From positions 930,001-994,000 of the forward strand of contig NZ_JAJDFX010000002.1 of NCBI RefSeq assembly GCF_024704385.1: 64,000 bases of DNA, read 5' to 3'. Both the position numbers and the translations under genes were made by a program. Under the pieces are notes generated by a model. That model did not search any database. It saw nothing but the letters and a program-made list of their open reading frames with translations, and was not told the DNA's origin. The DNA comes from Cellulomonas sp. P24 (GTDB lineage Bacteria; Actinomycetota; Actinomycetes; Actinomycetales; Cellulomonadaceae). Within the stretch, counting starts at the first letter, position 1, and every line of letters starts with the position of its first letter. Positions 1-64,000 of this stretch are shown here, in pieces.

Positions 1-1
1 C

Positions 2-718
2 GTCCGGGAGATGCCCACTTTTGCCCCTGTGGCGATGGCGGGCAACGCACCACACCTACCCGACGACACACGGTCGCGCACGATCCGCGTGCTACTGCTG
101 CCCGATCTTGAGGGTCGCGTCGAGTCGTCCGACTGGGAAGAGATCGAGATCGACGCCGCGGATCTTGGTGAGGCGCTGGCCCAGTGGGCCGACGAAGTTC
201 GCGACACGGTCCGAACGGTCCGCCCTGTCCTTCCCGAGGGCTGCACGGGCCGCTCAAAGGAGCGCTGGTCACCTATCCGCCGAGTCGCCGAAGCCGCCGG
301 AGGTCACTGGCCCTCGATTGCTGACGACCTGATCCGGCGAGACCTGATCGAGGCACAGATGGATCGGGAGGACGGCATGGTCAGCACCCCGCCGGCAGTC
401 ACGTTGCTGCGCGACATCCACGAGCTGTGGCCCGGAGACGATGACTTCACCCCGACGTCGTGGCTCGTCTCCGAACTCATCCTGCACAACCCGAGAACGT
501 GGGGACCGGACTCGGCCTACGGCAAGGCGCTGACGTTCCAGCGACTCGGCCGGATGCTCGCTCAGGGGTTCAAGGTCAACTCTTCACGGCAGGGCGACGG
601 ACCGCGCGGCTACTACCGCCAGTCGCTCGCGCCGGTATGGCGCCGGATGGGTATGGCCCCCGGTATCGAACCGACGGAACCGACGGAACCTGTCAGACCG
701 ACGGGCGAGAACCGATGA
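2..718 (+). CDS. DUF3631 domain protein, C-terminal part (phage replication)
   Basis: The frame is open to the left edge of the window, so only the last 238 residues are seen and the ATG at 11 is not the real start. The opening residues PTFAPVAMAG, then RSRTIRVLL, the middle block VRPVLPEGCTGR and the end block YGKALTFQRLGRML are typical of the DUF3631 domain, found at the C-terminus of primase/helicase-like replication proteins of actinobacterial phages and integrative elements. The tail is a low-complexity P/T/E stretch. The stop overlaps the next gene in ATGA, indicating translational coupling. The ATPase part lies outside the window. I am confident of the family, less so of the exact enzymatic role. 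Confidence 0.8.
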   Translation, partial: VREMPTFAPVAMAGNAPHLPDDTRSRTIRVLLLPDLEGRVESSDWEEIEIDAADLGEALAQWADEVRDTVRTVRPVLPEGCTGRSKERWSPIRRVAEAAGGHWPSIADDLIRRDLIEAQMDREDGMVSTPPAVTLLRDIHELWPGDDDFTPTSWLVSELILHNPRTWGPDSAYGKALTFQRLGRMLAQGFKVNSSRQGDGPRGYYRQSLAPVWRRMGMAPGIEPTEPTEPVRPTGENR

Positions 719-975
719 CGGCCACGCGGGCGGACCTGCTCGCGCACCTTGAGGTCCTAGCCGATAGCGGTCACCCAGCCGTCTGTCGCACGCACACGCG
801 CGACTGGTGGACCAGTGACGACCTCAGCGACCAGCAGCGTGCAGCCGTCGAGTGCCTGCTCTGCCCGGCGCTCGCACCGTGCCGCGACTACGGGCTTTCC
901 AACCCGAAGGAATGGGGCACGTACGGCGGCCTCACGACTCCCGAGCGGACTACGGCGAAGGGCGGCCGACCGTGA
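715..975 (+). CDS. Phage-type WhiB-like iron-sulfur transcription factor
   Basis: An 86-residue protein with four cysteines at 24, 47, 50 and 56, giving C-x22-C-x2-C-x5-C. The chromosomal WhiB at 16486-16818 has exactly the same spacing. After the last cysteine comes WGTYGGLTTPER, a variant of the WhiB G-W-G-G turn. Such proteins bind a 4Fe-4S cluster and usually act with the principal sigma factor; actinophages carry their own, one of which (TM4 WhiB) is known to interfere with host WhiB2. The C-terminal basic tail is very short (TTAKGGRP), so DNA binding may be weak. The ATG overlaps the DUF3631 stop, and its own stop overlaps the GTG of the next gene. The real start is 715; an in-frame upstream extension is only a shadow of the DUF3631 gene. 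Confidence 0.85.
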   Translation: MTATRADLLAHLEVLADSGHPAVCRTHTRDWWTSDDLSDQQRAAVECLLCPALAPCRDYGLSNPKEWGTYGGLTTPERTTAKGGRP

Positions 976-1193
976 CCACCACGACGCCCGTACGTCTGCG
1001 CACCAGCGGAGCGTCAACCGACTTTGTTGCGTTCGTCGGTGCCGACGAGGTCCGCGTCCGATTCACACAATCCGGCACCCGCGACCAATGGCGCTGCGAC
1101 GCGTGCGGTCGACACCGGTTCAGCACATGCCCGCACGAGGTGGCCGCGCGCGATGCGTGGCGTGACCTCACCAACGAAGGGAACCCGTCATGA
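972..1193 (+). CDS. Small phage protein with C-x2-C and C-x-H metal-binding residues
   Basis: A 73-residue protein starting at GTG 972, overlapping the WhiB stop by GTGA and ending in an ATGA overlap with the next gene, so it is one link in a coupled chain. The first 40 residues are strand-like (VRLRTSG, DEVRVRF). The second half, WRCDACGRHRF followed by STCPHEVAARDAW, has CxxC and CPH residues recalling a small zinc finger of the SWIM kind. Position in a phage early/middle cluster suggests a DNA- or protein-binding accessory role. I do not recognise a named family. Confidence 0.6.
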   Translation: MTTTTPVRLRTSGASTDFVAFVGADEVRVRFTQSGTRDQWRCDACGRHRFSTCPHEVAARDAWRDLTNEGNPS

Positions 1194-1444
1194 CCAACCA
1201 ACTCACGCAGGCCGACGTCGACCGGCTGTATGCCGAGCGGAGGTACGAGGAGATCGAAGACGCCCGCGTGGCCGGACGTCTGAACGTCCTGCTCGGCGGT
1301 GAGGCGCCCATCGACCCGGACCAGACCATCACCGACGCCGACATCACCCGCCTGTACTCCCAGCGTCGCTACGACGAGATCGAGGAGCTGCGCCAGACCG
1401 GGCGGCTCGACCACCTGCTGAACCCCACCACCGAGGAGAACTAA
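1190..1444 (+). CDS. Small phage protein built of two copies of a 30-residue repeat
   Basis: An 84-residue protein made of an internal duplication: residues 8 on read ADVDRLYAERRYEEIEDAR and residues 50 on read ADITRLYSQRRYDEIEELR, each followed by x-GRL-(N/D)-x-LL. Each unit looks like a helix-turn-helix-sized pair of amphipathic helices rich in R, E, Y. The ATG overlaps the previous stop (ATGA). The next gene begins two bases after the stop. No function can be assigned; a short helical repeat with alternating charge would suit a protein-protein or protein-DNA scaffold. Confidence 0.6.
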   Translation: MTNQLTQADVDRLYAERRYEEIEDARVAGRLNVLLGGEAPIDPDQTITDADITRLYSQRRYDEIEELRQTGRLDHLLNPTTEEN

Positions 1445-1446
1445 CC

Positions 1447-2205
1447 ATGCTCAACACCCAGACCATCAATGCCCTGCGCGGCGCGTGCGACGAGTTCAAC
1501 GTCCCCGTCCCGGCCGTCGTGCTCGAGGCCGACGCGTTGAACGACGCGGCCGTGAACCTGCTCAACTCGATCCGCACCGAGACCGCGCCCGACCTGTCCG
1601 GGCTCACAGTCAAGAACCTCAAGGCCACCCACGAGCAGATCGTCGCCCAGGGATCCCACGACGCACGCGAACAGGCCGCCGCCGTCATCGTCCAGCAGGC
1701 CGCATCCCGACTCACGGACGCCTGGCACCAGTCCACCACGGCCCTCATGGCGGCATTCCGTGAGCCGTTCGACCGCGCCGCCGAGATCTTCACCACGAAC
1801 CTCCGCGTCCTCGGCGGGAACGTCGACGCCGTCCGTGCCATCGACGACTCACAGCACGGCGAGTATCGGGCGCTCATGTCGGCGGCCGCTGACCTCGCGA
1901 CCCTCGGCAGGCTCAGGGACGGGCTCGCCTCGGCGCATCTCGCCGACGTCGGAAACCCGAAGATCGAACGCCTCGGACGCGTGCTGACGCTGCCTGACCT
2001 CGACGTCGCTACCCGCAAGATCCCCGCCAAGGTCGAAGGACTCGGACGGTTCGAGCCGAAGTGGTGGGCCGCACTCGCCGGCATCGACGGCGTCGTCATC
2101 AAGTGGCACACGCCCGCCGAGCAGCAGACACACCAGCAGCTCGCCCGCGTGAACGCCGACCACCACGCGTACTCGGCCACCGTGGCACCTGGCGGCAGAA
2201 GGTAA
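1447..2205 (+). CDS. Phage protein of unknown function, helical
   Basis: A 252-residue protein starting 2 bases after the previous stop. The sequence is alanine-rich and almost entirely helix-forming: an N-terminal block around residues 1-90 containing LKATHEQIVAQGSH, then a middle block with WHQSTTALMAAFREPFDRAA, and a C-terminal part with KWWAALAGIDGVVIKW. No cysteine cluster, signal peptide or membrane segment is visible. It closes the coupled chain 2-2205, so it probably belongs to the replication/regulation module rather than to the tail genes that follow. I do not recognise the family. Confidence 0.55.
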   Translation: MLNTQTINALRGACDEFNVPVPAVVLEADALNDAAVNLLNSIRTETAPDLSGLTVKNLKATHEQIVAQGSHDAREQAAAVIVQQAASRLTDAWHQSTTALMAAFREPFDRAAEIFTTNLRVLGGNVDAVRAIDDSQHGEYRALMSAAADLATLGRLRDGLASAHLADVGNPKIERLGRVLTLPDLDVATRKIPAKVEGLGRFEPKWWAALAGIDGVVIKWHTPAEQQTHQQLARVNADHHAYSATVAPGGRR

Positions 2206-2234
2206 AGGCGAAGGTCAAGGGCGGGTCAAGCGGT

Positions 2235-2285
2235 AGGGGGGTAACCCCCTTGCCGCCCCCGTCCGACCCCGCCGGGGAGGGCGGC
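2235..2285 (+). terminator. Two consecutive GC hairpins between phage modules
   Basis: AGGGGG (2235-2240), loop GTAA, CCCCCT (2245-2250) is a perfect six-base stem. It is followed by GCCGCCC (2252-2258) pairing with GGGCGGC (2279-2285). There is no T run. They lie in the 190-base gap between the replication chain and the tape-measure gene, and would separate the two transcripts. A phage DNA-end or deletion junction is an alternative reading of this gap. Confidence 0.4.
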
Positions 2286-2395
2286 GCTAGGTGCGGAGGG
2301 TTCAAAGTTTCCGGAACACCACCAAAGCAAGGTCAATTCTTTACCTTCGCGCCTCGGGTGCGACGGCGACACAGACAATCTAGGAGCTGGTACGT

Positions 2396-5185
2396 ATGGC
2401 AGATCGGTCGATTGCGGTCCGTTTGAGGGCCGAGGTCAGCAACTTCAAGACGGAGATGGCAGCGGCGGCGAAGGCTGCTGAGGCTGTCGGGACGAAGTCT
2501 GAGGCGGCCGGCAAGCAGGCCGACACCGCGTTCTCGAAGATGGCACAGTCGGCTCGGACCAACAAGGACGAGTGGACAAAGGTCGGCACAACTCTGCTGG
2601 CCGTCGGTGCTGTCGTTGCAGCCGGCATCGGCGTGGCCGTCAAGTCGTTCGCCGACTTCTCGGCCGAGATGGCGCAGGTTCGCACCCTGGCGCACGCGTC
2701 GGCTGCGGACATGAACCTGCTGACGGATGCGGCGAAGTCGGCCGGCACGGCGTACGGGTACTCGGCGACGCAGGTGGCTCAGGCCGAGACCGAGTTGGTC
2801 AAGGCTGGCATGTCGGTCAAGGACATCCTTGGCGGTTCGCTTGATGGTGCGCTGACGATCGCTGCGGCGGGTCAGATGGATGTCGCAGACGCCACGACGA
2901 TTGCCGTCTCCGCAATGACCCAATACAACCTCAAGGCGTCGGACACGGCGCATGTCGCTGACGTCCTGGCTGCTGGTGCCGACAAGTCCCTGGCGTCGAT
3001 CTCGAGCCTCGGCGAGGGCATGAAGTACGTCGGCCCCGTCGCCGCGCAGATGGGTGTGAGCGTCGATCAGACGGTTGGCGTCCTGTCGATGTTCTCCCAG
3101 TCCGGTATCGACGCGACCATGGCTGGTACCGGGCTGCGCGGCGTCCTGATGTCGATGACGGCGCCGTCCGCCCTGGCGTCGAAGGCAATGGAGCAGTACG
3201 GCATCAACGTATTCGACGCTCAAGGCAAGTTCATCGGCCTGTCAGGTCTGGCGGGCGAGTTGCACGACAAGCTCGGGAACCTCGACGAGGCGACCCGGTC
3301 GGCGGCGCTCGGTCAGATCTTCGGCAACCGGCAGATCACTGCGGCGCGGATCCTGTACGCCGGCGGTTCGCAGGCCGTGGACCAGTGGACGAACTCGGTG
3401 AACGACGCCGGGTTTGCGTCTCAGCAGGCGTCGGGGAAGCTCGACAGCCTCTCAGGTGACGCACAGAAGATGGGCACCGCGTTCCAGACGTCGCTTGTCG
3501 ACAACGGCAGCGCGGCGAACGGTGTTCTACGTTCCATGACGCAGGAGGTCACGTCAGTCCTCGAGGCGTACAACAAGATGTCTCCGGCGACCCAGGGGAC
3601 GGTGCTGGCGACCGGCGCCCTGGTCTCCGTGGTCGCCCTGGCATCTGGCGGGTTCCTGGTCCTGGCGCCTCGTGTTGTTGAGACTCGGGCTGCGCTAGCA
3701 ACCCTGCGGACCGACATGCCGAAGACTTCGGCCGCGCTGGGTGGTGTCGCCAAGGTCGCTGGCAGGATCTCGATCGCCCTCGCTGCTGCTGCTGTGGCTG
3801 GTGCCGCACTGGACAAGGCGATGACGAAGGACGTCACGGTCTCGCAGTACACGAAGGCGCTCTTGGACCTGAATGGCGCCATGAAGCCCGGATCCGACTC
3901 GATCCTCAAGGACTTCGGCGCCGAGCTGAGGTCACTTGCCGACCCGTCGCTGTCCTACCGGATCGGTGACGTCGTCTCGAACATCGGCAAACTGTGGGGC
4001 GGACCGACCAACACCGAGTTCAACGTGCAGCGCTTCCACGACCTCGGTACGGCGCTCGCGGACCTCTACGCGTCGAACCCGTCGCTTGCCGCGTCGAAGT
4101 TCGCCGAGGTCATGCGGATCACGGGTGGCACCACTGACGAGCTGCTGAAGTTGATGCCGGCGTACCGCGACGCACTGCAAGGCGTGGCGAACGAGAGCAA
4201 GATCGCGGCCTCGAGTCAGACGGACGTGTCAGCGGCATACAAGACGACTACTGGGTCGGTGGACGACCAGATCAAGTCGCTCGGTGACCTGATCTCGGCT
4301 CAGGCGGACGCGGCGGGCGTGGTTCTGTCCGAGCGTGACGCCCAGCGCGGCCTACAGCAGTCGATCGCCGACGCCACGGATTCCCTGAAGAAGAACGGCA
4401 AGACTCTGGACGACACGACGCAGAAGGGTCGCGATAACCAGGCGGCCTTGGATGCGATCGCGAAATCCGGATGGGATCTCGTCAAGGCTATGCAGGCGAA
4501 CGGATCCTCTCAGACGGACATTCAGGCGCAGATGGGCGCCAGTCGCGATGCGTTCATCAATGCGGCCGAGTCAATGGGCATGGGAACCGATGCCGCGAAG
4601 GCTCTAGCCGATCAGCTCGATCTGATTCCTACTGCGGTCCCGACGAAGATTCAGGTCGATTCGAAGAACGCAATGGACCAGATAAGCGCCGTCCTCGACC
4701 TGCTCGACAAGGCCGGAAAGCCTGCCGTTGTCACCGCTGAGACGGTGGGATTCGATTCGGCGCTGAAATACCTGACGGCGATGCAGACGGCCATCAATGG
4801 CATCAACGGGTCGAAGGTCCGGATCGCGATGGGTGCGGGCGGTTCGGGTGGGACGACGTTCGCCGATGGTGGGTTCACGGGCATGGGTGGCAAGTATGAG
4901 CCGGCGGGGATCGTGCACCGTGGCGAGTACGTCATCAAGGCCGAGCAGGTGCCCCGGATCGGTCTTGCGCGCCTCGACTCGCTCAACATGCGCGGGTACG
5001 CATCTGGCGGTCTCGTGGGCGGGTCGGCACCTGCTGGGCCGTCCTCGGTGTCGCTCGCGGGCGCTACGGTCGTCGTGCGGGTCGGTGAGCGCGAGTTCAC
5101 CGGGTACGTCGCCGAGGTCGCCGACAACCGGATCGGTCAAGCCCAGAACCGACGCACGGTCGCGATAAGGAGTGGTGCGCGATGA
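2396..5185 (+). CDS. Phage tail tape-measure protein, TP901 type
   Basis: A 929-residue protein with AGGAG nine bases before the ATG. The N-terminus (about 1-70) is helical; residues 60-85 are a hydrophobic stretch (LLAVGAVVAAGIGVAV). Residues 85-310 match the TP901 core: FADFSAEMAQVRTLAHAS, YGYSATQVAQAETELVKAGM, and SGIDATMAGTGLRGVLMSM. Further hydrophobic segments lie near 405-480, then a long helical region. The end has the usual glycine-rich FADGGFTGMGGKYEPAG, then HRGEYVIKAEQVPRIG. Tape-measure proteins set tail length and help DNA entry; at about 1.5 angstrom per residue this one would fit a tail near 140 nm. The gene is full length and open, but no assembly chaperone (G/GT) gene precedes it and no distal tail gene follows. 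Confidence 0.93.
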   Translation: MADRSIAVRLRAEVSNFKTEMAAAAKAAEAVGTKSEAAGKQADTAFSKMAQSARTNKDEWTKVGTTLLAVGAVVAAGIGVAVKSFADFSAEMAQVRTLAHASAADMNLLTDAAKSAGTAYGYSATQVAQAETELVKAGMSVKDILGGSLDGALTIAAAGQMDVADATTIAVSAMTQYNLKASDTAHVADVLAAGADKSLASISSLGEGMKYVGPVAAQMGVSVDQTVGVLSMFSQSGIDATMAGTGLRGVLMSMTAPSALASKAMEQYGINVFDAQGKFIGLSGLAGELHDKLGNLDEATRSAALGQIFGNRQITAARILYAGGSQAVDQWTNSVNDAGFASQQASGKLDSLSGDAQKMGTAFQTSLVDNGSAANGVLRSMTQEVTSVLEAYNKMSPATQGTVLATGALVSVVALASGGFLVLAPRVVETRAALATLRTDMPKTSAALGGVAKVAGRISIALAAAAVAGAALDKAMTKDVTVSQYTKALLDLNGAMKPGSDSILKDFGAELRSLADPSLSYRIGDVVSNIGKLWGGPTNTEFNVQRFHDLGTALADLYASNPSLAASKFAEVMRITGGTTDELLKLMPAYRDALQGVANESKIAASSQTDVSAAYKTTTGSVDDQIKSLGDLISAQADAAGVVLSERDAQRGLQQSIADATDSLKKNGKTLDDTTQKGRDNQAALDAIAKSGWDLVKAMQANGSSQTDIQAQMGASRDAFINAAESMGMGTDAAKALADQLDLIPTAVPTKIQVDSKNAMDQISAVLDLLDKAGKPAVVTAETVGFDSALKYLTAMQTAINGINGSKVRIAMGAGGSGGTTFADGGFTGMGGKYEPAGIVHRGEYVIKAEQVPRIGLARLDSLNMRGYASGGLVGGSAPAGPSSVSLAGATVVVRVGEREFTGYVAEVADNRIGQAQNRRTVAIRSGAR

Positions 5186-5520
5186 CCTTCGACCCGTACG
5201 TCGACCTACCGGCAGACGACCCGCTCGCGGACGTCATTCGGCGGGTCGCGATCCTCACCGAGGCTGGTGCGGTCGTCAGCTTCTACACCGGGCCACTTGA
5301 TCCGGGGGTGCTCGGCTACCTCGGCCAGGAGGTCCCGGACGGGCCGATGGTCGTCAACTGGGATCCGACCAAGACACCGGAGCAACAGCTCAAGTGCCTC
5401 GATGACGCGTTCGAAGTCATCTTCGGCGGGCTCGAGGTCGACTGGACTTTCGAAGATGTCCCGTACGGCGACACCGGAGCACTCATGACGGTTCGCAAGC
5501 ACGAGATGCGGGCCGAGTAG
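5182..5520 (+). CDS. Small acidic phage protein coupled to tape measure
   Basis: A 112-residue protein whose ATG overlaps the tape-measure stop (ATGA), so the two are almost surely co-translated. It is acidic in the first half (DPYVDLPADDPLADVI), then has VVSFYTGPLDPGVLGYL and ends with TVRKHEMRAE. There is no signal peptide, membrane segment or cysteine pair. In siphophages the gene after the tape measure often encodes a distal tail component, but this is too short for one. I do not recognise the family. A strong hairpin follows 13 bases after its stop. Confidence 0.6.
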   Translation: MTFDPYVDLPADDPLADVIRRVAILTEAGAVVSFYTGPLDPGVLGYLGQEVPDGPMVVNWDPTKTPEQQLKCLDDAFEVIFGGLEVDWTFEDVPYGDTGALMTVRKHEMRAE

Positions 5521-5532
5521 CAGCGCACGGGT

Positions 5533-5573
5533 GTGGCGACGGCGCACGCAGGGGGGCAACGCGCCGTCGCCAC
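5533..5573 (+). terminator. Strong hairpin after the tail genes
   Basis: GTGGCGACGGCGC (5533-5545) and GCGCCGTCGCCAC (5561-5573) are perfect reverse complements of 13 bases around a 15-base loop. It lies 13 bases after the stop at 5520 and is the natural end of the tape-measure transcript. There is no T run, which is common for actinobacterial terminators. Confidence 0.7.
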
Positions 5574-5651
5574 GCGCGAGAGGCTACACGCTGACCGCAT
5601 CCAGCGGGCCATGATCGCCGCCGAACTGGCGACGCTCACCAACGACCATCG

Positions 5652-5673
5652 ACCTTCTCCATCTGGAGAAGGT
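5652..5673. repeat. Near-perfect 22-base palindrome
   Basis: ACCTTCTCCA (5652-5661), two bases TC, then TGGAGAAGGT (5664-5673): ten paired bases on each side. The two-base centre is too short for an RNA loop, so a dimeric protein binding site or recombination site is more likely than a terminator. It lies between convergent genes (5182-5520 plus, 5723-5962 minus) in phage DNA. Confidence 0.5.
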
Positions 5674-5722
5674 GCGCCGACTCGCGCCAACGTCCAGGCG
5701 CTCATGCAGGAGGGGCGATCGA

Positions 5723-5962
5723 CTAGCGGCTCAGGAAGATGGCCCGTTGGATGAGCCCGGTGCAGATCAGCATGACACCGCTGATGGCTAGGGCCGCCGT
5801 GAAGAACCCGGGCGACGAGAGCACCGCAATGAATCCCAGCAGCGCCACGATCCCTCCGGCGTAGAGAGCCCCGTAAGGCGCGTCGAGTCTTGTCGGCTTG
5901 GCCTTCGGTTCCGTCATCTCCCCAGTGAACCACCGAGAGCGCACGCCGATCCGTCTAGCCAC
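5723..5962 (-). CDS. Small two-helix membrane protein
   Basis: Up to 79 residues from GTG 5962, or 64 residues from the internal ATG at 5917 (MTEPKAKPT), which has GGGGAG immediately before it. Two hydrophobic segments, ALYAGGIVALLGFIAVL and FFTAALAISGVMLICTGLI, are separated by a short turn; the C-terminus is RAIFLSR. Size and topology would fit a holin, but the gene runs opposite to the tail genes and no endolysin is present, so this is only a possibility. The start choice is uncertain. It lies downstream of the hairpin at 5979-6016, in the same direction as the two zinc-ribbon-linked genes. Confidence 0.5.
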   Translation of the reverse strand: MARRIGVRSRWFTGEMTEPKAKPTRLDAPYGALYAGGIVALLGFIAVLSSPGFFTAALAISGVMLICTGLIQRAIFLSR

Positions 5963-5978
5963 GACCTAGGGCAAACAC

Positions 5979-6016
5979 AGCGCCGCCCCGGACCCATCCG
6001 GGCCAGGGGCGGCGCT
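5979..6016 (-). terminator. Hairpin ending the minus-strand pair 6599-6037
   Basis: AGCGCCGCCCC (5979-5989) pairs perfectly over 11 bases with GGGGCGGCGCT (6006-6016), with a 16-base loop. On the minus strand the stem is followed by GTGTTTGCCC. It begins 20 bases after the stop at 6037. Confidence 0.65.
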
Positions 6017-6036
6017 CGTGCGTTCAGGGGTACCTG

Positions 6037-6210
6037 TCAGGCTGAGGGCGCGGGATCAAGGATCAGGCCTTCCGTCGCCTCGGCCACCTCGGCCTCGGAT
6101 ACCCCCGAGCGGACGAGAATGAGGTCGAGGGCTCGCACGACCGCCACCGCAACCGATAAATCCTCGACCTCAGCAACCTTCCACCCCATCTCTCGCAGCA
6201 TCTCAAGCAT
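6037..6210 (-). CDS. 57-residue paralog of the C-terminus of the upstream protein
   Basis: Read from ATG 6210 to TGA 6037: it begins MLEMLREMGWKVAEVEDL and continues AVVRALDLILVRSGV. It aligns without gaps to the last 50 residues of the preceding gene (SLGWTVIEVADL, then SVVRSVGVVLVRPNL), so the two arose by duplication. The start overlaps the upstream stop as TGATG, meaning coupled translation. The shared unit looks like strand-helix-strand-helix. Function is unknown; one possibility is a free copy of the domain that can pair with or compete with its longer partner. Confidence 0.65.
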   Translation of the reverse strand: MLEMLREMGWKVAEVEDLSVAVAVVRALDLILVRSGVSEAEVAEATEGLILDPAPSA

Positions 6211-6599
6211 CACGCACCGCCCTCGGGCGAAAGGACCCGCTCAGCGACCCTCACGAGATCGTCGGGGACAAGGTTGGGTCGGACGAGGACGACTCCGACG
6301 GATCGCACGACCGACGCCATGGCCCGCAGGTCGGCGACCTCGATCACGGTCCAGCCCAGGGAGCGGACGACGTCGAGCGGGTCGAGATCCCCGCGGACGG
6401 GCCTGGCCGCGTTCAAGTGCTCCCGGTAGTCGTCGTTCACGTCACGAATCGGCGCGTGAGGCGTGGTGGCGCGGCAGGTCGCGCACCTCAGGCGGCGCTC
6501 ACCGGCCCCACCGACGTAACTCCGCTTGACGGTGCGAACCGTCCCGCACTCGCAGCACAGGGCGTCGATGACGGTTCCGGGTTCGGCTGTGGTGCTCAT
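6210..6599 (-). CDS. Phage zinc-ribbon protein, DUF6315-like
   Basis: A 129-residue protein from ATG 6599 with GAGAGGA upstream on the minus strand. Residues 15-45 form a zinc ribbon: CCECGTVRTVKR, then RRLRCATCRATTPHA. After it come RDVNDDYREHLNAA and the C-terminal unit (LGWTVIEVADLRAM) duplicated in the next gene. The ribbon and its spacing resemble DUF6315 proteins of actinophages, an assignment made from memory of the family. Longer upstream readings of this frame overlap the RDD gene and were not used. Likely a DNA- or RNA-binding accessory protein. Confidence 0.6.
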   Translation of the reverse strand: MSTTAEPGTVIDALCCECGTVRTVKRSYVGGAGERRLRCATCRATTPHAPIRDVNDDYREHLNAARPVRGDLDPLDVVRSLGWTVIEVADLRAMASVVRSVGVVLVRPNLVPDDLVRVAERVLSPEGGA

Positions 6600-6722
6600 G
6601 GTGCTGGTCCTCTCGGTGGTGAAGCCGCGTTTCGTGGCAAGGATATTTGCCCCTACAGCGCTCCGACCCGACCTGCGAGGAGACACACTATGCACAGCGC
6701 ATAGGCGGTCATAGACGACCGA

Positions 6723-6759
6723 TACCCTGCCACAGCGGCACCGTCGCCGTGGCAGGGTA
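6723..6759. terminator. Hairpin at the phage/chromosome border
   Basis: TACCCTGCCAC (6723-6733) and GTGGCAGGGTA (6749-6759) are perfect complements over 11 bases with a 15-base loop. It lies 19 bases before the RDD gene start and is followed by AAGGAGG. Its position could mean a transcription barrier between mobile and chromosomal DNA, a 5' UTR structure for the RDD gene, or part of an attachment site. Confidence 0.5.
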
Positions 6760-6777
6760 GGCGCAAGGAGGTGGGCC

Positions 6778-7596
6778 GTGCAGGACGGGATCGTGATCGG
6801 CGAGGGCGTGCTCCTCGACACCCGCCCGGCCTCGTTCGCCTCCCGGTTCCTCGGTGCCCTGATCGACGTCGCCGTCGACGTCGCGGTGGTCCTCGCCGGG
6901 CTCGCGACGTTCGCCGGGACCGGCGTCGACGTCGGTGCCGACCTCGGCAGGATCCTCAGCGTCGGCGTCCTCGTCCTGCTCATGGTCATCGCACCCGTGA
7001 CGGTCGAGACCCTCACCCGCGGACGGTCGCTCGGCAAGCTCGCGACCGGGACCCGGATCGTGCGCGACGACGGCGGCCCGGTCCGGTTCCGGCAGGCACT
7101 CGTCCGGGCGCTCGTCGGCATCGGCGAGATCTGGCTCACGGCCGGTTCGGTGGCGATCATCACGTCGCTCGTCCACCCGCAGGGCAAACGTCTCGGCGAC
7201 CTCCTCGCCGGCACCTACGCGATCCGGGTGCGAGGAGGGACGAAGCCCGCGCCCCCCGCGCCCGTTCCGTACGAGCTGCGCCCCTGGGCGTCCACCGCGG
7301 ACATCCGACGGCTGCCCGACGGCCTCGCTCTCTCCGTACGGCAGTTCCTGGGACGCACCTCGATGCTGCACCCGACGTCGCGCATCAGGCTCGGAACCGA
7401 GCTCTCGCGCGAGGTCGGACGGTACGTCGCGCCGCTCCCCCCCGCCGGCACCCACCCCGAGGCGTTCCTGACCGCGGTCCTCGGCGCCCGGCGCGAACGC
7501 GAGTACGCCCTCGCGATGGCCTCACGCCGACGCCTCGCCGAGGAAGGGGTCACCCTGCACCGGCTCCCGCACCAGGTGCCCGACCCTCCCGACTGA
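6778..7596 (+). CDS. RDD family membrane protein
   Basis: A 272-residue protein starting at GTG 6778 behind AAGGAGG. Residues 16-150 are the RDD domain: ASRFLGALIDVAVDVAVVL with the R and D that name the family, a second helix near 60-80, the loop GRSLGKLATGTRIV, and GKRLGDLLAGTYAIR. Two or three membrane helices fit. The C-terminal 110 residues are cytoplasmic, charged, and contain PYELRPWASTADIRRLPDGL, as in actinobacterial RDD proteins. The family includes small-solute and ion transporters, but substrates are known only for a few. It is the first clearly chromosomal gene right of the phage region. Confidence 0.8.
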   Translation: MQDGIVIGEGVLLDTRPASFASRFLGALIDVAVDVAVVLAGLATFAGTGVDVGADLGRILSVGVLVLLMVIAPVTVETLTRGRSLGKLATGTRIVRDDGGPVRFRQALVRALVGIGEIWLTAGSVAIITSLVHPQGKRLGDLLAGTYAIRVRGGTKPAPPAPVPYELRPWASTADIRRLPDGLALSVRQFLGRTSMLHPTSRIRLGTELSREVGRYVAPLPPAGTHPEAFLTAVLGARREREYALAMASRRRLAEEGVTLHRLPHQVPDPPD

Positions 7597-7630
7597 CGGG
7601 CGGACCCGACCGCCAGAACGACGCAGACCA

Positions 7631-7805
7631 GCGCGCCACGGCACGACGCATCTCAGCGCGCCACGGCACGACGCATCTCAGCGCGCCACGGCACGACGCA
7701 TCTCAGCGCGCCACGGCACGACGCATCTCAGCGCGCCACGGCACGACGCATCTCAGCGCGCCACGGCACGACGCATCTCAGCGCGCCACGGCACGACGCA
7801 GATCA
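7631..7805. repeat. 25-bp minisatellite, seven copies
   Basis: The unit GCGCGCCACGGCACGACGCA plus TCTCA starts at 7631, 7656, 7681, 7706, 7731, 7756 and 7781. The first six copies are identical; the seventh ends GATCA. A partial copy (ACGACGCAGACCA) precedes the array at 7618-7630. The last copy is coding: on the minus strand it specifies the final residues DLRRAVAR and stop of the cation transporter ending at 7778. The array therefore looks like a duplication of the last 25 bases of that gene. The period is not a multiple of three and the copies are noncoding. Confidence 0.95.
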
Positions 7806-8698
7806 GGTTCGAGGTAGATGACCTGCGCGATCGGGACGGCCGCACGCACACGTTGTTCGGCGTCGTCGATCGCCTGCGCGACGTCGGCAGCTGTCGCGGC
7901 TCCGGGCACCTCGATCTTGGCGGCGACAAGGAGCTCGTCGGGTCCGAGGTGCATCGTGCGCAGGTGGATCACCGAGGACACCCCCGGACCGATCAGCGCG
8001 GTCTGGATCCGGTCGACGACGTCGCCTGTGGCCGACTCTCCGAGCAGCAGGGACCGGGTCTCGACCGACAGCACCACCGCGATGATCACCAGCAGCACGC
8101 CGATACCGGCGGTGCCCGCCGCGTCCCACCGACCATCACCGGTCACCAGGGTCATGGCCACGCCGCCGAGGGCCAGCACGAGGCCCACGAGGGCGCCGAA
8201 GTCCTCCAGGAGGACCACCGGCAGCTCCGGCGCCTTGGCACCGCGGATGAAGGCCACCCAGGACTGCGTCCCCCGCAGCGGGGCGGACTCGACGACCGCG
8301 GTGCGGAACGAGTAGCCCTCCATGCCGACCGCGGCCAGCAGCACGACCACCGGGACCCACTGCCACGAGTCGATGCCGTGCGGCTCGGCCCACTTGTGCC
8401 ATGCCTCGTACAGGGCGAAGAGCCCACCCAGGGAGAACAGCACGATCGACACGATGAACGCGTACAGGTAGCGCTCGCGGCCGTAGCCGAACGGATGGGA
8501 CGGGTCCGCGGCACGGCGCGCACGGCGCCCGCCGACGAGCAGCAGCAGCTGGTTGCCCGAGTCGGCGAGCGAGTGCACCGACTCCGCCAGCATCGCGCTC
8601 GACCCCGTCAGGAGGAACGCGACGAGCTTGGTGAGGGCGATGCCGATGTTCGCCGACAACGCGGCGACGATCGCCCGGGAGCTTCCCTCGTGAGCCAT
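7778..8698 (-). CDS. Cation diffusion facilitator family transporter
   Basis: A 306-residue membrane protein with about six helices. Motifs: MLAESVHSLADSGNQ near residue 38 (the H-x3-D metal site of helix 2), HPFGYGRERYLYAF at about 68, and a later helix with VLLEDFGALVGLVLAL, where the usual second-site residues are E and D. The C-terminal 85 residues form the cytoplasmic metal-binding domain (VIHLRTMHLGPDELLVAAKIEV). Such proteins export Zn, Mn, Fe or Co by proton exchange; the metal here cannot be told. It follows the Trm112 gene by 53 bases in the same direction. Its last eight codons lie inside the 25-bp repeat. Confidence 0.9.
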   Translation of the reverse strand: MAHEGSSRAIVAALSANIGIALTKLVAFLLTGSSAMLAESVHSLADSGNQLLLLVGGRRARRAADPSHPFGYGRERYLYAFIVSIVLFSLGGLFALYEAWHKWAEPHGIDSWQWVPVVVLLAAVGMEGYSFRTAVVESAPLRGTQSWVAFIRGAKAPELPVVLLEDFGALVGLVLALGGVAMTLVTGDGRWDAAGTAGIGVLLVIIAVVLSVETRSLLLGESATGDVVDRIQTALIGPGVSSVIHLRTMHLGPDELLVAAKIEVPGAATAADVAQAIDDAEQRVRAAVPIAQVIYLEPDLRRAVAR

Positions 8699-8751
8699 GT
8701 CATCCCTCTCGTGCCGTCACGGCATGGCGCCGAGGCGGCACAGCTCGCACG

Positions 8752-8970
8752 TCAGGACGGGTGGACGGGGCGAGCCTCGTCCACCAGGAGAACGGGGATC
8801 CCGTCGCGGACCGGGTAGGCGAGGGGGTTGTCCGGATCGGTCGACACGAGCTCAGGGGTCCCGTCCGGACCGATGGCGTCGACGAGCGTCGCCCCGGTCA
8901 CCGGGCACCGGAGGATCGCTCGGAGCCAGGGCTCGATCGTCGGGATCTCCCGCGCCAGTTCCTCGCTCAT
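8752..8970 (-). CDS. Trm112 family small zinc-binding-like protein
   Basis: A 72-residue protein from ATG 8970 with GAGG upstream. It contains WLRAILRCPVTGATLVDA and LAYPVRDGIPVLLVDEARPV, the classic bacterial Trm112/YcaR pattern. Only one cysteine remains of the zinc site, as is common in bacterial members. Trm112 proteins stabilise methyltransferases in eukaryotes; bacterial members are less well defined. A longer in-frame reading to 9201 lacks family similarity. Neighbours and direction fit an operon with the DUF3499 and zinc-ribbon genes. Confidence 0.85.
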   Translation of the reverse strand: MSEELAREIPTIEPWLRAILRCPVTGATLVDAIGPDGTPELVSTDPDNPLAYPVRDGIPVLLVDEARPVHPS

Positions 8971-9142
8971 GCTGTCTGCCTCGTTCCGTCGCTCGGTGCT
9001 GGGAGGGGGTCGGCCCGGCGCGTGGGCACCATGACGTCGCCGGCCGTCGGCCGAGCGGTGTGATCTCGGCACCCGTGGATCGGCACGCCGCAACTCTACT
9101 GAGTCACATGCGTTCCCCCGCACCGACGGGACGCCGCCGCGG

Positions 9143-9427
9143 TCAGGACTTCTTGGCGCTGTGGACGGTGACCCAGTCGAGGCCGAACTCGGTCCCGTCA
9201 CCGCCGTCCTCGTACCAGCCCTTGTGCTCGCACGCGTGGCACGAGACGAAGACGGCGGGAGTGGAGTCCGTCAGGACGATCCTCACCCGGGTGAGCGTCG
9301 TGCCTCCGCACGCGCTGCACGCCTCAGGACCGGGCGTCGATGTGCTCGCCGCACCGGCGAGCGATCCCAGCGGTTCGGCCACGTCACCCGACTTCCGGCC
9401 GCGTCGGCCCCCCTGCGTCCCTGCCAT
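9143..9427 (-). CDS. Actinobacterial zinc-ribbon protein
   Basis: A 94-residue protein starting three bases after the DUF3499 stop. A disordered, basic N-terminus (MAGTQGGRRGRKSGD) is followed by a zinc ribbon with CSACGGTTLTRVRIVLTD and VSCHACEHKGWY, then a C-terminal tail ending SAKKS. Two CxxC pairs about 30 residues apart fit one zinc ion. Proteins of this kind sit beside DUF3499 in many actinobacteria. Role unknown; a nucleic-acid-binding function is an inference from the ribbon and basic tail. Confidence 0.75.
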   Translation of the reverse strand: MAGTQGGRRGRKSGDVAEPLGSLAGAASTSTPGPEACSACGGTTLTRVRIVLTDSTPAVFVSCHACEHKGWYEDGGDGTEFGLDWVTVHSAKKS

Positions 9428-9430
9428 CCC

Positions 9431-9793
9431 TCAGCCCCCATCTCCTCGGAGCACCCGCAGGTGACCCCGTCGTGCGACCTCGCCGACCACGACCGGCTCG
9501 TCGTCCTCGGCGCGATGACGCGGGCGGCCTGCCTCGCGGACGGCGTCCGCAAGGGCGAGCAGGTCGTCATGGCTGGGACCCGACTCGACGAACTCGGGCA
9601 TCAGCCGGACGACCTCCCAGCCGCGCGGCGCCGTCAGCCGCTCGGCGTGCAGCGCGCACAGGTCATAGGAGTGCGGCTCCGCGTTGGTCGCCAGCGGGCC
9701 GAGCACCGCGGTCGAGTCCGAGTACACGTAGGTCAACGTCGCCACCGCGGGGCGCGCACAGGCCGTCCGCGTGCACTGTCGGGCTGGTCTCAC
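9431..9793 (-). CDS. DUF3499 family protein
   Basis: A 120-residue protein. The GTG at 9793 was chosen because a -10 box TAGCGT lies exactly seven bases before it, and because the protein then begins with the family N-terminus RPARQCTRTACARPAVATLT. Cysteines at CTRTAC and later DLCALHAERL (C-x2-H-like) suggest a metal site. The end (DEPVVVGEVARRGHLRVLRG) is also typical. In mycobacteria its ortholog (Rv3258c) sits between whiB2 and manB/manA, the same locus as here. Function is unknown. It is divergent from the metallopeptidase-like gene at 9866. Confidence 0.85.
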   Translation of the reverse strand: MRPARQCTRTACARPAVATLTYVYSDSTAVLGPLATNAEPHSYDLCALHAERLTAPRGWEVVRLMPEFVESGPSHDDLLALADAVREAGRPRHRAEDDEPVVVGEVARRGHLRVLRGDGG

Positions 9794-9800
9794 ACCGAGG

Positions 9801-9806
9801 ACGCTA
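9801..9806 (-). promoter_or_regulatory. -10 box TAGCGT, leaderless start of DUF3499
   Basis: On the minus strand TAGCGT is followed by seven bases and then the GTG at 9793. A TANNNT box at this distance puts the transcription start on or next to the start codon. No clear -35 box is visible. Confidence 0.5.
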
Positions 9807-9852
9807 CCCTCGCCCGCTGTCAGCGCCCACTCCCACACGCCGCAGCCCGGAC

Positions 9853-9858
9853 TACAGT
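9853..9858 (+). promoter_or_regulatory. -10 box TACAGT, leaderless start of 9866 gene
   Basis: TACAGT, seven bases, then ATG 9866. This mirrors the opposing box at 9801-9806, so both genes of the divergent pair appear to be transcribed without leaders from a 72-base shared region. Confidence 0.5.
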
Positions 9859-9865
9859 GCCGGTG

Positions 9866-10318
9866 ATGGACCAGGACCTCAGCGCCGAAGCGCCCCGTGC
9901 CCGTGCGACGAAGCGCCGGGACCGGCGCGGGCGAGGCGTGCGCGGCCCCCTCGTGCCGTCCACTGTCCCGGCGTACCGGAGCCGCGCCGAGCGGTTCGAC
10001 GACCTGGTGCTCGCGGCCGTCGAGCGACTCGAACGACGGTGGGCGGCCGAGCTGGACGGCACCGAGTTCGCCGTCGAGGACGTCCCGCCGTCGGGGCCGG
10101 CCCCGTGGGAGACCGGAGGTGTCCCGCTCGGTCGCTACTTCGCCGCCGACGCGGGGCTGCCGAACCGGGTGGTCATCTACCGCCGCCCCGTCGAGACCCG
10201 CGCCCTCGATCCCCACGACCTGGGTGACCTGGTCCGCGACGTCGTGGTCGAGCAGGTGGCCCACCTGCTGGGGCGTCCACCCGAGGACGTGGACCCCGAG
10301 TACGACGACGGGCACTAA
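9866..10318 (+). CDS. Metallopeptidase-family (zincin-like) protein with altered active site
   Basis: A 150-residue protein. A basic N-terminus (RATKRRDRRGRGVRG) precedes a domain with YRSRAERFDDLVLAAVERLE, EFAVEDVPP and VVIYRRPVETRA, the pattern of the zincin_1 (DUF1025) family, orthologous by position to Rv3259. The family active site is H-E-x-x-H-H-x-x-G; here the aligned stretch is VVVEQVAHLLGR, so the first H and the catalytic E are replaced by E and Q. This copy is therefore probably not a protease. The gene has a leaderless promoter and ends 10 bases before the next gene. Confidence 0.8.
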   Translation: MDQDLSAEAPRARATKRRDRRGRGVRGPLVPSTVPAYRSRAERFDDLVLAAVERLERRWAAELDGTEFAVEDVPPSGPAPWETGGVPLGRYFAADAGLPNRVVIYRRPVETRALDPHDLGDLVRDVVVEQVAHLLGRPPEDVDPEYDDGH

Positions 10319-10328
10319 CCTTCTGCTG

Positions 10329-11204
10329 ATGACCACCTCCACCGGGCCCCGTGCCGTGCGTGTGATCTGCGTGACCTACAACCCGGGTCCGGAGCTCGCG
10401 GACTTCGCGACCTCGCTGCGCACCGCCACGACGGCAGACGTCGAGCTCGTCCTCGCCGACAACGGGCCCGACGCCGAGGTCGTCGACGACGTCGCAGCAG
10501 CCTTCGGTGCACGCGTGATCCGTACCGGCGCGAACCTCGGTTACGGCGGCGGTGCGAACGCCGGCGCGGTCGACGCCGAGCAGCCGTGGCTCGTGGTGGC
10601 GAACACCGACATCGTCTGGGAGCCGGGATCGCTCGATGCCCTGATCGACGCCGCCGAGCCGGATCCGCGGGTCGCCGCGGTCGGTCCGGCCCTGCTCAAC
10701 CCGGACGGAACCGTGTACCCCTCGGCGCGCGAGCTGCCGTCGCTGACCCAGGGGGTCGGCCACGCCCTGTTCGTCCGGGTGTGGCCCGGGAACCCGTGGA
10801 CCCGCGCCTACCACCGCCGTCAGGAGGAGGCGGGCTCGCAACGGTTCGCCGGGTGGCTGTCAGGGGCGTGCCTCGTGCTGCGCCGCGAGGCGTTCGAGCA
10901 GGTCGGCGGCTTCGACGACTCGTACTTCATGTTCTTCGAGGACGTCGACCTCGGTGAACGGCTCGCCACAGCGGGCTGGCGCAACCTCTACGTCCCGAGC
11001 GCGCGCGTGACCCATGTGGGCGGGACGTCGTGGCGCGAACGACCGGCGTCGATGATCAGCGCCCACCACCGCAGCGCCACCGTGTACCTGCGGCGCCGCT
11101 ACCACCACTGGTACGAGTGGCCGGTCCGGACCGCGCTCGCCGTCGGGCTGCGCGCACGCGAGATCGCCCAGCTCAGGGCAGCCCGACGGTCGTCCCCTGC
11201 CTGA
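10329..11204 (+). CDS. GT2 glycosyltransferase, WbbL rhamnosyltransferase-like
   Basis: A 291-residue family 2 glycosyltransferase. It starts RVICVTYNPGPELADF, has NLGYGGGANAGA around 70, ANTDIVWEPGSL (the D-x-D-like site) near 90, the acceptor loop WLSGACLVLRREAFEQVGGFD, and FFEDVDLGERLATAGW. This arrangement matches WbbL-type L-rhamnosyltransferases, which in mycobacteria add rhamnose from dTDP-rhamnose to the GlcNAc-pyrophosphoryl-decaprenyl linker. Its place in the whiB2-manA locus supports orthology, although the cell wall here may not contain arabinogalactan. It follows the metallopeptidase-like gene by 10 bases and its 3' end overlaps the convergent DUF5719 gene by 32 bases. Confidence 0.8.
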   Translation: MTTSTGPRAVRVICVTYNPGPELADFATSLRTATTADVELVLADNGPDAEVVDDVAAAFGARVIRTGANLGYGGGANAGAVDAEQPWLVVANTDIVWEPGSLDALIDAAEPDPRVAAVGPALLNPDGTVYPSARELPSLTQGVGHALFVRVWPGNPWTRAYHRRQEEAGSQRFAGWLSGACLVLRREAFEQVGGFDDSYFMFFEDVDLGERLATAGWRNLYVPSARVTHVGGTSWRERPASMISAHHRSATVYLRRRYHHWYEWPVRTALAVGLRAREIAQLRAARRSSPA

Positions 11205-12758
11205 CCCGGACCGACGGGGTGGCGCTCTGCGGTGGCGTCGGGGTGAGCACCGCGACGAGCTGACCGTCGTTCTGGGTCACCGTCGCCACGACCGCCCACG
11301 CCAGCTCCGCGTCCGCGCCGGTGGCGTCCGCAGCCGGGACGAGGTCGACGGTGACGGCGTCGGCGCTGAGGTCCGAGACCGGCACGGTGACCGTCTGCCC
11401 CGCCGGGACCGTCACCGTCATGTCACCGACGACGCTGCCGTCCGCGGCGAACGCACGCAGCGTGCCCGTGGCGTCTCCCCCACCGTCGACGGCCGATCGA
11501 CCGACACCGGCGAGCACGATCGCCGACGTCACACCGGGCGCTGACGGGAGCGGGGCGACCCCGCCGGTGCCCACGGCGCCCGACGCAGCCCACGCCCGGT
11601 CGATCACGCGCTCGTTCTCGAGCTGCCCGGTCCCGCCGACCCGCGTGATCATGGCGGCGGCGAGCACCGGGACCGGCGCCTGCACGACGGCCGTGTAGCT
11701 CCCTGCCGGTATCCCGGCGAGCGGGACGTCGATCACGGAGCCGGCCGTCAGGTCGACCGACTCCGCGCCGGGCAACGGGACGACGCCGTCGGGCCCGAGC
11801 AGCGAGATGGTCGCCTTCGTGTCGGAGGTCCCCGGTGCCACGAGGCGCAGGACCGCCTGGTCCGTGTCGTCGATCGCCGAGGACGGCACCGTGATCCCGG
11901 TGACGACCTGCCGGGTGGATGGTGCCGCGCCCGCCGAGACGAACGTGAGACCGCCCGGGGTCAGCCCCCGCAGCTCGTCGTCCTGCAGCGACGCGGCGAC
12001 GACCCCGCCCGTCGCACTCACGTGGACGACGATCCGTCGCTGCTCCGCCGCGATCCCGGACAGGAGCAGCTGGCGCTGGGCGTGGGGCGCGACGAGCAGC
12101 GCACTTCCCCGGACAGCTCCGCGGGGCCGTTCGGGCCCCAGATCTCGAGATCGACGGAGGCCGCGGTGGTGCCCGGGTTGACGAGGGTCAGCAGGGCGGT
12201 GCTCGACAACGCGGTGCTGCCGCCGACCAGCCACGCGTCGGTCCCCGCCTCCGTGCACGTCGTGACGGCAAGTCCGCGCAGGTCACCTGCCGTGACGAGG
12301 GACGTCGACGTCCCGGCGGCCCGGGCGACACGGCCGTCCACCGGGTCGGCGGTGAGCTGCAACGGACCGGAGGGGGCGGTGACCGTCGCTGCGGCGGCCC
12401 CTCGCCCCGACGGTGCGATCCGTGCGAGGGTCCCACCCGTCGCGAGATCGGTGAGGAGACCAGGTGCAGCCGCGCCGAGGGCACCTCCGCTGCCGATGCC
12501 GGTCGTCGCTCCCCGGACCGAGGTGATCGCCCCGACGGGGGCCGGGTCGAAGCCCGCGTCGCCGCTGCTCGCGGGCAGCCGGACAGGCCCGGGGCAGATG
12601 AGCGAGACCGGTGCTGCCGCCACCTCCACCGCGGGCGCCGCCACGGTCCGGGTCGGGCCGACCGGGTCCTGCAGGCCGAGCGCGACCACACCCCCGCCGA
12701 TCGCGAGCACCACGACCGCCGAGGTCGCCATCGCCGTCCTTCTGCGCCAGGTACTCAT
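11173..12758 (-). pseudogene. DUF5719 family secreted protein, frameshifted
   Basis: From ATG 12758 (overlapping the upstream stop as ATGA) the protein has an N-terminal signal anchor, TAMATSAVVVLAIGGGVVAL, then an extracytoplasmic Ala/Thr/Val-rich beta-sheet body ending in one frame at GPNGPAELSG. Similarity then continues in another frame (ALLVAPHAQRQLLLSG) to a natural stop at 11173. The break falls at a run of four C on the plus strand (12107-12110); adding one base gives an uninterrupted 528-codon gene. It is either a real inactivating deletion or a sequencing error. DUF5719 proteins follow a GT2/membrane fusion in many Micrococcales and probably act in envelope glycan metabolism; their biochemistry is unknown. 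Confidence 0.8.
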
Positions 12759-15700
12759 GAGGTCCACGCCCGTCGACGTCGCAGCGGCAGAGCGAGGAGC
12801 CCGGTCAGCAGCAGGACAAGTCCCTGGAGGACCAACCACGGGGTGCGGTTCGCCGGCGCGTACGCGACCACGAGGTGACCTCCCGAGGCGCCGATCTCGA
12901 ACGTCTGGCGCCAGTCCCCGGCGACGGTCCGCAGCGGTGCACCGTCGAGTGTCGCGACCCACCCCTGGTCGGCTCGCTCCGACAGGACGAGGAGTCGGCC
13001 CGGCGCGCCGGCCGCGACCTGGGTGTCCACGCCGGACGAGGTCGCCGGCACGGCGACGTCCTGCTCCGCGGTGCTCCCCGCCGCCGGTACCACCGTGCGC
13101 GCCCACGACGTCACGACGGGCGGAGCGCCGGCAGCCGGGGATATCCGCCAGACGACGCCCGACGGGTTCTCGGTGATCCGTTCGAGGCCGGGGGTGGAGT
13201 CGAGGCGCACGACGAGCGCCGCGCGGTCCGGGACCGTGCCCGTGGAGCCGTCGACGGCAGCCGCGGCGGCCGTGGGCGCCGAGGAGGCCACCGGCGCCGG
13301 AACCAGGACGTCGGTCACCGCGAGGTCGGCGAGCGAGGCGGCGACGTCGGTGCGGGCGCCGGCCACGATCCCCGCGACGAGCGTCGAGACCTCCTGCTCC
13401 GCCGCGTCGGGCTTCGTGGGCGTGGCGTGCAGGACCGTTCCCGTGAGCCCGGAGGAGAAGGCCGCCGCGGCGCTCTCGGTGAGCTGCGGACCGTCGCCGC
13501 GCAGCAGCTGCCACACGACCGCCCCGGTGGCGTCGACCGAGATCGCCAGCACGCGCGATCGTCCTGTCGACTGCTGCTCCTGCTGGGCGACGGCCGGTAC
13601 CACGCGGTGGTCGAGGATCGTCAGGCGTGCGCTCGACGGCGCGTCCTGCAGCGCCCGCACGATCCACGTCCCGGCCGGCACGACCGGAGCGAGGAACGCG
13701 ACGACCGTGAGCACCGCGGTCACGACCTGCAGCCACCCGAAGCTCCGTCGGGCGATGCGTCCACGCACCCGGTCGGCTCCGAGCACCGCCGCCATCAGCA
13801 GCCCGAGCAGGACGAGCGAGACTCCGGTACCTGGCCAGCCTCGCACCAGCGTGCCGTCCGTCGCGGCGACCTCGACCCGTGAGGACACGAACGCGGCACC
13901 GAGACCGATCGCCGCGATCAGCCAGCCGACGCGCACCGCAGACGCCACCGGCCGTCCGCGCAGGAGCGCCAGTACCGCGAACAGGGCGACGACACTGCCG
14001 AGGGCGAGTGGCAGCCGGTCGGCAACGGCACCGTGCAGCCACGGCAGGGTGAAGGCGGAGCCCTGGACGGGCACGCCCAGCAGCTGCTCCCACGTGGCCG
14101 CGCCCGTCGACGCGACCGGGTGTCCCGGATCGGCGAGCAGCAGGCGCAGGCCACCCGCCGAGCGGGTGTCGATCGCCCGCGTGATCGTCGGTCCGAGGAC
14201 CGCGAGGGTCGGGAGAGCGGAGAGGATCAGCACGCGGCGTCGCACCCGACGCGCGATCAGCGCGACGACAGCCAGCGCGACCAGCCCGGCCGCCCCGAGG
14301 ACCGGTGCGCCGGCGGCGACCCCGGCGAGGGCGAGCCCGGCCGCGGCGGCAGCGGTCACCGAGCTGCTCCGACGTGGCGGTGTCGGCTCGGCGGCGGGTC
14401 GAGCCGCCTGCCCGTCGACGTGCACGGGCTCGGCCAGCAACGCCCGCTCCGCGGTCGCCGCGACGACCCGTGGTGACGGCGACGAGGCCGCGGCGTACGT
14501 GGTGGCGAGGCCCTCGTCCGACGCACCGACGGGAGCTGTCTCGCCGGTCTCGTCGACGGCGATGGCCTCGGTCGACCCGCCGGTTCTCCCGTCCTCGTCG
14601 CCGACGTCATCGGTTCCGGTCCCGACGACGGCGCCCGTGTCGCTCTCCGCGCCATGAGCTGCCCCATCGCTCGGCGGACGTGCTCCGACCGCGACAGCGT
14701 CCCGGTCGCGACGGGACGTCTCGGCACCGGTCTCGACGACGTCGCGGCGGGCCACCCCGAGGGCGCGGGCGATCCCGAGCGCGACCCACGGAAGGAGGAC
14801 GTGCGCAAGGACGGCCCCGACGCGTCCTTGGTCGATCGCCAGGAGCAGCGTCGGCGCGACCGCCCACGCAAGGGCCGCCCACAGCCGCACCGTCGCCGAC
14901 CGGCTGGCTGCCCCCGCTGCGAACCACGCACCGACACCGGCCAGGACGACCCCACCGAGAAGGAGGACCGCGACGGCGACGTCGGCCCGCCCGAGCACCG
15001 CCGTGCCGGGCAGCAGAGCCAGGAGCAGCGGGTCGCTCGGTCCGTACGCGCCCAGCGAGCCGTCGATCCACCCGGTCGTCGCCGCACGCCAGAGGCCACC
15101 CACGGTCACGTCGGCGCGCACGAGCGCCTGGCCGACCAGCGGGGAACCTGAGACCACCCCGACGACGAGCCGCCCCATCGCTGCGACCGTCACACCGAGC
15201 AGCACCACGACTAGGACGGCGAGGCCGGTCCGACGCCGGGACGCGAGCACAGCGAGCTCCCGCATCTCGAGCTCGCTCGGTGCGCGTTCGGCCCGGCGCT
15301 GCTCGGCGCGCGCGAGCCGCCGGTCGTTGACCTCCGACCACACGTCGCGCCATCCCCCTTGCAGGGGCCGCAGGGTCCGTCGGGGCAGGCGGGCGGTCGC
15401 GCGTGCCCGTCGACGCGCCCGGGCCACCGCACCCGGACGCCCGAGAGCGGCGAACGGCGCGGTGAGCTCGGCCACCGCGAGCCGTGGCTCCTTGCTCGCG
15501 ATCCGCACCAGGCTCCGGACGACCGCCGCCAGCAGGATCGCCACCGACACCGCCACCAGCGAGAAGGCGGAGCTGTTCACGAGCCGCGCGTGCAGACGTG
15601 CGCGGCGTCGCTGCGCGAACGACAGCGCCGGGTCCACCGCACCGGGCAACGGGTCGCCGACCGCCACCGGCGCCGCCGGCGACTGGTTCCGCAGCCCGTT

Positions 15701-16453
15701 GTACCCGGCCTGCGCGTGCCGCACGATCGCGCCCGGCACCACGATCACCCGGTGACCGGCGAGCCGGGTCCGGCGCGAGAGGTCGAACCCGTCGCCCCAC
15801 GGCCCGAGCGCATCGTCCGCGCCCTGCAGCGCGTCCCACAGCTCGCGACGCACGAGCGCCCCGGCCGTCCCGACCGCGAGCACGTCCTCACGCCCGTCGT
15901 ACTGCCCCTGGTCCGCCTCACCCTCCTCGACACCGGCCATCCGTCGGCCGGTGACCGACGTGGTGGAGCCGACGGAGACGAGGCGGACGGGGTCGGCCCA
16001 GGTGCGCTGCTTGCAGCCCGCGACCGCCACGGACGGAGCACCCTCGACGGCGCGCACGAGCCGCACGAGCGCCTCCGGCTCGGGCGCGCTGTCGTCGTGC
16101 AGGAGCCACAGCCACGGCGCGACCGGTGCCGGCACCACCTCGGCGAGCCCGCGGATCACCGCCTGCGACAGGGATCGCGCACCCGCCGCACGGACGACCG
16201 TGACCTCCTCGCGAGCGTCCCGACTTCCCCAGGTGGCGGCGACGAGATCGGCGACCGACGTCGACACGCCGCCCGCGTGAGGTGCACCGTCGCTCTCGGC
16301 GTCGACGACGACGACCCGCTCCGGCGGACGGGTCTGTGCCGCGAGCGCCTGGAGCGTCGCGGCAAGGAAGGGAGTCACGCCATGGGTGACCACCACGGCG
16401 CACACCGGTGGACCGGTGACGCGAACGGGTGCGACGAGGGGGGAGTCGACCAT
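12755..16453 (-). CDS. Large GT2 glycosyltransferase with polytopic membrane region
   Basis: A 1232-residue protein. Residues 15-260 are a GT2 domain: CAVVVTHGVTPFLAATLQAL, ERVVVVDAESDG, WLLHDDSAPEPEALVRL (the metal-binding DDS) and GDGFDLSRRTRLAGHRV. From about 285 on there are ten or more hydrophobic helices, interrupted by an acidic, low-complexity loop around 570-690 rich in D, G, E and T. The C-terminal 300 residues appear extracytoplasmic and end with a last helix (LVLQGLVLLLTGLLALPL) and a basic tail. Such fusions are thought to act in assembly of cell-wall galactan or related polymer. It is followed by coupled DUF5719. Confidence 0.8.
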   Translation of the reverse strand: MVDSPLVAPVRVTGPPVCAVVVTHGVTPFLAATLQALAAQTRPPERVVVVDAESDGAPHAGGVSTSVADLVAATWGSRDAREEVTVVRAAGARSLSQAVIRGLAEVVPAPVAPWLWLLHDDSAPEPEALVRLVRAVEGAPSVAVAGCKQRTWADPVRLVSVGSTTSVTGRRMAGVEEGEADQGQYDGREDVLAVGTAGALVRRELWDALQGADDALGPWGDGFDLSRRTRLAGHRVIVVPGAIVRHAQAGYNGLRNQSPAAPVAVGDPLPGAVDPALSFAQRRRARLHARLVNSSAFSLVAVSVAILLAAVVRSLVRIASKEPRLAVAELTAPFAALGRPGAVARARRRARATARLPRRTLRPLQGGWRDVWSEVNDRRLARAEQRRAERAPSELEMRELAVLASRRRTGLAVLVVVLLGVTVAAMGRLVVGVVSGSPLVGQALVRADVTVGGLWRAATTGWIDGSLGAYGPSDPLLLALLPGTAVLGRADVAVAVLLLGGVVLAGVGAWFAAGAASRSATVRLWAALAWAVAPTLLLAIDQGRVGAVLAHVLLPWVALGIARALGVARRDVVETGAETSRRDRDAVAVGARPPSDGAAHGAESDTGAVVGTGTDDVGDEDGRTGGSTEAIAVDETGETAPVGASDEGLATTYAAASSPSPRVVAATAERALLAEPVHVDGQAARPAAEPTPPRRSSSVTAAAAAGLALAGVAAGAPVLGAAGLVALAVVALIARRVRRRVLILSALPTLAVLGPTITRAIDTRSAGGLRLLLADPGHPVASTGAATWEQLLGVPVQGSAFTLPWLHGAVADRLPLALGSVVALFAVLALLRGRPVASAVRVGWLIAAIGLGAAFVSSRVEVAATDGTLVRGWPGTGVSLVLLGLLMAAVLGADRVRGRIARRSFGWLQVVTAVLTVVAFLAPVVPAGTWIVRALQDAPSSARLTILDHRVVPAVAQQEQQSTGRSRVLAISVDATGAVVWQLLRGDGPQLTESAAAAFSSGLTGTVLHATPTKPDAAEQEVSTLVAGIVAGARTDVAASLADLAVTDVLVPAPVASSAPTAAAAAVDGSTGTVPDRAALVVRLDSTPGLERITENPSGVVWRISPAAGAPPVVTSWARTVVPAAGSTAEQDVAVPATSSGVDTQVAAGAPGRLLVLSERADQGWVATLDGAPLRTVAGDWRQTFEIGASGGHLVVAYAPANRTPWLVLQGLVLLLTGLLALPLRRRRAWTS

Positions 16454-16485
16454 CCGTCAGGACGCGGACCCGCGGGGACGGGCGC

Positions 16486-16818
16486 TCACACCACGCGGCG
16501 CTTGAGCTTGCGCCGCTCCCGCTCGGACAGCCCGCCCCAGATGCCGAAGCGCTCGTCGTTGGCCAACGCGTACTCGAGGCACTCGGTCCGCACGTCGCAC
16601 CCTGTGCACACCTTCTTGGCCTCGCGCGTCGAACCGCCCTTCTCCGGGAAGAACGCCTCCGGGTCGGTCTGAGCGCACAGCGCCTGCTCCTGCCACCCCA
16701 TCACCGTGTCGTCGAGGGGCGTCCCGAAGATCGGTGCGACGGACGCGAGTGCGCGGTCGTCCGAGAGGGAACCCGCTTGTGACAGGACCACGCTGTCCTC
16801 GTCGAGCAAGTCCCACAT
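16486..16818 (-). CDS. whiB2: WhiB family regulator, WhiB2/WhmD type
   Basis: A 110-residue protein. ATG 16818 has GGAGG five bases before it; an in-frame upstream ATG at 16878 lacks one. Four cysteines at 48, 71, 74 and 80 (C-x22-C-x2-C-x5-C) bind the 4Fe-4S cluster, followed by GIWGGLSERERRKLKRR, the WhiB turn and basic DNA-contacting tail. WhiB2 (WhmD, Streptomyces WhiB) is the essential or sporulation-linked paralog that partners WhiA in controlling cell division. Neighbouring TIGR03089 and manA support this identity. The gene is divergent from 17023 across a 204-base region. Confidence 0.9.
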   Translation of the reverse strand: MWDLLDEDSVVLSQAGSLSDDRALASVAPIFGTPLDDTVMGWQEQALCAQTDPEAFFPEKGGSTREAKKVCTGCDVRTECLEYALANDERFGIWGGLSERERRKLKRRVV

Positions 16819-16915
16819 GTGTGCCTCCGTGCTCGCTCTGTGTCGGTCCAAGGTCGGCGACGGTCGGTTGTCGTCCATGGCGAACGAGCCCCTTGCGGAT
16901 CGCTCTACGGGAATT

Positions 16916-16925
16916 ACACGCGTGT
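16916..16925. promoter_or_regulatory. ACACGCGTGT palindrome upstream of whiB2
   Basis: A perfect ten-base palindrome 98 bases before the whiB2 start, in the intergenic region shared with 17023. The right half followed by C gives GTGTC, the complement of the GACAC core bound by WhiA. Whether WhiA binds here is an inference. Confidence 0.35.
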
Positions 16926-17010
16926 CGTTCGGCTGAGTCAAGCCGGAGCGTGATATCTGGAGCGAATTCTCGCGCAGAATCCTGACAACCCGGACGGAAT
17001 CGGCTGGACC

Positions 17011-17016
17011 TATCCT
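17011..17016 (+). promoter_or_regulatory. -10 box TATCCT, leaderless start of TIGR03089 gene
   Basis: TATCCT, six bases, then GTG 17023, so transcription would begin at the start codon. A CTGACA-like element lies at 16982-16987, but the spacing of 23 bases is too long for a standard -35. Confidence 0.5.
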
Positions 17017-17022
17017 GTCGTC

Positions 17023-17757
17023 GTGCCGCCCACGACCTGCGCCGACCTCCTCCGCACCTTCGCCGCCGATCCTGGTCGACCGCGAATCACCTGGTACGGG
17101 GACGCGGGTGAACGGATCGAGCTCTCCGGCGCCGTCCTCGAGAACTGGGTCAACAAGACCACGAACCTCCTGGTCGAAGAATTCGACGCGGGCCCCGGGC
17201 TCCGGGTGCTCCTCGATCTCCCGCCGCACTGGCGCTCCGTCGTCTGGGCCCTCGCGGTGTGGCGCGCCGGGGCGTGCGTCGTGACGACGACGGCCGACGA
17301 CCTCACCTGCGACCTCACGATCACCGACACGCCCCGACGGCGTCCCGGCGTCGAGCCCGTCGTCGTCGTCAGCCTTCCCGCACTCAGCCGTCGGTACGAC
17401 GGCGACCTGCCTCCGGGCGCCGTCGACGCCGCCTCCGCCGTGATGACCTACGGCGACGTCATCGGCTGGGTGCCTGCGGTCGACCCCGACGCCCCGGCGC
17501 TGGTCGACTCCCACGGCGCCGAGACGCACGGCGAGCTGTTCCGGCCCACCGGACTGCCGCGACCCGAGTCCCCGAAGCGGGCGCTCCACGACGTCTCCGG
17601 CCACCCGCTGGACGCATCGATCCGCGCCGTCGTCGGTGTCCTCGGGGCGGGTGGATCCGTCGTCATGGTCGGTGGTGAGTACGCACGAGACCTGCGGGCC
17701 GACCCGGGACGACGCGACCGCCTGGTCGCGTCCGAGCGCGTGACCACCGAGGTGTGA
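17023..17757 (+). CDS. TIGR03089 family protein
   Basis: A 244-residue protein starting at GTG. It opens [20 protein letters not shown], has [21 protein letters not shown], then [20 protein letters not shown] and WRAGACVV. This is the TIGR03089 pattern: a short actinobacterial protein resembling the N-terminal part of acyl-CoA synthetase-like (AMP-binding) enzymes but lacking the P-loop, the AMP-binding motif and the C-terminal domain. It is therefore unlikely to be an active synthetase. Its conserved place beside whiB2 and manA is the best clue to its role, which remains unknown. Confidence 0.85.
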
Positions 17758-17785
17758 GCGGCGCGGACGGCACCGGCCGCTGACG

Positions 17786-18997
17786 TCAGGGGACGTCCGC
17801 CTGGACCAGGCGCCCCCTCCCACGCACCGTCAGAGGACCGTCGGCAGCGGACACGAAGGCGGCCTGACCACGGCTGAGGCCGAGCACCCCCCCGGAACTG
17901 CTCTCGACCGCCAGGTCTCCGCCGACGCACAGCAGGATGCGCGGACCGCGCCCGGGAAGCGGGTGCAGGTCGTCGTCGGAGATCTCGGTCACCGAGAGCT
18001 CGAAGTCGTCCACCGGGGCGTAGTACACCTTGGTCGCACCGTGGAACGTCTCCGGCGCGATCCTGATCGGGGGCGCGGCGACGTAGTCGACGTTGCGGAG
18101 GAGCTCGTCGACGTCGACGTGCTTCGGGGTCAGACCGGCCCGCAGCACGTTGTCCGAGCACGCCATGACCTCCACCCCGAGTCCGTGCAGATAGGCGTGG
18201 ACCCCGCCCGCGGGCACGAACATCGCCTCCCCCGGCTGAAGGGTCACCGGGTTGAGCAGGAGGGACGTCACGACCCCGGGGTCGCCCGGGTAGGCCGCAG
18301 CGAGGGAGACGACGGTGCGGTCCGCTCGCGGCGACGGCGAACCGGCCTCCAGCCGGGCGGCGCACGCATCAGCGACCTCCTGGACCTCGGAGGCGGAGGG
18401 ACGCGTCGAGGGTTCGAGCAGCTGCGTGAACACCTCGCGGATCCCGTCTGCCGACGGCTGCGCGAGGAGGACGCCGTGCAGCTCCTTGGCGAGCGGGGCG
18501 TCGAGCCCCGCGAACAGTTCCGCCGCGCGACGCGGCGCACGGAAGCCGCACAGCGCCTCGAACGTCGTCAGGGCGTAGATGAGCTCCGGCTTGTGGTTCG
18601 CGTCCTTGTAGTTCCGGTGCGGCGCATCGATCGGGATGCCCTCCGCCGTCTCGCGGGCGAAGCCGGCGCGGGCCGTCTCCAGGTGCGGGTGCACCTGGAG
18701 CGAGAGCGGTGTCTCGGCGGCGATCACCTTGAGGAGGTACGGAAGCGTCGGCCCGAACCTGGCGACGACGTCCTCACCGAGCACGGTGCTCGCGTCAGCC
18801 GCGATCACCTCGGCGAGAGTCGTCCCGGCGTGCACCGCCTCGTCCTGCGACGTCTCGATCTCGGACGGCGCGCTCCGGTGCGCGCCCAACCAGACCTCGG
18901 CGACCGGTCGGCCGCTCGCCTCGATGCCGAGGAGCTCCGGGATCGCGGTGAGCGACCCCCACGCGTAGCCCTGCGTGGCATTCCCGATCCTGAGCAC
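17786..18997 (-). CDS. manA: Mannose-6-phosphate isomerase, class I
   Basis: A 403-residue enzyme that interconverts fructose-6-phosphate and mannose-6-phosphate, the entry to GDP-mannose. Motifs: [12 protein letters not shown] at the N-terminus, TPLSLQVHP near 100 (zinc ligands Q and H), [13 protein letters not shown], and the C-terminal [15 protein letters not shown] with [18 protein letters not shown] 18997 was chosen because GAGGTGGG lies just upstream; a second GTG is at 19003. GDP-mannose made from this product would feed the polyprenol-mannose synthase at 20159 and the Gmd-type enzymes at 58-60 kb. It is divergent from rfbA. Confidence 0.93.
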
Positions 18998-19030
18998 ACC
19001 CACCTCGTTCTTGTGTCGGAGCGAACAAGG

Positions 19031-19036
19031 ATCGTA
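19031..19036 (-). promoter_or_regulatory. -10 box TACGAT for manA
   Basis: On the minus strand TACGAT precedes manA by 33 bases, predicting a 5' UTR of about 25 bases that includes the GAGGTGGG ribosome site. Confidence 0.4.
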
Positions 19037-19084
19037 CCCAGTCCGGTGCACGCGGGCGGCAGTATTGGGCCACACTGTCGTCTC

Positions 19085-19954
19085 ATGCGCGGAATCATTC
19101 TTGCCGGCGGTTCAGGGACCAGGCTTCACCCGATCACGCTCGGCGTCAGCAAGCAGCTCGTCCCCGTCTACGACAAGCCGATGGTCTACTACCCGCTCTC
19201 GACACTCATCGCTGCCGGGATCCGCGACATCCTGGTGATCACGACGCCGCACGACGCCGAGCAGTTCCACCGGCTGCTCGGTGACGGCTCGCAGTTCGGG
19301 ATCTCGATCAGCTACACCGTGCAGGACGTGCCGAACGGTCTGGCGCAGGCGTTCGTCCTCGGCGCGTCGTTCGTCGGCAACGAACGGGCCGCCCTCGTCC
19401 TCGGCGACAACATCTTCTACGGTCCCGGTCTCGGCACCCGGCTCGGGAGGTTCCACGACATCGACGGTGCGGCCGTGTTCGCCTACCGGGTGGCCGACCC
19501 GACGTCCTACGGCGTCGTCGAGTTCGACGCGACCGGCCGCGCGCTGTCCCTCGAGGAGAAGCCGGCACACCCGAAGAGCAGGTACGCAGTCCCCGGCCTG
19601 TACTTCTACGACAACGACGTGATCGCGATCGCACGGGATCTGCAGCCGTCCGCCCGCGGCGAGTACGAGATCACCGACGTCAACCGGACCTACCTCGAGC
19701 AGGGTCGCCTGCAGGTCGAGGTCCTCCCCCGCGGCACCGCCTGGCTGGACACCGGGACGTTCGACTCGCTCATCGAGGCGTCCGACTACGTGCGCACGGT
19801 CGAGCACCGGCAGGGGCTGAAGATCGGTGCGCCCGAGGAGATCGCGTGGCGCCGCGGGTTCCTGACGGACGACGAGCTGCGCGACCGTGCACAGGCGCTG
19901 GTCAAGTCCGGCTACGGCGCTTACCTCCTGTCGCTTCTCGACGACGGGGCGTGA
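19085..19954 (+). CDS. rfbA: Glucose-1-phosphate thymidylyltransferase
   Basis: A 289-residue enzyme, normal length for RmlA: glucose-1-phosphate plus dTTP to dTDP-glucose, first step of dTDP-L-rhamnose synthesis. Motifs: [11 protein letters not shown] at residues 5-15, [30 protein letters not shown] near 110, [10 protein letters not shown], and [16 protein letters not shown]. The ATG is near the divergent manA promoter and has no clear ribosome site. rfbD and rfbC lie at 23098 and 24100; the dehydratase rfbB is missing from the window. Confidence 0.95.
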
Positions 19955-20158
19955 CGCCGGCGAAGGCCTCCGTCCTGCTCTCCCCTGACCCCGAGGGCAG
20001 CCGTACCCCGCGCCCGACTCGCGTCCGGCGCCCACGCACGGGGCGTTTCCAGGAGTCGCACAGGCGAGTCCCTGTAGGCTCGCATGGCCCTGACGCGCCC
20101 GGCGCCGGCCGGAGCGGGCGGGCGAGACGCCTCCCCTCGATTCCTGGAAGACCCTGAC

Positions 20159-20929
20159 ATGAGCCTGCGCACCCTCGTGATCATCCCGACGTACAACGAG
20201 CGGGAGAACCTTCCCCTGATCACGTCGCGCCTGTTCGATGCCTTCCCTGAAGCCGACCTGCTCGTGGTCGACGACGGCAGCCCGGACGGCACCGGCGAGC
20301 TTGCCGACACGATGGCGATCGACGACGCACGCGTGCACGCGCTCCACCGCAGCGGGAAGCTCGGCCTCGGCTCGGCGTACATCGCGGGCTTCCGGTGGGG
20401 ACTCGAGCGGGGGTACGACGTCCTCGTCGAGATGGACGCGGACGGCTCGCACCCGGTGTCGGCGCTCCCGTCCCTCGTCGCGGCGATCGAACCCGCCGAG
20501 CGCCCCGGGTCGACCGCCCTCGCGATCGGGTCCCGGTGGGTCTCGGGCGGGACGGTCGTGGACTGGCCCCGCTCACGCGAGGCACTGAGCCGCGGGGCGA
20601 ACCTGTACGCACGGCTCGCCCTGGGCATCGAGGTCAGGGACGCGACCGCGGGCTTCCGCGCGTACCGCGCCGACGTGCTGCGCGCGATGGACCTCGGGTC
20701 GGTCAACTCGTACGGCTACTGCTTCCAGATCGACATGGCGCTCCGCGTCATCTCCGGCGGGCACCGGGTCGTCGAGATCCCGATCGAGTTCCGCGACCGA
20801 GAGCTCGGCGAGTCCAAGATGAGCCGCGCGATCGTGCTCGAGGCCATGTGGAAGGTCACGCAGTGGGGCGTCGAACGGCGTTCGCGGCAGCTGGCTCGCG
20901 CAGCGGGGCGCGCGTTCGACCGCCGCTGA
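20159..20929 (+). CDS. Polyprenol monophosphomannose synthase (GT2)
   Basis: A 256-residue DPM1/Ppm1-type enzyme: mannose from GDP-mannose to polyprenyl phosphate on the inner membrane face. Motifs: IPTYNERENLPLITSRLF, LLVVDDGSPDGTGELAD, VEMDADGSHPV, IGSRWVSGGTVVDWP and DATAGFRAYRADVL. No membrane helix or Lnt domain is fused. ATG 20159 has GGAAG upstream and begins with the conserved LRTLVIIPTYNE; an in-frame ATG at 20084 lies only three bases after a TAGGCT -10-like box (20075-20080) and is probably untranscribed. The product would supply outer-face mannosyltransferases of lipoglycan or protein mannosylation. Confidence 0.9.
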   Translation: MSLRTLVIIPTYNERENLPLITSRLFDAFPEADLLVVDDGSPDGTGELADTMAIDDARVHALHRSGKLGLGSAYIAGFRWGLERGYDVLVEMDADGSHPVSALPSLVAAIEPAERPGSTALAIGSRWVSGGTVVDWPRSREALSRGANLYARLALGIEVRDATAGFRAYRADVLRAMDLGSVNSYGYCFQIDMALRVISGGHRVVEIPIEFRDRELGESKMSRAIVLEAMWKVTQWGVERRSRQLARAAGRAFDRR

Positions 20930-20949
20930 CGGAGACGCGCCGGGACCGC

Positions 20950-20973
20950 AGACCGGGCGATCGGCCCCGGTCT
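20950..20973 (+). terminator. Hairpin after the polyprenol-mannose synthase gene
   Basis: AGACCGGG (20950-20957) pairs with CCCGGTCT (20966-20973) over eight bases with an eight-base loop, 20 bases after the stop at 20929. Confidence 0.6.
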
Positions 20974-20988
20974 TCCATGCCGTCCGCG

Positions 20989-20994
20989 TACACT
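20989..20994 (+). promoter_or_regulatory. -10 box TACACT for 21048 gene
   Basis: TACACT lies 53 bases before GTG 21048, directly after the terminator at 20950-20973, predicting a leader of about 45 bases that contains GGAGG. Confidence 0.35.
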
Positions 20995-21047
20995 CCTCGC
21001 TGGACATCCAGGGGGCCTGGAGGCCGAGGGGATCCGGAGGCAATCAG

Positions 21048-23024
21048 GTGCTGGACAGCGTTGTCGCGTCGGTGGCGACAGACACCACGCCGACCGACCA
21101 CCGGGTCCGCGCAGGTCTGACCTTCGTCGGGGTCGCGGGCGTCGTTCTCGTCCTGCGCGTTCTCGGCGTGATCGACGGACCTGCCGCAGTCGTCTTCGCC
21201 GGCGTCGTCGCCCTTGCGGTGCCGGTGTCGCGACAACTGTCGAGGCGGATCCTGGTGGTGGGCCTGCTCGCCTTCGGCTGGATCCCCGTGCTCTGGTGGG
21301 TTCCTGTCCCGACCGCCGGGCTGGGCCGTGTCTCGCTCCTCCTCGCCGCCTCGGCAGGTGCCGTAGCCGCATGGGTCGCCGTCGCCGATCACCCTGCCGA
21401 GCGTCTGCGACGACTCGTCCCCCGCGTTGCCGCTGTCGATGCCCTCCCCGCTCTCGCAGCCGGTGCCGCGGCGGTGGTCCTGCGAGGCTGGTTCAGCTTC
21501 CGTTCGCCTGACGTCGCGCTCGCCTATCTTTCTCGAGGTTGGGACAACTCGGCGCACTTCGACATGGTCGAGATGATCCGTACGCACGGGACGACGATCG
21601 ACACACTCGCCGCACCCGTAGGAACGACCTGGAAGTTCGCTGATTACCCGCAGTCGTTCCACGTTGCGGTGGCCGCCCTCATGGAGCTCACGGGGAAGGC
21701 CGTTCCCGCCGATATCGGGACGGAGCTCGTCGCCTACACCCACATGGTCGGGCTCGTGGCGGTCATCGGCGTCGCGGTTGTGGTCGCCGGCCTGTGCGCG
21801 CTTCCGTCGCTCCGCGCTCGACCACTGCTGGCCGCACCGCTGGCCGTCGTCATCACGACCGGATACGTCCTGGGCCCAGGAAGCATCGCGCTCCACTACG
21901 GCTTCCCGAACTTCTTCCTCGCCTGCGTGCTCGTCGGAGCCGGGTTCCTGCTGGCTGCGCCACTCCGGACACGTGTCCCGACCGCGCATCTGGCGGCACT
22001 GGGCGGGGCAGTCGTCGCTACCGCGCACAGCTGGATCCTCCTTGCGACTCTGGTCGCGCCGGTCGCTGTGATGGCGCTCGCCATCGTGTGGCGCGGACGC
22101 CGGCGTCGCACACGACGCGCACTGCTGGTCGACGCCGGAATCGTCCTGGCGACCCTGGCAGCAACGGCGCGCACAGTGGCGATCCTCGTCGGGCTTCGAG
22201 CGACCGATGTCCTCACCACCCAGGGCGGTATCCCGGCGCCTCGGCTCGCCGTCCTACTGGCGCCACCCATCATCGCGTGCCTCGGCTGGGTCGCCCTCAG
22301 CGCCGACCGACGGCTTCCGCTCACGACTCGGCTGATCGCGCGATCGCTCGCGTTCGTCCCGATGATCGGGCTCCTGACGCTCGAGGTTGTCGCAGGAGTG
22401 CAGCTGCGCAGAGCAGGGGACCTCTCGTACTACTTCTGGAAGTACGGCCTCGGAGTCGAGCTCGTGTCCGTCGTCGTGCTCGTTGCCGGTGTCGCAACCG
22501 TTGTGAGGCCGTGGCCGCACTCCCGATCGTCGCGTGTCGGGCTTCGCGTCGCCGCCTCGATCGCGGCATGCGCGGTCGCGACCCAGACGTTCGGGCTGTT
22601 CGGGCCCGGGTTCTCGAGATTCCCGATCTGGCATGTCGCGCCGGGTGCCGAGAGCTACCTCCAGATCGCCCAGCAGTCCCCCGCGACCATCGCCGAGGCG
22701 CGACGCCTGCTGAGGACCGCCTCTTACCAGAACGCGTCCCCGGGCACCACCCTCGTCTACCTGGAGACTGGGTCGCCGGCGATGGACCCGATCAGCGCGC
22801 AGCAATGGCTCCTGGCGCTCACGACACGGTGGACGAGCGCAGCGAACGCTCAGGCGAGCCTGTTGCTGTTCACACGCAGCACTCCTCAGGCGATGCTGCT
22901 CACTGCCGAGAAGGTCCTCGAGCAAGACCCGGCCAGCCAGCTCGCCGTCACGGGAGACGCCGCACCTGCACTCGTCGCCTCCCTCGGAGAACCGACACGG
23001 GCCTTCGTGCTGCCCGCTTCCTGA
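21048..23024 (+). CDS. Large polytopic membrane protein, DUF6541-like
   Basis: A 658-residue protein from GTG 21048 with GGAGG seven bases upstream. About a dozen hydrophobic helices cover residues 20-520; the last 130 residues (starting near FGLFGPGFSRFPIWHV) are extracytoplasmic. The first large loop has GWDNSAHFDMVEMIRTHG and KFADYPQSFHVAVAAL, which recalls the acceptor-side loop of GT-C membrane glycosyltransferases and DUF6541 proteins. A role as a membrane transferase using polyprenyl-linked sugars, such as the mannose donor made by the preceding gene, fits but is inference. Codon use is slightly less GC-rich than its neighbours. Confidence 0.6.
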   Translation: MLDSVVASVATDTTPTDHRVRAGLTFVGVAGVVLVLRVLGVIDGPAAVVFAGVVALAVPVSRQLSRRILVVGLLAFGWIPVLWWVPVPTAGLGRVSLLLAASAGAVAAWVAVADHPAERLRRLVPRVAAVDALPALAAGAAAVVLRGWFSFRSPDVALAYLSRGWDNSAHFDMVEMIRTHGTTIDTLAAPVGTTWKFADYPQSFHVAVAALMELTGKAVPADIGTELVAYTHMVGLVAVIGVAVVVAGLCALPSLRARPLLAAPLAVVITTGYVLGPGSIALHYGFPNFFLACVLVGAGFLLAAPLRTRVPTAHLAALGGAVVATAHSWILLATLVAPVAVMALAIVWRGRRRRTRRALLVDAGIVLATLAATARTVAILVGLRATDVLTTQGGIPAPRLAVLLAPPIIACLGWVALSADRRLPLTTRLIARSLAFVPMIGLLTLEVVAGVQLRRAGDLSYYFWKYGLGVELVSVVVLVAGVATVVRPWPHSRSSRVGLRVAASIAACAVATQTFGLFGPGFSRFPIWHVAPGAESYLQIAQQSPATIAEARRLLRTASYQNASPGTTLVYLETGSPAMDPISAQQWLLALTTRWTSAANAQASLLLFTRSTPQAMLLTAEKVLEQDPASQLAVTGDAAPALVASLGEPTRAFVLPAS

Positions 23025-23097
23025 GCCGGTGTCCGAACTCCCCAGCAGCACTGAGACGACCGCGCGGCTGCACTGGTGGGCGTGCGGCCCGGCGCTG

Positions 23098-23970
23098 TCA
23101 GACCAGGGCGCCGAGCACCGAACCCGATGCGAGTGCCCATCGCTCGGCCCAGCTGCCGATCGGCGCCACAGCGACCCGCTCCAGGGCGTCGTGCCCGAGC
23201 ACGGAATACGCCGGACGCGGTGCCGGCCGCACGAACTGCGCACTCGTCGTCGGACGGACGATCTGCGGGTCGAGCCCCGCGGACGCGACGATCGCCTGCG
23301 CGAACCCGTGCCAGGAGACCGCTCCGGACGAGGTGCCGTGGTAGATGCCGCTCGGAACCCGCGCCGCGACGAGCCGCAGGATGAGGTCGGCCAGGTCGCT
23401 GGTCCAGGTCGGCTGGCCGACCTGGTCGTCGATGACATCGAGCCCGCCGCGCTCGGCAGCAATGCGAGCGATCGTCTTGGGGAAGCAGGCGCCAGCGGCA
23501 CCGTACAACCATGCGGTCCGCACGATGAGGTGATCTGGGCACTCGGCGCGGACGGCCCACTCTCCGGCGCCCTTGGTGCGCCCGTAGGCCGACTGCGGGG
23601 CGAGTGCACCGTCCTCGGCATAGGGGGTCTCGGAAGCACCGTCGAACACGTAGTCCGTGGAGATCTGCACGATCCGCGCACCGGAGCGGCTCGCCGCTCG
23701 AGCGAGGTTGCCGGCGCCGACGGCGTTGACCGCGAAGGCGGTGGCCTCGTGCTGCTCGGCGTCGTCGACGGCCGTGTAGGCCGCACAGTTGACGACGACG
23801 TCGACGTCGGTGACGACGTCCACGCACGCTCGTGCGTCGGTGATGTCGAGAACGTCAGTGACGCCTGAGGCGGAGCGGTCCGCGGTGCGCACGGCCTCCC
23901 CGCGCTCCTGCAGGAGTCGGACTAGGTCCTGGCCGAGCATTCCGTTCGCTCCGACTACCAACCAGCGCAT
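23098..23970 (-). CDS. rfbD: dTDP-4-dehydrorhamnose reductase
   Basis: A 290-residue short-chain dehydrogenase, the last step of dTDP-L-rhamnose synthesis. Motifs: VVGANGMLGQDLVRLL (NAD(P)-binding G-x-x-G-x-x-G), VVNCAAYTAVDDAE, QISTDYVFDGAS, the catalytic YGRTKGAGE (Y-x3-K) and VRTAWLYG. ATG 23970. It is divergent from rfbC across 129 bases, so the two steps may be expressed together. Confidence 0.95.
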   Translation of the reverse strand: MRWLVVGANGMLGQDLVRLLQERGEAVRTADRSASGVTDVLDITDARACVDVVTDVDVVVNCAAYTAVDDAEQHEATAFAVNAVGAGNLARAASRSGARIVQISTDYVFDGASETPYAEDGALAPQSAYGRTKGAGEWAVRAECPDHLIVRTAWLYGAAGACFPKTIARIAAERGGLDVIDDQVGQPTWTSDLADLILRLVAARVPSGIYHGTSSGAVSWHGFAQAIVASAGLDPQIVRPTTSAQFVRPAPRPAYSVLGHDALERVAVAPIGSWAERWALASGSVLGALV

Positions 23971-24099
23971 GCGGCTCCCCGATCCTCGTACATGACCGGG
24001 TCAGTCTAGGTGTCGCCTCATGCAGGTTGTCGTGTCCGCGTGCCTGCAGCGGTCGCATAGGCTTGGCCGGCCGGATCCGCCGCATGCCGAGAGGTCTCC

Positions 24100-24717
24100 A
24101 TGACGTACCGCGAGCTTGCCGTCCCCGGCGCCTGGGAGATCACTCCGAAGCAGCACGGTGACCCCCGCGGCGTCTTCCTCGAGTACTTCCAGGGCGTCCC
24201 CTTCCAGGAGACCACTGGACATCGGTTCGACCTGCAACAGGCGAACTGTTCGGTCTCCGCTGCGGGGGTGGTCCGCGGCATCCACTTTGCCGACGTCCCT
24301 CCCGGTCAGGCGAAGTACGTGACCTGCGCCAAGGGCGCGGTCCTCGACATCGCGGTCGACCTCCGCGTGGGATCCTCGACTTTCGGTCAGTGGGACTCCG
24401 TGCTGCTCGACGACGTCGACCGACGTGCGATCTACCTGAGCGAGGGACTCGGCCACGCCTTCATGTCGCTCGAGGACGACTCGACGGTGCTCTACCTGTG
24501 CTCGACGAGCTACTCCCCCACCCGCGAGCACGGCATCCATCCGCTCGACCCGGACGTCGCGATCCAGTGGCCTACGACAGCTCGTGACGGGCGCACGTTG
24601 ACGCCGCAGCTCTCGGAGAAGGACCTCGCGGCCCCGACGCTGCGCGAGGCGCGCCTGCAGGGACTGCTGCCTCAGGACGATCAGGTGAGCGCGTACCTCG
24701 GGTCACGTCGATCCTGA
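24100..24717 (+). CDS. rfbC: dTDP-4-dehydrorhamnose 3,5-epimerase
   Basis: A 205-residue cupin epimerase, converting dTDP-4-keto-6-deoxy-D-glucose to the L-lyxo form. Motifs: DPRGVFLEYFQGVPF, the catalytic histidine in VVRGIHFADVPPGQAKYV, VDLRVGSSTFGQWDSVLL, GLGHAFMSLEDDSTVLYL and the product-binding STSYSPTREHGIHPLDP. GAGAGG precedes the ATG. A TAGGCT -10-like box lies at 24058-24063. The 3' end faces the GT1 gene ending at 24770. Confidence 0.95.
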   Translation: MTYRELAVPGAWEITPKQHGDPRGVFLEYFQGVPFQETTGHRFDLQQANCSVSAAGVVRGIHFADVPPGQAKYVTCAKGAVLDIAVDLRVGSSTFGQWDSVLLDDVDRRAIYLSEGLGHAFMSLEDDSTVLYLCSTSYSPTREHGIHPLDPDVAIQWPTTARDGRTLTPQLSEKDLAAPTLREARLQGLLPQDDQVSAYLGSRRS

Positions 24718-24769
24718 TCGGACTCGACGCGGACGGAACGGGGTGCCGCTCGTCCGGACGGTCGTGTCG

Positions 24770-25894
24770 TCATCGACGACGCAGGGCCGCCTCGAACGCG
24801 ACGATGTGGGCCCGTGCTGCTGCGTCCCAGGTGAAACCTGCCGCACGCGCGACTGCAGCTGCCGAGAGGGCGGCGCGGCGAGCGCCGTCCGCCAGGAGGT
24901 CACCGAGCGCCACGGCGATCTCTGATTCGTCGGTGCCGCAGTAGGCAACGGCGTCTCCCCCGACCTCCGGAAGAGAGAGCTCTCGCGTGGTGAGCACGGC
25001 GGCGCCGCAGGACATGGCCTCGAGAACCGGCAACCCGAAGCCCTCACCGAGGCTGGGATAGGCGACCACCACTGCACCGGAGAGGAATCCCGCGAGCTCG
25101 CTCAGCGGCAGGTACCCGGGTCGCAGGACCCGCAGGTGCGATGGAACCGCATCGATCGCCGGCTGCACGGCGTCGTCCCAGCCGGCACCGCCCGCGAGGA
25201 CCAACGCAGGGGGCGAGTCGAGCGCACCGACCGCGTGCACCCATCCACGGATGAGGGCCGGGACGTTCTTCCGCGGCTCCAGCGTCCCGAGGAATCCGAT
25301 GTACGCCTGGTCACCGAGCTTGAGCTCACGCCGGACATGCACCTGCTCCGCCTCGTCGGCCGGCCGGAACAGGGCGGGGTCGACGCCGTGGTAGGCGACC
25401 TGGAACCTCTCGCGACGGCCGCCGGCGAAGCGCAGCACTTCGTCACGCGTGGCCGCTGACGGCACCACGAGTCCGGCGGCACGGCGCACCGCCGTACGGA
25501 TGGCCGACTGGAAGAACCTCTTCTTGACCGGGGAGTGCAGCTCCGGATGACTGAAGAACGTCGCGTCGTGAAGCGTGACGACCACGGGTACACCCGCGCG
25601 GCGCGGCATCGTGTAGTGCGGGCTGTGGAGCAGGTCGACGCCTGTGGCGCGGATGAGGCGTGGCAGGCCGATCTGCTCCCACACCATCCGGGCTGGTCGC
25701 CCGGTGATCCACGACGGCGCCGTCACGATCTCCGCACCAGGCACGAGGCGGGCGGTCCCGGCCGCGTCACGTTCCTGGCAGGCGACCACCAGGTCGACGC
25801 CGCGCGCCGCGAGTGCGGGAAGGAGCGCGTCGACGTAGCGGCCCACTCCACCGCGGTCCGAGGGTATGGCGGTCGCGTCGAGGAGGAGTCGCAC
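24770..25894 (-). CDS. GT1/GT4 family glycosyltransferase
   Basis: A 374-residue retaining transferase of the GT-B fold. It begins VRLLLDATAIPSDRGGVGRY, has TLHDATFFSHPELHS in the acceptor domain, and a donor domain with GFLGTLEPRKNVPALIRGW, VLAGGAGWDD, and GEGFGLPVLEAMSCG (the E-x7-E motif). This layout is typical of actinobacterial mannosyl- and related transferases that use GDP-mannose. GTG 25894 is chosen because TACGAT lies exactly six bases before it. The gene is divergent from another GT1 of similar design (25981), and the pair probably adds successive sugars. Confidence 0.88.
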   Translation of the reverse strand: MRLLLDATAIPSDRGGVGRYVDALLPALAARGVDLVVACQERDAAGTARLVPGAEIVTAPSWITGRPARMVWEQIGLPRLIRATGVDLLHSPHYTMPRRAGVPVVVTLHDATFFSHPELHSPVKKRFFQSAIRTAVRRAAGLVVPSAATRDEVLRFAGGRRERFQVAYHGVDPALFRPADEAEQVHVRRELKLGDQAYIGFLGTLEPRKNVPALIRGWVHAVGALDSPPALVLAGGAGWDDAVQPAIDAVPSHLRVLRPGYLPLSELAGFLSGAVVVAYPSLGEGFGLPVLEAMSCGAAVLTTRELSLPEVGGDAVAYCGTDESEIAVALGDLLADGARRAALSAAAVARAAGFTWDAAARAHIVAFEAALRRR

Positions 25895-25900
25895 GGACTG

Positions 25901-25906
25901 ATCGTA
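25901..25906 (-). promoter_or_regulatory. -10 box TACGAT, leaderless start of 25894 gene
   Basis: On the minus strand TACGAT is followed by six bases and the GTG at 25894, predicting a leaderless message. Confidence 0.5.
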
Positions 25907-25968
25907 GGTGAGTCGATCTCCACGCACGGCTGCACACGCACTCGTGCAGGCGCGCCCGACCCCGGCGA

Positions 25969-25974
25969 TAGGCT
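25969..25974 (+). promoter_or_regulatory. -10 box TAGGCT, leaderless start of 25981 gene
   Basis: TAGGCT, six bases, then GTG 25981. Together with the opposing box at 25901-25906 this makes a compact divergent promoter of 86 bases serving two glycosyltransferases. Confidence 0.5.
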
Positions 25975-25980
25975 CGAGCC

Positions 25981-27129
25981 GTGATCGCCGAGCCGACTCC
26001 CGTGTCCGTCGCGATGACGGTGGAGCAGCTCTGGCAGCCGGCACCTGGCGGCTCCGGCACCTACATCTCGGAGCTCGCGCGTGCCCTGGCACTCGAGACC
26101 GGCGTCGCTCTCACAGGGCTCGCCGCACGGGCCTCCGGCCCCGGCACGCTGCCGCTGCCCTCGACGATGCCCGTCCATCGCTCCGTACTGCCACGGCCCG
26201 TGCTCTACGAGCTGTGGTCACGGAACCGAGGTCGCGGGACGACGTCCGCCCGTTCACGGTCCCGCTCGAGATGGCGTCCCGACGTGCTGCACGCCACGAC
26301 GTGGGCGATCCCACCGCACGTCGCGCCGCTCGTCGTGACGATCCACGACGTCGCGTTCCTGCGGGACCCGAGCCACTTCACTCGACGCGGCAACGCCTTC
26401 TTCCGGCGCGCACTCCAGATCGCGCGGGACGAGGCCGAGATCGTCGTCGTCCCGTCGGCCGTGACGGCTGCGGACTGCCTCGACCACGGCATCGAGGAGT
26501 CCCGCATCAGAGTGATCCACCACGGTGTGCACGCCCCGGTCGTCTCGCGTCTCGAGCTTCGGGACTTCCGCGCTGCTCATGGTCTCGACCGCCCCTACGT
26601 GATGTGGTGCGGAACCCTCGAACCGCGCAAGAATCTCCCCACTCTGCTCGACGCCTTCGGTGCACTCCTGGACATGAACCTGGATTTCGACCTCGTGCTC
26701 GTCGGCCCGACAGGGTGGGGAGGATCCACCGACGAGGTCGAGGAACGGGCCCGACGGCTCCCGACGGGACGCGTCCACCTGCTCGGCCACCTCGATCTCC
26801 CCGACCTGCACCGGGCCTACGCGGGGGCCCGCGCCTTCTGCTTCCCGTCGACCTGGGAGGGGTTCGGGATGCCCGTCCTGGAGGCGATGGCGCACGGGGT
26901 CCCGGTGGTGACCTCGGCCGGCACCTCGATGGCGGAGATCAGCCCCGGTGGTGCCATCCTCGTCGACCCGTCGTCCGCCGACGAGATCGCCGCCGGGCTG
27001 GTGGCGGCCACCGGACCGCAGCATGACGAGCTGTCCTCGGCGGCGACCGACAACGCGGCGCGATTCACCTGGGAACGGAGTGCGCACCTGCACGTCCAGG
27101 CGTATCGTGACGCGCTCGGAAGCACCTGA
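25981..27129 (+). CDS. GT1/GT4 family glycosyltransferase
   Basis: A 382-residue GT-B enzyme from GTG 25981. The N-terminal domain has QLWQPAPGGSGTYISELARA and LVVTIHDVAFLRDPSHFTRR; the donor domain has WCGTLEPRKNLPTLLDAFG, LVGPTGWGGS and TWEGFGMPVLEAMAHG with the E-x7-E motif. Near residues 80-98 lies an unusual arginine/serine stretch (RGRGTTSARSRSRSRWRPD) that may be an exposed linker. Donor and acceptor are unknown; homologs commonly transfer mannose, rhamnose or glucose to polyprenyl-linked glycans. Confidence 0.88.
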   Translation: MIAEPTPVSVAMTVEQLWQPAPGGSGTYISELARALALETGVALTGLAARASGPGTLPLPSTMPVHRSVLPRPVLYELWSRNRGRGTTSARSRSRSRWRPDVLHATTWAIPPHVAPLVVTIHDVAFLRDPSHFTRRGNAFFRRALQIARDEAEIVVVPSAVTAADCLDHGIEESRIRVIHHGVHAPVVSRLELRDFRAAHGLDRPYVMWCGTLEPRKNLPTLLDAFGALLDMNLDFDLVLVGPTGWGGSTDEVEERARRLPTGRVHLLGHLDLPDLHRAYAGARAFCFPSTWEGFGMPVLEAMAHGVPVVTSAGTSMAEISPGGAILVDPSSADEIAAGLVAATGPQHDELSSAATDNAARFTWERSAHLHVQAYRDALGST

Positions 27130-27147
27130 GACGGCCACCGCGCCGCC

Positions 27148-28188
27148 TCACAACCCCAACCGCACGAGCCTCCAGTAGGCGATCAGCAGGGCCTGCAGCG
27201 GCTCGGCAGCGGCCGGGAGCGGCATGGCCGCGGCGTCGAACCGCTCCACCCACAGGTGCGCCAGCTCCCGGTCGGGAACGGTTCGAGCGGTCTGGACCTC
27301 CCGGCGCCGGGTGACCACCCAGCCGAGGTGACCGAGAACCCAGGTCCACCCCTTGACCTTCTGCGCTCCCCAGCCCTGCGCGGCGGCGATCACCGCCATC
27401 GCGATCTCGAAGGCGATCAGCACGGGAGAGAGGAGCGCCAACGTCCGACCGCCGTAGCACGTCAGCACGAAGAGCAGTCGATTGCGCTCCAGCAGGTACA
27501 TCTTGAGAGGATTCCGGCTGAACTCGTAGTGGTGGACAGCGACCGCGTCGGGTACGTACCGGACGCGGAGGCCTCGCTGCCAGCACCGCCAGCTGAGCTC
27601 GAGATCCTCCTGGTAGGCGAAGAACTCGAGGGGGAAGCCCCCCAACGCGTCCCAGACCTCACGGCGGAGGACGAGTGCCGCACCACTCGCACCGGTGACG
27701 TCGACGGGCGCCTGGTGCAGCCGGGCAGGGTCGTCGAGGCCACCTGCCCAGCACAGCCCGAGGAAGTGCAGCGGGTTCCCGGCGGAGTTCATGACCGTCG
27801 GGTCGCTCGCGAGCCGGATGCTCCCGGTCGCGATCCCGATCTCCGGTCCAGCGGCCACCGCGGCGAGTCGCGCGAGCGCCATCGGATCGACGACGGCATC
27901 GCTGTTGACGAGCGCCAGGAATCGGGTCGACATCCGCGACGCCCCGAGGTCGACACCGCCCGTGAAGCCGAGGTTCGACGACGGTCGCACCAGGTCGAAG
28001 CCGAGCTCGACGCTCATGCCATCGAGATCGGTGCGCTCGCACCCGTTGTCGACCAGGACGAGCCGCACGGACACGCCCTTCGACGCGAGGACGGCGCGCA
28101 CGGCGACGTCCAGCACCGGCTCCGCTCCGTAGGCAAGCATGACGACGCCGACCTCGGGGGTCTCACGACTCTCAGGAGACTCAGCCAC
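27148..28188 (-). CDS. GT2 family glycosyltransferase
   Basis: A 346-residue enzyme. GTG 28188 overlaps the flippase stop by eight bases. Motifs: VGVVMLAYGAEPVLDVAV, LVLVDNGCERTDL, SNLGFTGGVDLGAS, LALVNSDAVVDPMAL (D-x-D-like), the acceptor loop GASGAALVLRREVWDALGG and YQEDLELSWRCWQRGLRV. After the catalytic domain comes a hydrophobic region (LLSPVLIAFEIAMAVIAAA) that would dock it to the membrane. It closes the four-gene coupled operon 30652-27148. Confidence 0.88.
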   Translation of the reverse strand: MAESPESRETPEVGVVMLAYGAEPVLDVAVRAVLASKGVSVRLVLVDNGCERTDLDGMSVELGFDLVRPSSNLGFTGGVDLGASRMSTRFLALVNSDAVVDPMALARLAAVAAGPEIGIATGSIRLASDPTVMNSAGNPLHFLGLCWAGGLDDPARLHQAPVDVTGASGAALVLRREVWDALGGFPLEFFAYQEDLELSWRCWQRGLRVRYVPDAVAVHHYEFSRNPLKMYLLERNRLLFVLTCYGGRTLALLSPVLIAFEIAMAVIAAAQGWGAQKVKGWTWVLGHLGWVVTRRREVQTARTVPDRELAHLWVERFDAAAMPLPAAAEPLQALLIAYWRLVRLGL

Positions 28189-29509
28189 GGAGTCCCTCGA
28201 CGTCCCGCAGCTCGGCAGAACCGACGTGCCAGCGAGCGAACCGCACCGTGAGCCCCGCAGCAAGCAGGACCAGCGCAGCACCTGACCCCGCGACGAGAGC
28301 CCAGGCGGCGCGCGCCGAGAGCTCGCCGGGCACGCTCGCGGCCATCGCGAGCCCGACGATCCCTGCGGCCCAGCCGACGACGACCACGCGGTCCGCCCTG
28401 AGCGCCAGCAACGCCTGTGCGGCCACCTGCGCGAGCATGAACAGGGCGCCCGAGAGGGCGATGAGCGTGATCACGCTGCGGTCGATCGAGAACTTCGACC
28501 CGAACAGCAGGGGCACGAGCTCTCTGCCGAGCAACCACACGACGAGCACACCGCCCGCTCCGATGGCGAGGGTGCCGATCGCGACGACCTCGACCCGTCG
28601 GCGGAACCGTGCCCCCTCACCGGCGCTGACCAGGCTCGCGAGCCCCGGCAGGAAGACTGCCTGGACCGCAGCGAAGAGGAACAGCGGCACCCTCGCGATG
28701 ACGAGTGCGGCAAGGAACTGACCGCTCACCTCAGCCTCGTCGGCTCGCGCGAGCAGCTGGACGACGATCGGCCCCGCGTTCGCGAGAACCTGGGAAAGAA
28801 CGGACGCCCCGAGCAAGGTCGAGATGGCGCGGACCACGAGGCGACCGGTGACATCGGACCCTCCAGGACGCACCAGGTCGCGGCGCCGCCCGGTGGTCAC
28901 GAGGACCGCGACGACCGGGGTCACGAACAGCACGACGGCGTACAGGGTGATGCTCCGGACACCGAACGCGAAGAGCACCCCTGCGGCGACGACGCGCAGC
29001 ACGCCATCGACCGCGAGCTGTGCGCCGTACCGGACGAACCGGCCCCGACCGGACAGCAGGCCCCGGACGACGTAGGACGCCGCCATGCCGCCCATCGCCA
29101 GCACGAGGACGGCGATGAGCTCGCTGTGGCCGGCGAAGAGCCGCTCACTGACGACTGGCCCAGCGCCGATCGCGATGACGGTGAAGATCGCGAGCATCGC
29201 CAACGCCACCATGATCACGCGGCGCGCGTAGGTGCTGTTGCCCTCCCCCAGCGCGCGTCTCATGGCCGTCACGCGTCCGAGCTCCTGCTCGAACGGCAGG
29301 AACACGCCGATGCCGAGAGCGTTGAGCAGCGTCCACATCACCGAGAGCGGCGCGAACGCCTCCGGCCCGAGCCCTTGGCCGGCGAAGCCGAGGTAGCCGT
29401 AGGTCGCGAGCCCGAAGATGCCGAGGCCGGCAGCGACGGCAAGCATCCCCGCACCGTGGCGAGCTTCAGAATCCGTGGGCGGTCCTTCTCCGAGCAGCTC
29501 CTCCGTCAC
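28181..29509 (-). CDS. Wzx/MATE-like polysaccharide flippase
   Basis: A 442-residue polytopic protein with about 12 helices, starting at GTG 29509, which overlaps the DUF2304 stop (GTGA). It opens with a charged N-terminus (EELLGEGPPTDSEARHG), then GMLAVAAGLGIFGLATYGY, LPFEQELGRVTAMRRALGEG and, near 240, LGASVLSQVLANAGPIVV followed by FLAALVIARVPLFLFAAVQ. This is the multidrug/oligosaccharidyl-lipid/polysaccharide exporter pattern: it would flip a polyprenyl-diphosphate-linked glycan outward. Flanking GT2 and DUF2304 genes support that role. Confidence 0.82.
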   Translation of the reverse strand: MTEELLGEGPPTDSEARHGAGMLAVAAGLGIFGLATYGYLGFAGQGLGPEAFAPLSVMWTLLNALGIGVFLPFEQELGRVTAMRRALGEGNSTYARRVIMVALAMLAIFTVIAIGAGPVVSERLFAGHSELIAVLVLAMGGMAASYVVRGLLSGRGRFVRYGAQLAVDGVLRVVAAGVLFAFGVRSITLYAVVLFVTPVVAVLVTTGRRRDLVRPGGSDVTGRLVVRAISTLLGASVLSQVLANAGPIVVQLLARADEAEVSGQFLAALVIARVPLFLFAAVQAVFLPGLASLVSAGEGARFRRRVEVVAIGTLAIGAGGVLVVWLLGRELVPLLFGSKFSIDRSVITLIALSGALFMLAQVAAQALLALRADRVVVVGWAAGIVGLAMAASVPGELSARAAWALVAGSGAALVLLAAGLTVRFARWHVGSAELRDVEGLRG

Positions 29510-29913
29510 GTCGGGTCGCCGACGTGGGGGCTCGGGTCGGCGACCGGCGGCCGCGGCAGCTCGCCCTCGCGCGCACGTTCGAGCCGCTCGAGCCGGTTCC
29601 GGAGCAGCGCGGACTCCTCGGCCAAGGTCTGTGCCTCGTGCTCGAGCGAGCTGAGCTCGGCGGAGAGCTGGACGCAGACGACCAGGAGCACCAGCAGCCC
29701 GAGGAAGAACACGAGGTTGAGCGGTGTCGCGATCCCGACGAGGGTCGCGATGCGGTTCAGGAGCTCGGGGAACGCACCGACGACGATCACGACGACTGCG
29801 AGCGAGATCCACAGCGCCGCATACTTCTCACGCAGGCGCCGCCGCCGCAGGAGCTCGAACATGAACGCCAGAGTGATCAGCGCCCCCGTCAGAGCGAAGA
29901 CGTAGCCCCTCAT
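29506..29913 (-). CDS. DUF2304 family membrane protein
   Basis: A 135-residue protein with three helices (GYVFALTGALITLAFMFEL, YAALWISLAVVVIVVGAF, LVFFLGLLVLLVVCVQL) and a C-terminal heptad-rich helix (LSSLEHEAQTLAEESALLRN) likely to form a coiled coil. ATG 29913 overlaps the upstream GT2 stop as ATGA. DUF2304 genes regularly follow a polyprenyl-phosphate GT2 and precede a flippase; a helper role for the transferase is likely but unproven. Confidence 0.85.
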   Translation of the reverse strand: MRGYVFALTGALITLAFMFELLRRRRLREKYAALWISLAVVVIVVGAFPELLNRIATLVGIATPLNLVFFLGLLVLLVVCVQLSAELSSLEHEAQTLAEESALLRNRLERLERAREGELPRPPVADPSPHVGDPT

Positions 29914-30652
29914 GATGTCGGCTCCGGCGTCGTGCGAATCTGCTCGCGCCGTCGTGTGAGCGATATCCCCAGCGCGAGGCATGCCCTGAGCAGGTAGATC
30001 GCCGCCTTCACCGGGCGTTGCGAGGGCATCCCCGCAGAACGCTCACGCATCGACACACCCACCTGCGAGACCGTGAGCCCCCGCGCAGGGCGATGACGAG
30101 CGACTCGATCGTGTCCCCGAGGTACTCCGCGGGGTAATGGACGGCGAACAACCGTATCGCCCGCGGACCTGCCCCGCGGAATCCCGACGTGGTGTCCGTC
30201 AGACGCGTTCCTGCGAGGCGGCTGAGGACACCCGCGAGCACCCGCATGGCCCACCGCCGGGGACCACGGACCGTGTAGGTCCCCTCGTCCGCGAAGCGTG
30301 CGCCGATCACGATGTCGGTCTCCGAGAGAAGCTCGACGATCCGCGGCACGTCCCGAGGGTCGTGCTGCCCGTCGGCGTCCACCTGCACGACCACGTCGTA
30401 GCCTTCCGCCAGTGCGTACCGGAACCCGGCACGCATTGCCCCACCGACCCCGAGGTTGAACGGCAGATCGAGCACATCGACGCCGTGCAGACGGGCAACC
30501 GCGCTCGTCGAGTCTGCCGAGCCGTCGTTGACCACGAGCACACCGACCTCGGGCAGGTTCTCCGCGATCTCACGGAGTACTGCCGGGAGCGACTTCTCCT
30601 CGTTCCATGCGGGGAGGACGACCAGGACACGACGACCCGATCCATCAGACAT
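29910..30652 (-). pseudogene. GT2 polyprenyl-phosphate glycosyltransferase, frameshifted
   Basis: From ATG 30652 (or 30670) the protein reads RRVLVVLPAWNEEKSLPAVL, VLVVNDGSADSTSAVA, VQVDADGQHDPRDVPRIV and TSGFRGAGPRAIRLFA, a clear polyprenyl-phosphate sugar synthase, up to IESLVIALRGG. The rest (LTVSQVGVSMRERSAGMPSQ, then YLLRACLALGISL) is in a different frame and ends at 29910 in an ATGA overlap with DUF2304. Adding one base to the five-C run at 30078-30082 restores a 248-codon gene, and the downstream coupling only makes sense for the restored frame. Cause: true mutation, phase variation or sequencing error. Confidence 0.8.
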
Positions 30653-30695
30653 GCCCGCCAGACTACCCATAGCCCGCAGCCGACCGACCCGATAC

Positions 30696-30701
30696 TAGGC
30701 T
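30696..30701 (+). promoter_or_regulatory. -10 box TAGGCT for DUF2142 gene
   Basis: TAGGCT lies 55 bases before ATG 30757, in the divergent region shared with the GT2 operon. The same hexamer occurs at 20075, 24058, 25969 and 53078, each time before a glycan gene. Confidence 0.35.
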
Positions 30702-30756
30702 GGGCGCGCTCGTCGGCACCCCGCCACCATCGACACCCCAGGATGTCCCGATCGCC

Positions 30757-32343
30757 ATGACAGACCCTGAAGAGAATCGGGCCGCTGACGTGCGGCACCG
30801 GAGCGGTGTCGCACTCGCGTGGGTGGGAGTTGGTGCTCTCTTCTTCGCCCTCATCGCAGCGTGGTCATTCGCCACCCCTCTCATGTCCTCGCCCGACGAG
30901 CCGAGCCACGTCGTCAAGGCCGCGGCAGTCGCGCGCGGCCAGTGGAGCGGCGTCCTCGGCCCTGCTCCGACAGACACCTCGAGTCCCGGTGCGGGGACGA
31001 CCGTCCAGCTCCCGAACGATCTCGCGGCCTCGGCGGCACTGCCGAACTGCTACGCGTTCCACCCGGACAACGCGGCGAGCTGCATGCCACGACTACCTGC
31101 CCGCACAGGTGCCGACGTACCCGCGGTGACCTTCGCCGGTCAGTACCCGCCGCTGTACTACGCGCTCGTCGGCTGGCCGTCGCTCTTCCTGAGCGGCGAG
31201 GCAGCGCTGTACGGGATGCGACTCGCGTCCGCCGCCATCTCCGCGGTGATGCTCGTCTGGGGTGCCTATCGCCTGACCACGGTGCGTACGAACCGGCTGA
31301 TGCTCTGGGGCGCGGTGGTGGCTCTCACCCCGATGTGCCTGTTCCTCGCCGGAACTGTGAACCCTTCCGGCTGGGAGATCACCGTCGCGTTCAGCTTCTG
31401 GGCTGCGTGCCTGGCGATCGTGGCGCGTGACGGCGGTCCGACCACAGGCGCACTCGTCCAAGCGGCGGTCTCCGGTGCGGCGCTGGTGAACATCCGCGCG
31501 AGCTCGCCGCTGTGGGCGCTCGCCATCGTCGTGGTCGCGGTCCTCGTCGCGCCGCCCGGTCGCCTGCGCGACCTCGTGCGGCACCGACTGGCGCCGTGGC
31601 TCGGCGGCGTCGCGGTGCTCGCCAGCCTCGCCGCCATCGCGTGGGTCGTCACGCACGGCAGCGTCGTCAGCGCGCGGCATCTCTATCCTCAGTTCGCGAG
31701 TCTCAAGGTCACCTTGCTGACGATCAGCGCAGACACGTACGGCTACCTGCAGAACATGATCGGGAACTTCGGCTGGCTCGACACACCAGCACCGCCTCTG
31801 ACGTACGTCCTGTGGTACTTCGTGCTCGGCGCAGTCATCCTGCTCGGGCTCGGTGCCGCGATGCGGGCGAGGGCAAAGGCGGGCCTCGCCCTTCTCGTCA
31901 GCGCGGTCGTTGCCGCACCGTTCGTCCTCCAGATCCCGACCGCCGCCGATGCCGGGATCATCTGGCAGGGCCGATACGGCCTTCCGCTCGCCGTCGGGGT
32001 CCCCATGCTGGCAGCGATCCTGCTCGGAGAACAGCAGCCGGCTGTCGTCGCGCTCCTGCGCCGGGTGTTCCGGGGAACGATCCCCTGGATCCTCGTCGCG
32101 CACGTCGCGGCGTTCTACTTCGCGGCCCATCGGTACGCGGAAGGCGCAACGGGCCACTTCCTCTCGTTCTCGCCGATGTGGTCCTCACCGATCGGTTACC
32201 TCACGGGCGTTGCCCTGTATGCCGTTCTCTGCACGACGCTCGCCCTCATGGTGTGGCGCAGCGCGCGCCCGGATCGGGCTCCGCACGGCCCAGCCCTGGG
32301 GCTGACATCCGTGACGCTGCCGGATCCGGCGCAGGCTCGGTGA
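30757..32343 (+). CDS. DUF2142 family polytopic membrane protein
   Basis: A 528-residue protein with about ten helices. After helix 1 comes MSSPDEPSHVVKAAAVARG, then a large outer loop with cysteines, FAGQYPPLYYALVGWPSLFL, helices through the middle, and WQGRYGLPLAVGVPMLAAI near 405. These are DUF2142 hallmarks; the family resembles GT-C transferases, with the D-E-P-S-H loop at the site of the catalytic Asp. It probably transfers a polyprenyl-phosphate-linked sugar on the outer face, which would suit the frameshifted GT2 upstream. The stop (32343) is followed at 32346 by the next gene. Confidence 0.8.
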   Translation: MTDPEENRAADVRHRSGVALAWVGVGALFFALIAAWSFATPLMSSPDEPSHVVKAAAVARGQWSGVLGPAPTDTSSPGAGTTVQLPNDLAASAALPNCYAFHPDNAASCMPRLPARTGADVPAVTFAGQYPPLYYALVGWPSLFLSGEAALYGMRLASAAISAVMLVWGAYRLTTVRTNRLMLWGAVVALTPMCLFLAGTVNPSGWEITVAFSFWAACLAIVARDGGPTTGALVQAAVSGAALVNIRASSPLWALAIVVVAVLVAPPGRLRDLVRHRLAPWLGGVAVLASLAAIAWVVTHGSVVSARHLYPQFASLKVTLLTISADTYGYLQNMIGNFGWLDTPAPPLTYVLWYFVLGAVILLGLGAAMRARAKAGLALLVSAVVAAPFVLQIPTAADAGIIWQGRYGLPLAVGVPMLAAILLGEQQPAVVALLRRVFRGTIPWILVAHVAAFYFAAHRYAEGATGHFLSFSPMWSSPIGYLTGVALYAVLCTTLALMVWRSARPDRAPHGPALGLTSVTLPDPAQAR

Positions 32344-32345
32344 CC

Positions 32346-33440
32346 ATGGGCGACGCCTCGAACGGGACGCCACGTCAGCCCGCTCGCGTCAGAGCGGTCG
32401 TCGTCTCGTGGAACGGCGCGCACCTCCTGCCCGACTGCCTCGACTCGCTCCTGGCACAGACGGTGGTCGACGACCTCGAGATCGTCGTCGTGGACAACGC
32501 CTCCGAGGACGGCACCCTCACGCTGCTCACCGAGCGCTACCCGACCGTCGACGTCGTGCGCAGCGACATCAACACCGGCTTTGCCGGCGGCGCCGATCTC
32601 GGTATCAGCGGGTTCAGCGGTGACTTCATCGCCCTCCTGAACAACGATGCGACGTTCGAGCCGAACGCGATCGAGAAGATGATCGCCGTCCTCGACCAAC
32701 CCGGCAACGAACGTGTCGCAGCCGTCACCGCGAAGATCCTGCTTGCTGGCGCCTACCGGCTCGAGAGGGCTCCGAGAGTCGCCCGCCGTCCAGCGGGGAG
32801 CTTCCGCCGTAGCGACGGCTGGCTCGTCCCGACAGACCCTGCTGCGCCGTCGGCGTTCTTCGTCGTGAACTCCACCGGCAACGTCGTGACCCGCCGCGGA
32901 ACCGGAGCCGATCGGGACTGGCTGCGCGCGGAGGGTGAGGAGTCGCACGACCCAGACGTCTTCGGGTTCTGCGGCGGTGCAGCACTGCTCCGGCGGTCTG
33001 CGATCGACGCCGTCGGCGGATTCGATCGCGACCTGTTCCTCTACTACGAGGACACGGACCTCTCGTGGCGTCTGCGCGGCGATGGGTGGACTGTCCGATA
33101 CTGCGAGTCGGCGATCGCTCGGCACCGGCACGCCGCGAGCTCGGACAGCGCGAGCCCGACCTTCCGGTACTACAACACCCGCAACTCGCTCGTGGTGTTC
33201 GCGCGGCACGCCCCGGCCCCGCTCGTCGCAGGTTCGTTCGCGCGCCAGGTCACCGGGTGCGCGATCGCCGCGTTGACACACTCTGAACCACGGGCTGTCA
33301 CCGGAGCACGTGTCCGCGGGCTGGTGGACTTCGCGCGACGCTCACCCGGTATCGTCCGCGAGCGCCGCCGCTGGTCCGCTGCTCGAGTCGACCGCCGTGA
33401 GGTTGCGCGGTACCTGTCCGACGCTCCGCCCACGGTGTAG
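32346..33440 (+). CDS. GT2 family glycosyltransferase
   Basis: A 364-residue enzyme starting two bases after the DUF2142 stop. Motifs: RVRAVVVSWNGAHLLPDCL, EIVVVDNASEDGTLTLL, NTGFAGGADLGISGF, IALLNNDATFEPNAI, FGFCGGAALLRRSAIDAVG and YYEDTDLSWRLRGDGW. It resembles rhamnosyl- and galactofuranosyl-type inverting transferases. The last 80 residues are helical and basic (FARRSPGIVRERRRWSAARV). It is the last intact high-GC gene before the IS256-bounded region. Confidence 0.88.
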   Translation: MGDASNGTPRQPARVRAVVVSWNGAHLLPDCLDSLLAQTVVDDLEIVVVDNASEDGTLTLLTERYPTVDVVRSDINTGFAGGADLGISGFSGDFIALLNNDATFEPNAIEKMIAVLDQPGNERVAAVTAKILLAGAYRLERAPRVARRPAGSFRRSDGWLVPTDPAAPSAFFVVNSTGNVVTRRGTGADRDWLRAEGEESHDPDVFGFCGGAALLRRSAIDAVGGFDRDLFLYYEDTDLSWRLRGDGWTVRYCESAIARHRHAASSDSASPTFRYYNTRNSLVVFARHAPAPLVAGSFARQVTGCAIAALTHSEPRAVTGARVRGLVDFARRSPGIVRERRRWSAARVDRREVARYLSDAPPTV

Positions 33441-33457
33441 CCGAGCACACGGACCGG

Positions 33458-33830
33458 CTACGCGCTCGCCGACTTCCGGGCGCCGTAGTTCCCCGCGACC
33501 GTCGACAGCAACGTCCCACCGAGCAAGACAGTCGCTGCGCCCGCCCCCGCGACCAGCCGCAGCTCGACCCGAGAGAACAAGCCGTGGCCGAACACGATCA
33601 CCAGGAGGAAGGCCAGCGCACCCGAGAGCCAGCCCAGTGCCGCGCGAGCGTGGCGCTCGGACCCAAAACCAACTCCGTGACCTTGAGGAACACGTGCATC
33701 GCTCCATCGGACACCGCGAGTCCGAGCCCGACCGGCACTGTTCCATCCGGCGGCGAGCTCGTCGACGGAGGAAGCGATCGACGGGGAAGAGGGTTCGCAT
33801 GAGCCTCCACGCTGGTCTCGCCCGGAGTCG
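33458..33830 (-). pseudogene. C-terminal fragment of a membrane protein, frameshifted
   Basis: Two minus-strand frames together give one membrane-protein end: VGLGLAVSDGAMHVFLKV then, in the other frame, AALGWLSGALAFLLVIVFG and LVAGAGAATVLLGGTLLST, ending NYGARKSASA at 33458. The two hydrophobic segments and context suggest the end of a polysaccharide export or polymerase protein, but the family is not certain. The rest of the gene is missing, replaced on the right by transposase remnants. Confidence 0.45.
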
Positions 33831-33934
33831 CTCACCAGCGCGCGGAAGCTGAGGACCGCGTAACCGAGTCCCCTTGGGCAAGCTCCGGAGCGGAGACTGC
33901 GGGGCTGTCGCGTGATCTTCGATGGTTCGGCGCT

Positions 33935-34960
33935 GAGCGCAGGGAGTTGCCGGGGTGTCACCTCCTGCGGCTCGGGTACAACGGTGAGCCGGGTTCGTGA
34001 CGAGACGGCATCGGAAGGAAGGCGGTGGCCTTCGGCCCACTCGTCGCACTGCTCGGCGACGACGGCGTCGATCAGACGAACGCTCACGGCACGATCCCGC
34101 AGGATCCCCGATGCTGTCGGTGCAGTCACGGACTCCGAGGTCCTGTCGCTCGCCCGAGGCCGCTGGACCATGTCTGATGCGAAGCCTCCCCGGGGAGAGA
34201 GGTGAACGCCAAGCGCCGACGCGGGCCGCTACGAGGTGGTTGGCAACCGCCAACAACCTCGCCGTGACGGTGTCCAGGAGCCGGTCAGACCGGGCGTTCA
34301 TCACGTCGGCATCGGGCTCGCTCTCGACATTCGGCAGCATCGTGGTGCCCCGCGGCCTGGAGGGCGTCGGGGACGGAACGCATCCGACTCACCCCGTTGT
34401 GCGACCGCGCACCGTTCCCAGGAGGCGGCGCGCCGACCACTGCGACAAGCCTCGAGCGCGCGTCAGAGGTCACGCGCGTGGCCCCGGTCGCGCCGCGGGC
34501 GGTCGGGTCCCGGAAGTACGTCAACCATCCGGCACCATCCTCAGCGGTGGACAGGCCGGCTACCAAGCTCTCCCGGCGCCCATCGGCCTTGACCCCTGCG
34601 GCGACCGCCACCGTGATCTCGACGACCCGCACGCCTTCGCGAACCTCAACGACCGGCGCGTAGCCGCGACGGACGTCTCGAGCTCGCGTCCATCGTCCAG
34701 GTGCGGATGGCAGCCGACCTGCTCGGCAGGGTCGGCTGCCACACGCCATCTTGCGCCTACCAGAACCGGATGATCCCCAACGCCTTCACGAGCTTGTCCA
34801 AACGGCCTACGCAGCATGCCCGGGCCCGCGTTCTTCAGCCGCCCGTACAGGAACTCGCCAGGCTCGGACCTGGGGCAGCGGTCGTCGCTGGTTCTCCTCT
34901 CGAGTCGACGTGGTAGGTCACGCAGTCACCGCCGCGATACCTGCGGCGACGCCTCGATCA
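33935..34960 (-). pseudogene. Decayed IS256-family transposase
   Basis: Reading the minus strand right to left, pieces in different frames match the better-preserved IS256-type transposase at 47232-52933. PGEFLYGRLKNAG (about 34820-34870) corresponds to PKLRSGSYFPEWLLTRR; EVREGVRVVEITVAVAAGVK, then DGAGWLTYFRDPTARG and TRVTSDARSRLVAVVGA (34397-34670) correspond to MKVREAGRVVNAAVLVATG, the AWLTFFQDLVARG block and LVTSDAHAGLVAAIGA; and VSVRLIDAVVAEQCDEWAEG (about 34020-34090) corresponds to SVIRLVGAVLAEQHDEWAEG. Several frameshifts and a lost stop make it nonfunctional. It lies in the same orientation as the second copy at the far end of the low-GC island. Confidence 0.8.
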
Positions 34961-35030
34961 AGGCCAGAGCCACACACCGCTCTGCTGGACGTCGCTCACC
35001 TCGTGTCCGCGGCCAGGCCGACCGCCTGAG

Positions 35031-35401
35031 AAGGTGCCGACACCCGCCAGCAGCCGGTTGCGGCGCATGCCGTCACGTGGCGGATCCGCTAGGCTCTCTG
35101 CATCGCAGACGCCCTGGCGGCTGCACGTCTGTGCCGGAAATCGGGACATCTGACCGTTATGGGGGAAATCAGTCACAATGCCTCGGGTAATCATCTTGAG
35201 GGTCAGCACCGCGGGTACCCCTCACGCGGCGGCAACGCCGGGTGCACACCGCGGGTCACAGGTCGATCCCAGACTGGTGAGTCCGAGACACAGGACTGCG
35301 ACGGCTCGGGGCGGTTCACCTGGTCGACATTCCGAGAGTACTCGTGTCGAGCGCCCGAGGAGACTTTTCTCGTACTCGAAGTGTGAATGGAGCGGAAAGT
35401 G
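35031..35401. other. Intergenic region upstream of the low-GC island genes
   Basis: I see no convincing gene in these 370 bases. Base composition changes here: the DNA becomes more AT-rich from about 35100. A TAGGCT -10-like hexamer is at 35090-35095, too far from the gene to be a leaderless promoter. GGAG 10 bases before 35402 is the ribosome site of the next gene. Confidence 0.5.
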
Positions 35402-36328
35402 ATGGCCGGCACGCGAGTCCTCGTCACAGGCGCCTCGGGCGTCGCTGGCCGAGCCGTCGTTCATGAACTGAAGAGATCTGGGTACGAGGCCATCGGCGTC
35501 GACTCCGCCCGGGCAGACCTGACGCGCAAGGAACAAGCTGAGGAACTGCTCGAGACCATCCACCCGGACTATGTCATCCATCTCGCCGGACGGGTCCACG
35601 GTCTCATGGGGAACATCCACTCCCAGGGCGACGCGTTCTACGACAACATCCAGATCAACACGAATGTTGTGGAAGCCAGTCGCAAAGTGGGTGTCGAGAA
35701 GATCGTCGCCATGGGATCCACCGCTGTCTACTCCGACAGCGTCTCACTTCCAATGCGCGAAGATGATCTTTGGCTCGGAGCGCCGCACGACTCCGAACGG
35801 GGTTACGCTCATGCGAAGCGCGCCATGGAAGCCCAGCTAGAAGCGTATCGCGACCAGTACGGTATGGATTTCGCATTTGTCGTGTCCACCAACCTGTATG
35901 GTCCGGGAGACAAGTTCGACGAAGCACACGGGCACGTCCTCCCGTCCCTGGTGTCGAAGGTCTATCGCGCACAGACCAGCGGTGAGCCCCTTGAGGTCTG
36001 GGGCACCGGGAACGCCACTCGCGACTTCCTGTACTCGGCCGATGCCGCCTCAGCGATCCGCACGATCCTCGAACACTACTCCGGTGTCATTAATCTGGCC
36101 ACAGGGGTGTCTGTCACGATTCGCGAGGCAGTTGAGACGCTCGTTAGGGTCTCCGGCTATTCCGGAACCGTGACTTGGGACGCATCAAAACCCGACGGGC
36201 AGCACGCGCGATCCTATGACATCTCACGCCTGAAGGCTCTGGGCTGGGCGCCCGAGTTCACGCTCGAACAGGGACTCGCCGAAACACACCGATGGTATGT
36301 TGAGAATTTCGCGACCGCCCGTCGATAG
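35402..36328 (+). CDS. GDP-L-fucose synthase-like NAD-dependent epimerase/reductase
   Basis: A 308-residue short-chain dehydrogenase; ATG 35402 has GGAG at the right distance (ATG 35387 is in frame five codons upstream). Motifs: VLVTGASGVAGRAVVHEL, the Fcl-type HLAGRVHGLMGN, the catalytic YAHAKRAMEAQ and, most telling, VSTNLYGPGDKFDEAHGHV, which is the GDP-fucose synthase signature. Fcl epimerises and reduces GDP-4-keto-6-deoxy-mannose, the product of Gmd; Gmd-type genes lie at 58-60 kb. Other 3,5-epimerase/4-reductases of GDP-hexoses remain possible. Codon use is clearly less GC-rich than in the core genes. Confidence 0.75.
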   Translation: MAGTRVLVTGASGVAGRAVVHELKRSGYEAIGVDSARADLTRKEQAEELLETIHPDYVIHLAGRVHGLMGNIHSQGDAFYDNIQINTNVVEASRKVGVEKIVAMGSTAVYSDSVSLPMREDDLWLGAPHDSERGYAHAKRAMEAQLEAYRDQYGMDFAFVVSTNLYGPGDKFDEAHGHVLPSLVSKVYRAQTSGEPLEVWGTGNATRDFLYSADAASAIRTILEHYSGVINLATGVSVTIREAVETLVRVSGYSGTVTWDASKPDGQHARSYDISRLKALGWAPEFTLEQGLAETHRWYVENFATARR

Positions 36329-36451
36329 TGGCGCGAGCGAACGGCGCATCCCTCACGTTCAGCGTCCTCACACACCGGTTCCCTGCGTGGTCGCGCACTC
36401 CCTCAGACGGGCCGGCCTGTGCACCACCGTTCTCCGTACGAGAGGCACGCC

Positions 36452-37621
36452 ATGACAGTGAGGTCCTTCTCCCAGAACTTCGAAGACATCCTTCTCTGGC
36501 GCGCTCTCGGAAACGTTGCCAGCGGACGTTACGTCGACGTAGGAGCGGGGCACCCAGAGCACAACTCCGTCACGAAGCTCTTCTACGACGCAGGCTGGTC
36601 GGGAATCAACATCGAACCGCTGCCGTCCCTTGCCGACGCGCTCACGGCCAAGAGACCCCGAGACGTAACGATCCAGGCCGCCGTCAGCTCGAGGAACATC
36701 GATTCGATTGACCTCACCGTCGTCGACTCGTGGGACGAGCTATCGACGACTGTGGCGGACCGTGCTGACCGCCTGCGGGCTGAAGGGCGGGCGCTCTCGA
36801 CCATGAGCGTTCCCGTGGTCCGCCTGGACAACACGCTCGCCGCGCACGGGGTGCGCGACATCCAGTTCCTCAAGATCGACGTCGAGGGCGCCGAGCTAGA
36901 TGTCCTGCTTACACTCGACCTGACCAAGACTCGGCCCTGGATCATCGTCGTCGAGGTCGTCTCCGGCAGTTCGAGCTCGAGCGACCGGCAGGATATTCGC
37001 GACCACCTCGAGAGCCACGACTACGTTCATTCGTACTTCGACGGCCTGAACGACTTCTACGTCGCCAGTGAGTTCGCGGGCGATCTCCTAGCACATTTTA
37101 CGACGCCTGTGAACGTGACCGACGACTTCATCGTCGTCTCGGGCACGGACCACGTCATGATCGAGCTCATCGGCGAGAAGCTGGGCATGAACTCGCCGGT
37201 ACAACCGAGCGAGGCCGTCCAGAGGGTAGAGGCGACAATCCGCGACAGAATCGGTTTCGAGAATCAGTTGCGCGAAGTCGAGGCCGAGCGGGAGCAGTTC
37301 AGGGAGCGTGAAGCCGGCCTTCTGGCGTCCCTCCGGAGTCTCCAGCTCACCGTTGACGCCCTTGAGCAGTCCTCTTTCGAGCGTGAACGCATGGTGGCGT
37401 GGTACGCCGCCGAGGTCGAGAACCTCCGGAGGAGCGCACGCCGCCACGAAGAGGCGGCTGCGGCACGTGCGCACGATCAGGCCGTTCACGCACAGGCGAA
37501 GGAGCGCGATCTGCAGAGCCGTCTTGACGACGTGCTAGGAAGCACCTCGTGGCGGATCACGCTGCCGCTGCGGGTAGTTCGCCGCCCCAGAACCTATCTG
37601 AAGACATTGGCGGACAGATGA
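36452..37621 (+). CDS. FkbM family methyltransferase with C-terminal coiled coil
   Basis: A 389-residue protein; ATG 36452 has GAGAGG upstream. Residues 1-220 are an SAM-dependent FkbM domain: SFSQNFEDILLWRALG, GRYVDVGAGHPEHNSVTKLF, WSGINIEPLPSLADAL, and FLKIDVEGAELDVLLTLDL. Such enzymes O-methylate sugars. Residues 270-370 are a heptad-like coiled coil (LREVEAEREQFREREAGLL), and the end STSWRITLPLRVVRRP is the motif often found behind coiled coils in glycan-cluster proteins. A second FkbM gene of the same design is at 60109. The stop overlaps the next start (ATGA). Confidence 0.85.
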   Translation: MTVRSFSQNFEDILLWRALGNVASGRYVDVGAGHPEHNSVTKLFYDAGWSGINIEPLPSLADALTAKRPRDVTIQAAVSSRNIDSIDLTVVDSWDELSTTVADRADRLRAEGRALSTMSVPVVRLDNTLAAHGVRDIQFLKIDVEGAELDVLLTLDLTKTRPWIIVVEVVSGSSSSSDRQDIRDHLESHDYVHSYFDGLNDFYVASEFAGDLLAHFTTPVNVTDDFIVVSGTDHVMIELIGEKLGMNSPVQPSEAVQRVEATIRDRIGFENQLREVEAEREQFREREAGLLASLRSLQLTVDALEQSSFERERMVAWYAAEVENLRRSARRHEEAAAARAHDQAVHAQAKERDLQSRLDDVLGSTSWRITLPLRVVRRPRTYLKTLADR

Positions 37622-39798
37622 CGCTCGAGGTCACGCCCCCGTCCGGCCACGGGATCTGCGTCATGGGCCGGCGCGCGTTCGGCACCGGCATCGGCCACCT
37701 GACAGAGTCTCTCTTCGAGCTCCTTGCGCGTAAGTACGACATCCGGCTGTGGGACATTCATGCCCCGTTCGCACCGGGCGAGGTCGTTCGCTTGACGAAC
37801 GGGCGCGAGATACTGCTTGCCGATGATCTCGACAGCTTCGCCGTATACATTTATGCAGACGTACTGTGGAACGGCACGAGTTTCACGGAGTATGTCGCAC
37901 CACCTGCGACGGGGTACCGGATCGCCTACCTCGCTTTCGACTCCGACCACCTCCCACCCGAGTGGGTCGAGATTCTCAACCGCGACTTCGACTCCGTGTA
38001 CTTCACCTCGGATCACCTCGTCGACGTCGCTCGAGACTCCGGAGTCAGGATCGAGATCGGCGCACTGCCGCTCGCCTTGGACATCGAGGCGCAGATCGCC
38101 AAGCGATACCGCCCCGTCGCCGGGCGCCGCGTGCGATTCGGAACACTTTCGGCCTACCACCCCCGGAAGGGACTTGAGGCGCTGGTCTCGGCATTCCTTC
38201 GGGAGTTCGGCGACTCGACCGAGGCGGAACTTGTCATCCACTCGAACGTGGCAATCGGCGAGACGGCATCGGCAGTCCGATCAATGGTCGAGGTTGCTCG
38301 GTCCGGAAATGTGATCCTGTCGACGGACAACCTTGCGGAGCGGGACAAGAACGAGTTGCTCGAGTCGTTCGACATCTATGTCAACGCGTCGGCAGGCGAG
38401 GGCTACTCGGTAGGACCGCGAGAGGCGCTCGCACTGGGGAAGAGTCTCGTCATCACGGACCTTGGAGCACACCGACCACTATTCGGCCCGGCCGGAGTCT
38501 TCAGGGTCGATACGCTCCATGACTCTCCCGCGATCTATCCTGAGATCGACAACCGCCAGTTCGGCTACCAACGCGTGCCTGATCCCGAGTCACTGCGCAT
38601 GGGCCTCCGCGCCGCGTTTGACTTCGTCAGATCCGATGCAGCTGTGACCTCCGCTGGAGATCGCAAACGATTGGCCTCAGAATTCTCCCTCGGCGCCCTC
38701 GAGCGCTCGTACTGGGCATTCGTGGACCCGGACTCACTTGCCCTGAGACGTGAGAACGCGCCGAGCCGGCACGCGCGGCTCCCTGCGGGGCACCAGTCTT
38801 CCATCCGTGTTCGTGCAGGCCGGCACGGGAAGTCCCTCGGCGCCACGAAGCTCGTCGTGCCTGCCCATGACGGAGGGTTCTTCTCCCTCTACAACACGTA
38901 TGTCAGCCACCTCGTCTGGAGCTTGCGCGATTCACCCCAGCAAATGGTGGTCCCTGACTGGGACGCCGGTCGACTTCTAGAACGCATTGGTCCTGACGGA
39001 CCCGTCAGCTACTGCTACAGCAGACCCGAGCAGGGCAACCTCTGGAACCACCTGTTCGAGCCGCCCTACGACCTCACGTCATCCGAACTCGACGACCGAC
39101 AGTTCTTGTGGGACGGCTCGCAAGAGCCAGCGAACTTCTTCAACGAGTCACGCGAACCGCTTCTCACCTACGTTCATGCATATCGCCTGTACGCAAGCCC
39201 CGACTTCATGCGGATTCGGCGCCAGTACGAGAGCGCCACGCGCGAGCACGTCAGGCTTCTTCCCCCGCTCCAGGCGGAGCTTGACGGATTCCTCCACAAG
39301 AATCGCGACGGCAGGTTCCTGGTAGCGGCTCACGTCAAGCATCCGAGTCACGCCGTCGAACAGCCCGACGGTACGATCGCGGATCGCCACACCTACGTCG
39401 ACCTGGTCCGTCGTGCGGTCGCGGAACGTGGAATCCGCGAGGCCAGTGAAGACTGGGCCGTCTTCCTCGCCACCGAGCAGGATCGCGTCGTTCAGCTGTT
39501 CCGCGAGGAGTTCGGCGACCACGTCATTCAGTTTGCAGATGTTCAACGCATCCCGAGCGAGACGGACACGCAGTTCGACGAGCTTGAGGACCATGAGAAG
39601 ATCGCAGATGGTCACCAACTTCAGCACATCATGGCAACCGACACGTCGCTCTGGAACCCGCGCCTGGCGTGGGAGGTGATCCGCGACGCTCGGGTGATGG
39701 CCTCGGCCGACGTGCTGTTCCACGCCGTCTCAAACGTCGCGACCGCGGTCTCGTTCATGAACCATCGTGTCGATATGAGGTTCGCGGCCGTCTCGTAG
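37618..39798 (+). CDS. Bifunctional glycosyltransferase: GT4-like plus fucosyltransferase-like domain
   Basis: A 726-residue protein coupled to the FkbM gene by ATGA. Residues 1-380 are a GT-B transferase: GRRAFGTGIGHLTESLFEL, FGTLSAYHPRKGLEALVSAF, LVIHSNVAIGETASAVRSM and NASAGEGYSVGPREALALGK. From about 425 a second, unrelated domain begins: KLVVPAHDGGFFSLYNTYVS, WNHLFEPPYDLTSSELDD, FLVAAHVKHPSHAVEQPDG, WAVFLATEQDRVVQLFREEF, and MASADVLFHAVSNVATAVSF. The H-V-K-H motif, the V-F-L-A-T-E-Q element and the C-terminal D-V-L-F block recall GT23/NodZ and O-fucosyltransferases that use GDP-fucose. The adjacent Fcl-like gene fits. The second domain assignment is by motif only. Confidence 0.65.
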   Translation: MTLEVTPPSGHGICVMGRRAFGTGIGHLTESLFELLARKYDIRLWDIHAPFAPGEVVRLTNGREILLADDLDSFAVYIYADVLWNGTSFTEYVAPPATGYRIAYLAFDSDHLPPEWVEILNRDFDSVYFTSDHLVDVARDSGVRIEIGALPLALDIEAQIAKRYRPVAGRRVRFGTLSAYHPRKGLEALVSAFLREFGDSTEAELVIHSNVAIGETASAVRSMVEVARSGNVILSTDNLAERDKNELLESFDIYVNASAGEGYSVGPREALALGKSLVITDLGAHRPLFGPAGVFRVDTLHDSPAIYPEIDNRQFGYQRVPDPESLRMGLRAAFDFVRSDAAVTSAGDRKRLASEFSLGALERSYWAFVDPDSLALRRENAPSRHARLPAGHQSSIRVRAGRHGKSLGATKLVVPAHDGGFFSLYNTYVSHLVWSLRDSPQQMVVPDWDAGRLLERIGPDGPVSYCYSRPEQGNLWNHLFEPPYDLTSSELDDRQFLWDGSQEPANFFNESREPLLTYVHAYRLYASPDFMRIRRQYESATREHVRLLPPLQAELDGFLHKNRDGRFLVAAHVKHPSHAVEQPDGTIADRHTYVDLVRRAVAERGIREASEDWAVFLATEQDRVVQLFREEFGDHVIQFADVQRIPSETDTQFDELEDHEKIADGHQLQHIMATDTSLWNPRLAWEVIRDARVMASADVLFHAVSNVATAVSFMNHRVDMRFAAVS

Positions 39799-40126
39799 CA
39801 GTCCACGCGAACTTTCGCACCGAACGCCCTAAAGTTCCGTGCGCCGATTTCCATGTCGCGACACTCGCTGTAGCCGCCCTCCGCCGAGGAGATGGACCAG
39901 CCAGCACCGAACCCCGCGTTGCTGGCACCTCCCAGATCGAGGTGCAGTCCGGATTGACGCGGCAGTCCCGGGACAGAGCTTCAAGCCTCCTGAGGATGAA
40001 GGCTCCTGCGCGCTCCTCCTGAGAGGATCTTGGCGTGAACGACGCTGCCATCGCCGCTCGCACAACAGGCACCGCGACCGCACCAATCCCAGAAACTTGC
40101 ATCGAACTCCCGGCGCAAGTCTCGTG
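39799..40126. other. Gap without a convincing gene
   Basis: About 330 bases between convergent genes. A short plus-strand frame from GTG 40034 has a GAGAGGATC site but looks like random coding and overlaps the GtrA gene. No repeat or hairpin of note was seen. Confidence 0.4.
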
Positions 40127-40516
40127 TCACGCACCCAACCGCTTCCGCCGGAACACCAAGCGGTTCAGCAGAAGATAGTTCCAACACGCGATCAGTGCCA
40201 TGCAACCGATCTTGGAGACCCACGGACGCACACCTTCTGCAGTCAACTCGTGGATGATCACCGAAGACGCCAGAGCGTTGAAGGCCGCGAGAGTGAGATA
40301 GGCACCGAACTGGCTTCCCAATCCGAGCAGGTGCTCCCCGGCGAACGACCACCGACGATATCCAAGAAAACTCGTGGTCATGCCAAGAACGAAACTCATG
40401 ACATTGGCGAACACCGGATCGACACCGACGAGTACCAGGCTTTCAAAAGCGATGAACTCCAGTGTCGCGGCCGCCCCCCCTACAACGAGGAAGCGAATCA
40501 CTCGCGCCGTGAACAT
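40127..40516 (-). CDS. GtrA family membrane protein
   Basis: A 129-residue protein with four helices: IRFLVVGGAAATLEFIAFE, VFANVMSFVLGMTTSFLGY, FGAYLTLAAFNALASSVII and IGCMALIACWNYLLLNRLVF, ending RRKRLGA. This is the GtrA pattern, linked to translocation or modification of polyprenyl-phosphate sugars, usually with a GtrB-type GT2 such as the one at 43605. ATG 40516 has only a weak GAGG site; the frame stays open upstream to 40870 but that part is not GtrA-like. It faces away from the neighbouring operon. Confidence 0.85.
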   Translation of the reverse strand: MFTARVIRFLVVGGAAATLEFIAFESLVLVGVDPVFANVMSFVLGMTTSFLGYRRWSFAGEHLLGLGSQFGAYLTLAAFNALASSVIIHELTAEGVRPWVSKIGCMALIACWNYLLLNRLVFRRKRLGA

Positions 40517-40868
40517 GACCTCAGAGCCTACCGGCAGTTCAGTCCCCCCGCGCACGTGCCCGCGAGAGCCTCGCTCGCGCCGGTTGCGCTCCGGGTCGGC
40601 ATCAACAGGACGGGCCACCAGTAGCGACCTCCCGTCTGCTGGAAGCTCACGGTCGCTTCGAGGCTCCTCGGGAGGCAAGACCGAGGACATCTCGGCAGGA
40701 ACGGCACGTCCGCCGCGCCCCTCGCCGCACGCTTCGCCATACGTTCGAAACGTCCCGCAACAAGCCTTGGCCGACCTCGGGCACCGTCCATGATGCGGTA
40801 ACATCTGGAACCAGTTGCCAAACTGGGTCTCGATAGCCGACGACCAGACTAGACGAACGGGGTGGCGC
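40517..40868. other. Divergent intergenic region with inverted repeat
   Basis: A 352-base region between GtrA (minus) and the nucleotidyltransferase operon (plus). It contains CCAGTT-gcca-AACTGG (40811-40826), a perfect inverted repeat 43 bases before the operon start, which is a candidate operator, and GGGGTGG as the ribosome site. A minus-strand frame runs through the region but has no recognisable domain. Confidence 0.45.
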
Positions 40869-41570
40869 ATGCGCTACGGCTTCATCCTGGCGGGCGGAAC
40901 GGGAACGCGACTGCGGCCGTACACCTTCGTTCTTCCGAAACCTCTGATTCCACTTGGCGGCGAGTCCATTATCGAGCGAGTTCTTCGGTCGTTCCAGAAT
41001 GCCGGGCTGGAACACGTCGCGATCAGTCTCGGCTACCTGGGGCACCTGGTCGAGGCCGTCATCGGAGATGGATCGAAGCACGCAGTGAATGTCACCTACA
41101 CCAGGGAAGAACAACCGCTGGGCACAGCAGGGGCGCTGAAGCTCATTCCTTTCGACCTGCGCGACGACGATATCGTGTTGGTCGTCAACGGCGACACGTT
41201 GACGTCGCTCGACATGGGCGAGTTGCTGACCTGGTTCGAGTGCACTGGCGCCGATGCGGCCATGGTTTGCGTCGAGCGCGAAGTCAAGATTGACTATGGC
41301 GTCGTCACTGCTGACGAGCAAGGGAACCTTGTGAGCATCAGCGAGAAGCCAACGACCTTGAACCAGCTGAGCACCGGCATCAATGTCATCAGCGGACGTG
41401 CGCTGCGGACCCTACCTGAAGGGCGCACCGACATGCCCGAGTTCCTCATGGATCTGGTCGCGAACGGCCATCGCGTGGTCTGCCGTACCGTGTCCGACCT
41501 CTGGATGGACCTCGGACGGGTGGAGGACCTCGCGGCCGCGAACGATCTGATTGAGCGCGGGCTCATATGA
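40869..41570 (+). CDS. Sugar-phosphate nucleotidyltransferase
   Basis: A 233-residue enzyme with the NTP-transferase fold: YGFILAGGTGTRLRPYTFVL then PKPLIPLGGESIIERVL, TREEQPLGTAGALKLIPF, VVNGDTLTSLDMGELL, and the end DLWMDLGRVEDLAAANDLI. Length and motifs fit CDP-, dTDP- or GDP-sugar pyrophosphorylases of the RfbF/HddC/MPG1 group; the sugar and nucleotide cannot be told. It starts the coupled five-gene operon 40869-46992 and probably makes the NDP-sugar that the next two gene products modify. Confidence 0.82.
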   Translation: MRYGFILAGGTGTRLRPYTFVLPKPLIPLGGESIIERVLRSFQNAGLEHVAISLGYLGHLVEAVIGDGSKHAVNVTYTREEQPLGTAGALKLIPFDLRDDDIVLVVNGDTLTSLDMGELLTWFECTGADAAMVCVEREVKIDYGVVTADEQGNLVSISEKPTTLNQLSTGINVISGRALRTLPEGRTDMPEFLMDLVANGHRVVCRTVSDLWMDLGRVEDLAAANDLIERGLI

Positions 41571-42433
41571 GTGGGGTCATCCTCATCGGTGCATCGGGAT
41601 GGATAGGGCGCGAAGTCGGCAACCGGTTGCCTGACAGCACAACGGTGCCCGCTGAATCGGTTCTCGAATCCCGCGGCGACGCGCTGCGGCCATTTCTCGA
41701 GGACGGCGAGAGCGTCGTGATCAACGCGGCCGGCTCGCGATATGGCCCGCTGGAGACCATGCGGAGGTACAACGCCGACCTTCCTGAAATTCTTGCGCAA
41801 CAAGTCGCACGATTCGGCGGGCACCTCGTTCACATCAGCTCCGCGGCCGAGTATGGGTTGGAGCAACCGGGAGGCCTCTGCCACGAGGACGCCGTGGCAG
41901 CGCCGACCTCGGACTACGGGCGCACGAAGTTGTCTGGGACAAGGGCCGTACTCGACTTGCACGAGGCCTCCGTACTGCGCGTATTCAATATCGCCGCAAG
42001 CGAGCCGCAGGAGGGAAGTGCGTTCGCCGACATCATTGAACGGGTCGCGCGCGCCGTCGCCACCCATGCGGATGCTCAACTGTTGTCGGCTGGCACCGTC
42101 CGTGACTGGGTCAGTCTTCAGTTCGTGTGTGAGAGCATCGCCTATGCGGCAGACAGACGCCCAGCGGGGCTCTACAACATCTGTTCTGGCACTGGTGTGA
42201 GAATTGGAGACGCCGTAGAAGTGGCACTCGCAGAGCTGGCGCCCACATCGAACGTCAGGAACCTCGAGCGTTTCCCGAGCACTACGGTGATTGGAGTCCC
42301 CGATCGCTGGACGGGAGTCTCGGGTCTCAGCCAGGCCCTTGGGGCCTCGGCTCTCGCGAAGGTCGTGATACGCGCAGCATCTGACCGCGCGTACGAACAC
42401 ACCGCCGACATGGGAGACAAATGGAGTTCTTAG
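41567..42433 (+). CDS. NAD-dependent epimerase/dehydratase
   Basis: A 288-residue short-chain dehydrogenase overlapping its upstream neighbour by ATGA. Motifs: VILIGASGWIGREVGNRL (cofactor site), NAAGSRYGPLETMRRYNADL, HISSAAEYGLEQPGGL, catalytic YGRTKLSGTR and GTVRDWVSLQFVCESIAYAA. The substrate is an NDP-sugar, probably the product of the preceding nucleotidyltransferase. It overlaps the next gene by 13 bases. Confidence 0.8.
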   Translation: MSGVILIGASGWIGREVGNRLPDSTTVPAESVLESRGDALRPFLEDGESVVINAAGSRYGPLETMRRYNADLPEILAQQVARFGGHLVHISSAAEYGLEQPGGLCHEDAVAAPTSDYGRTKLSGTRAVLDLHEASVLRVFNIAASEPQEGSAFADIIERVARAVATHADAQLLSAGTVRDWVSLQFVCESIAYAADRRPAGLYNICSGTGVRIGDAVEVALAELAPTSNVRNLERFPSTTVIGVPDRWTGVSGLSQALGASALAKVVIRAASDRAYEHTADMGDKWSS

Positions 42434-43608
42434 GACGCAACCTTGACGCGCTAGGACAGGTAGTCACCGGCCGCACGACCTCGCTCTTCGCTCCTGCTCT
42501 GTCCACCATGTCACCACTGATCACGGAGACCTATCGCGGATCACGGGTTCTCGTCACGGGTGGAGCGGGATTCATCGGGGCCGCGACCCTCCGCCTGCTG
42601 CTCGCCCACAGACCAGCGAAGGTCGTCGTCGCCGACATATGGGAGAACGGTCTTGCGGAGCTGGTCCGCGACTTGCGAGCCGAAGGCTCTGTGCCCGACG
42701 GAACGATTCTTGAACCCCGCCTGGTGGACGTGACAGGTCCACTGATTGATCGCGTGGTACGCGATGACGGACCGTTCGATGTTGTGCTCGCGTTTGCGGC
42801 AGCGAAACACGTCCGGACAGAGCGAGACGCCATTTCTGCGTTGCAGATGTTGAACGTCAACATCAACGGTACCTATCGCGTACTGAAAGCAGCCGCGGAA
42901 AGCAACCCCGATTGTCGCCTCTTCATGGTGTCAACAGACAAGGCTGCTGACCCGTCGAGCTTGATGGGCGCAAGCAAGCGCGTCATGGAGGAGCTCGTCA
43001 TGAGCGAGCTGCCCAGCGTGACGACGACTCGATTCGCCAACGTCGCCTTCTCCACCGGATCGCTCCTTGAGAACTGGCTCATCCGGCTTGGCCGGCATCA
43101 CGCACTTCCGGTGCCCGCTAATACACAGAGGTACTTCGTCCGGCAGGCCGAGGCCGGTCAGATCTGCCTCTTGGCGTCGATCGCGGAGCCGGGCTCGATC
43201 ATCGTACCGAGCGATAATGCCATCGACTCGGTGGAACTCACTCTTGCCCTGGAGCGCATGCTTGATTTCCTGGAGATTCCTCGGCGGGAGGTCCAGCTGT
43301 CGGAGGCTGCCGGCCATAGCGACGATAGGACGGCGCGCGTCTTGATCACGGCGCGCGACACGGCTGGAGAGAAGTCCGCGGAGGTATTCGTCGGCTCGTC
43401 TGAACAGCGCGTTGCCTGGCTTCCGGGGCTTGACTTCGTTCGATCTACACTGCCTCGACGGGACTGTCGGGACCTGGCCCGCTGGATCGAGCATGCAACC
43501 CGCGCGGAACCCGGACCCGGAATCGACGAGATTCTTTCGCGCGTAGAGGAAGCGGTACCTGAGTTCGTGCACGTCACGAGCGGTCTTCGCCTGGACGACC
43601 GGATATGA
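42421..43608 (+). CDS. NDP-sugar 4,6-dehydratase-like protein (FlaA1/PglF/WbpM type)
   Basis: A 395-residue protein. SRVLVTGGAGFIGAATLRL is the NAD site near 40; VVLAFAAAKHVRTERDAIS and FMVSTDKAADPSSLMGASKR follow. In the last motif the catalytic position normally filled by Tyr is Met (M-G-A-S-K), exactly as in the FlaA1/PglF/CapD group of UDP-HexNAc 4,6-dehydratases. No membrane helices are fused, so it is the short, soluble form. Later SAEVFVGSSEQRVAWLPGL fits the C-terminal extension. Together with the two preceding genes it points to a 6-deoxy-amino or 6-deoxy sugar route. Confidence 0.8.
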   Translation: MEFLGRNLDALGQVVTGRTTSLFAPALSTMSPLITETYRGSRVLVTGGAGFIGAATLRLLLAHRPAKVVVADIWENGLAELVRDLRAEGSVPDGTILEPRLVDVTGPLIDRVVRDDGPFDVVLAFAAAKHVRTERDAISALQMLNVNINGTYRVLKAAAESNPDCRLFMVSTDKAADPSSLMGASKRVMEELVMSELPSVTTTRFANVAFSTGSLLENWLIRLGRHHALPVPANTQRYFVRQAEAGQICLLASIAEPGSIIVPSDNAIDSVELTLALERMLDFLEIPRREVQLSEAAGHSDDRTARVLITARDTAGEKSAEVFVGSSEQRVAWLPGLDFVRSTLPRRDCRDLARWIEHATRAEPGPGIDEILSRVEEAVPEFVHVTSGLRLDDRI

Positions 43609-44738
43609 CGAATATCGATTCGAACCGAGTCGAACGACCGCAGGCGACTCTGGACGTGGTCGTCCCTCTCTACAATGAGGCAGAGGGAATCCTTCTCTTT
43701 CATCACGAATTGGTCAGCGTGCTCGACTCGCTGCGCGACCGTTATGTTTGGTCGGTCATTTACGTGGTCGATCCAAGTTCGGACGGAACAGCGCAGCGGG
43801 TGCGTGAGCTAGCAGCGGCCGACGCTCGCGTCGGTGCCATCATTCTCTTGCGGCGCGCCGGTCACCAGATGTCGCTGATAGCTGGGATGGAGCGCTGCAA
43901 CGCAGGAGTGGTCGTCACCATGGACGGGGACCTCCAGCACCCGCCCACGCTCATTCCCCAGATGCTCGACCTGTACGAGACCGGCGTGGACGTCGTTCAG
44001 ACAGTTCGCTCGAAGACCTCGGGGCAGGGTCGAATATCGCGGGCCATGTCTGGTGCGTTCTATCGCCTCATGCGCCGCCTCTCCAATGTTCCAATTGTCG
44101 AGGGCGGCGCGGACTACCGACTGATGTCTGCGAGGGTAGTCGACATCCTCTGCAACGAGATCGTCGAGAGCGACCGCTTCTTGCGGGGGTTGATCCCATG
44201 GCTGGGCCTGCCCACCGCCACGATCAGCTTCGAGGCTCCGGCGCGTCAGGCGGGGAGGAGCAAGTACTCATTGAGTCGAAGCTTCTCGCTCGCGGCATCC
44301 GGGATCGTGTCATTCAGCAAGGCTCCCCTCTATCTCGGTATCGTGCTGGGGCTTGTCGTCAGCATCTTGGGTCTGCTCAGCGGTGCAATCGCACTGGTGG
44401 TTCGACTTGCAGGAGCAGATGTTCCCGCCGGTTGGACGACCCTGGTCGTGATGGTTGCGATTCTCTCTGGCATGCAACTTGTCACGCTTGGTCTCGTCGG
44501 CCTCTACCTTGGTGTCGTCTTCGACGAGGCCAAGAAGCGACCTCAGATCCTCGTGGGCGAAGTGCTTTCCGTCACAGAACGTGACGACTCGGCATTCCGC
44601 ACCAAGGAGCGGCGCATCGTTCCCGATCGTGCACCGTCTCGCGAGGAGGCCTCGCACGGAGTGCGCCAACGGGAGGCAGACGTAGCGGATTCACGAGGGA
44701 CTCCAAACCTTCTGGACCCGGAATCGTCCAGTGACTGA
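43605..44738 (+). CDS. GT2 polyprenyl-phosphate glycosyltransferase, GtrB/ArnC type
   Basis: A 377-residue protein coupled to the dehydratase gene by ATGA. Catalytic domain: LDVVVPLYNEAEGILLFHH, VDPSSDGTAQRVRELA, RRAGHQMSLIAGMERC, VTMDGDLQHPPTLIPQML and the PIVEGGADYRLMSARVVD block. Two C-terminal helices (YLGIVLGLVVSILGLLSGA, then VVMVAILSGMQLVTLGLVG) are typical for GtrB/ArnC. The last 65 residues are an unusual charged cytoplasmic tail. It would load the sugar onto polyprenyl phosphate for flipping, with GtrA (40127) as likely partner and the membrane protein that follows as likely outer-face transferase. Confidence 0.87.
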   Translation: MTNIDSNRVERPQATLDVVVPLYNEAEGILLFHHELVSVLDSLRDRYVWSVIYVVDPSSDGTAQRVRELAAADARVGAIILLRRAGHQMSLIAGMERCNAGVVVTMDGDLQHPPTLIPQMLDLYETGVDVVQTVRSKTSGQGRISRAMSGAFYRLMRRLSNVPIVEGGADYRLMSARVVDILCNEIVESDRFLRGLIPWLGLPTATISFEAPARQAGRSKYSLSRSFSLAASGIVSFSKAPLYLGIVLGLVVSILGLLSGAIALVVRLAGADVPAGWTTLVVMVAILSGMQLVTLGLVGLYLGVVFDEAKKRPQILVGEVLSVTERDDSAFRTKERRIVPDRAPSREEASHGVRQREADVADSRGTPNLLDPESSSD

Positions 44739-46992
44739 TCAGCGTCACGTCGGCCAGATTGTTCCAGACGAAGGGGCGGATCACGAAGGCACGCCCGTGA
44801 GTCTCGGGACAGCACATCGCTTCCACCACCGAACCGGGCGTTCGCTTGTTGGCGTTCTTCGCGATACGTGGAACGTTGCGCGTTTCACGTCGGGTCCAAG
44901 TTGGCTCGAGGTGGGACTTGTCGCTGCGCTAGTAGTCGCCATCCAGGTGATCATGTTCTCGGGCTACTACCGAGGCACCACTTCGCCGAGTGGCGACTTC
45001 CTCGCGTCTTACAATACCGAGGCGTTCGCCTGGTGGCGTGACGGTGGGATTTTCAATCCGCCGAGCTGGATGCCATACACCTGGGGCGGGTTCCCCGCAT
45101 CTGCCCAGGTGCAGAACAGCTCGTGGTACCTACCGACCGGCCTCACCGCATGGCTGACGCCCTACGACATCCACGCCGCCGCGACGCTGCAGGCACTGCA
45201 CGTAGCCTTCGGAGGCGTCGGAGTCTATGTCCTCGGTAGACGGGCGGGCTTCGGACGTCTGGTTGCGTCGTTCGGCCTGGTCGCGTATTCATTTACCTCA
45301 GGGTTCTTTGTTGAGGCGCCATATGTCGATATCGTCCGGGGATTCGCACTTGCGCCCTGGATCTTCTTGTGCCTGTCCCCTCTGTGGCCGTGGCGTCGCC
45401 GCTGGTCAGTCCCCATTGCTGCGCTCCTGCTTTGGCAGGCGGCCGTGGGGGTCTATCCGGGCGCACTCGTAGCGATCGGATACTGCGGCATCGCGTGGCT
45501 GGCGGTCTGGCTGATAGTGAGCAAGCGCGCATCGATGACCTTTTTAGTTCCTCTCGCGCTCGCTGGGGTCATTGCCCTGCTGCTCACCATGCCGAAATTC
45601 CTTCCGCAGCTCGGCCTGGGCACTATCGCGCGAGGACGAGTGCAGGACCTCACGGTGCTCACCCCCTCCACACTTGCCACGCTCGTTCTTCCCGGGTACC
45701 CAGGACTGGCAGGCGTGTTCTCCTTGAATATCTTGTTCGTGCCCGCCGCTGTGATCCTGTTGGCCTCACTTGTGTCACTTAGGCGCCCGATCGTCCGTGC
45801 AGCAGTGATCACGCTGGCAGTCGCTCTGGTTCTCGCCGTCCCGCAGAGTCCAGTTCGGGCACTTGATAGCCTTCTGCCGGGGATTGCGTCAAGTCGGTTC
45901 CGGCTGAACGACTATCTTCCGGTCTTGTTCTTGGCGGCCGTCATCGGCGCCATGTCGGGTCTCGAACGCATCCACGGAGCTCGCAGACGCGATGCGGGGA
46001 CCCGTCGCACGCTCGCCAGAGTCGGCATTCTGTGGATTCCTCTCGCCCTGGCGATAGCAATGCTGAAGCGCGGTCGATTCACAACCGGCGATTGGGTGCA
46101 CACGTTTGTCGTCCTTGCTGTGACGACAGTCTGCATCACGATTCTCGCGGTCGCGGCTCACCGTCTCGCCGGGACACACGTCTGGCGCGTGACCGTCTCC
46201 GTCGTGGTGATAGCTCTCTCGGCCGCCTCGGGGTATGCGTATGCGAGCACGGTGCGGGACCTCTGGAGCGTCGACACCATGACCGCGCAGCGGAGTCTCT
46301 GGGGTGTGACGTCAGGGGAACTGATTGCTCAACGGGGGCCGACCTCCACCGTTGAACGCCCAGCTCGGGTTGGTTTGGCAGGCGGGGGGGCCGATGACTA
46401 CGGCTCTCGGCGGTACCTTGCGGGCTTCTACACGGGGCGCTCAGCGGTCGGTGGCTACTTCAGCGTGCATCAGTCGGCTTCGTACGTCGCTGCGAGCCAG
46501 TCGTTCTCCAGCCCTACCTCGGCGCCTGACGCGATCGCCTTCTGGTCGGCTCCGGGCATAGTGATTCCCACACCGGACCTCGCTGGTTCCCGGCTCCCGA
46601 GCTCTGGCCTCGTTGCGTCGTGCGTCGCGTCTCGGCGGTGTGGGGACATCAGTGTCACCCCTGTCGCGTACTCGGCCGGGCATCTCGTCTACTCCGTCGT
46701 AGCCGAACGGGCGAGCACTATCGTCGCCAACGAGGCGTACTACCGGGGCTGGAGGATCCTGCTGACAGGTTCGGACGCCGTGTCACGTACCGTTGCCGCT
46801 CGGCTGGGACCTTCCGGAGCGATCGAGTTCGATCTGCCTGCGGGGTCTTGGCAGCTCTCGATGACCTACGTGACTCCGCTCGAGGCGCCGTCCAGGGGCG
46901 CGTTCACGCTCGGCCTGCTTGGACTCATGGCATCTGTCGCACCCTATAAGCGCTTACGGATTGCCCAGCGTCGCGTACATCACACGCATTAA
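44731..46992 (+). CDS. Large polytopic membrane protein, probable GT-C type transferase
   Basis: A 753-residue protein starting at GTG, overlapping the GtrB-type gene by eight bases. After a cytoplasmic N-terminus of about 55 residues come ten or more helices. The first outer loop holds SGDFLASYNTEAFAWWRDGG and YTWGGFPASAQVQNSSWYLP, a YfhO-like pattern with an acidic residue after helix 1, as expected of a GT-C active site. The C-terminal 200 residues are extracytoplasmic beta-rich, with a last helix near the end (FTLGLLGLMASVAPYKRL). Likely transfers the polyprenyl-phosphate sugar made by the operon to a surface polymer. Confidence 0.65.
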   Translation: MTDQRHVGQIVPDEGADHEGTPVSLGTAHRFHHRTGRSLVGVLRDTWNVARFTSGPSWLEVGLVAALVVAIQVIMFSGYYRGTTSPSGDFLASYNTEAFAWWRDGGIFNPPSWMPYTWGGFPASAQVQNSSWYLPTGLTAWLTPYDIHAAATLQALHVAFGGVGVYVLGRRAGFGRLVASFGLVAYSFTSGFFVEAPYVDIVRGFALAPWIFLCLSPLWPWRRRWSVPIAALLLWQAAVGVYPGALVAIGYCGIAWLAVWLIVSKRASMTFLVPLALAGVIALLLTMPKFLPQLGLGTIARGRVQDLTVLTPSTLATLVLPGYPGLAGVFSLNILFVPAAVILLASLVSLRRPIVRAAVITLAVALVLAVPQSPVRALDSLLPGIASSRFRLNDYLPVLFLAAVIGAMSGLERIHGARRRDAGTRRTLARVGILWIPLALAIAMLKRGRFTTGDWVHTFVVLAVTTVCITILAVAAHRLAGTHVWRVTVSVVVIALSAASGYAYASTVRDLWSVDTMTAQRSLWGVTSGELIAQRGPTSTVERPARVGLAGGGADDYGSRRYLAGFYTGRSAVGGYFSVHQSASYVAASQSFSSPTSAPDAIAFWSAPGIVIPTPDLAGSRLPSSGLVASCVASRRCGDISVTPVAYSAGHLVYSVVAERASTIVANEAYYRGWRILLTGSDAVSRTVAARLGPSGAIEFDLPAGSWQLSMTYVTPLEAPSRGAFTLGLLGLMASVAPYKRLRIAQRRVHHTH

Positions 46993-47231
46993 CGTCGGAC
47001 GCTGTTCGCGCATTTCTTCGGGCGGGAGTCCCATGACCAGCTGTCGGCAGCAACCGATGCACGTGCCGCGCTGTTCGGAGTGCGGCTGCGGTCCGGTGTC
47101 TCTGCGCGGCTCGCAGCGACGCGTTTTCGTGACGCTCTCGCGATGCGGCGCGCAGGGCGCCTCGGGCTCGGCGGGAGCGACGGTCAAGTCCTCGGGAGTG
47201 GTGTAGCGGTTCGGCGTGACCCTTGTGTTGT

Positions 47232-47453
47232 TCAGGCGGTCAGTGCCAGGGGCGTGTTGGTCACCTCCTGGTCGTCGGGGACCAGGGCCAGGCGGGCCTT
47301 GGCGAGGAGCTCGAGGCCGAGGTAGCGGCGGCCTTCGGCCCATTCGTCGTGCTGCTCGGCGAGCACGGCGCCGACCAGGCGGATGACTGAGTTGCGGTCG
47401 GGGAAGATGCCCACGACGTCGGTGCGCCGGCGGATCTCGCGGTTCAGGCGCTC
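47232..47453 (-). pseudogene. IS256-family transposase, C-terminal part
   Basis: 73 residues from ERLNREIRRRTDVVG through SVIRLVGAVLAEQHDEWAEG to LVPDDQEVTNTPLALTA and stop. The E of the first motif is the third catalytic residue of the IS256-type D-D-E triad; D167 and D233 are in the separated N-terminal part (51920-52933). The reading frame continues leftward of the insertion, so the split is clean. Confidence 0.88.
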
Positions 47454-47455
47454 GT

Positions 47456-49450
47456 TTAACCGGCTCTCGTGGGCGGGGCAAGGGCTGGGGGGTTCTCGGT
47501 GCGTGGGCGGAGCCGGTCGAGGTGGTGCTCGATGGCGGTCGCGGCGCGGTCGTGGCGGGCTGCTTCGGAGGCCCATCCTCGGGCTTCGGCGTCGGTCTGC
47601 AGGGCGCGGATGTCGGCGACCTGGTCGGTCAACGCTGCGGTGAACTCGGCGGCTGGGGTGAAGTGGTCGCAGGTCTCGCAGATGTTGGCGTAGGGGCAGG
47701 CGCCCTGGGCCTGGTGGCGCGAGCAGTACCCGTTCCCGAGCCGGGTCTTGAGCATCTCGGTGCCGAGCCAGGCGATCTTGTCGGGCACGATCGGGCGTCC
47801 GACGGGGGTCAAGGTGAGCTGGCGTCGGAGCTTGCCGATCGACTCGTCGTAGGCGGCGCGCAGGGTCGGGGAGGCCAGGGTGGCGTAGCGGATCGTCATC
47901 TCGGGGGTCACGTGCCCGAGCAGCGCCATGAGGGCTTGCAGCGACATGCCGGCGTTGGCAAGGGCAGTCGCGTAGGTGTGGCGCAGCTGGTGGGGGGTCA
48001 CGACCAGCACCTGTGCGCCGGGGCCGTGCAACTGGGCGTCGCGGGCGGCGGTCAGCAGCCCGTTGCGCAGCCTCGTGGCGCCGAGCCGGTGGCCGTGCTC
48101 GGTGAAGAAGAAGTCGGTCGGTGCGCCGGTCCGCGGATGGGGCACGGGTCGGTGCTGCCCGCGGGTCGCGGCCCATTGGTCCAGAGCGGTGAGCGTGTCG
48201 TGGTCCAGGGGGACCATGCGTTCGGTGGCGAGCTTGCCGAGCGGGACACGCAGCCAGGTCCCGGCAGCGGCGTAGTCGACGACGGCGTCGAGCTCGAGGT
48301 CGAGCAGTTCCCCGATGCGCAGGCCCGCGCCGCGCAGCACGGTCAGCCCGGTGCGGGCGAACGGGTCGTCCAGTTGGGCAACGGCGCTCATCAGTGCGGC
48401 GTCGATGTCGGGTGCGAGGGCGCGGGGCAGGGGACGGTCGAGCTTGGGGATGTCGGCGGCGAAGACGAGTCGGCGGGCCGGTGCCTGGTCCCAGCCCCAG
48501 GCGGTGATGTCGTCCAGGAGGTTGCGTAGGGTCAGGACGGTGGAGGCGGCCACGGACCGGGAGATGGTGCGTCCGGTGCCGGCGGCGGCTCGTTGCCCTC
48601 GCCAGCCTCGGGTCTGGTTCCAGGCCAGGAAACCCTCGACGTGCTCACGGCGCAGGTCGGCGAAGGTTCGCAGGTCGCGGTGGTGGGTGGTGAGGTATTC
48701 CGCGACCGGCAGGAGGTCGTTGACCAGGGACTCGACTGACTTCGGGCGTAGCACGGTGGCGCGCGTGCGCACGTAGCGCCCGATCACCTCGCGGATCGGT
48801 TCGGCCATGGCGACGGCGTCCAGACGCTGCTCGAGGCTGCGGGCCCAGGGCCGTCGTCTGGGTGGGTCGTTCACGATGTGGGCCTGGAACAGGATCTGAC
48901 GCAGGCTGGCCAGTCGGCACCGGTAGGCCTTCTTCGTCGAGGCTGGGATCGTCACGCTCGAGTGGAGTGCAGCGTCGAAGTCGTCGATCACCGCGCTCGT
49001 GACCTGGCTGACGGCGCCCCCGTGCCAGGCGAGGATCACCGCGAGGCACTCACCCAGCACGGTCTGGACCCATGTCTGGGTCCAGCCCAGTGTCGCGCCG
49101 CCCGTCCGGGCGGCGGTGAAGCCGCCCGGGTCTCGGGCTTCGATCGTGGCAGCGAGGCCGGTGAGGTTCTTCGCCCCGGCCAGGTCCAGGTCCAGGCGCA
49201 CGAGCCCAGCGCCGATGGCGTGGACGAGGAAAGGCCATGCCCCGGTCCGGCGCAGGTCCTGCACCCGGACGCCGGTAGGCAGATCCATCCAGGCGGTCAG
49301 GTCGCCCGCGGTGGTCAGGAACGTGCGGGCGGCGCGCAGCCGGTCGCGTCGGGCCCGGTCGGACAGCTCGAGGGTATCCAGGTGATCGACGTAGTCCCCG
49401 AGAAGATCGTGGTCGCCAGCGGTCGCGATGCGCGCGACGGCGGCGCTCAT
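47456..49450 (-). CDS. TnpB-like tyrosine recombinase
   Basis: A 664-residue integrase, close to the 630 of Tn554 TnpB. Catalytic residues: R378 (GAGLRIGELLDLELD), K406 (PLGKLATERMVPL), H487-x2-R490 (TPHQLRHTYATA), H513 (LLGHVTPEMTIRYA) and nucleophile Y522. Residues 1-330 form the arm- and core-binding part. After the catalytic domain a cysteine cluster, CSRHQAQGACPYANICETC, may bind zinc, as in other large TnpB proteins. ATG 49450 overlaps the tnpA stop (ATGA). The TAA stop is only two bases inside the inferred element tip. Confidence 0.88.
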   Translation of the reverse strand: MSAAVARIATAGDHDLLGDYVDHLDTLELSDRARRDRLRAARTFLTTAGDLTAWMDLPTGVRVQDLRRTGAWPFLVHAIGAGLVRLDLDLAGAKNLTGLAATIEARDPGGFTAARTGGATLGWTQTWVQTVLGECLAVILAWHGGAVSQVTSAVIDDFDAALHSSVTIPASTKKAYRCRLASLRQILFQAHIVNDPPRRRPWARSLEQRLDAVAMAEPIREVIGRYVRTRATVLRPKSVESLVNDLLPVAEYLTTHHRDLRTFADLRREHVEGFLAWNQTRGWRGQRAAAGTGRTISRSVAASTVLTLRNLLDDITAWGWDQAPARRLVFAADIPKLDRPLPRALAPDIDAALMSAVAQLDDPFARTGLTVLRGAGLRIGELLDLELDAVVDYAAAGTWLRVPLGKLATERMVPLDHDTLTALDQWAATRGQHRPVPHPRTGAPTDFFFTEHGHRLGATRLRNGLLTAARDAQLHGPGAQVLVVTPHQLRHTYATALANAGMSLQALMALLGHVTPEMTIRYATLASPTLRAAYDESIGKLRRQLTLTPVGRPIVPDKIAWLGTEMLKTRLGNGYCSRHQAQGACPYANICETCDHFTPAAEFTAALTDQVADIRALQTDAEARGWASEAARHDRAATAIEHHLDRLRPRTENPPALAPPTRAG

Positions 49451-49767
49451 GACCGTGCCCCGCTCATCACGGCCCGGGCGGCGGCGTACTCGGCCGCCAG
49501 GTGCTCGATCGACAGGTGCACGTAGGCGGCGGTGGTCTGCGGGCTGACGTGGCCCATCAGGTCCCGCAGCGCGAGCAGGTCGATCCCCGCTGCGGCGAGC
49601 TCGGTGCCGTAGGTGTGCCGCAACCTGTGGGGGCGAACCCGGATCGCACCGGAGGACGCCCGGTGGCGGCGGAACAGACTTCGCAGCGCCGCCTCACCCA
49701 TCGGGCGCCCGGCGCCCGGGCCCCGCAGGACGACGAAGGCTTCCGGGGTGGCCAGACCGAGGGGCCG
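49447..49767 (-). pseudogene. TnpA-like tyrosine recombinase, C-terminal part
   Basis: 106 residues beginning RPLGLATPEAFVVLRGPGAG directly at the IS3 insertion and ending VMSGARS. They hold the second half of the active site: PHRLRHTYGTELAAAG (H-x2-R) and MGHVSPQTTAAYVHLS (H and nucleophile Y). Joined to the part at 51073-51810, they give an uninterrupted 352-residue TnpA, near the 361 of Tn554 TnpA. Confidence 0.88.
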
Positions 49768-49837
49768 CTCGGGACTGCCCCGGGTCTGGTTGACACCTGA
49801 TCTGTGAGGATCTGGTCCTCGCTGGAAGGATGTCCCC

Positions 49838-50125
49838 GTGGCAAAGCCCTATCCTCAGGAGTTCCGCAACGACGTCGTGGCCGTGGCCCGCAAGGGCCAG
49901 GCACCGCTGTCTCAGATCGCGAAGGACTTCGGCGTCTCCGAAGGCTCGCTGGCGAACTGGATGAAGCAGGCCGATGTCGAGGACGGCAAGCGTCCCGGTC
50001 TGAGCGAAGACGAGCGCAAGCAGTTGCGTGAGGCGAACAAGAGGATCCGCCTGCTCGAGCAGGAGAACGAGGTCCTACGGCGCGCTGCTGCCTACCTGTC
50101 GCAGGCCAACTTGCCGGGAAAATAG
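49838..50125 (+). CDS. IS3-family transposase OrfA
   Basis: A 95-residue protein from GTG 49838 with GGAAGGA upstream. PYPQEFRNDVVAVARKGQAP and IAKDFGVSEGSLANWMKQAD form the helix-turn-helix that binds the IS ends; LREANKRIRLLEQENEVLRR is the leucine zipper. It ends GGA AAA TAG; a -1 slip on the A run would join it to OrfB (reading I-V-F-P-L-V-R-E-M), giving the OrfAB transposase usual in this family. Confidence 0.93.
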   Translation: MAKPYPQEFRNDVVAVARKGQAPLSQIAKDFGVSEGSLANWMKQADVEDGKRPGLSEDERKQLREANKRIRLLEQENEVLRRAAAYLSQANLPGK

Positions 50126-50145
50126 TCTTCCCTCTCGTCCGTGAG

Positions 50146-51030
50146 ATGGCCGCGGCCGGCGCCCGCATCAGGGTGCCGGTCGCGGTGGCGTGCAGGGTCC
50201 TGGGTCTGACGACGCAGGGGTACTACAAGTGGCTCAAGAACCCCGTGTCCCAACGGGACTGGGACGACGCCCACCTCATCGACGTCCTTTACGAGATCCA
50301 TCAGGACGATGCGACGCTGGGCTACAGGTTCCTCACCGACGAGCTGGCCGACGAGCACGGCATCGTCGTGGGCGAGAACCGCGTGCACCGGCTGTGTGGC
50401 ATCGCCGGCATCTACGCCTCTCATGCGAAGAAGAAGACCAGCAAGCCAGGTGCCACCGGCCCCGCTCCGCATGACGACCTCCTCGCGGTGGTTGACGAGC
50501 ACGGCGTGGTCCGTCACGAGTTCGTCGCCGAGGCTCCCAACAAGGTCTGGTTGTGGGATATCTCCGAGCACCCCACGCGCGAGGGCAAGCTCTACATCTG
50601 CGCGATCAAGGACCTGTACTCCAACAAGATCGTGGGCTACTCCATCGACTCGCGGATGAAGGCGTCGCTGGCGGTCTCAGCGATGCGGAACGCGATCGCC
50701 CTGCGCTCACCGGTGAGAACGATCTGTCACTCGGACAGGGGCGGTCAATTTCGCGCCAAGAAGACCCAGCGCCTGCTCGCGAACAACGGCCTGGTCGGTT
50801 CGATGGGCCGCTCATACGGAGCCGGCGACAACGCCAGCATGGAGAGCTTCTTCTCCCTGCTCCAGAAGAACGTCCTGGACACCCGCCGCTGGGACACCCG
50901 CCAGGAGCTCCGGCTGGCGATGGTGACCTGGATCGAGACCAAGTACAACCGTCGCCGCCGACAGCGCGCCCTGGGCAAGCTCACCCCCGTCGAGTTTGAG
51001 ATGATCTACGCAGCCGCAGACGCGGCCTGA
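50146..51030 (+). CDS. IS3-family transposase OrfB (DDE integrase core)
   Basis: 294 residues from ATG 50146; the same frame is open to about 50120 and meets OrfA in the -1 frame. N-terminal helical part VACRVLGLTTQGYYKWLKNP, then the rve core: KVWLWDISEHPTREGKLYIC (first D), RTICHSDRGGQFRAKKT (second D), and SYGAGDNASMESFFSLLQKN (E), then RRWDTRQELRLAMVTWIETK and YNRRRRQRALGKLTPVEFE. All residues needed for activity are present. Confidence 0.93.
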   Translation: MAAAGARIRVPVAVACRVLGLTTQGYYKWLKNPVSQRDWDDAHLIDVLYEIHQDDATLGYRFLTDELADEHGIVVGENRVHRLCGIAGIYASHAKKKTSKPGATGPAPHDDLLAVVDEHGVVRHEFVAEAPNKVWLWDISEHPTREGKLYICAIKDLYSNKIVGYSIDSRMKASLAVSAMRNAIALRSPVRTICHSDRGGQFRAKKTQRLLANNGLVGSMGRSYGAGDNASMESFFSLLQKNVLDTRRWDTRQELRLAMVTWIETKYNRRRRQRALGKLTPVEFEMIYAAADAA

Positions 51031-51072
51031 GAACCATCAACCCCGAGTGTCAACCAGACCGGGGGCAGTCCC

Positions 51073-51810
51073 CTCCAGGCGAAGATAGGCGCCGAACTCG
51101 GTGAAGAAAGCCGCATCGATAGGGACGACGCGTTCCTTGGCGCCCTTGCCGACCACCCGCAGGCGCCGTCGGCCAGTATCGATGCTTTCCAGGAGCAGCC
51201 CGCGGACCTCGGCCGAACGCAGTCCGCCGAGCAGCATCGCGAGCACCATCGCCCGGTCCCGGTGAGTGCGCAAGCTCCCCAGGAACTCCTGGACCTGATC
51301 CATCGGCAGGGACTCAGGCAACTGGCGCGGTTGACGCACCAAGCGACCACCACCACGGGCACGTCCAGACCCGAGATGGCCGAGCAAACCCCCAGGTGCT
51401 GGCCTGGCTCCGGCGCCCCGCCGCGGCGTCGGGACCGGGTTCTGCGCCCGGGCCCCCGTCATCACCTGATACTCGAAGAACGCGCGGACCGCTGCGACAC
51501 GCCGGTTCACCGAGGACGGCGCCGCGCCCGGGCGCCGCAACGCCACGACGCCGCCGGCCTGGCCCGGTCGGCGCACCCCTTGGACGTCGATCCACTCGAA
51601 GATGTCCGTCGGGCCCACGTCCGCCACCAACAGGTCCCGCCCACCGATGAACCGAGCGAAGTTCAACAGGTCGTAGGCGTAGGCCCGCACCGTCGCAGGC
51701 GAGAAGCCCCTGCCGGCCAGGTGCCCCAGGAACGCGTTCACCTCCCCGACGCCAACCCAGCCACCGCTCAACTCGTGCCCGCCGTCAGTACGTCGCACCC
51801 GCAATTCCAT
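51073..51810 (-). pseudogene. TnpA-like tyrosine recombinase, N-terminal part
   Basis: 246 residues from ATG 51810 (GAGGGG four bases upstream), through VNAFLGHLAGRGFSPATVRA, SVNRRVAAVRAFFEYQVMTG, and the first half of the catalytic domain: MLLGGLRSAEVRGLLLES (catalytic R198) and VVGKGAKERVVPID. It is cut after GAG (E246), which is also the CTC target repeat of the IS3 element. The frame resumes exactly at 49767. Confidence 0.88.
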
Positions 51811-51919
51811 GACCCCTCCCCTCGCCAGCTCCCCGCAGGATCCGCCCGCCCCGACCCGAGCCCGGGCAGCCTCACGCCGCCAGCGCCAACGTGTCGCCCG
51901 AGAACCGGTTAACAGATAT

Positions 51920-52933
51920 GGGGTTGTTGGACCAGACCTGACGCCACAGGTCCTTGGGGAACGCGGTGAAGGCCAGGACGTCGGCCCGGGCGGCATCCAG
52001 GTGCTCAGCGACCGCGGGGAGCTTGTCGGTGACGGCGTCCAGGAGCTTGTCGAACTGGGCGGCCACGTCCTTGGCAGTCGGCTGGTCATAGACCGAGTGC
52101 AGCATCGCCTTGACCGCCGGCCAGGAGCTCTTCGGGCAGGTGGACATCAAGTTCGCCGCGTAGTGGGTGCGGCAGCGTTGCCAGGTCGCTCCGGGCAGGG
52201 TCGCCCCGATCGCCGCGACCAGCCCGGCGTGCGCGTCAGAGGTCACCAGCTTGACGCCGTTCAGGCCGCGGGCGACCAGGTCCTGGAAGAACGTGAGCCA
52301 CGCCGGGCCGGTCTCCGAGGTGGTGACCTGGACCCCGAGGATCTCGCGGTGCCCGTCGGCGTTGACGCCGGTCGCGACCAGGACCGCGGCGTTGACCACT
52401 CGCCCGGCCTCACGGACCTTCATCGTCAACGCGTCGGCGGCGACGAACGTGTAGGGCCCGGCGTCCAACGGGCGGGTGCGGAACGCCGCGACCTGGGCGT
52501 CCAGGTCCTTGGACATCTCCGAGACCTGCGACCGAGACAGGCCCGTGATGCCCAACGACTGCACGAGCTTGTCCATCCGCCGGGTGCTCACCCCGAGCAG
52601 GTAGCAGGTCGCGACCACCGACGTCAGGGCCGCCTCTGCCCGCCGGCGCCGGGTGAGCAACCACTCCGGGAAGTACGAGCCCGAGCGCAGCTTGGGGACC
52701 GCGACGTCGATCGTGCCAACTCGGGTGTCCAGGTCGCGGTGGCGGTAGCCGTTGCGCCGGTTGACCCGCTCGGGGCTGGCCTGGCCCCACCCGGCGCCGC
52801 AGACCGCGTCCGCCTCGGCCGACAACAACGCGTCGATGAACGTGGACAACAGGTCGCGCATCAGGTCCGGAGAGGCCTGGTCCAGCTGCTCGTGCAGGAA
52901 CCGGGCAGGGTCGATACTCGTGGGTGCGGTCAT
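51920..52933 (-). pseudogene. IS256-family transposase, N-terminal part
   Basis: 338 residues from ATG 52933: RFLHEQLDQASPDLMRDLL, GYRHRDLDTRVGTIDVAVPK, LTSVVATCYLLGVSTRRMDK, then D167 in YTFVAADALTMKVREAG and D233 in VKLVTSDAHAGLVAAIG, and CRTHYAANLMSTCPKSSWPA. It is cut after WRQVWSNNP. The open frame runs 15 foreign codons into the inserted element before stopping at 51872. Without the C-terminal catalytic Glu it should be inactive. Confidence 0.88.
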
Positions 52934-53097
52934 CGTGGGGCTCCACTTCGAGGGTGCTGTGAGAGGTTCACTCGAAGGGTCACGCGGTGACCGCGCCGCC
53001 GTCTACGACGACACGATCACCGAGCTACCGATACACCACCTTGGCGGACTCCACTGGAGCGACGAGAGTGTGCTCGGTAGGCTAGTCAGATCCGTCT

Positions 53098-55503
53098 GTG
53101 AAGGGTGAGGTCTTGCTGCAGCTCGCGTTGGTGACCGCATCCGGCGTCATGGTCAAGGCGCGCGAAACCGTACGATCGGCCCACAGACACGCCACTGGCT
53201 GCTCAGTCGTTGTGCTCGATCTCGACGGGACCTACGTGAACGTTGCGGGTGAGCAGGTGGTCACGCCAGCCGATCTTGGCGTCGACCTCCGCGAGCTGCA
53301 CGTCCGGGCAGCACTGCTGGAGCCTGGCGACTTGGTGCGTTGGGCGCAACCGATACTCCTTCGTCATATCCTTCGTCTGGCGCCAGTCGCACTCGCCGTC
53401 GACGCAGGTGTGATTCTTCTCGCCGATCCAACCTGGCTGGTACCGCACGCAACCGCAGGGGGAGCATGCTTCTTCGCCCGTAGCGCGGCAGATCTCCCCG
53501 ATGATGGCCTCTGGCCGACCAGCCTCGACTTGCTGACCGTCGGTTCGTACTCGCCGCGCATCATTGCGATCAGTCGTGACGCACCGTTGATCCTTGACTT
53601 CTGGGAGCAGTGGGCAGCAGATCCGCAGACAGCATCCGATCGGTGGCTCGACGTAGCCGCAAGCAGGTTCCCTCACCACGTCCTGCGTCCGGCCAATCTA
53701 CTCATCTCGGCATGGACAGACCCGGGTGCCCGCATACACGAGACTGCAGACGCGGCCCTTGAGGTGGATGGCTCACCGGCCATCGGCGTCGACCTGACGG
53801 GCCTTGACCTGGACGCCCCCTGGCTGCTTGACGCAGCAGCGCTTCGTCCGCCACGGGTGCGCCTCAGCGACCATCCGCCGCTTGCCCGACTGTGCCAGCG
53901 CTGCGCGGAGGGTGTGAGCGACGACGACATCCCGCCTCTACACATGGACCCATTTGCGGTGACCGCAGTGCGGGTGCCCATCCACGATCAGCTCCGTATC
54001 GTGTTCCGTTCAGCACTGGACGAGATCCCCTCACGATCCGTCGACTCGCTGCCGGATCCGTTCGACCCTGATCGTGCTGACGAGTTCGGGGCCTGGCTCG
54101 TCGAACCAGCATCTGACGGCGCCGATCTCGGCCTGGGACGGTACCTCGCCAGCATCTACCGCTCGCGTCCCGACCTCCGGCTGATGTTCCCCGGCGTTCC
54201 CGGCGCTCATGTCGATGCTCTGCTCGAGTGGGCCGACAAGCACGGCCGCCATGAGGACGCATACTCGGCGATAGCGATCGACCTGACACTCGGGGCCCAG
54301 CGCTGGGGGGCCACGCGGCCGGCCACGCGAGCCGTCGGCCGGAGTCGTCCCGGAGTCAACGTCGTCGGCCACCTACGCGCCGAGCTCGGAGTGGGCGAGT
54401 CCGCGCGCCTCATGATCGATGCGTTGACCGCAGGAGACATCCCACACGCCACCGCCTCGGTGGACAAGCACATGCAGAGCCGCCAAGGTGCCACATTCTC
54501 GGCCTCGAGCTCCACCGCACCGTTCGACACGACCCTGCTCTGCGTCAATGCCGACATGACCGCGACGGTATCCGCGACCATCCCGGCGTTGCTCTCCCGG
54601 AGCTATCGGATCGGGATGTGGTACTGGGAGGTCGAGGACTTCCCGATCGCCCAGCACGATGCGTTCAACTATGTGGACGAGGTGTGGGTGGCCACCGACT
54701 TCATCAGGAAGGCGATCGAACCGCACTCCCCCGTGCCTGTCCGCACGATCACTCCCCCACTGCCCAAGCCGAGGACCTCGGCGCGCACACGAACGCAGAT
54801 CGGGCTGCCGGAACGGCCGTACTTCCTCTTCTCCTTCGACTTCCTGAGCACCGCCGAACGCAAGAATCCTTGGGGGCTCGTCGACGCGTTCGAGGAAGCA
54901 TTCGCACCGGACGAGGGTCCTCTCCTGGTGATCAAGTCGATCAACGCCGACCGGCGTCCGAGCGACGCCGAACGGCTCCGGCTTCGCGTCGCCGGCCGCC
55001 CCGACGTCATCCTGCTGGAGGACTACCTGGACGCCGAGGACCGCGACGCCCTGGTGGGGCTCTGCACCTGCTACGTGTCGCTGCACCGCGCGGAGGGACT
55101 CGGGCTGACCATGGCTGAGGCGATGGCGCTCGGCAAACCCGTCATCGCGACCGGCTACAGCGGGAATCTGGAGTTCATGACGCAGGCCAACAGCTTCCTC
55201 GTCCCGTGGAACCCGACCGCCATCCCCACGGGCTGCGAGCCGTATCCTCCGGGGGGCACCTGGGCCGAACCCGACACGACGGCCGCGGCCGCGCTCATGC
55301 GCACCGTGTACACCGATCCGGAGCTCGCCCAGGAGCGCGGTCGACAAGCGGCTGAGGACATCCGGAGACTCCACTCACCCGAGGTCACCGCGCGTCAGAT
55401 CGCAGCGCGGCTGCACGAGCTGAGACCAGCTCGTCGGGCACGACGACGCGCGGTGGCGCGGGACGAGCTCCTCGCGATGGCACGGCGCGCGATCCGTCGC
55501 TGA
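53098..55503 (+). CDS. Large glycosyltransferase: unknown N-terminal half plus GT1 domain
   Basis: An 801-residue protein. GTG 53098 follows a TAGGCT -10 box (53078-53083); an in-frame TTG at 53113 behind AAGGGTGAGG is an alternative start. Residues 1-400 resemble a GT-A-like fold only vaguely (VVVLDLDGTYVNVAGEQVV, LDAGVILLADPTWLV), without a secure family. From about 420 a GT-B part begins: VNVVGHLRAELGVGESARLM, YWEVEDFPIAQHDAFNYVDE, FLFSFDFLSTAERKNPWGLV, DVILLEDYLDAEDRDALVGL and HRAEGLGLTMAEAMALGKPV. The C-terminus is strongly basic (RRARRRAVARDEL), suggesting membrane or polymer contact. It lies 59 bases right of the IS256 tip and looks complete. Confidence 0.75.
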   Translation: MKGEVLLQLALVTASGVMVKARETVRSAHRHATGCSVVVLDLDGTYVNVAGEQVVTPADLGVDLRELHVRAALLEPGDLVRWAQPILLRHILRLAPVALAVDAGVILLADPTWLVPHATAGGACFFARSAADLPDDGLWPTSLDLLTVGSYSPRIIAISRDAPLILDFWEQWAADPQTASDRWLDVAASRFPHHVLRPANLLISAWTDPGARIHETADAALEVDGSPAIGVDLTGLDLDAPWLLDAAALRPPRVRLSDHPPLARLCQRCAEGVSDDDIPPLHMDPFAVTAVRVPIHDQLRIVFRSALDEIPSRSVDSLPDPFDPDRADEFGAWLVEPASDGADLGLGRYLASIYRSRPDLRLMFPGVPGAHVDALLEWADKHGRHEDAYSAIAIDLTLGAQRWGATRPATRAVGRSRPGVNVVGHLRAELGVGESARLMIDALTAGDIPHATASVDKHMQSRQGATFSASSSTAPFDTTLLCVNADMTATVSATIPALLSRSYRIGMWYWEVEDFPIAQHDAFNYVDEVWVATDFIRKAIEPHSPVPVRTITPPLPKPRTSARTRTQIGLPERPYFLFSFDFLSTAERKNPWGLVDAFEEAFAPDEGPLLVIKSINADRRPSDAERLRLRVAGRPDVILLEDYLDAEDRDALVGLCTCYVSLHRAEGLGLTMAEAMALGKPVIATGYSGNLEFMTQANSFLVPWNPTAIPTGCEPYPPGGTWAEPDTTAAAALMRTVYTDPELAQERGRQAAEDIRRLHSPEVTARQIAARLHELRPARRARRRAVARDELLAMARRAIRR

Positions 55504-55507
55504 CGGC

Positions 55508-58030
55508 CTAGCCCTCGGGTGGGGTCCCCGACCGAACCAAGCGACGAACCCGGCCGACTGCGCGACGACCCACCTCACGCACTCCCCCCGCGCGCAGGTA
55601 GTCGCGCGCCAGCGCCAGGTCCGCGCGTACGCTCGGCCGTCGCGCACCCGGCGATCTCCTCCGACTCGCCGGCTGCGGTGCGGCTGTCGCCAGATCCGGC
55701 GCACGACGCGGCGTCCGGCAGAACTCGACGAGGGGCCGCAACGCACGGGACCAGATGTACCCGGCGGAGAAGGCCCGCACGTTCTCGCGCACCGCCGCCA
55801 CGGCGTCCTCGTCGAAGAGCATCTCCTCGAGAGCGCTGACCAGAGCATCGACGTCCTGGGGAGGCACCACGCGGCCCAGCCCGTGCGACCGGATCAGGGC
55901 TCCGAAGGTGTCACCGTCGGTCGCGACGATCGGGAGTGAGGCCCACAGGTAGTCGAGGATGCGCGTGCGGAAGCTGAAGGCGGTCTCGACATGCTGGAAG
56001 TGGGTCGACACCCCGAGGTCCGCATCCAGCAGGTAGTCGGACCGCTGGTCGTAGGGCACCCAACCCTCGTTGAAGAACACGTGGTGGTCCGTCAGGCCGA
56101 GCTCCCGGGACAGCTCGCGCGTGTCCCAGGCGACCTGCATGTCGGGAACTCCCGGGTTCGGGTGCTTGAGCCCCAGGAAGAAGAGGCGGATCTCCGGGTG
56201 GTCGTCCTTGAGTCGATCCACCGCGCGGATCAACGTGAGTGGATCGAACCAGTTGTAGATCCCACCCCCCCAGATGATCACCTTGTCGTGCGGCCCGATC
56301 CCAGGCACCGTCCCCTTGATCGCGTGACGACGTTGGACGGGAGGCGTGTCGTCGATACCGAAGGGCACGACCGCGATCAGGTTGTCGAGATTCGCGTCCT
56401 CGTCGTACACCGCCGGGTTGATCCGGCCCTGACCGGCGAGCTGCCCCAACCAGAAGTCGCGCTGCTTGTCCGAGGCGCAGAGCAGGAAGTCGGCGCGGCG
56501 CAGCTGCTCGTTGAGCGCGTGCGTGGTGACCGTGAGCGCGTTCTGGCGGCCCTCTGGTCCGAGGTCCTTGGCCTGCTCGAGCTGTTCAAGGTGCATCGGG
56601 TCGTAGATGTCGGCGACGATGATCGCCGAGCTGGTCTTGACCCACGGGGCGGTCTCCAGGAGGAAGCCCTGGAAGATGATGACATCGGCCCAACCAGTAG
56701 GCTCGCGCAGCCCGGTCCCGGCGGCGTACTCGACCGAGAATCCGATCCCCGCACGCTTCGCACCGGCCGTCGAGACGAGGCGCACGTCGTGCTCCGGGGC
56801 GAGCGCCTTCGCGATCTCCCACGCACGGATGGCGGGACCGGCCAGGCGGTCCGTGATCGGTTCACCGGTGACGATCAGGATCCGGTGACGAGCAGTGAAG
56901 TGGTCGACGATCCCGAACGCCTCGAGGAGGACCTCGTGCGCCGCCAGGTAGCTGGGAATGCCGTAGGCAGGTTCGATCGACTCACGGAAGAGTGGGAACA
57001 GGTCCCGATCGCTTCGTCGCCGGGTGGCCTGGAGCTCGCGTCTGCTCTCCAAGAGGCTCGGGAGCTGCTCGACGAAGTAGTCGATCGCAAGCGGCCCGGT
57101 GAGTGCCATCTTCGGGACCTCGACGCTCCCGACGTCGTCCCCCCCGGGTGAGCGCTGCAGGTCCAGCAGCGTGGCGTCCAGACCGGTCCGTGCCACCGAG
57201 CGTCGGACGGCGAGCGCCATCGCCGCAGGCAGCGCCCGCGCGAGCGACGCGTCGTCGTAGTTCTTGTACATGGCCAGGAGCGCATTGCGCTCGAGCAGGT
57301 AGCTCTCGCGGAAGTTCCCGAACTTCTTCATCGTCACGTGGTGCTTGTGGTACGCCACTGACGTCGGCACATACCGCACGCGATGCCCGAGCAGGTTCAG
57401 TCGCCACCCGAGGTCCACATCCTCGTAGAACATGAAGAACCGCTCGTCGAAACCGCCGACCTCGCGGTAGAGCGCGGTGCGCACGAACATCGCCGCGCCC
57501 GTACCGAAGAGGACGTCCTTGGGCACGTCGAACGCCGGCGAGTCGGGCTTCTCGACCTCACGCTTGTACCCCATGCCGAACCATGTCAACGAGCCGTCGA
57601 CGTAGTCGATCAGCTTCCCGTCCCAATCGAGCACCTTCGAGGCGACCGATCCGACGGAGCGGTCCGCCACGAAGGCATCGACAGCTGCAGAGATCCACAG
57701 CGGGTGGGGCCGCGCGTCGTTGTTGATGAAGCCGACGTACTCGCCGGTCGAGTGCGCGACGCCCAGGTTGCAGCCCGCCGCGAAGCCACCGTTCGTCCCG
57801 GCATCGATCACGACGGCCGACGGCACCGCCGCGCGGATCCTCTCGACGCTCCCGTCGCCCGAGTCGTTGTCGATCACGATGAGCTCGAGCTGATCGAGCG
57901 GCCAGTCGATGTCGTCGAAGGCCCGGAGGCAGGTGATCGTGTCCTCCGCGCCCCGGTAGTTGACGAGCACGACCGAGACACGGCCCGGACGGGTCTCCGG
58001 GGGGCGCGCGGGGCCCGGCCGTCCGCTCAC
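55508..58030 (-). CDS. Bifunctional GT2 plus GT1 glycosyltransferase
   Basis: An 840-residue protein; GTG 58030 overlaps the upstream stop (GTGA). Residues 15-300 are GT2: RVSVVLVNYRGAEDTITCLR, LIVIDNDSGDGSVERI, GTNGGFAAGCNLGVAHSTG, FINNDARPHPLWISAAVD, TGAAMFVRTALYREVGG and FMFYEDVDLGWRLNLLG. Residues 400-790 are a GT-B module: HRILIVTGEPITDRLAGPAI, VIIWGGGIYNWFDPLTLIRA, FLGLKHPNPGVPDMQ and FRTRILDYLWASLPIVATDG. The tail is arginine-rich. One chain with an inverting and a retaining transferase probably adds two sugars in succession. Confidence 0.87.
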   Translation of the reverse strand: MSGRPGPARPPETRPGRVSVVLVNYRGAEDTITCLRAFDDIDWPLDQLELIVIDNDSGDGSVERIRAAVPSAVVIDAGTNGGFAAGCNLGVAHSTGEYVGFINNDARPHPLWISAAVDAFVADRSVGSVASKVLDWDGKLIDYVDGSLTWFGMGYKREVEKPDSPAFDVPKDVLFGTGAAMFVRTALYREVGGFDERFFMFYEDVDLGWRLNLLGHRVRYVPTSVAYHKHHVTMKKFGNFRESYLLERNALLAMYKNYDDASLARALPAAMALAVRRSVARTGLDATLLDLQRSPGGDDVGSVEVPKMALTGPLAIDYFVEQLPSLLESRRELQATRRRSDRDLFPLFRESIEPAYGIPSYLAAHEVLLEAFGIVDHFTARHRILIVTGEPITDRLAGPAIRAWEIAKALAPEHDVRLVSTAGAKRAGIGFSVEYAAGTGLREPTGWADVIIFQGFLLETAPWVKTSSAIIVADIYDPMHLEQLEQAKDLGPEGRQNALTVTTHALNEQLRRADFLLCASDKQRDFWLGQLAGQGRINPAVYDEDANLDNLIAVVPFGIDDTPPVQRRHAIKGTVPGIGPHDKVIIWGGGIYNWFDPLTLIRAVDRLKDDHPEIRLFFLGLKHPNPGVPDMQVAWDTRELSRELGLTDHHVFFNEGWVPYDQRSDYLLDADLGVSTHFQHVETAFSFRTRILDYLWASLPIVATDGDTFGALIRSHGLGRVVPPQDVDALVSALEEMLFDEDAVAAVRENVRAFSAGYIWSRALRPLVEFCRTPRRAPDLATAAPQPASRRRSPGARRPSVRADLALARDYLRAGGVREVGRRAVGRVRRLVRSGTPPEG

Positions 58031-59010
58031 TGTGGTCCCAGCTGCAGGAGCTCTCGATCGTGATCGACCATCCGCCCGACGATCTCCGCGAACCGAACGC
58101 TCGGCTCCCATCCGAGCTCACGACGCGCCTTGCTCGCGTCCCCGACCATCGTCGGCGTCTCGACCGGTCTCATGAGCTCGGGATCGATGACGACATGATC
58201 GCGCCACGCGTCCCCCAAACCCACCCTCCGAAGTGCTACCTCCGCGAACTCGGCCACGGTATGGGTCTCACCCGTCGCCACGATGTAGTCGTCCGCAACC
58301 GAGTGCCGAGCGGCTCGCACCATCGCGTCGACGTAGTCGGGTGCCCAGCCCCAGTCGCGTCGAACGTCGAGGTCGCCGAGGGTGATGACCCCGGCACCCT
58401 CGAGTCCGATCCGCGCGGCGGCGCTCGTGATCTTGCGGGTGACGAACGTCAAGGGACGCCGGGGGGACTCGTGGTTGAACAGGATGCACGCCGCCACGTG
58501 CAGGCCTCGGCCTCGGTAGACGTTCGCCATCTGGTGCGCGTACGCCTTCGCCGCACCGTAGGGCGACACCGGTCGCACCGGCGTCGCCTCGTCCTGCGGC
58601 GCGTGAGCGGCATGCCCGAAGATCTCCGAACTGGACGCCTGCACGCACCTGACGGGCCGTCCGACCTGCTCTTGGAGCCTCCATGCGGCCTCCAGCACAA
58701 CGGCTGCCGCCACCCCGCTCAGCTGCGCCGTGAGAATCGGCTCGTGCCACGAGTATGCGACGGAACTGATGCCGGCGAGGTTGTAGATCTCGTCGGGCTG
58801 CACCTCAGCGATGAGCCCGGCCAGGAGATCTGTGTCGCCAAGGTCACCCACGTGCAGGATCGCACCTGGCACCCGCGCGCGAAGCTCACCGGCCGCGGCC
58901 TCGTCGCCGGCACGGACCAACCCGTGCACCTCGAGACCCTCATCCAGCAACCTCTCGGCGAGATAGCCACCGTCCTGTCCCGTGATTCCCGTGACGAACG
59001 CCAGGGTCAC
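58027..59010 (-). CDS. GDP-mannose 4,6-dehydratase paralog
   Basis: A 327-residue short-chain dehydrogenase starting three bases after the gmd stop. It has [47 protein letters not shown], the catalytic SPYGAAKAYAHQ (Y-x3-K) and [19 protein letters not shown], all GDP-mannose dehydratase motifs, shared with the neighbouring gene. Sequence identity to that neighbour is roughly half by eye. Alternatives are a GDP-6-deoxy-4-keto-mannose 4-reductase (Rmd), which belongs to the same superfamily and often sits next to gmd. ATG 59010. Confidence 0.75.
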   Translation of the reverse strand: MTLAFVTGITGQDGGYLAERLLDEGLEVHGLVRAGDEAAAGELRARVPGAILHVGDLGDTDLLAGLIAEVQPDEIYNLAGISSVAYSWHEPILTAQLSGVAAAVVLEAAWRLQEQVGRPVRCVQASSSEIFGHAAHAPQDEATPVRPVSPYGAAKAYAHQMANVYRGRGLHVAACILFNHESPRRPLTFVTRKITSAAARIGLEGAGVITLGDLDVRRDWGWAPDYVDAMVRAARHSVADDYIVATGETHTVAEFAEVALRRVGLGDAWRDHVVIDPELMRPVETPTMVGDASKARRELGWEPSVRFAEIVGRMVDHDRELLQLGPQ

Positions 59011-59013
59011 CGG

Positions 59014-60000
<987 letters not shown>

Positions 60001-60048
60001 GATCTCAGTTCTGGGGTCGGGAGCGGGACAGGTGCGATGACCGCCGCC

Positions 60049-60054
60049 AGCATA
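60049..60054 (-). promoter_or_regulatory. -10 box TATGCT for gmd
   Basis: On the minus strand TATGCT lies 48 bases before ATG 60000, predicting a leader of about 40 bases. The opposing gene at 60109 uses the identical hexamer. Confidence 0.45.
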
Positions 60055-60096
60055 GACCTCACGGGCATCTCCGATCGAGGCGACGGGGCCGACCAC

Positions 60097-60102
60097 TATG
60101 CT
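60097..60102 (+). promoter_or_regulatory. -10 box TATGCT, leaderless start of FkbM gene
   Basis: TATGCT, six bases, then GTG 60109. This decides the start of the FkbM gene in favour of 60109 rather than the in-frame ATG at 60037, which lies upstream of the expected transcription start. Confidence 0.5.
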
Positions 60103-60108
60103 CGATCG

Positions 60109-61026
60109 GTGACTTCCACACCCTTCGTGTCGTACGGCCAGAACGCGGAAGACGTCGTGCTCTACCGAGCGCTCGGCGACCTGCCGACGGGGAGATACCT
60201 CGAGATCGGGGCCAACGACCCGACAGAGGACTCGATCTCACGCCCGTTCTACGACCGCGGATGGGCCGGCATCACAGTCGAGCCCGTCCGGAGCCTGATC
60301 GATGCCCACCGCCGTGAGCGCCCGAGGGACACCCAGGTACACGCGGTTGCCGGACGACCGGGCGTGGACCACGCGACCCTGCACGAGATCCCGGGGACCG
60401 GCTTGTCCACGACGATCGACCATCTCCGGGATGCACACCGCGCGGCCGGCCTCACGGCGATGGATGTCGACGTCCGCTCGCTCACGGTGGACCAGATCCT
60501 CGAAGAGCAGGGCCCCGGCGAGCTGCATTTCGCGGTGATCGACACCGAGGGGGCTGAGGCGGACGTCCTCGCAGGCTTCGACCTGCGGCGTTGGCGCCCG
60601 TGGGTGCTCGTGGTCGAGGCGACCGTGCCGAACAGCAGTACTCCGTCGCACGGTGAGTGGGAGTCGCGCGTGATCGACAGCGGCTACCGGTTCTGCCTGT
60701 TCGATGGGCTCTCGCGGTTCTACGTGGCCGAGGAGCACGCCGATGATCTTCAGGAGCTGCTCTCGACCCCCGCCAACGCCGTCGACAACTTCGTCCGATT
60801 CCGCGAGGTCGAGGCGCGAGAGCTCGCCAACACACTGACCGACGACGTCGTGCGTTGGCGAGCGGCAGCACTCTCCCGCTGGGCGGAGGTGGTGAGCGAG
60901 GGCGACCAGGAGCGAGAGACCGCGAAGACGCTCGCCCTCCGGGAGGAGCTCGACCGGACCCATCGGACACTGTCGTGGCGCGTGACGGCCCCCCTTCGCG
61001 CCTTCCGTCGGATGGTCGCTCGGTGA
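60109..61026 (+). CDS. FkbM family methyltransferase with coiled-coil tail
   Basis: A 305-residue protein. SAM-binding domain: [57 protein letters not shown], and [19 protein letters not shown]. The C-terminal 60 residues are helical and end with [17 protein letters not shown], the same end motif as the FkbM protein at 36452, of which this is a high-GC paralog. Presumed role: O-methylation of a sugar. Its stop overlaps the next start (GTGA), so it is coupled to the glycosyltransferase that follows. Confidence 0.85.
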
Positions 61027-62570
61027 AGAACCCGCGGCGCCCGAAGGCCACCCTCCCCACCCGAGAGCAGATCGAGCACGCGACCGCACTTCGGATCCTC
61101 GCCACCGCGACAGCTGTGCTCGGCTACACCCGAGCCGACAAGGGTGACATCCTGCCCGACGCATCAGTTCAGCTCGACCTCCTGGTCAAGCAGCTGATCG
61201 GCACGGCCGACCCGGCCCTCGCGTGGTTGCTGCTCACCGCGGTGGCGGGCGCCTACCCGCACAGCGCCGATGTCCGCTCGCTCCTCCGGTTCGCCCGACT
61301 GGGATCGCCACGTGAGGTCACGCTCGATCTCCTTGACCGCGCACTCCCGATCGCGGCGAAGCACGGCACGGCCGACCGACCGATGAGGATCGTCCCCGGC
61401 GTGATGGTGGACCTCGACGCCAGCGCGCGCTCGGACTTCCACAACGGGATCCAGCGCGTCGCACGCGAGACGGTGAAGATCTGGGGAGTCGAGCACGACC
61501 TCACACTCGTCGCCTGGACCGATACCGCCGGGATCACCCGGTCCCTCTCCCCGAGCGAGGAGCTCCGTGCCGCGCACTGGGGTCGCTCGCAGTCGGAGAT
61601 CGAACCCCTGATCGAGCGCTCCGGCGGTCGGCTCGGCAGCCAGGACGCGTCGCACGACATCACCCTGGTGGTGCCGTGGCAAGCGACCGTCGTCCTCGTC
61701 GAGGTGCCGCTGGCTGACCGTTGCCCTCCACTTGCAGCACTTGCGGAGTTCTCGGGGAACACCGTGGTCGCGATCGGCTACGACGCCATCCCGGTCGTGA
61801 GCGCAGACCTGCGCCCTGCGGGCGAGGCCAACGCCTTCACGAGCTACCTCACGGTCATCAAGCACAGTGCTCGGGTTGCTGGGATCAGCACGTCGGCCGC
61901 GGTCGAGTTCGCCGGATTCGCTCACGCGCTGTCAAGCCAGGGCCTCGCGGGGCCATCCGTGAGCGAGGTGCTGCTGCCGTCCGACGTGCCCCCGGTGCCG
62001 CCCGACTACCATCGGAGAGCACCCGCGCGCCCCCGCGTGCTCTCCGTCGGGCGGATCGAACCCCACAAGAACCACGCCGCCCTGCTCCACGCATCGGAGG
62101 TCCTCTGGCGCGAGGGCCTCGACTTCGAGCTCGAGCTCATCGGCCTGCCCGGTTGGTCGACGCGCGTGGTCGACGCACAGCTCGACGCGCTGCGGCGCGC
62201 GCGCCGACCGATCCGGTATCGCGGAGCGGTCTCAGATGCCGATCTGTGGCGAGCCATCCGTGATGCCAGCTTCACGGTCTTCGTCTCCCTGCACGAGGGC
62301 TTCGGCCTCCCCGTGTCGGAGTCTCTCGCATGCGGTACCCCCGTCATCACGACGCGGTACGGGAGCCAGGGCCAGATCGCCGAACAAGGGGGCTGCCTCA
62401 CGGTTGATCCCCGGTCGGACGAGGAGCTGATCAGCGCGATGCGCACCATGCTGGCCGATCCGGAAACGGAACGCAGGCTACGGGCAGAGGCCGCCGCGCG
62501 CCCGCCCCGATCCTGGAGGGACTACGCGGACGAGCTGTGGTCCGTCCTGGTGACCGGAGAGGCAGCATGA
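61023..62570 (+). CDS. GT1 family glycosyltransferase with GIQRVARE N-terminal domain
   Basis: A 515-residue enzyme from GTG 61023. The first 115 residues are helical. Then VMVDLDASARSDFHNGIQRV and ARETVKIWG form a block shared with the next gene, followed by TLVVPWQATVVLVEVPLADR. The donor domain has RVLSVGRIEPHKNHAALLHA, LELIGLPGWSTRVVDAQLDA and LHEGFGLPVSESLACGTPVI. Related proteins carry out successive sugar additions on polymers in capsule-like clusters. Donor unknown. The stop overlaps the next ATG. Confidence 0.85.
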   Translation: MKNPRRPKATLPTREQIEHATALRILATATAVLGYTRADKGDILPDASVQLDLLVKQLIGTADPALAWLLLTAVAGAYPHSADVRSLLRFARLGSPREVTLDLLDRALPIAAKHGTADRPMRIVPGVMVDLDASARSDFHNGIQRVARETVKIWGVEHDLTLVAWTDTAGITRSLSPSEELRAAHWGRSQSEIEPLIERSGGRLGSQDASHDITLVVPWQATVVLVEVPLADRCPPLAALAEFSGNTVVAIGYDAIPVVSADLRPAGEANAFTSYLTVIKHSARVAGISTSAAVEFAGFAHALSSQGLAGPSVSEVLLPSDVPPVPPDYHRRAPARPRVLSVGRIEPHKNHAALLHASEVLWREGLDFELELIGLPGWSTRVVDAQLDALRRARRPIRYRGAVSDADLWRAIRDASFTVFVSLHEGFGLPVSESLACGTPVITTRYGSQGQIAEQGGCLTVDPRSDEELISAMRTMLADPETERRLRAEAAARPPRSWRDYADELWSVLVTGEAA

Positions 62571-64000
62571 GAACGCGCACCGCGCCGACGTCCCGCGCGA
62601 CCAAGACGCTCCGCCGCGTCCAGCGGCGTACCCACGCGGACATCCCGGGTCGGCTGGGTCTGCTCCTCGCCACCCTCGACGCACCCCAGCCCTCGGGACC
62701 AGTCGCACTACCGGAACTCGTCGAGGCTGCGGTCGCCGCCCTGGGAGACGCCACCACCGACGTCATCTGGTTGGCGCTCGCAGTCGTCTCTGGTGCGCTT
62801 CCCGACTCCGATGCGGTCACGAGCGCGCGACGGGCAGTGGCGCTCGACGGACCATCCGAGGTCTTGACCGCAGCGGCCCGGATGATCACAACCGAGTCAG
62901 CAGGTCGAACAGTCCGCGTACTGCGTGACACGACTCTCGTAGACCTCGGCGATCTGCTGACGTCCCCGCTAGGAACCGGGATCCAGCGTGTCGCCCGCGA
63001 GGTCTCCATCGAGTGGGTGTCTCGGTACGACGCCACCGTCCTCGGATGGACGGACGACTTCGGTGCGCTGCGGGTCGCCGGCCACTCGGAGGTCCAGGCA
63101 GCACTCGATGGTTCACGGTCCGCGCCCGAGAGCTCGGAGCCACTGACGACACGGTCGACCCCGCCCGGCGACGTGGTCGTCCCATGGGGCTGCACCTACG
63201 TCGTGCCCGAGCTGGCGATCCAGCCGGCACGTTGCGCGGCGATGAAGGCCCTCGCCCAGTACAGCCGGAACCACTCTGGTGTGATCGGGTTCGACTGCGT
63301 GCCGATCACAAGCTCCGAGACCTCGGCACAAGGGTTCGCCGGTGTGTTCGCACTCAATCTCGCCGCGGTCGCCCACTTCGACGTCGTGGCTGCGATCTCG
63401 CGCGCCGCCGCGGTCGAGTACGAGGGGTGGCGCATGATGCTCGAGGGCGCCGGCCTCGCAGGCCCCTCGATCACCACCGTCGGGCTGCCAGGCCACGCAC
63501 CGGAGCCCGAGGCGGACGCATTGCGCGAGGCGGAGGCCCGGCTCGTGATCCCCGGGGTGCCACTGGTCCTCGTCGTCGGTAGTCACGAACCGCGCAAGAA
63601 CCACCTCGCCGTCCTGCATGCAGCTGAGGTCCTGTGGCGCCGCGGGCACCGCTTCAGTCTGACGTTCATCGGCGGGAACTCGTGGGGCGGCGGCGAGTTC
63701 ACCGCCCGCCTGATGGCGCTGCGCGGTGCGGGCCGTCCGGTCGAGTCCATCAGCAAGTTCCCTGACCGCTTGCTCTGGGCCGCCTACAGGCTGGCCCGGT
63801 GCACCGTCTTCCCATCGGTCAATGAGGGCTTCGGCCTACCGGTGGCAGAGTCCCTCTCTGCGGGGACCCCCGCCATCACGTCGGGGTTCGGGAGCATGCG
63901 GGAGATCGCCCAGGCCGGCGGCGCGGTGATGATCGATCCGCGCAACGACGACGAGCTCGCCACGGCACTCGAGCAGTTGCTCACTGACGACGGTCTCGTC
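62567..64000 (+). CDS. GT1 family glycosyltransferase, 3' end outside window
   Basis: 478 residues are visible from ATG 62567 and the frame is open at the right edge. It is a paralog of the preceding protein: LVDLGDLLTSPLGTGIQRVA then REVSIEWVSRYDATVLGW, VVVPWGCTYVVPELAIQPAR, VVGSHEPRKNHLAVLHAAEV, TFIGGNSWGGGEFTARLMAL and NEGFGLPVAESLSAGTPAIT. About 30 more residues would be expected before the stop. ATGA overlap with 61023-62570 shows translational coupling. The pair probably adds two similar sugar units. Confidence 0.85.
   Translation, partial: MRTRTAPTSRATKTLRRVQRRTHADIPGRLGLLLATLDAPQPSGPVALPELVEAAVAALGDATTDVIWLALAVVSGALPDSDAVTSARRAVALDGPSEVLTAAARMITTESAGRTVRVLRDTTLVDLGDLLTSPLGTGIQRVAREVSIEWVSRYDATVLGWTDDFGALRVAGHSEVQAALDGSRSAPESSEPLTTRSTPPGDVVVPWGCTYVVPELAIQPARCAAMKALAQYSRNHSGVIGFDCVPITSSETSAQGFAGVFALNLAAVAHFDVVAAISRAAAVEYEGWRMMLEGAGLAGPSITTVGLPGHAPEPEADALREAEARLVIPGVPLVLVVGSHEPRKNHLAVLHAAEVLWRRGHRFSLTFIGGNSWGGGEFTARLMALRGAGRPVESISKFPDRLLWAAYRLARCTVFPSVNEGFGLPVAESLSAGTPAITSGFGSMREIAQAGGAVMIDPRNDDELATALEQLLTDDGLV

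What the first reader, a model, noticed from the sequence alone, without database searches (positions are those of the whole stretch)
1..6760. Phage-derived element with a WhiB, replication protein and lone tape measure
An intact 929-residue tape-measure gene and a coupled small protein follow replication genes directly, without any packaging, head or other tail gene. Intact reading frames suggest selection rather than decay. A phage satellite carrying its own tape measure and WhiB could alter the tails or transcription of a helper phage; a simple deletion remnant is the plainer alternative.
Basis: inference. Interest (0 to 1): 0.6.

Follow-up and report, generated by a model that had tools for sequence, protein, structure and literature searches.

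The report
Phage satellite carrying lone tape measure
A 9-kilobase mobile element in this bacterium carries, as its only recognisable virus-particle gene, the protein that sets the length of a phage's tail, and related elements have picked up such a gene again and again, which suggests that these genetic hitchhikers rebuild the tails of the phages they ride on.

Summary
In detail: an intact 929-codon tape-measure gene (2396-5185) with an overlapping 112-codon gene follows replication genes, with no recognised packaging, head or other tail gene. To the left lie an integrase and then chromosome, no prophage. The element is complete, about 9.2 kb, and sits between two genes that are neighbours in 15 of 16 relatives' loci, with a 14/16 att-like repeat. 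A TMP-less relative sits at rpoD in the same genome. Of 33 loci with a related replication protein, 7 carry a TMP and no recognised capsid, portal or large-terminase gene, 5 a capsid protein alone, 4 a terminase-portal-capsid set; 5 carry a small terminase and 3 more a protein that Pfam calls small terminase and PHROGs minor tail protein. One TMP-bearing relative is a circular 10.35-kb metagenome contig. Nine such TMPs scatter through a tree of phage TMPs (at least 6 changes forced), so TMP was recruited repeatedly. Best reading: an actinobacterial phage satellite whose TMP is built into a helper's tails, a mechanism shown in March 2026 for Vibrio PLE satellites (PMC12987554). Helper dependence and tail incorporation are untested here. 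New variant of a known kind.

The parts
1..718 (+). 3' part of the replication protein gene (DUF3631/AAA, 425 aa). The gene starts at -559. Left of the window lie, in window coordinates: attL about -2473 to -2460, tyrosine integrase -2344 to -1436 (+), S102 -1181 to -873 (+), S106 -876 to -556 (+)
   Evidence: PF12307 1.9e-19, integrase PF00589 8.8e-25; S102 phrog_2842 2.2e-11; gene calls; four REP relatives 70-80% identical; att
715..975 (+). WhiB-like regulator, 86 aa
   Evidence: PF02467 5.1e-10; relatives in other elements, after REP in several
972..1193 (+). Z73, small Cys/His protein
   Evidence: ORF; relatives; likeness to an 84-aa protein of element L158 seen by eye
1190..1444 (+). P84, two tandem copies of one motif (by eye); weak match to the C-terminus of head scaffolding family phrog_2592 (E 0.055)
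1447..2205 (+). P252, unknown, directly upstream of TMP
   Evidence: single-sequence model uninformative
2396..5185 (+). tail tape measure protein (TMP), 929 aa
   Evidence: PF10145 3e-51, phrog_1533 8e-86
5182..5520 (+). P112, overlaps the TMP stop; unknown
5723..5962 (-). small membrane-like protein (by eye)
6037..6213 (-). R58, right-end small protein
6210..6599 (-). R129, right-end protein shared with the second element of this genome (41%)
6720..6733 (.). attR
   Evidence: empty-site comparison with a same-genus genome

Best explanation
A complete integrative phage satellite of Actinobacteria. Shown by sequence: insertion at a precise site between the SpoIIM-like and RDD genes, an integrase, a replication protein, a WhiB, and one virion gene, an intact TMP. 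Inferred: when a siphophage infects, the element excises, replicates with its DUF3631 protein and is packaged by the helper. Its TMP takes the place of the helper's TMP inside the helper's tail tube. The satellite particle so gets a tail of satellite-set length, and possibly satellite-set DNA entry into the next cell, while normal helper tails may be reduced. P84, P252 and P112 would be auxiliary assembly factors.
For: Ends and empty site; integrase and replication core conserved at other sites. 7 of 33 loci with this replication family carry a TMP and no capsid, portal or large-terminase gene; two of the seven (L052, L064) also have a small terminase upstream, and L055 a protein related to one that Pfam calls small terminase (Terminase_7) but itself called minor tail protein by PHROGs. 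Relatives with large terminase, portal and capsid genes place the backbone among satellites. The circular 10,351-bp contig L090 carries REP, TMP and a serine integrase. Nine TMPs without recognised tail neighbours need 9 label changes among 22 phage or prophage TMPs, at least 6 forced by well-supported branches; a tenth (L084) belongs to another TMP family and groups with the one phage of that family in the tree, a Microbacterium phage. A protein family, F197, occurs in 7 elements of this kind and in no phage or prophage stretch held. Precedent: PLE TMPs replace the helper TMP in chimeric tails, and deleting tmp cuts transduction by 96-99.9% (PMC12987554, sections 8 and 9 read).
Against: No helper, induction, packaging or particle was observed. 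No small terminase was found in this element; cos and pac were not sought. The genome has no second PhageMin_Tail protein and no PF04860 portal, so no resident helper of those types. PLEs carry a tail chaperone beside the TMP; none was recognised here. One of the seven TMPs (L064) is frame-split, and L064 also has a tail/minor-head-like protein. The own TMP is a long branch, so its exact sister is unsure. Of the four extra lone-TMP loci, two lie near contig ends, and in two (L159, L164) the protein after the TMP matches weakly a PHROG labelled terminase large subunit. L055 ends in its TMP at the contig end.
Confidence: 0.62

Rival explanations
1. The TMP is a defence gene: expressed on infection, it competes with the invading phage's own TMP and spoils tail assembly, protecting the host without any satellite transfer.
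For: Blocking tail assembly is an established defence (Tai, PMC11364771, passages; Rta, PMC12987554). No packaging gene was recognised in this element.
Against: Rta is an 80-aa protein, not a TMP; the make-up of Tai proteins was not seen in the passages. Two TMP-bearing relatives also carry a small terminase, which defence alone does not need. The TMPs keep phage-like length, and their second halves still align with phage TMPs, though at only 25-42% in seven of eight.
Confidence: 0.15
2. Deletion remnant: a prophage that lost all head, packaging and tail genes except its tape measure.
For: Lone late gene beside early genes; P84, P252 and P112 have no clear family; one relative's TMP is broken.
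Against: Ends with an empty site; the same backbone with TMP and no capsid gene in unrelated genomes; TMPs of separate phage origins; no recognised fragments of neighbouring late genes; the REP has one weak match in 50,697 phage records, so it is not that of a known phage lineage.
Confidence: 0.12
3. A mobilisable plasmid-like integrative element (AICE type) that carries the TMP as accidental cargo.
For: Distant DUF3631 relatives (about 30%) lie in elements with a different gene content that looks plasmid-like by eye, and in three plasmid records, two Streptomyces and one Nonomuraea.
Against: No FtsK/Tra-type transfer gene among the ten genes scanned; close relatives carry packaging and capsid genes instead; repeated capture of the same kind of gene is unlikely to be accidental.
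Confidence: 0.06

Closest known systems
Vibrio cholerae PLE satellites with chimeric tails (PMC12987554, Nature 2026; sections 8-9 and passages read)
   Same: Integrated satellite with its own TMP and no complete tail module; the legend of Extended Data Fig. 10 reports putative tmp genes in PLE-like elements and a sampling of cf-PICIs.
   Different: Other host phylum; PhageMin_Tail-type TMP; DUF3631 replication protein and WhiB; no recognised tail chaperone or hub; helper unknown; TMP function untested. Sequence homology to PLE proteins was not tested.
Capsid-forming PICIs and the candidate PICIs of Mycobacterium (PMC10654092, passages)
   Same: Small integrative elements; relatives with the same replication family carry terminase, portal and capsid genes (L061, L086-L088).
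   Different: This element has no capsid gene; a search that asks for integrase plus capsid gene, as in that paper, would miss it.
SaPIbov5 with Ccm (PMC8569155, passages)
   Same: A satellite homologue of one helper structural protein re-shapes the virion; relatives with a capsid protein but no portal or large terminase (L053, L059, L062, L089, L130) look like this.
   Different: Here the protein is the tail ruler, not the capsid protein.
MulchRoom and MiniFlayer Streptomyces satellites (PMC10690885, passages)
   Same: Satellites of phages of Actinobacteria.
   Different: They carry capsid and packaging genes and no recognised primase; the text has no occurrence of 'tape measure'.

Membership tests
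Phage satellite (general) | Integrated element with integrase and attachment repeats | tested here: met
   integrase; empty site and imperfect 14/16 repeat
Phage satellite (general) | Own replication or regulation genes | tested here: met
   DUF3631 protein and WhiB by homology only
Phage satellite (general) | Lacks genes for a complete particle | tested here: met
   only TMP recognised
Phage satellite (general) | Induced and mobilised by a helper phage | not testable with these tools
   needs infection experiments
Phage satellite (general) | Packaging-redirecting gene or site (terS, cos, pac) | tested here: inconclusive
   none found in this element; small terminase in 5 of 33 related loci and a Pfam/PHROG-disputed protein in 3 more; cos and pac not sought
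PLE-type chimeric-tail satellite | Own TMP gene | tested here: met
PLE-type chimeric-tail satellite | Tail assembly chaperone beside TMP | tested here: not met
   no chaperone family hit for P252, P84 or P112; a diverged one is not excluded
PLE-type chimeric-tail satellite | TMP incorporated in satellite virions | not testable with these tools
   needs purified particles
cf-PICI | Own capsid and packaging genes | tested here: not met
AICE | FtsK/Tra-type translocase (defining feature recalled) | tested here: not met
   no such Pfam hit among ten genes of the element; three right-end genes were scanned with PHROGs only
Complete prophage | Head, packaging and tail modules | tested here: not met
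   left flank read to C2:905001; genes named by eye there, part of the printout was cut

The most novel reading that the evidence does not exclude
One actinobacterial satellite backbone (DUF3631 replication protein, often with WhiB) has a modular 'one helper part' slot: some copies replace the helper's tail ruler (TMP), others its capsid protein, others its small terminase. The tail-ruler version arose at least six times by capture of TMPs from siphophages. The captured TMP fixes tail length and DNA entry of the satellite particle, so the satellite chooses its own route into the next cell while borrowing everything else.
Probability: 0.4. Interest if true: 0.8.

Novelty: new variant of a known kind. 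Interest (0 to 1): 0.64.

Why it matters
That satellites build their own tape measure into stolen tails was reported only in March 2026, in Vibrio, and its benefit was left open (PMC12987554, section 9). An unrelated bacterial phylum with repeated, separate TMP captures on compact 9-10 kb elements would show that selection favours owning the tail ruler. It also gives natural pairs of satellite and phage TMPs with which the benefit (tail length, DNA entry, escape from exclusion, harm to the helper) can be tested. Definitions of satellites that require a capsid gene miss these elements.

Tried and rejected
Scaffolding idea: P84 and a 118-aa protein of the circle L090 both match the C-terminus of phrog_2592 (E 0.055 and 0.0008). 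A profile from four phage scaffolding C-termini did not match P84 and a motif scan of the loci found only L090 (that scan left out the window's own element), so capsid redirection by P84 is a weak lead. The likeness of this motif to actinophage scaffolds is recalled, not from a call.

Length idea: nine TMPs without tail neighbours (831-981 aa) are shorter than 15 prophage TMPs (887-1448 aa) of the family, one-sided Mann-Whitney p 0.0067, but the rows are not independent and many prophage TMPs are equally short. These nine are not the nine of the tree: L084 is in, L055 (990 aa, contig end) is out; the frame-split L064 and the split prophage TMP of L165 were left out of both.

Name check done last: three proteins that my 'TERS7' profile called small terminase (L031, L054, L055), and the one in L158, score as minor tail protein phrog_226 in PHROGs, while Pfam has L031 and L158 over the cut-off of Terminase_7. 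I count them apart.

P112 has a sub-threshold Pfam match to PEP mutase (19.1 bits, cut-off 31.5), not believed. Single-sequence models of P112 and P252 were poor (pLDDT 43 and 46), so no fold search was made. P84 has no match among phage records at E 1. P252, P84 and P112 have no relative among 20,627 ORFs of the loci held then. A TMP search of viral contigs gave one distant hit.

The 12-bp exact repeat at C2:927617 and 936654 was first taken for att and set aside after the empty-site comparison.

Mutual exclusion of TMP and capsid-side genes (0 of 33 with both) is not statistically strong with 7 and 10 cases, several on cut contigs.
Full report
What is there. The window is G000:C2:930001-994000 of a 4.42-Mb genome; the named relatives with the closest replication proteins are Actinotalea species. 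Left of the window lie the 5' part of the replication gene, two small genes and a tyrosine integrase, and then ordinary chromosome: a SpoIIM-like gene and, further left, genes such as secA (named by eye). There is no prophage.

Boundaries. In 15 of 16 relatives' loci that hold the RDD gene, the SpoIIM-like gene lies directly beside it in the opposite direction (the sixteenth, L114, gave no match). In the same-genus genome G156 the left flank aligns up to C2:927540 and the right flank from C2:936720, with a 14-base overlap. The two ends of the element carry ACGACCG(T/A)TACC(T/C)TGC, and the uninterrupted site in three other genomes printed (L103, L104, L106) matches the right copy. The element is therefore about 9.2 kb, window -2473 to 6733. 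Its GC content is 66.6% against 73% in the flanks.

A second element in the same genome, C2:3753658-3762824, is bounded by a 20-base exact repeat that is the 3' end of an rpoD-like gene. It shares integrase (68%), S102 (75%), a distant REP (31%), WhiB (39%) and the right-end gene R129 (41%) and has no TMP.

The family. REP relatives at 50% identity or more occur in Actinotalea, Georgenia, Arthrobacter, Microbacterium, Cryobacterium, Actinomyces, Rhodococcus, Mycobacterium and others (38 loci in all, 13 viral contigs; 4 of 396 and 5 of 394 genomes at E 1e-60, own genome included in both). Among 50,697 phage records there is one weak hit, and among 72,556 plasmids three at 30-31%. I scanned 35 loci with seed profiles; 33 have REP at E 1e-90 or better, the other two being L006 and L067. 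TMP: own (L005), L030 (Actinotalea fermentans), L052 (Georgenia satyanarayanai), L055 (Arthrobacter Leaf137, contig end), L064 (Cryobacterium, frame-split), L084 (Microbacterium bovistercoris), L090 (metagenome circle), 7 of 33. The TMPs of L052, L055, L064, L084 and L090 were also named by PHROGs, those of the window and L030 by Pfam. A weak 573-aa TMP-like protein in L032 (phrog_58 2e-5) is not counted. Capsid protein without large terminase and portal: L053, L059, L062, L089, L130, 5 of 33, each named by PHROGs. Large terminase, portal and capsid profiles together: L061, L086, L087, L088, 4 of 33; L085 has the large terminase only by these profiles. PHROGs confirmed the names on L061 (all three), L086 and L085 (terminase) and L088 (portal). 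Small terminase: L032, L051, L052, L062, L064, 5 of 33. A further protein family in L031, L054 and L055 is small terminase by Pfam (tested on L031) but minor tail protein by PHROGs. TMP together with capsid protein, large terminase or portal: 0 of 33. Some contigs are short, so absences may be cut ends.

'Lone' was checked with PHROGs for ten genes of L048 (the same locus as L030), six of L052, four of L084, five of L090 and three of L064 beside the TMP, not for every gene. Apart from L052's small terminase and L064's small terminase and tail/minor-head-like 235-aa protein, the hits were a repressor, a WhiB, an HNH, a DNA-binding protein and one weak scaffolding match. L064 is therefore not strictly lone.

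Circles. Contigs L089 (capsid protein) and L090 (TMP) each have exact 127-base terminal repeats, that is 8,293-bp and 10,351-bp circles or head-to-tail concatemers. This shows free or tandem DNA, not packaging.

Where the TMPs come from. The own TMP has relatives at E 1e-30 in 24 of 220 other family genomes. I fetched 20 loci from 19 of these 24 genomes; G003 was already held as L030, and G168, G186, G194 and G208 were not fetched. In 16 of the 20 the TMP lies in a longer phage-like series: 13 have recognised tail terminator, major tail protein or chaperone genes upstream, L172 only a tail-tip-like gene downstream, L174 and L175 none recognised. In four it stands without them: L158, L159, L164 and L176, the last two beside an integrase. 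L158 and L159 are near contig ends. Their neighbours were checked in part with Pfam and PHROGs. L158 has the disputed Terminase_7/phrog_226 protein. The ~300-aa protein after the TMP in L159 and L164, and its relative in L032, matches weakly phrog_13702, labelled terminase large subunit (5e-5, 3e-9 and 5e-6). A 137-aa DNA-binding protein of L176 has among its hits a small terminase family (5e-5).

In a 31-row tree nine TMPs without recognised tail neighbours (own, L048, L052, L055, L090, L158, L159, L164, L176) need nine label changes, at least six forced by well-supported branches; shuffled labels need 7.9 on average, so the label is not clustered at all. Such TMPs thus seem to have arisen many times. 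The direction of each change is not proved, and the own TMP is a long branch. The M. bovistercoris TMP (L084) belongs to another TMP family and groups with the one phage of that family included (Microbacterium phage Quenya, 49.6%); a faecal phage record is closer still (62.8%). Against the phage TMPs chosen for comparison, seven of eight are 44-72% identical in the first half and 25-42% in the second; L084 is lowest in its first quarter (27%) and 52-68% after it.

Associated proteins. Family F197 occurs in L159, L176, L032, L055 (twice), L064, L054 and L084 and in none of the prophage or phage stretches held. The ~300-aa protein mentioned above, with a SEC-C-like end, lies directly downstream of the TMP or TMP-like gene in L159, L164 and L032. 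The element under study has neither; P252 stands upstream of its TMP and P112 downstream.

Mechanism. The length of the TMP gene is proportional to tail length (PMC3271669, passages). In Vibrio PLEs the satellite's TMP replaces the helper's in the particle, tails are about 10 nm shorter, and loss of tmp cuts transduction by 96-99.9% (PMC12987554, sections 8-9). The same reading fits here: integration site, replication gene and TMP are shown by sequence; induction by a helper, packaging and incorporation are inferred. The genome holds no second PhageMin_Tail protein and no PF04860 portal, so the helper is probably an infecting phage, or a prophage of another type.

Known or new. [quoted passage not shown] 10 only, so the hosts are unknown to me). 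My eight paper searches showed no actinobacterial satellite with a TMP in their listings; the library lacks most subscription journals. Candidate PICIs of Mycobacterium were defined by integrase plus capsid gene (PMC10654092, passages), which would miss this type. A survey of actinobacterial prophages notes that elements under 15 kb could be satellites and that experimental validation in actinobacteria lags (PMC10023795, passages). Hence: a new variant of a known kind, with a modular backbone and repeated TMP capture as the new part.

Noticed in passing
genome C2:3753658-3762824 (L006): Second element of the same backbone in this genome, at the 3' end of an rpoD-like gene with a 20-bp exact repeat; carries a lipoprotein-like gene and other unknown genes, no TMP.
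   Followed up: partly
L089 (8,293-bp circle), L053, L059, L062, L130: Elements with a related replication protein and an HK97-type capsid protein but no recognised portal or large terminase, recalling SaPIbov5 Ccm.
   Followed up: partly
L032:8851-9441, L055, L064, L054, L084, L159, L176: F197, an unknown ~200-aa family found in such elements and in no phage or prophage stretch held; candidate partner of the satellite TMP.
   Followed up: partly
L159:7139-8044, L164:9979-10929, L032:6226-7128: ~300-aa protein with SEC-C-like C-terminus directly downstream of lone TMP or TMP-like genes; weak match to phrog_13702, labelled terminase large subunit.
   Followed up: partly
L031:9996-10358, L054:18812-19198, L055:13861-14298, L158:1978-2340: One protein family named small terminase by Pfam (PF25673) and minor tail protein by PHROGs (phrog_226); the label conflict itself deserves a look.
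   Followed up: partly
L029, L031, L064: Versions with a serine integrase appear to lie beside tad/flp pilus genes in three genomes (read by eye from gene lists).
   Followed up: no
window 1190-1444: P84 looks like two tandem copies of one ~33-residue motif (AD/DxxRLYxxRRYxEIExxRxxGRLxxLL) with a weak scaffolding-protein match.
   Followed up: partly
genome C2:927617 and 936654 (window -2383 and 6654): 12-bp exact direct repeat TACAGCGCTCCG just inside both ends of the element; possibly an integrase arm site.
   Followed up: no
L130:9213-10424: The search row for this replication-protein relative reports two in-frame TGA codons.
   Followed up: no
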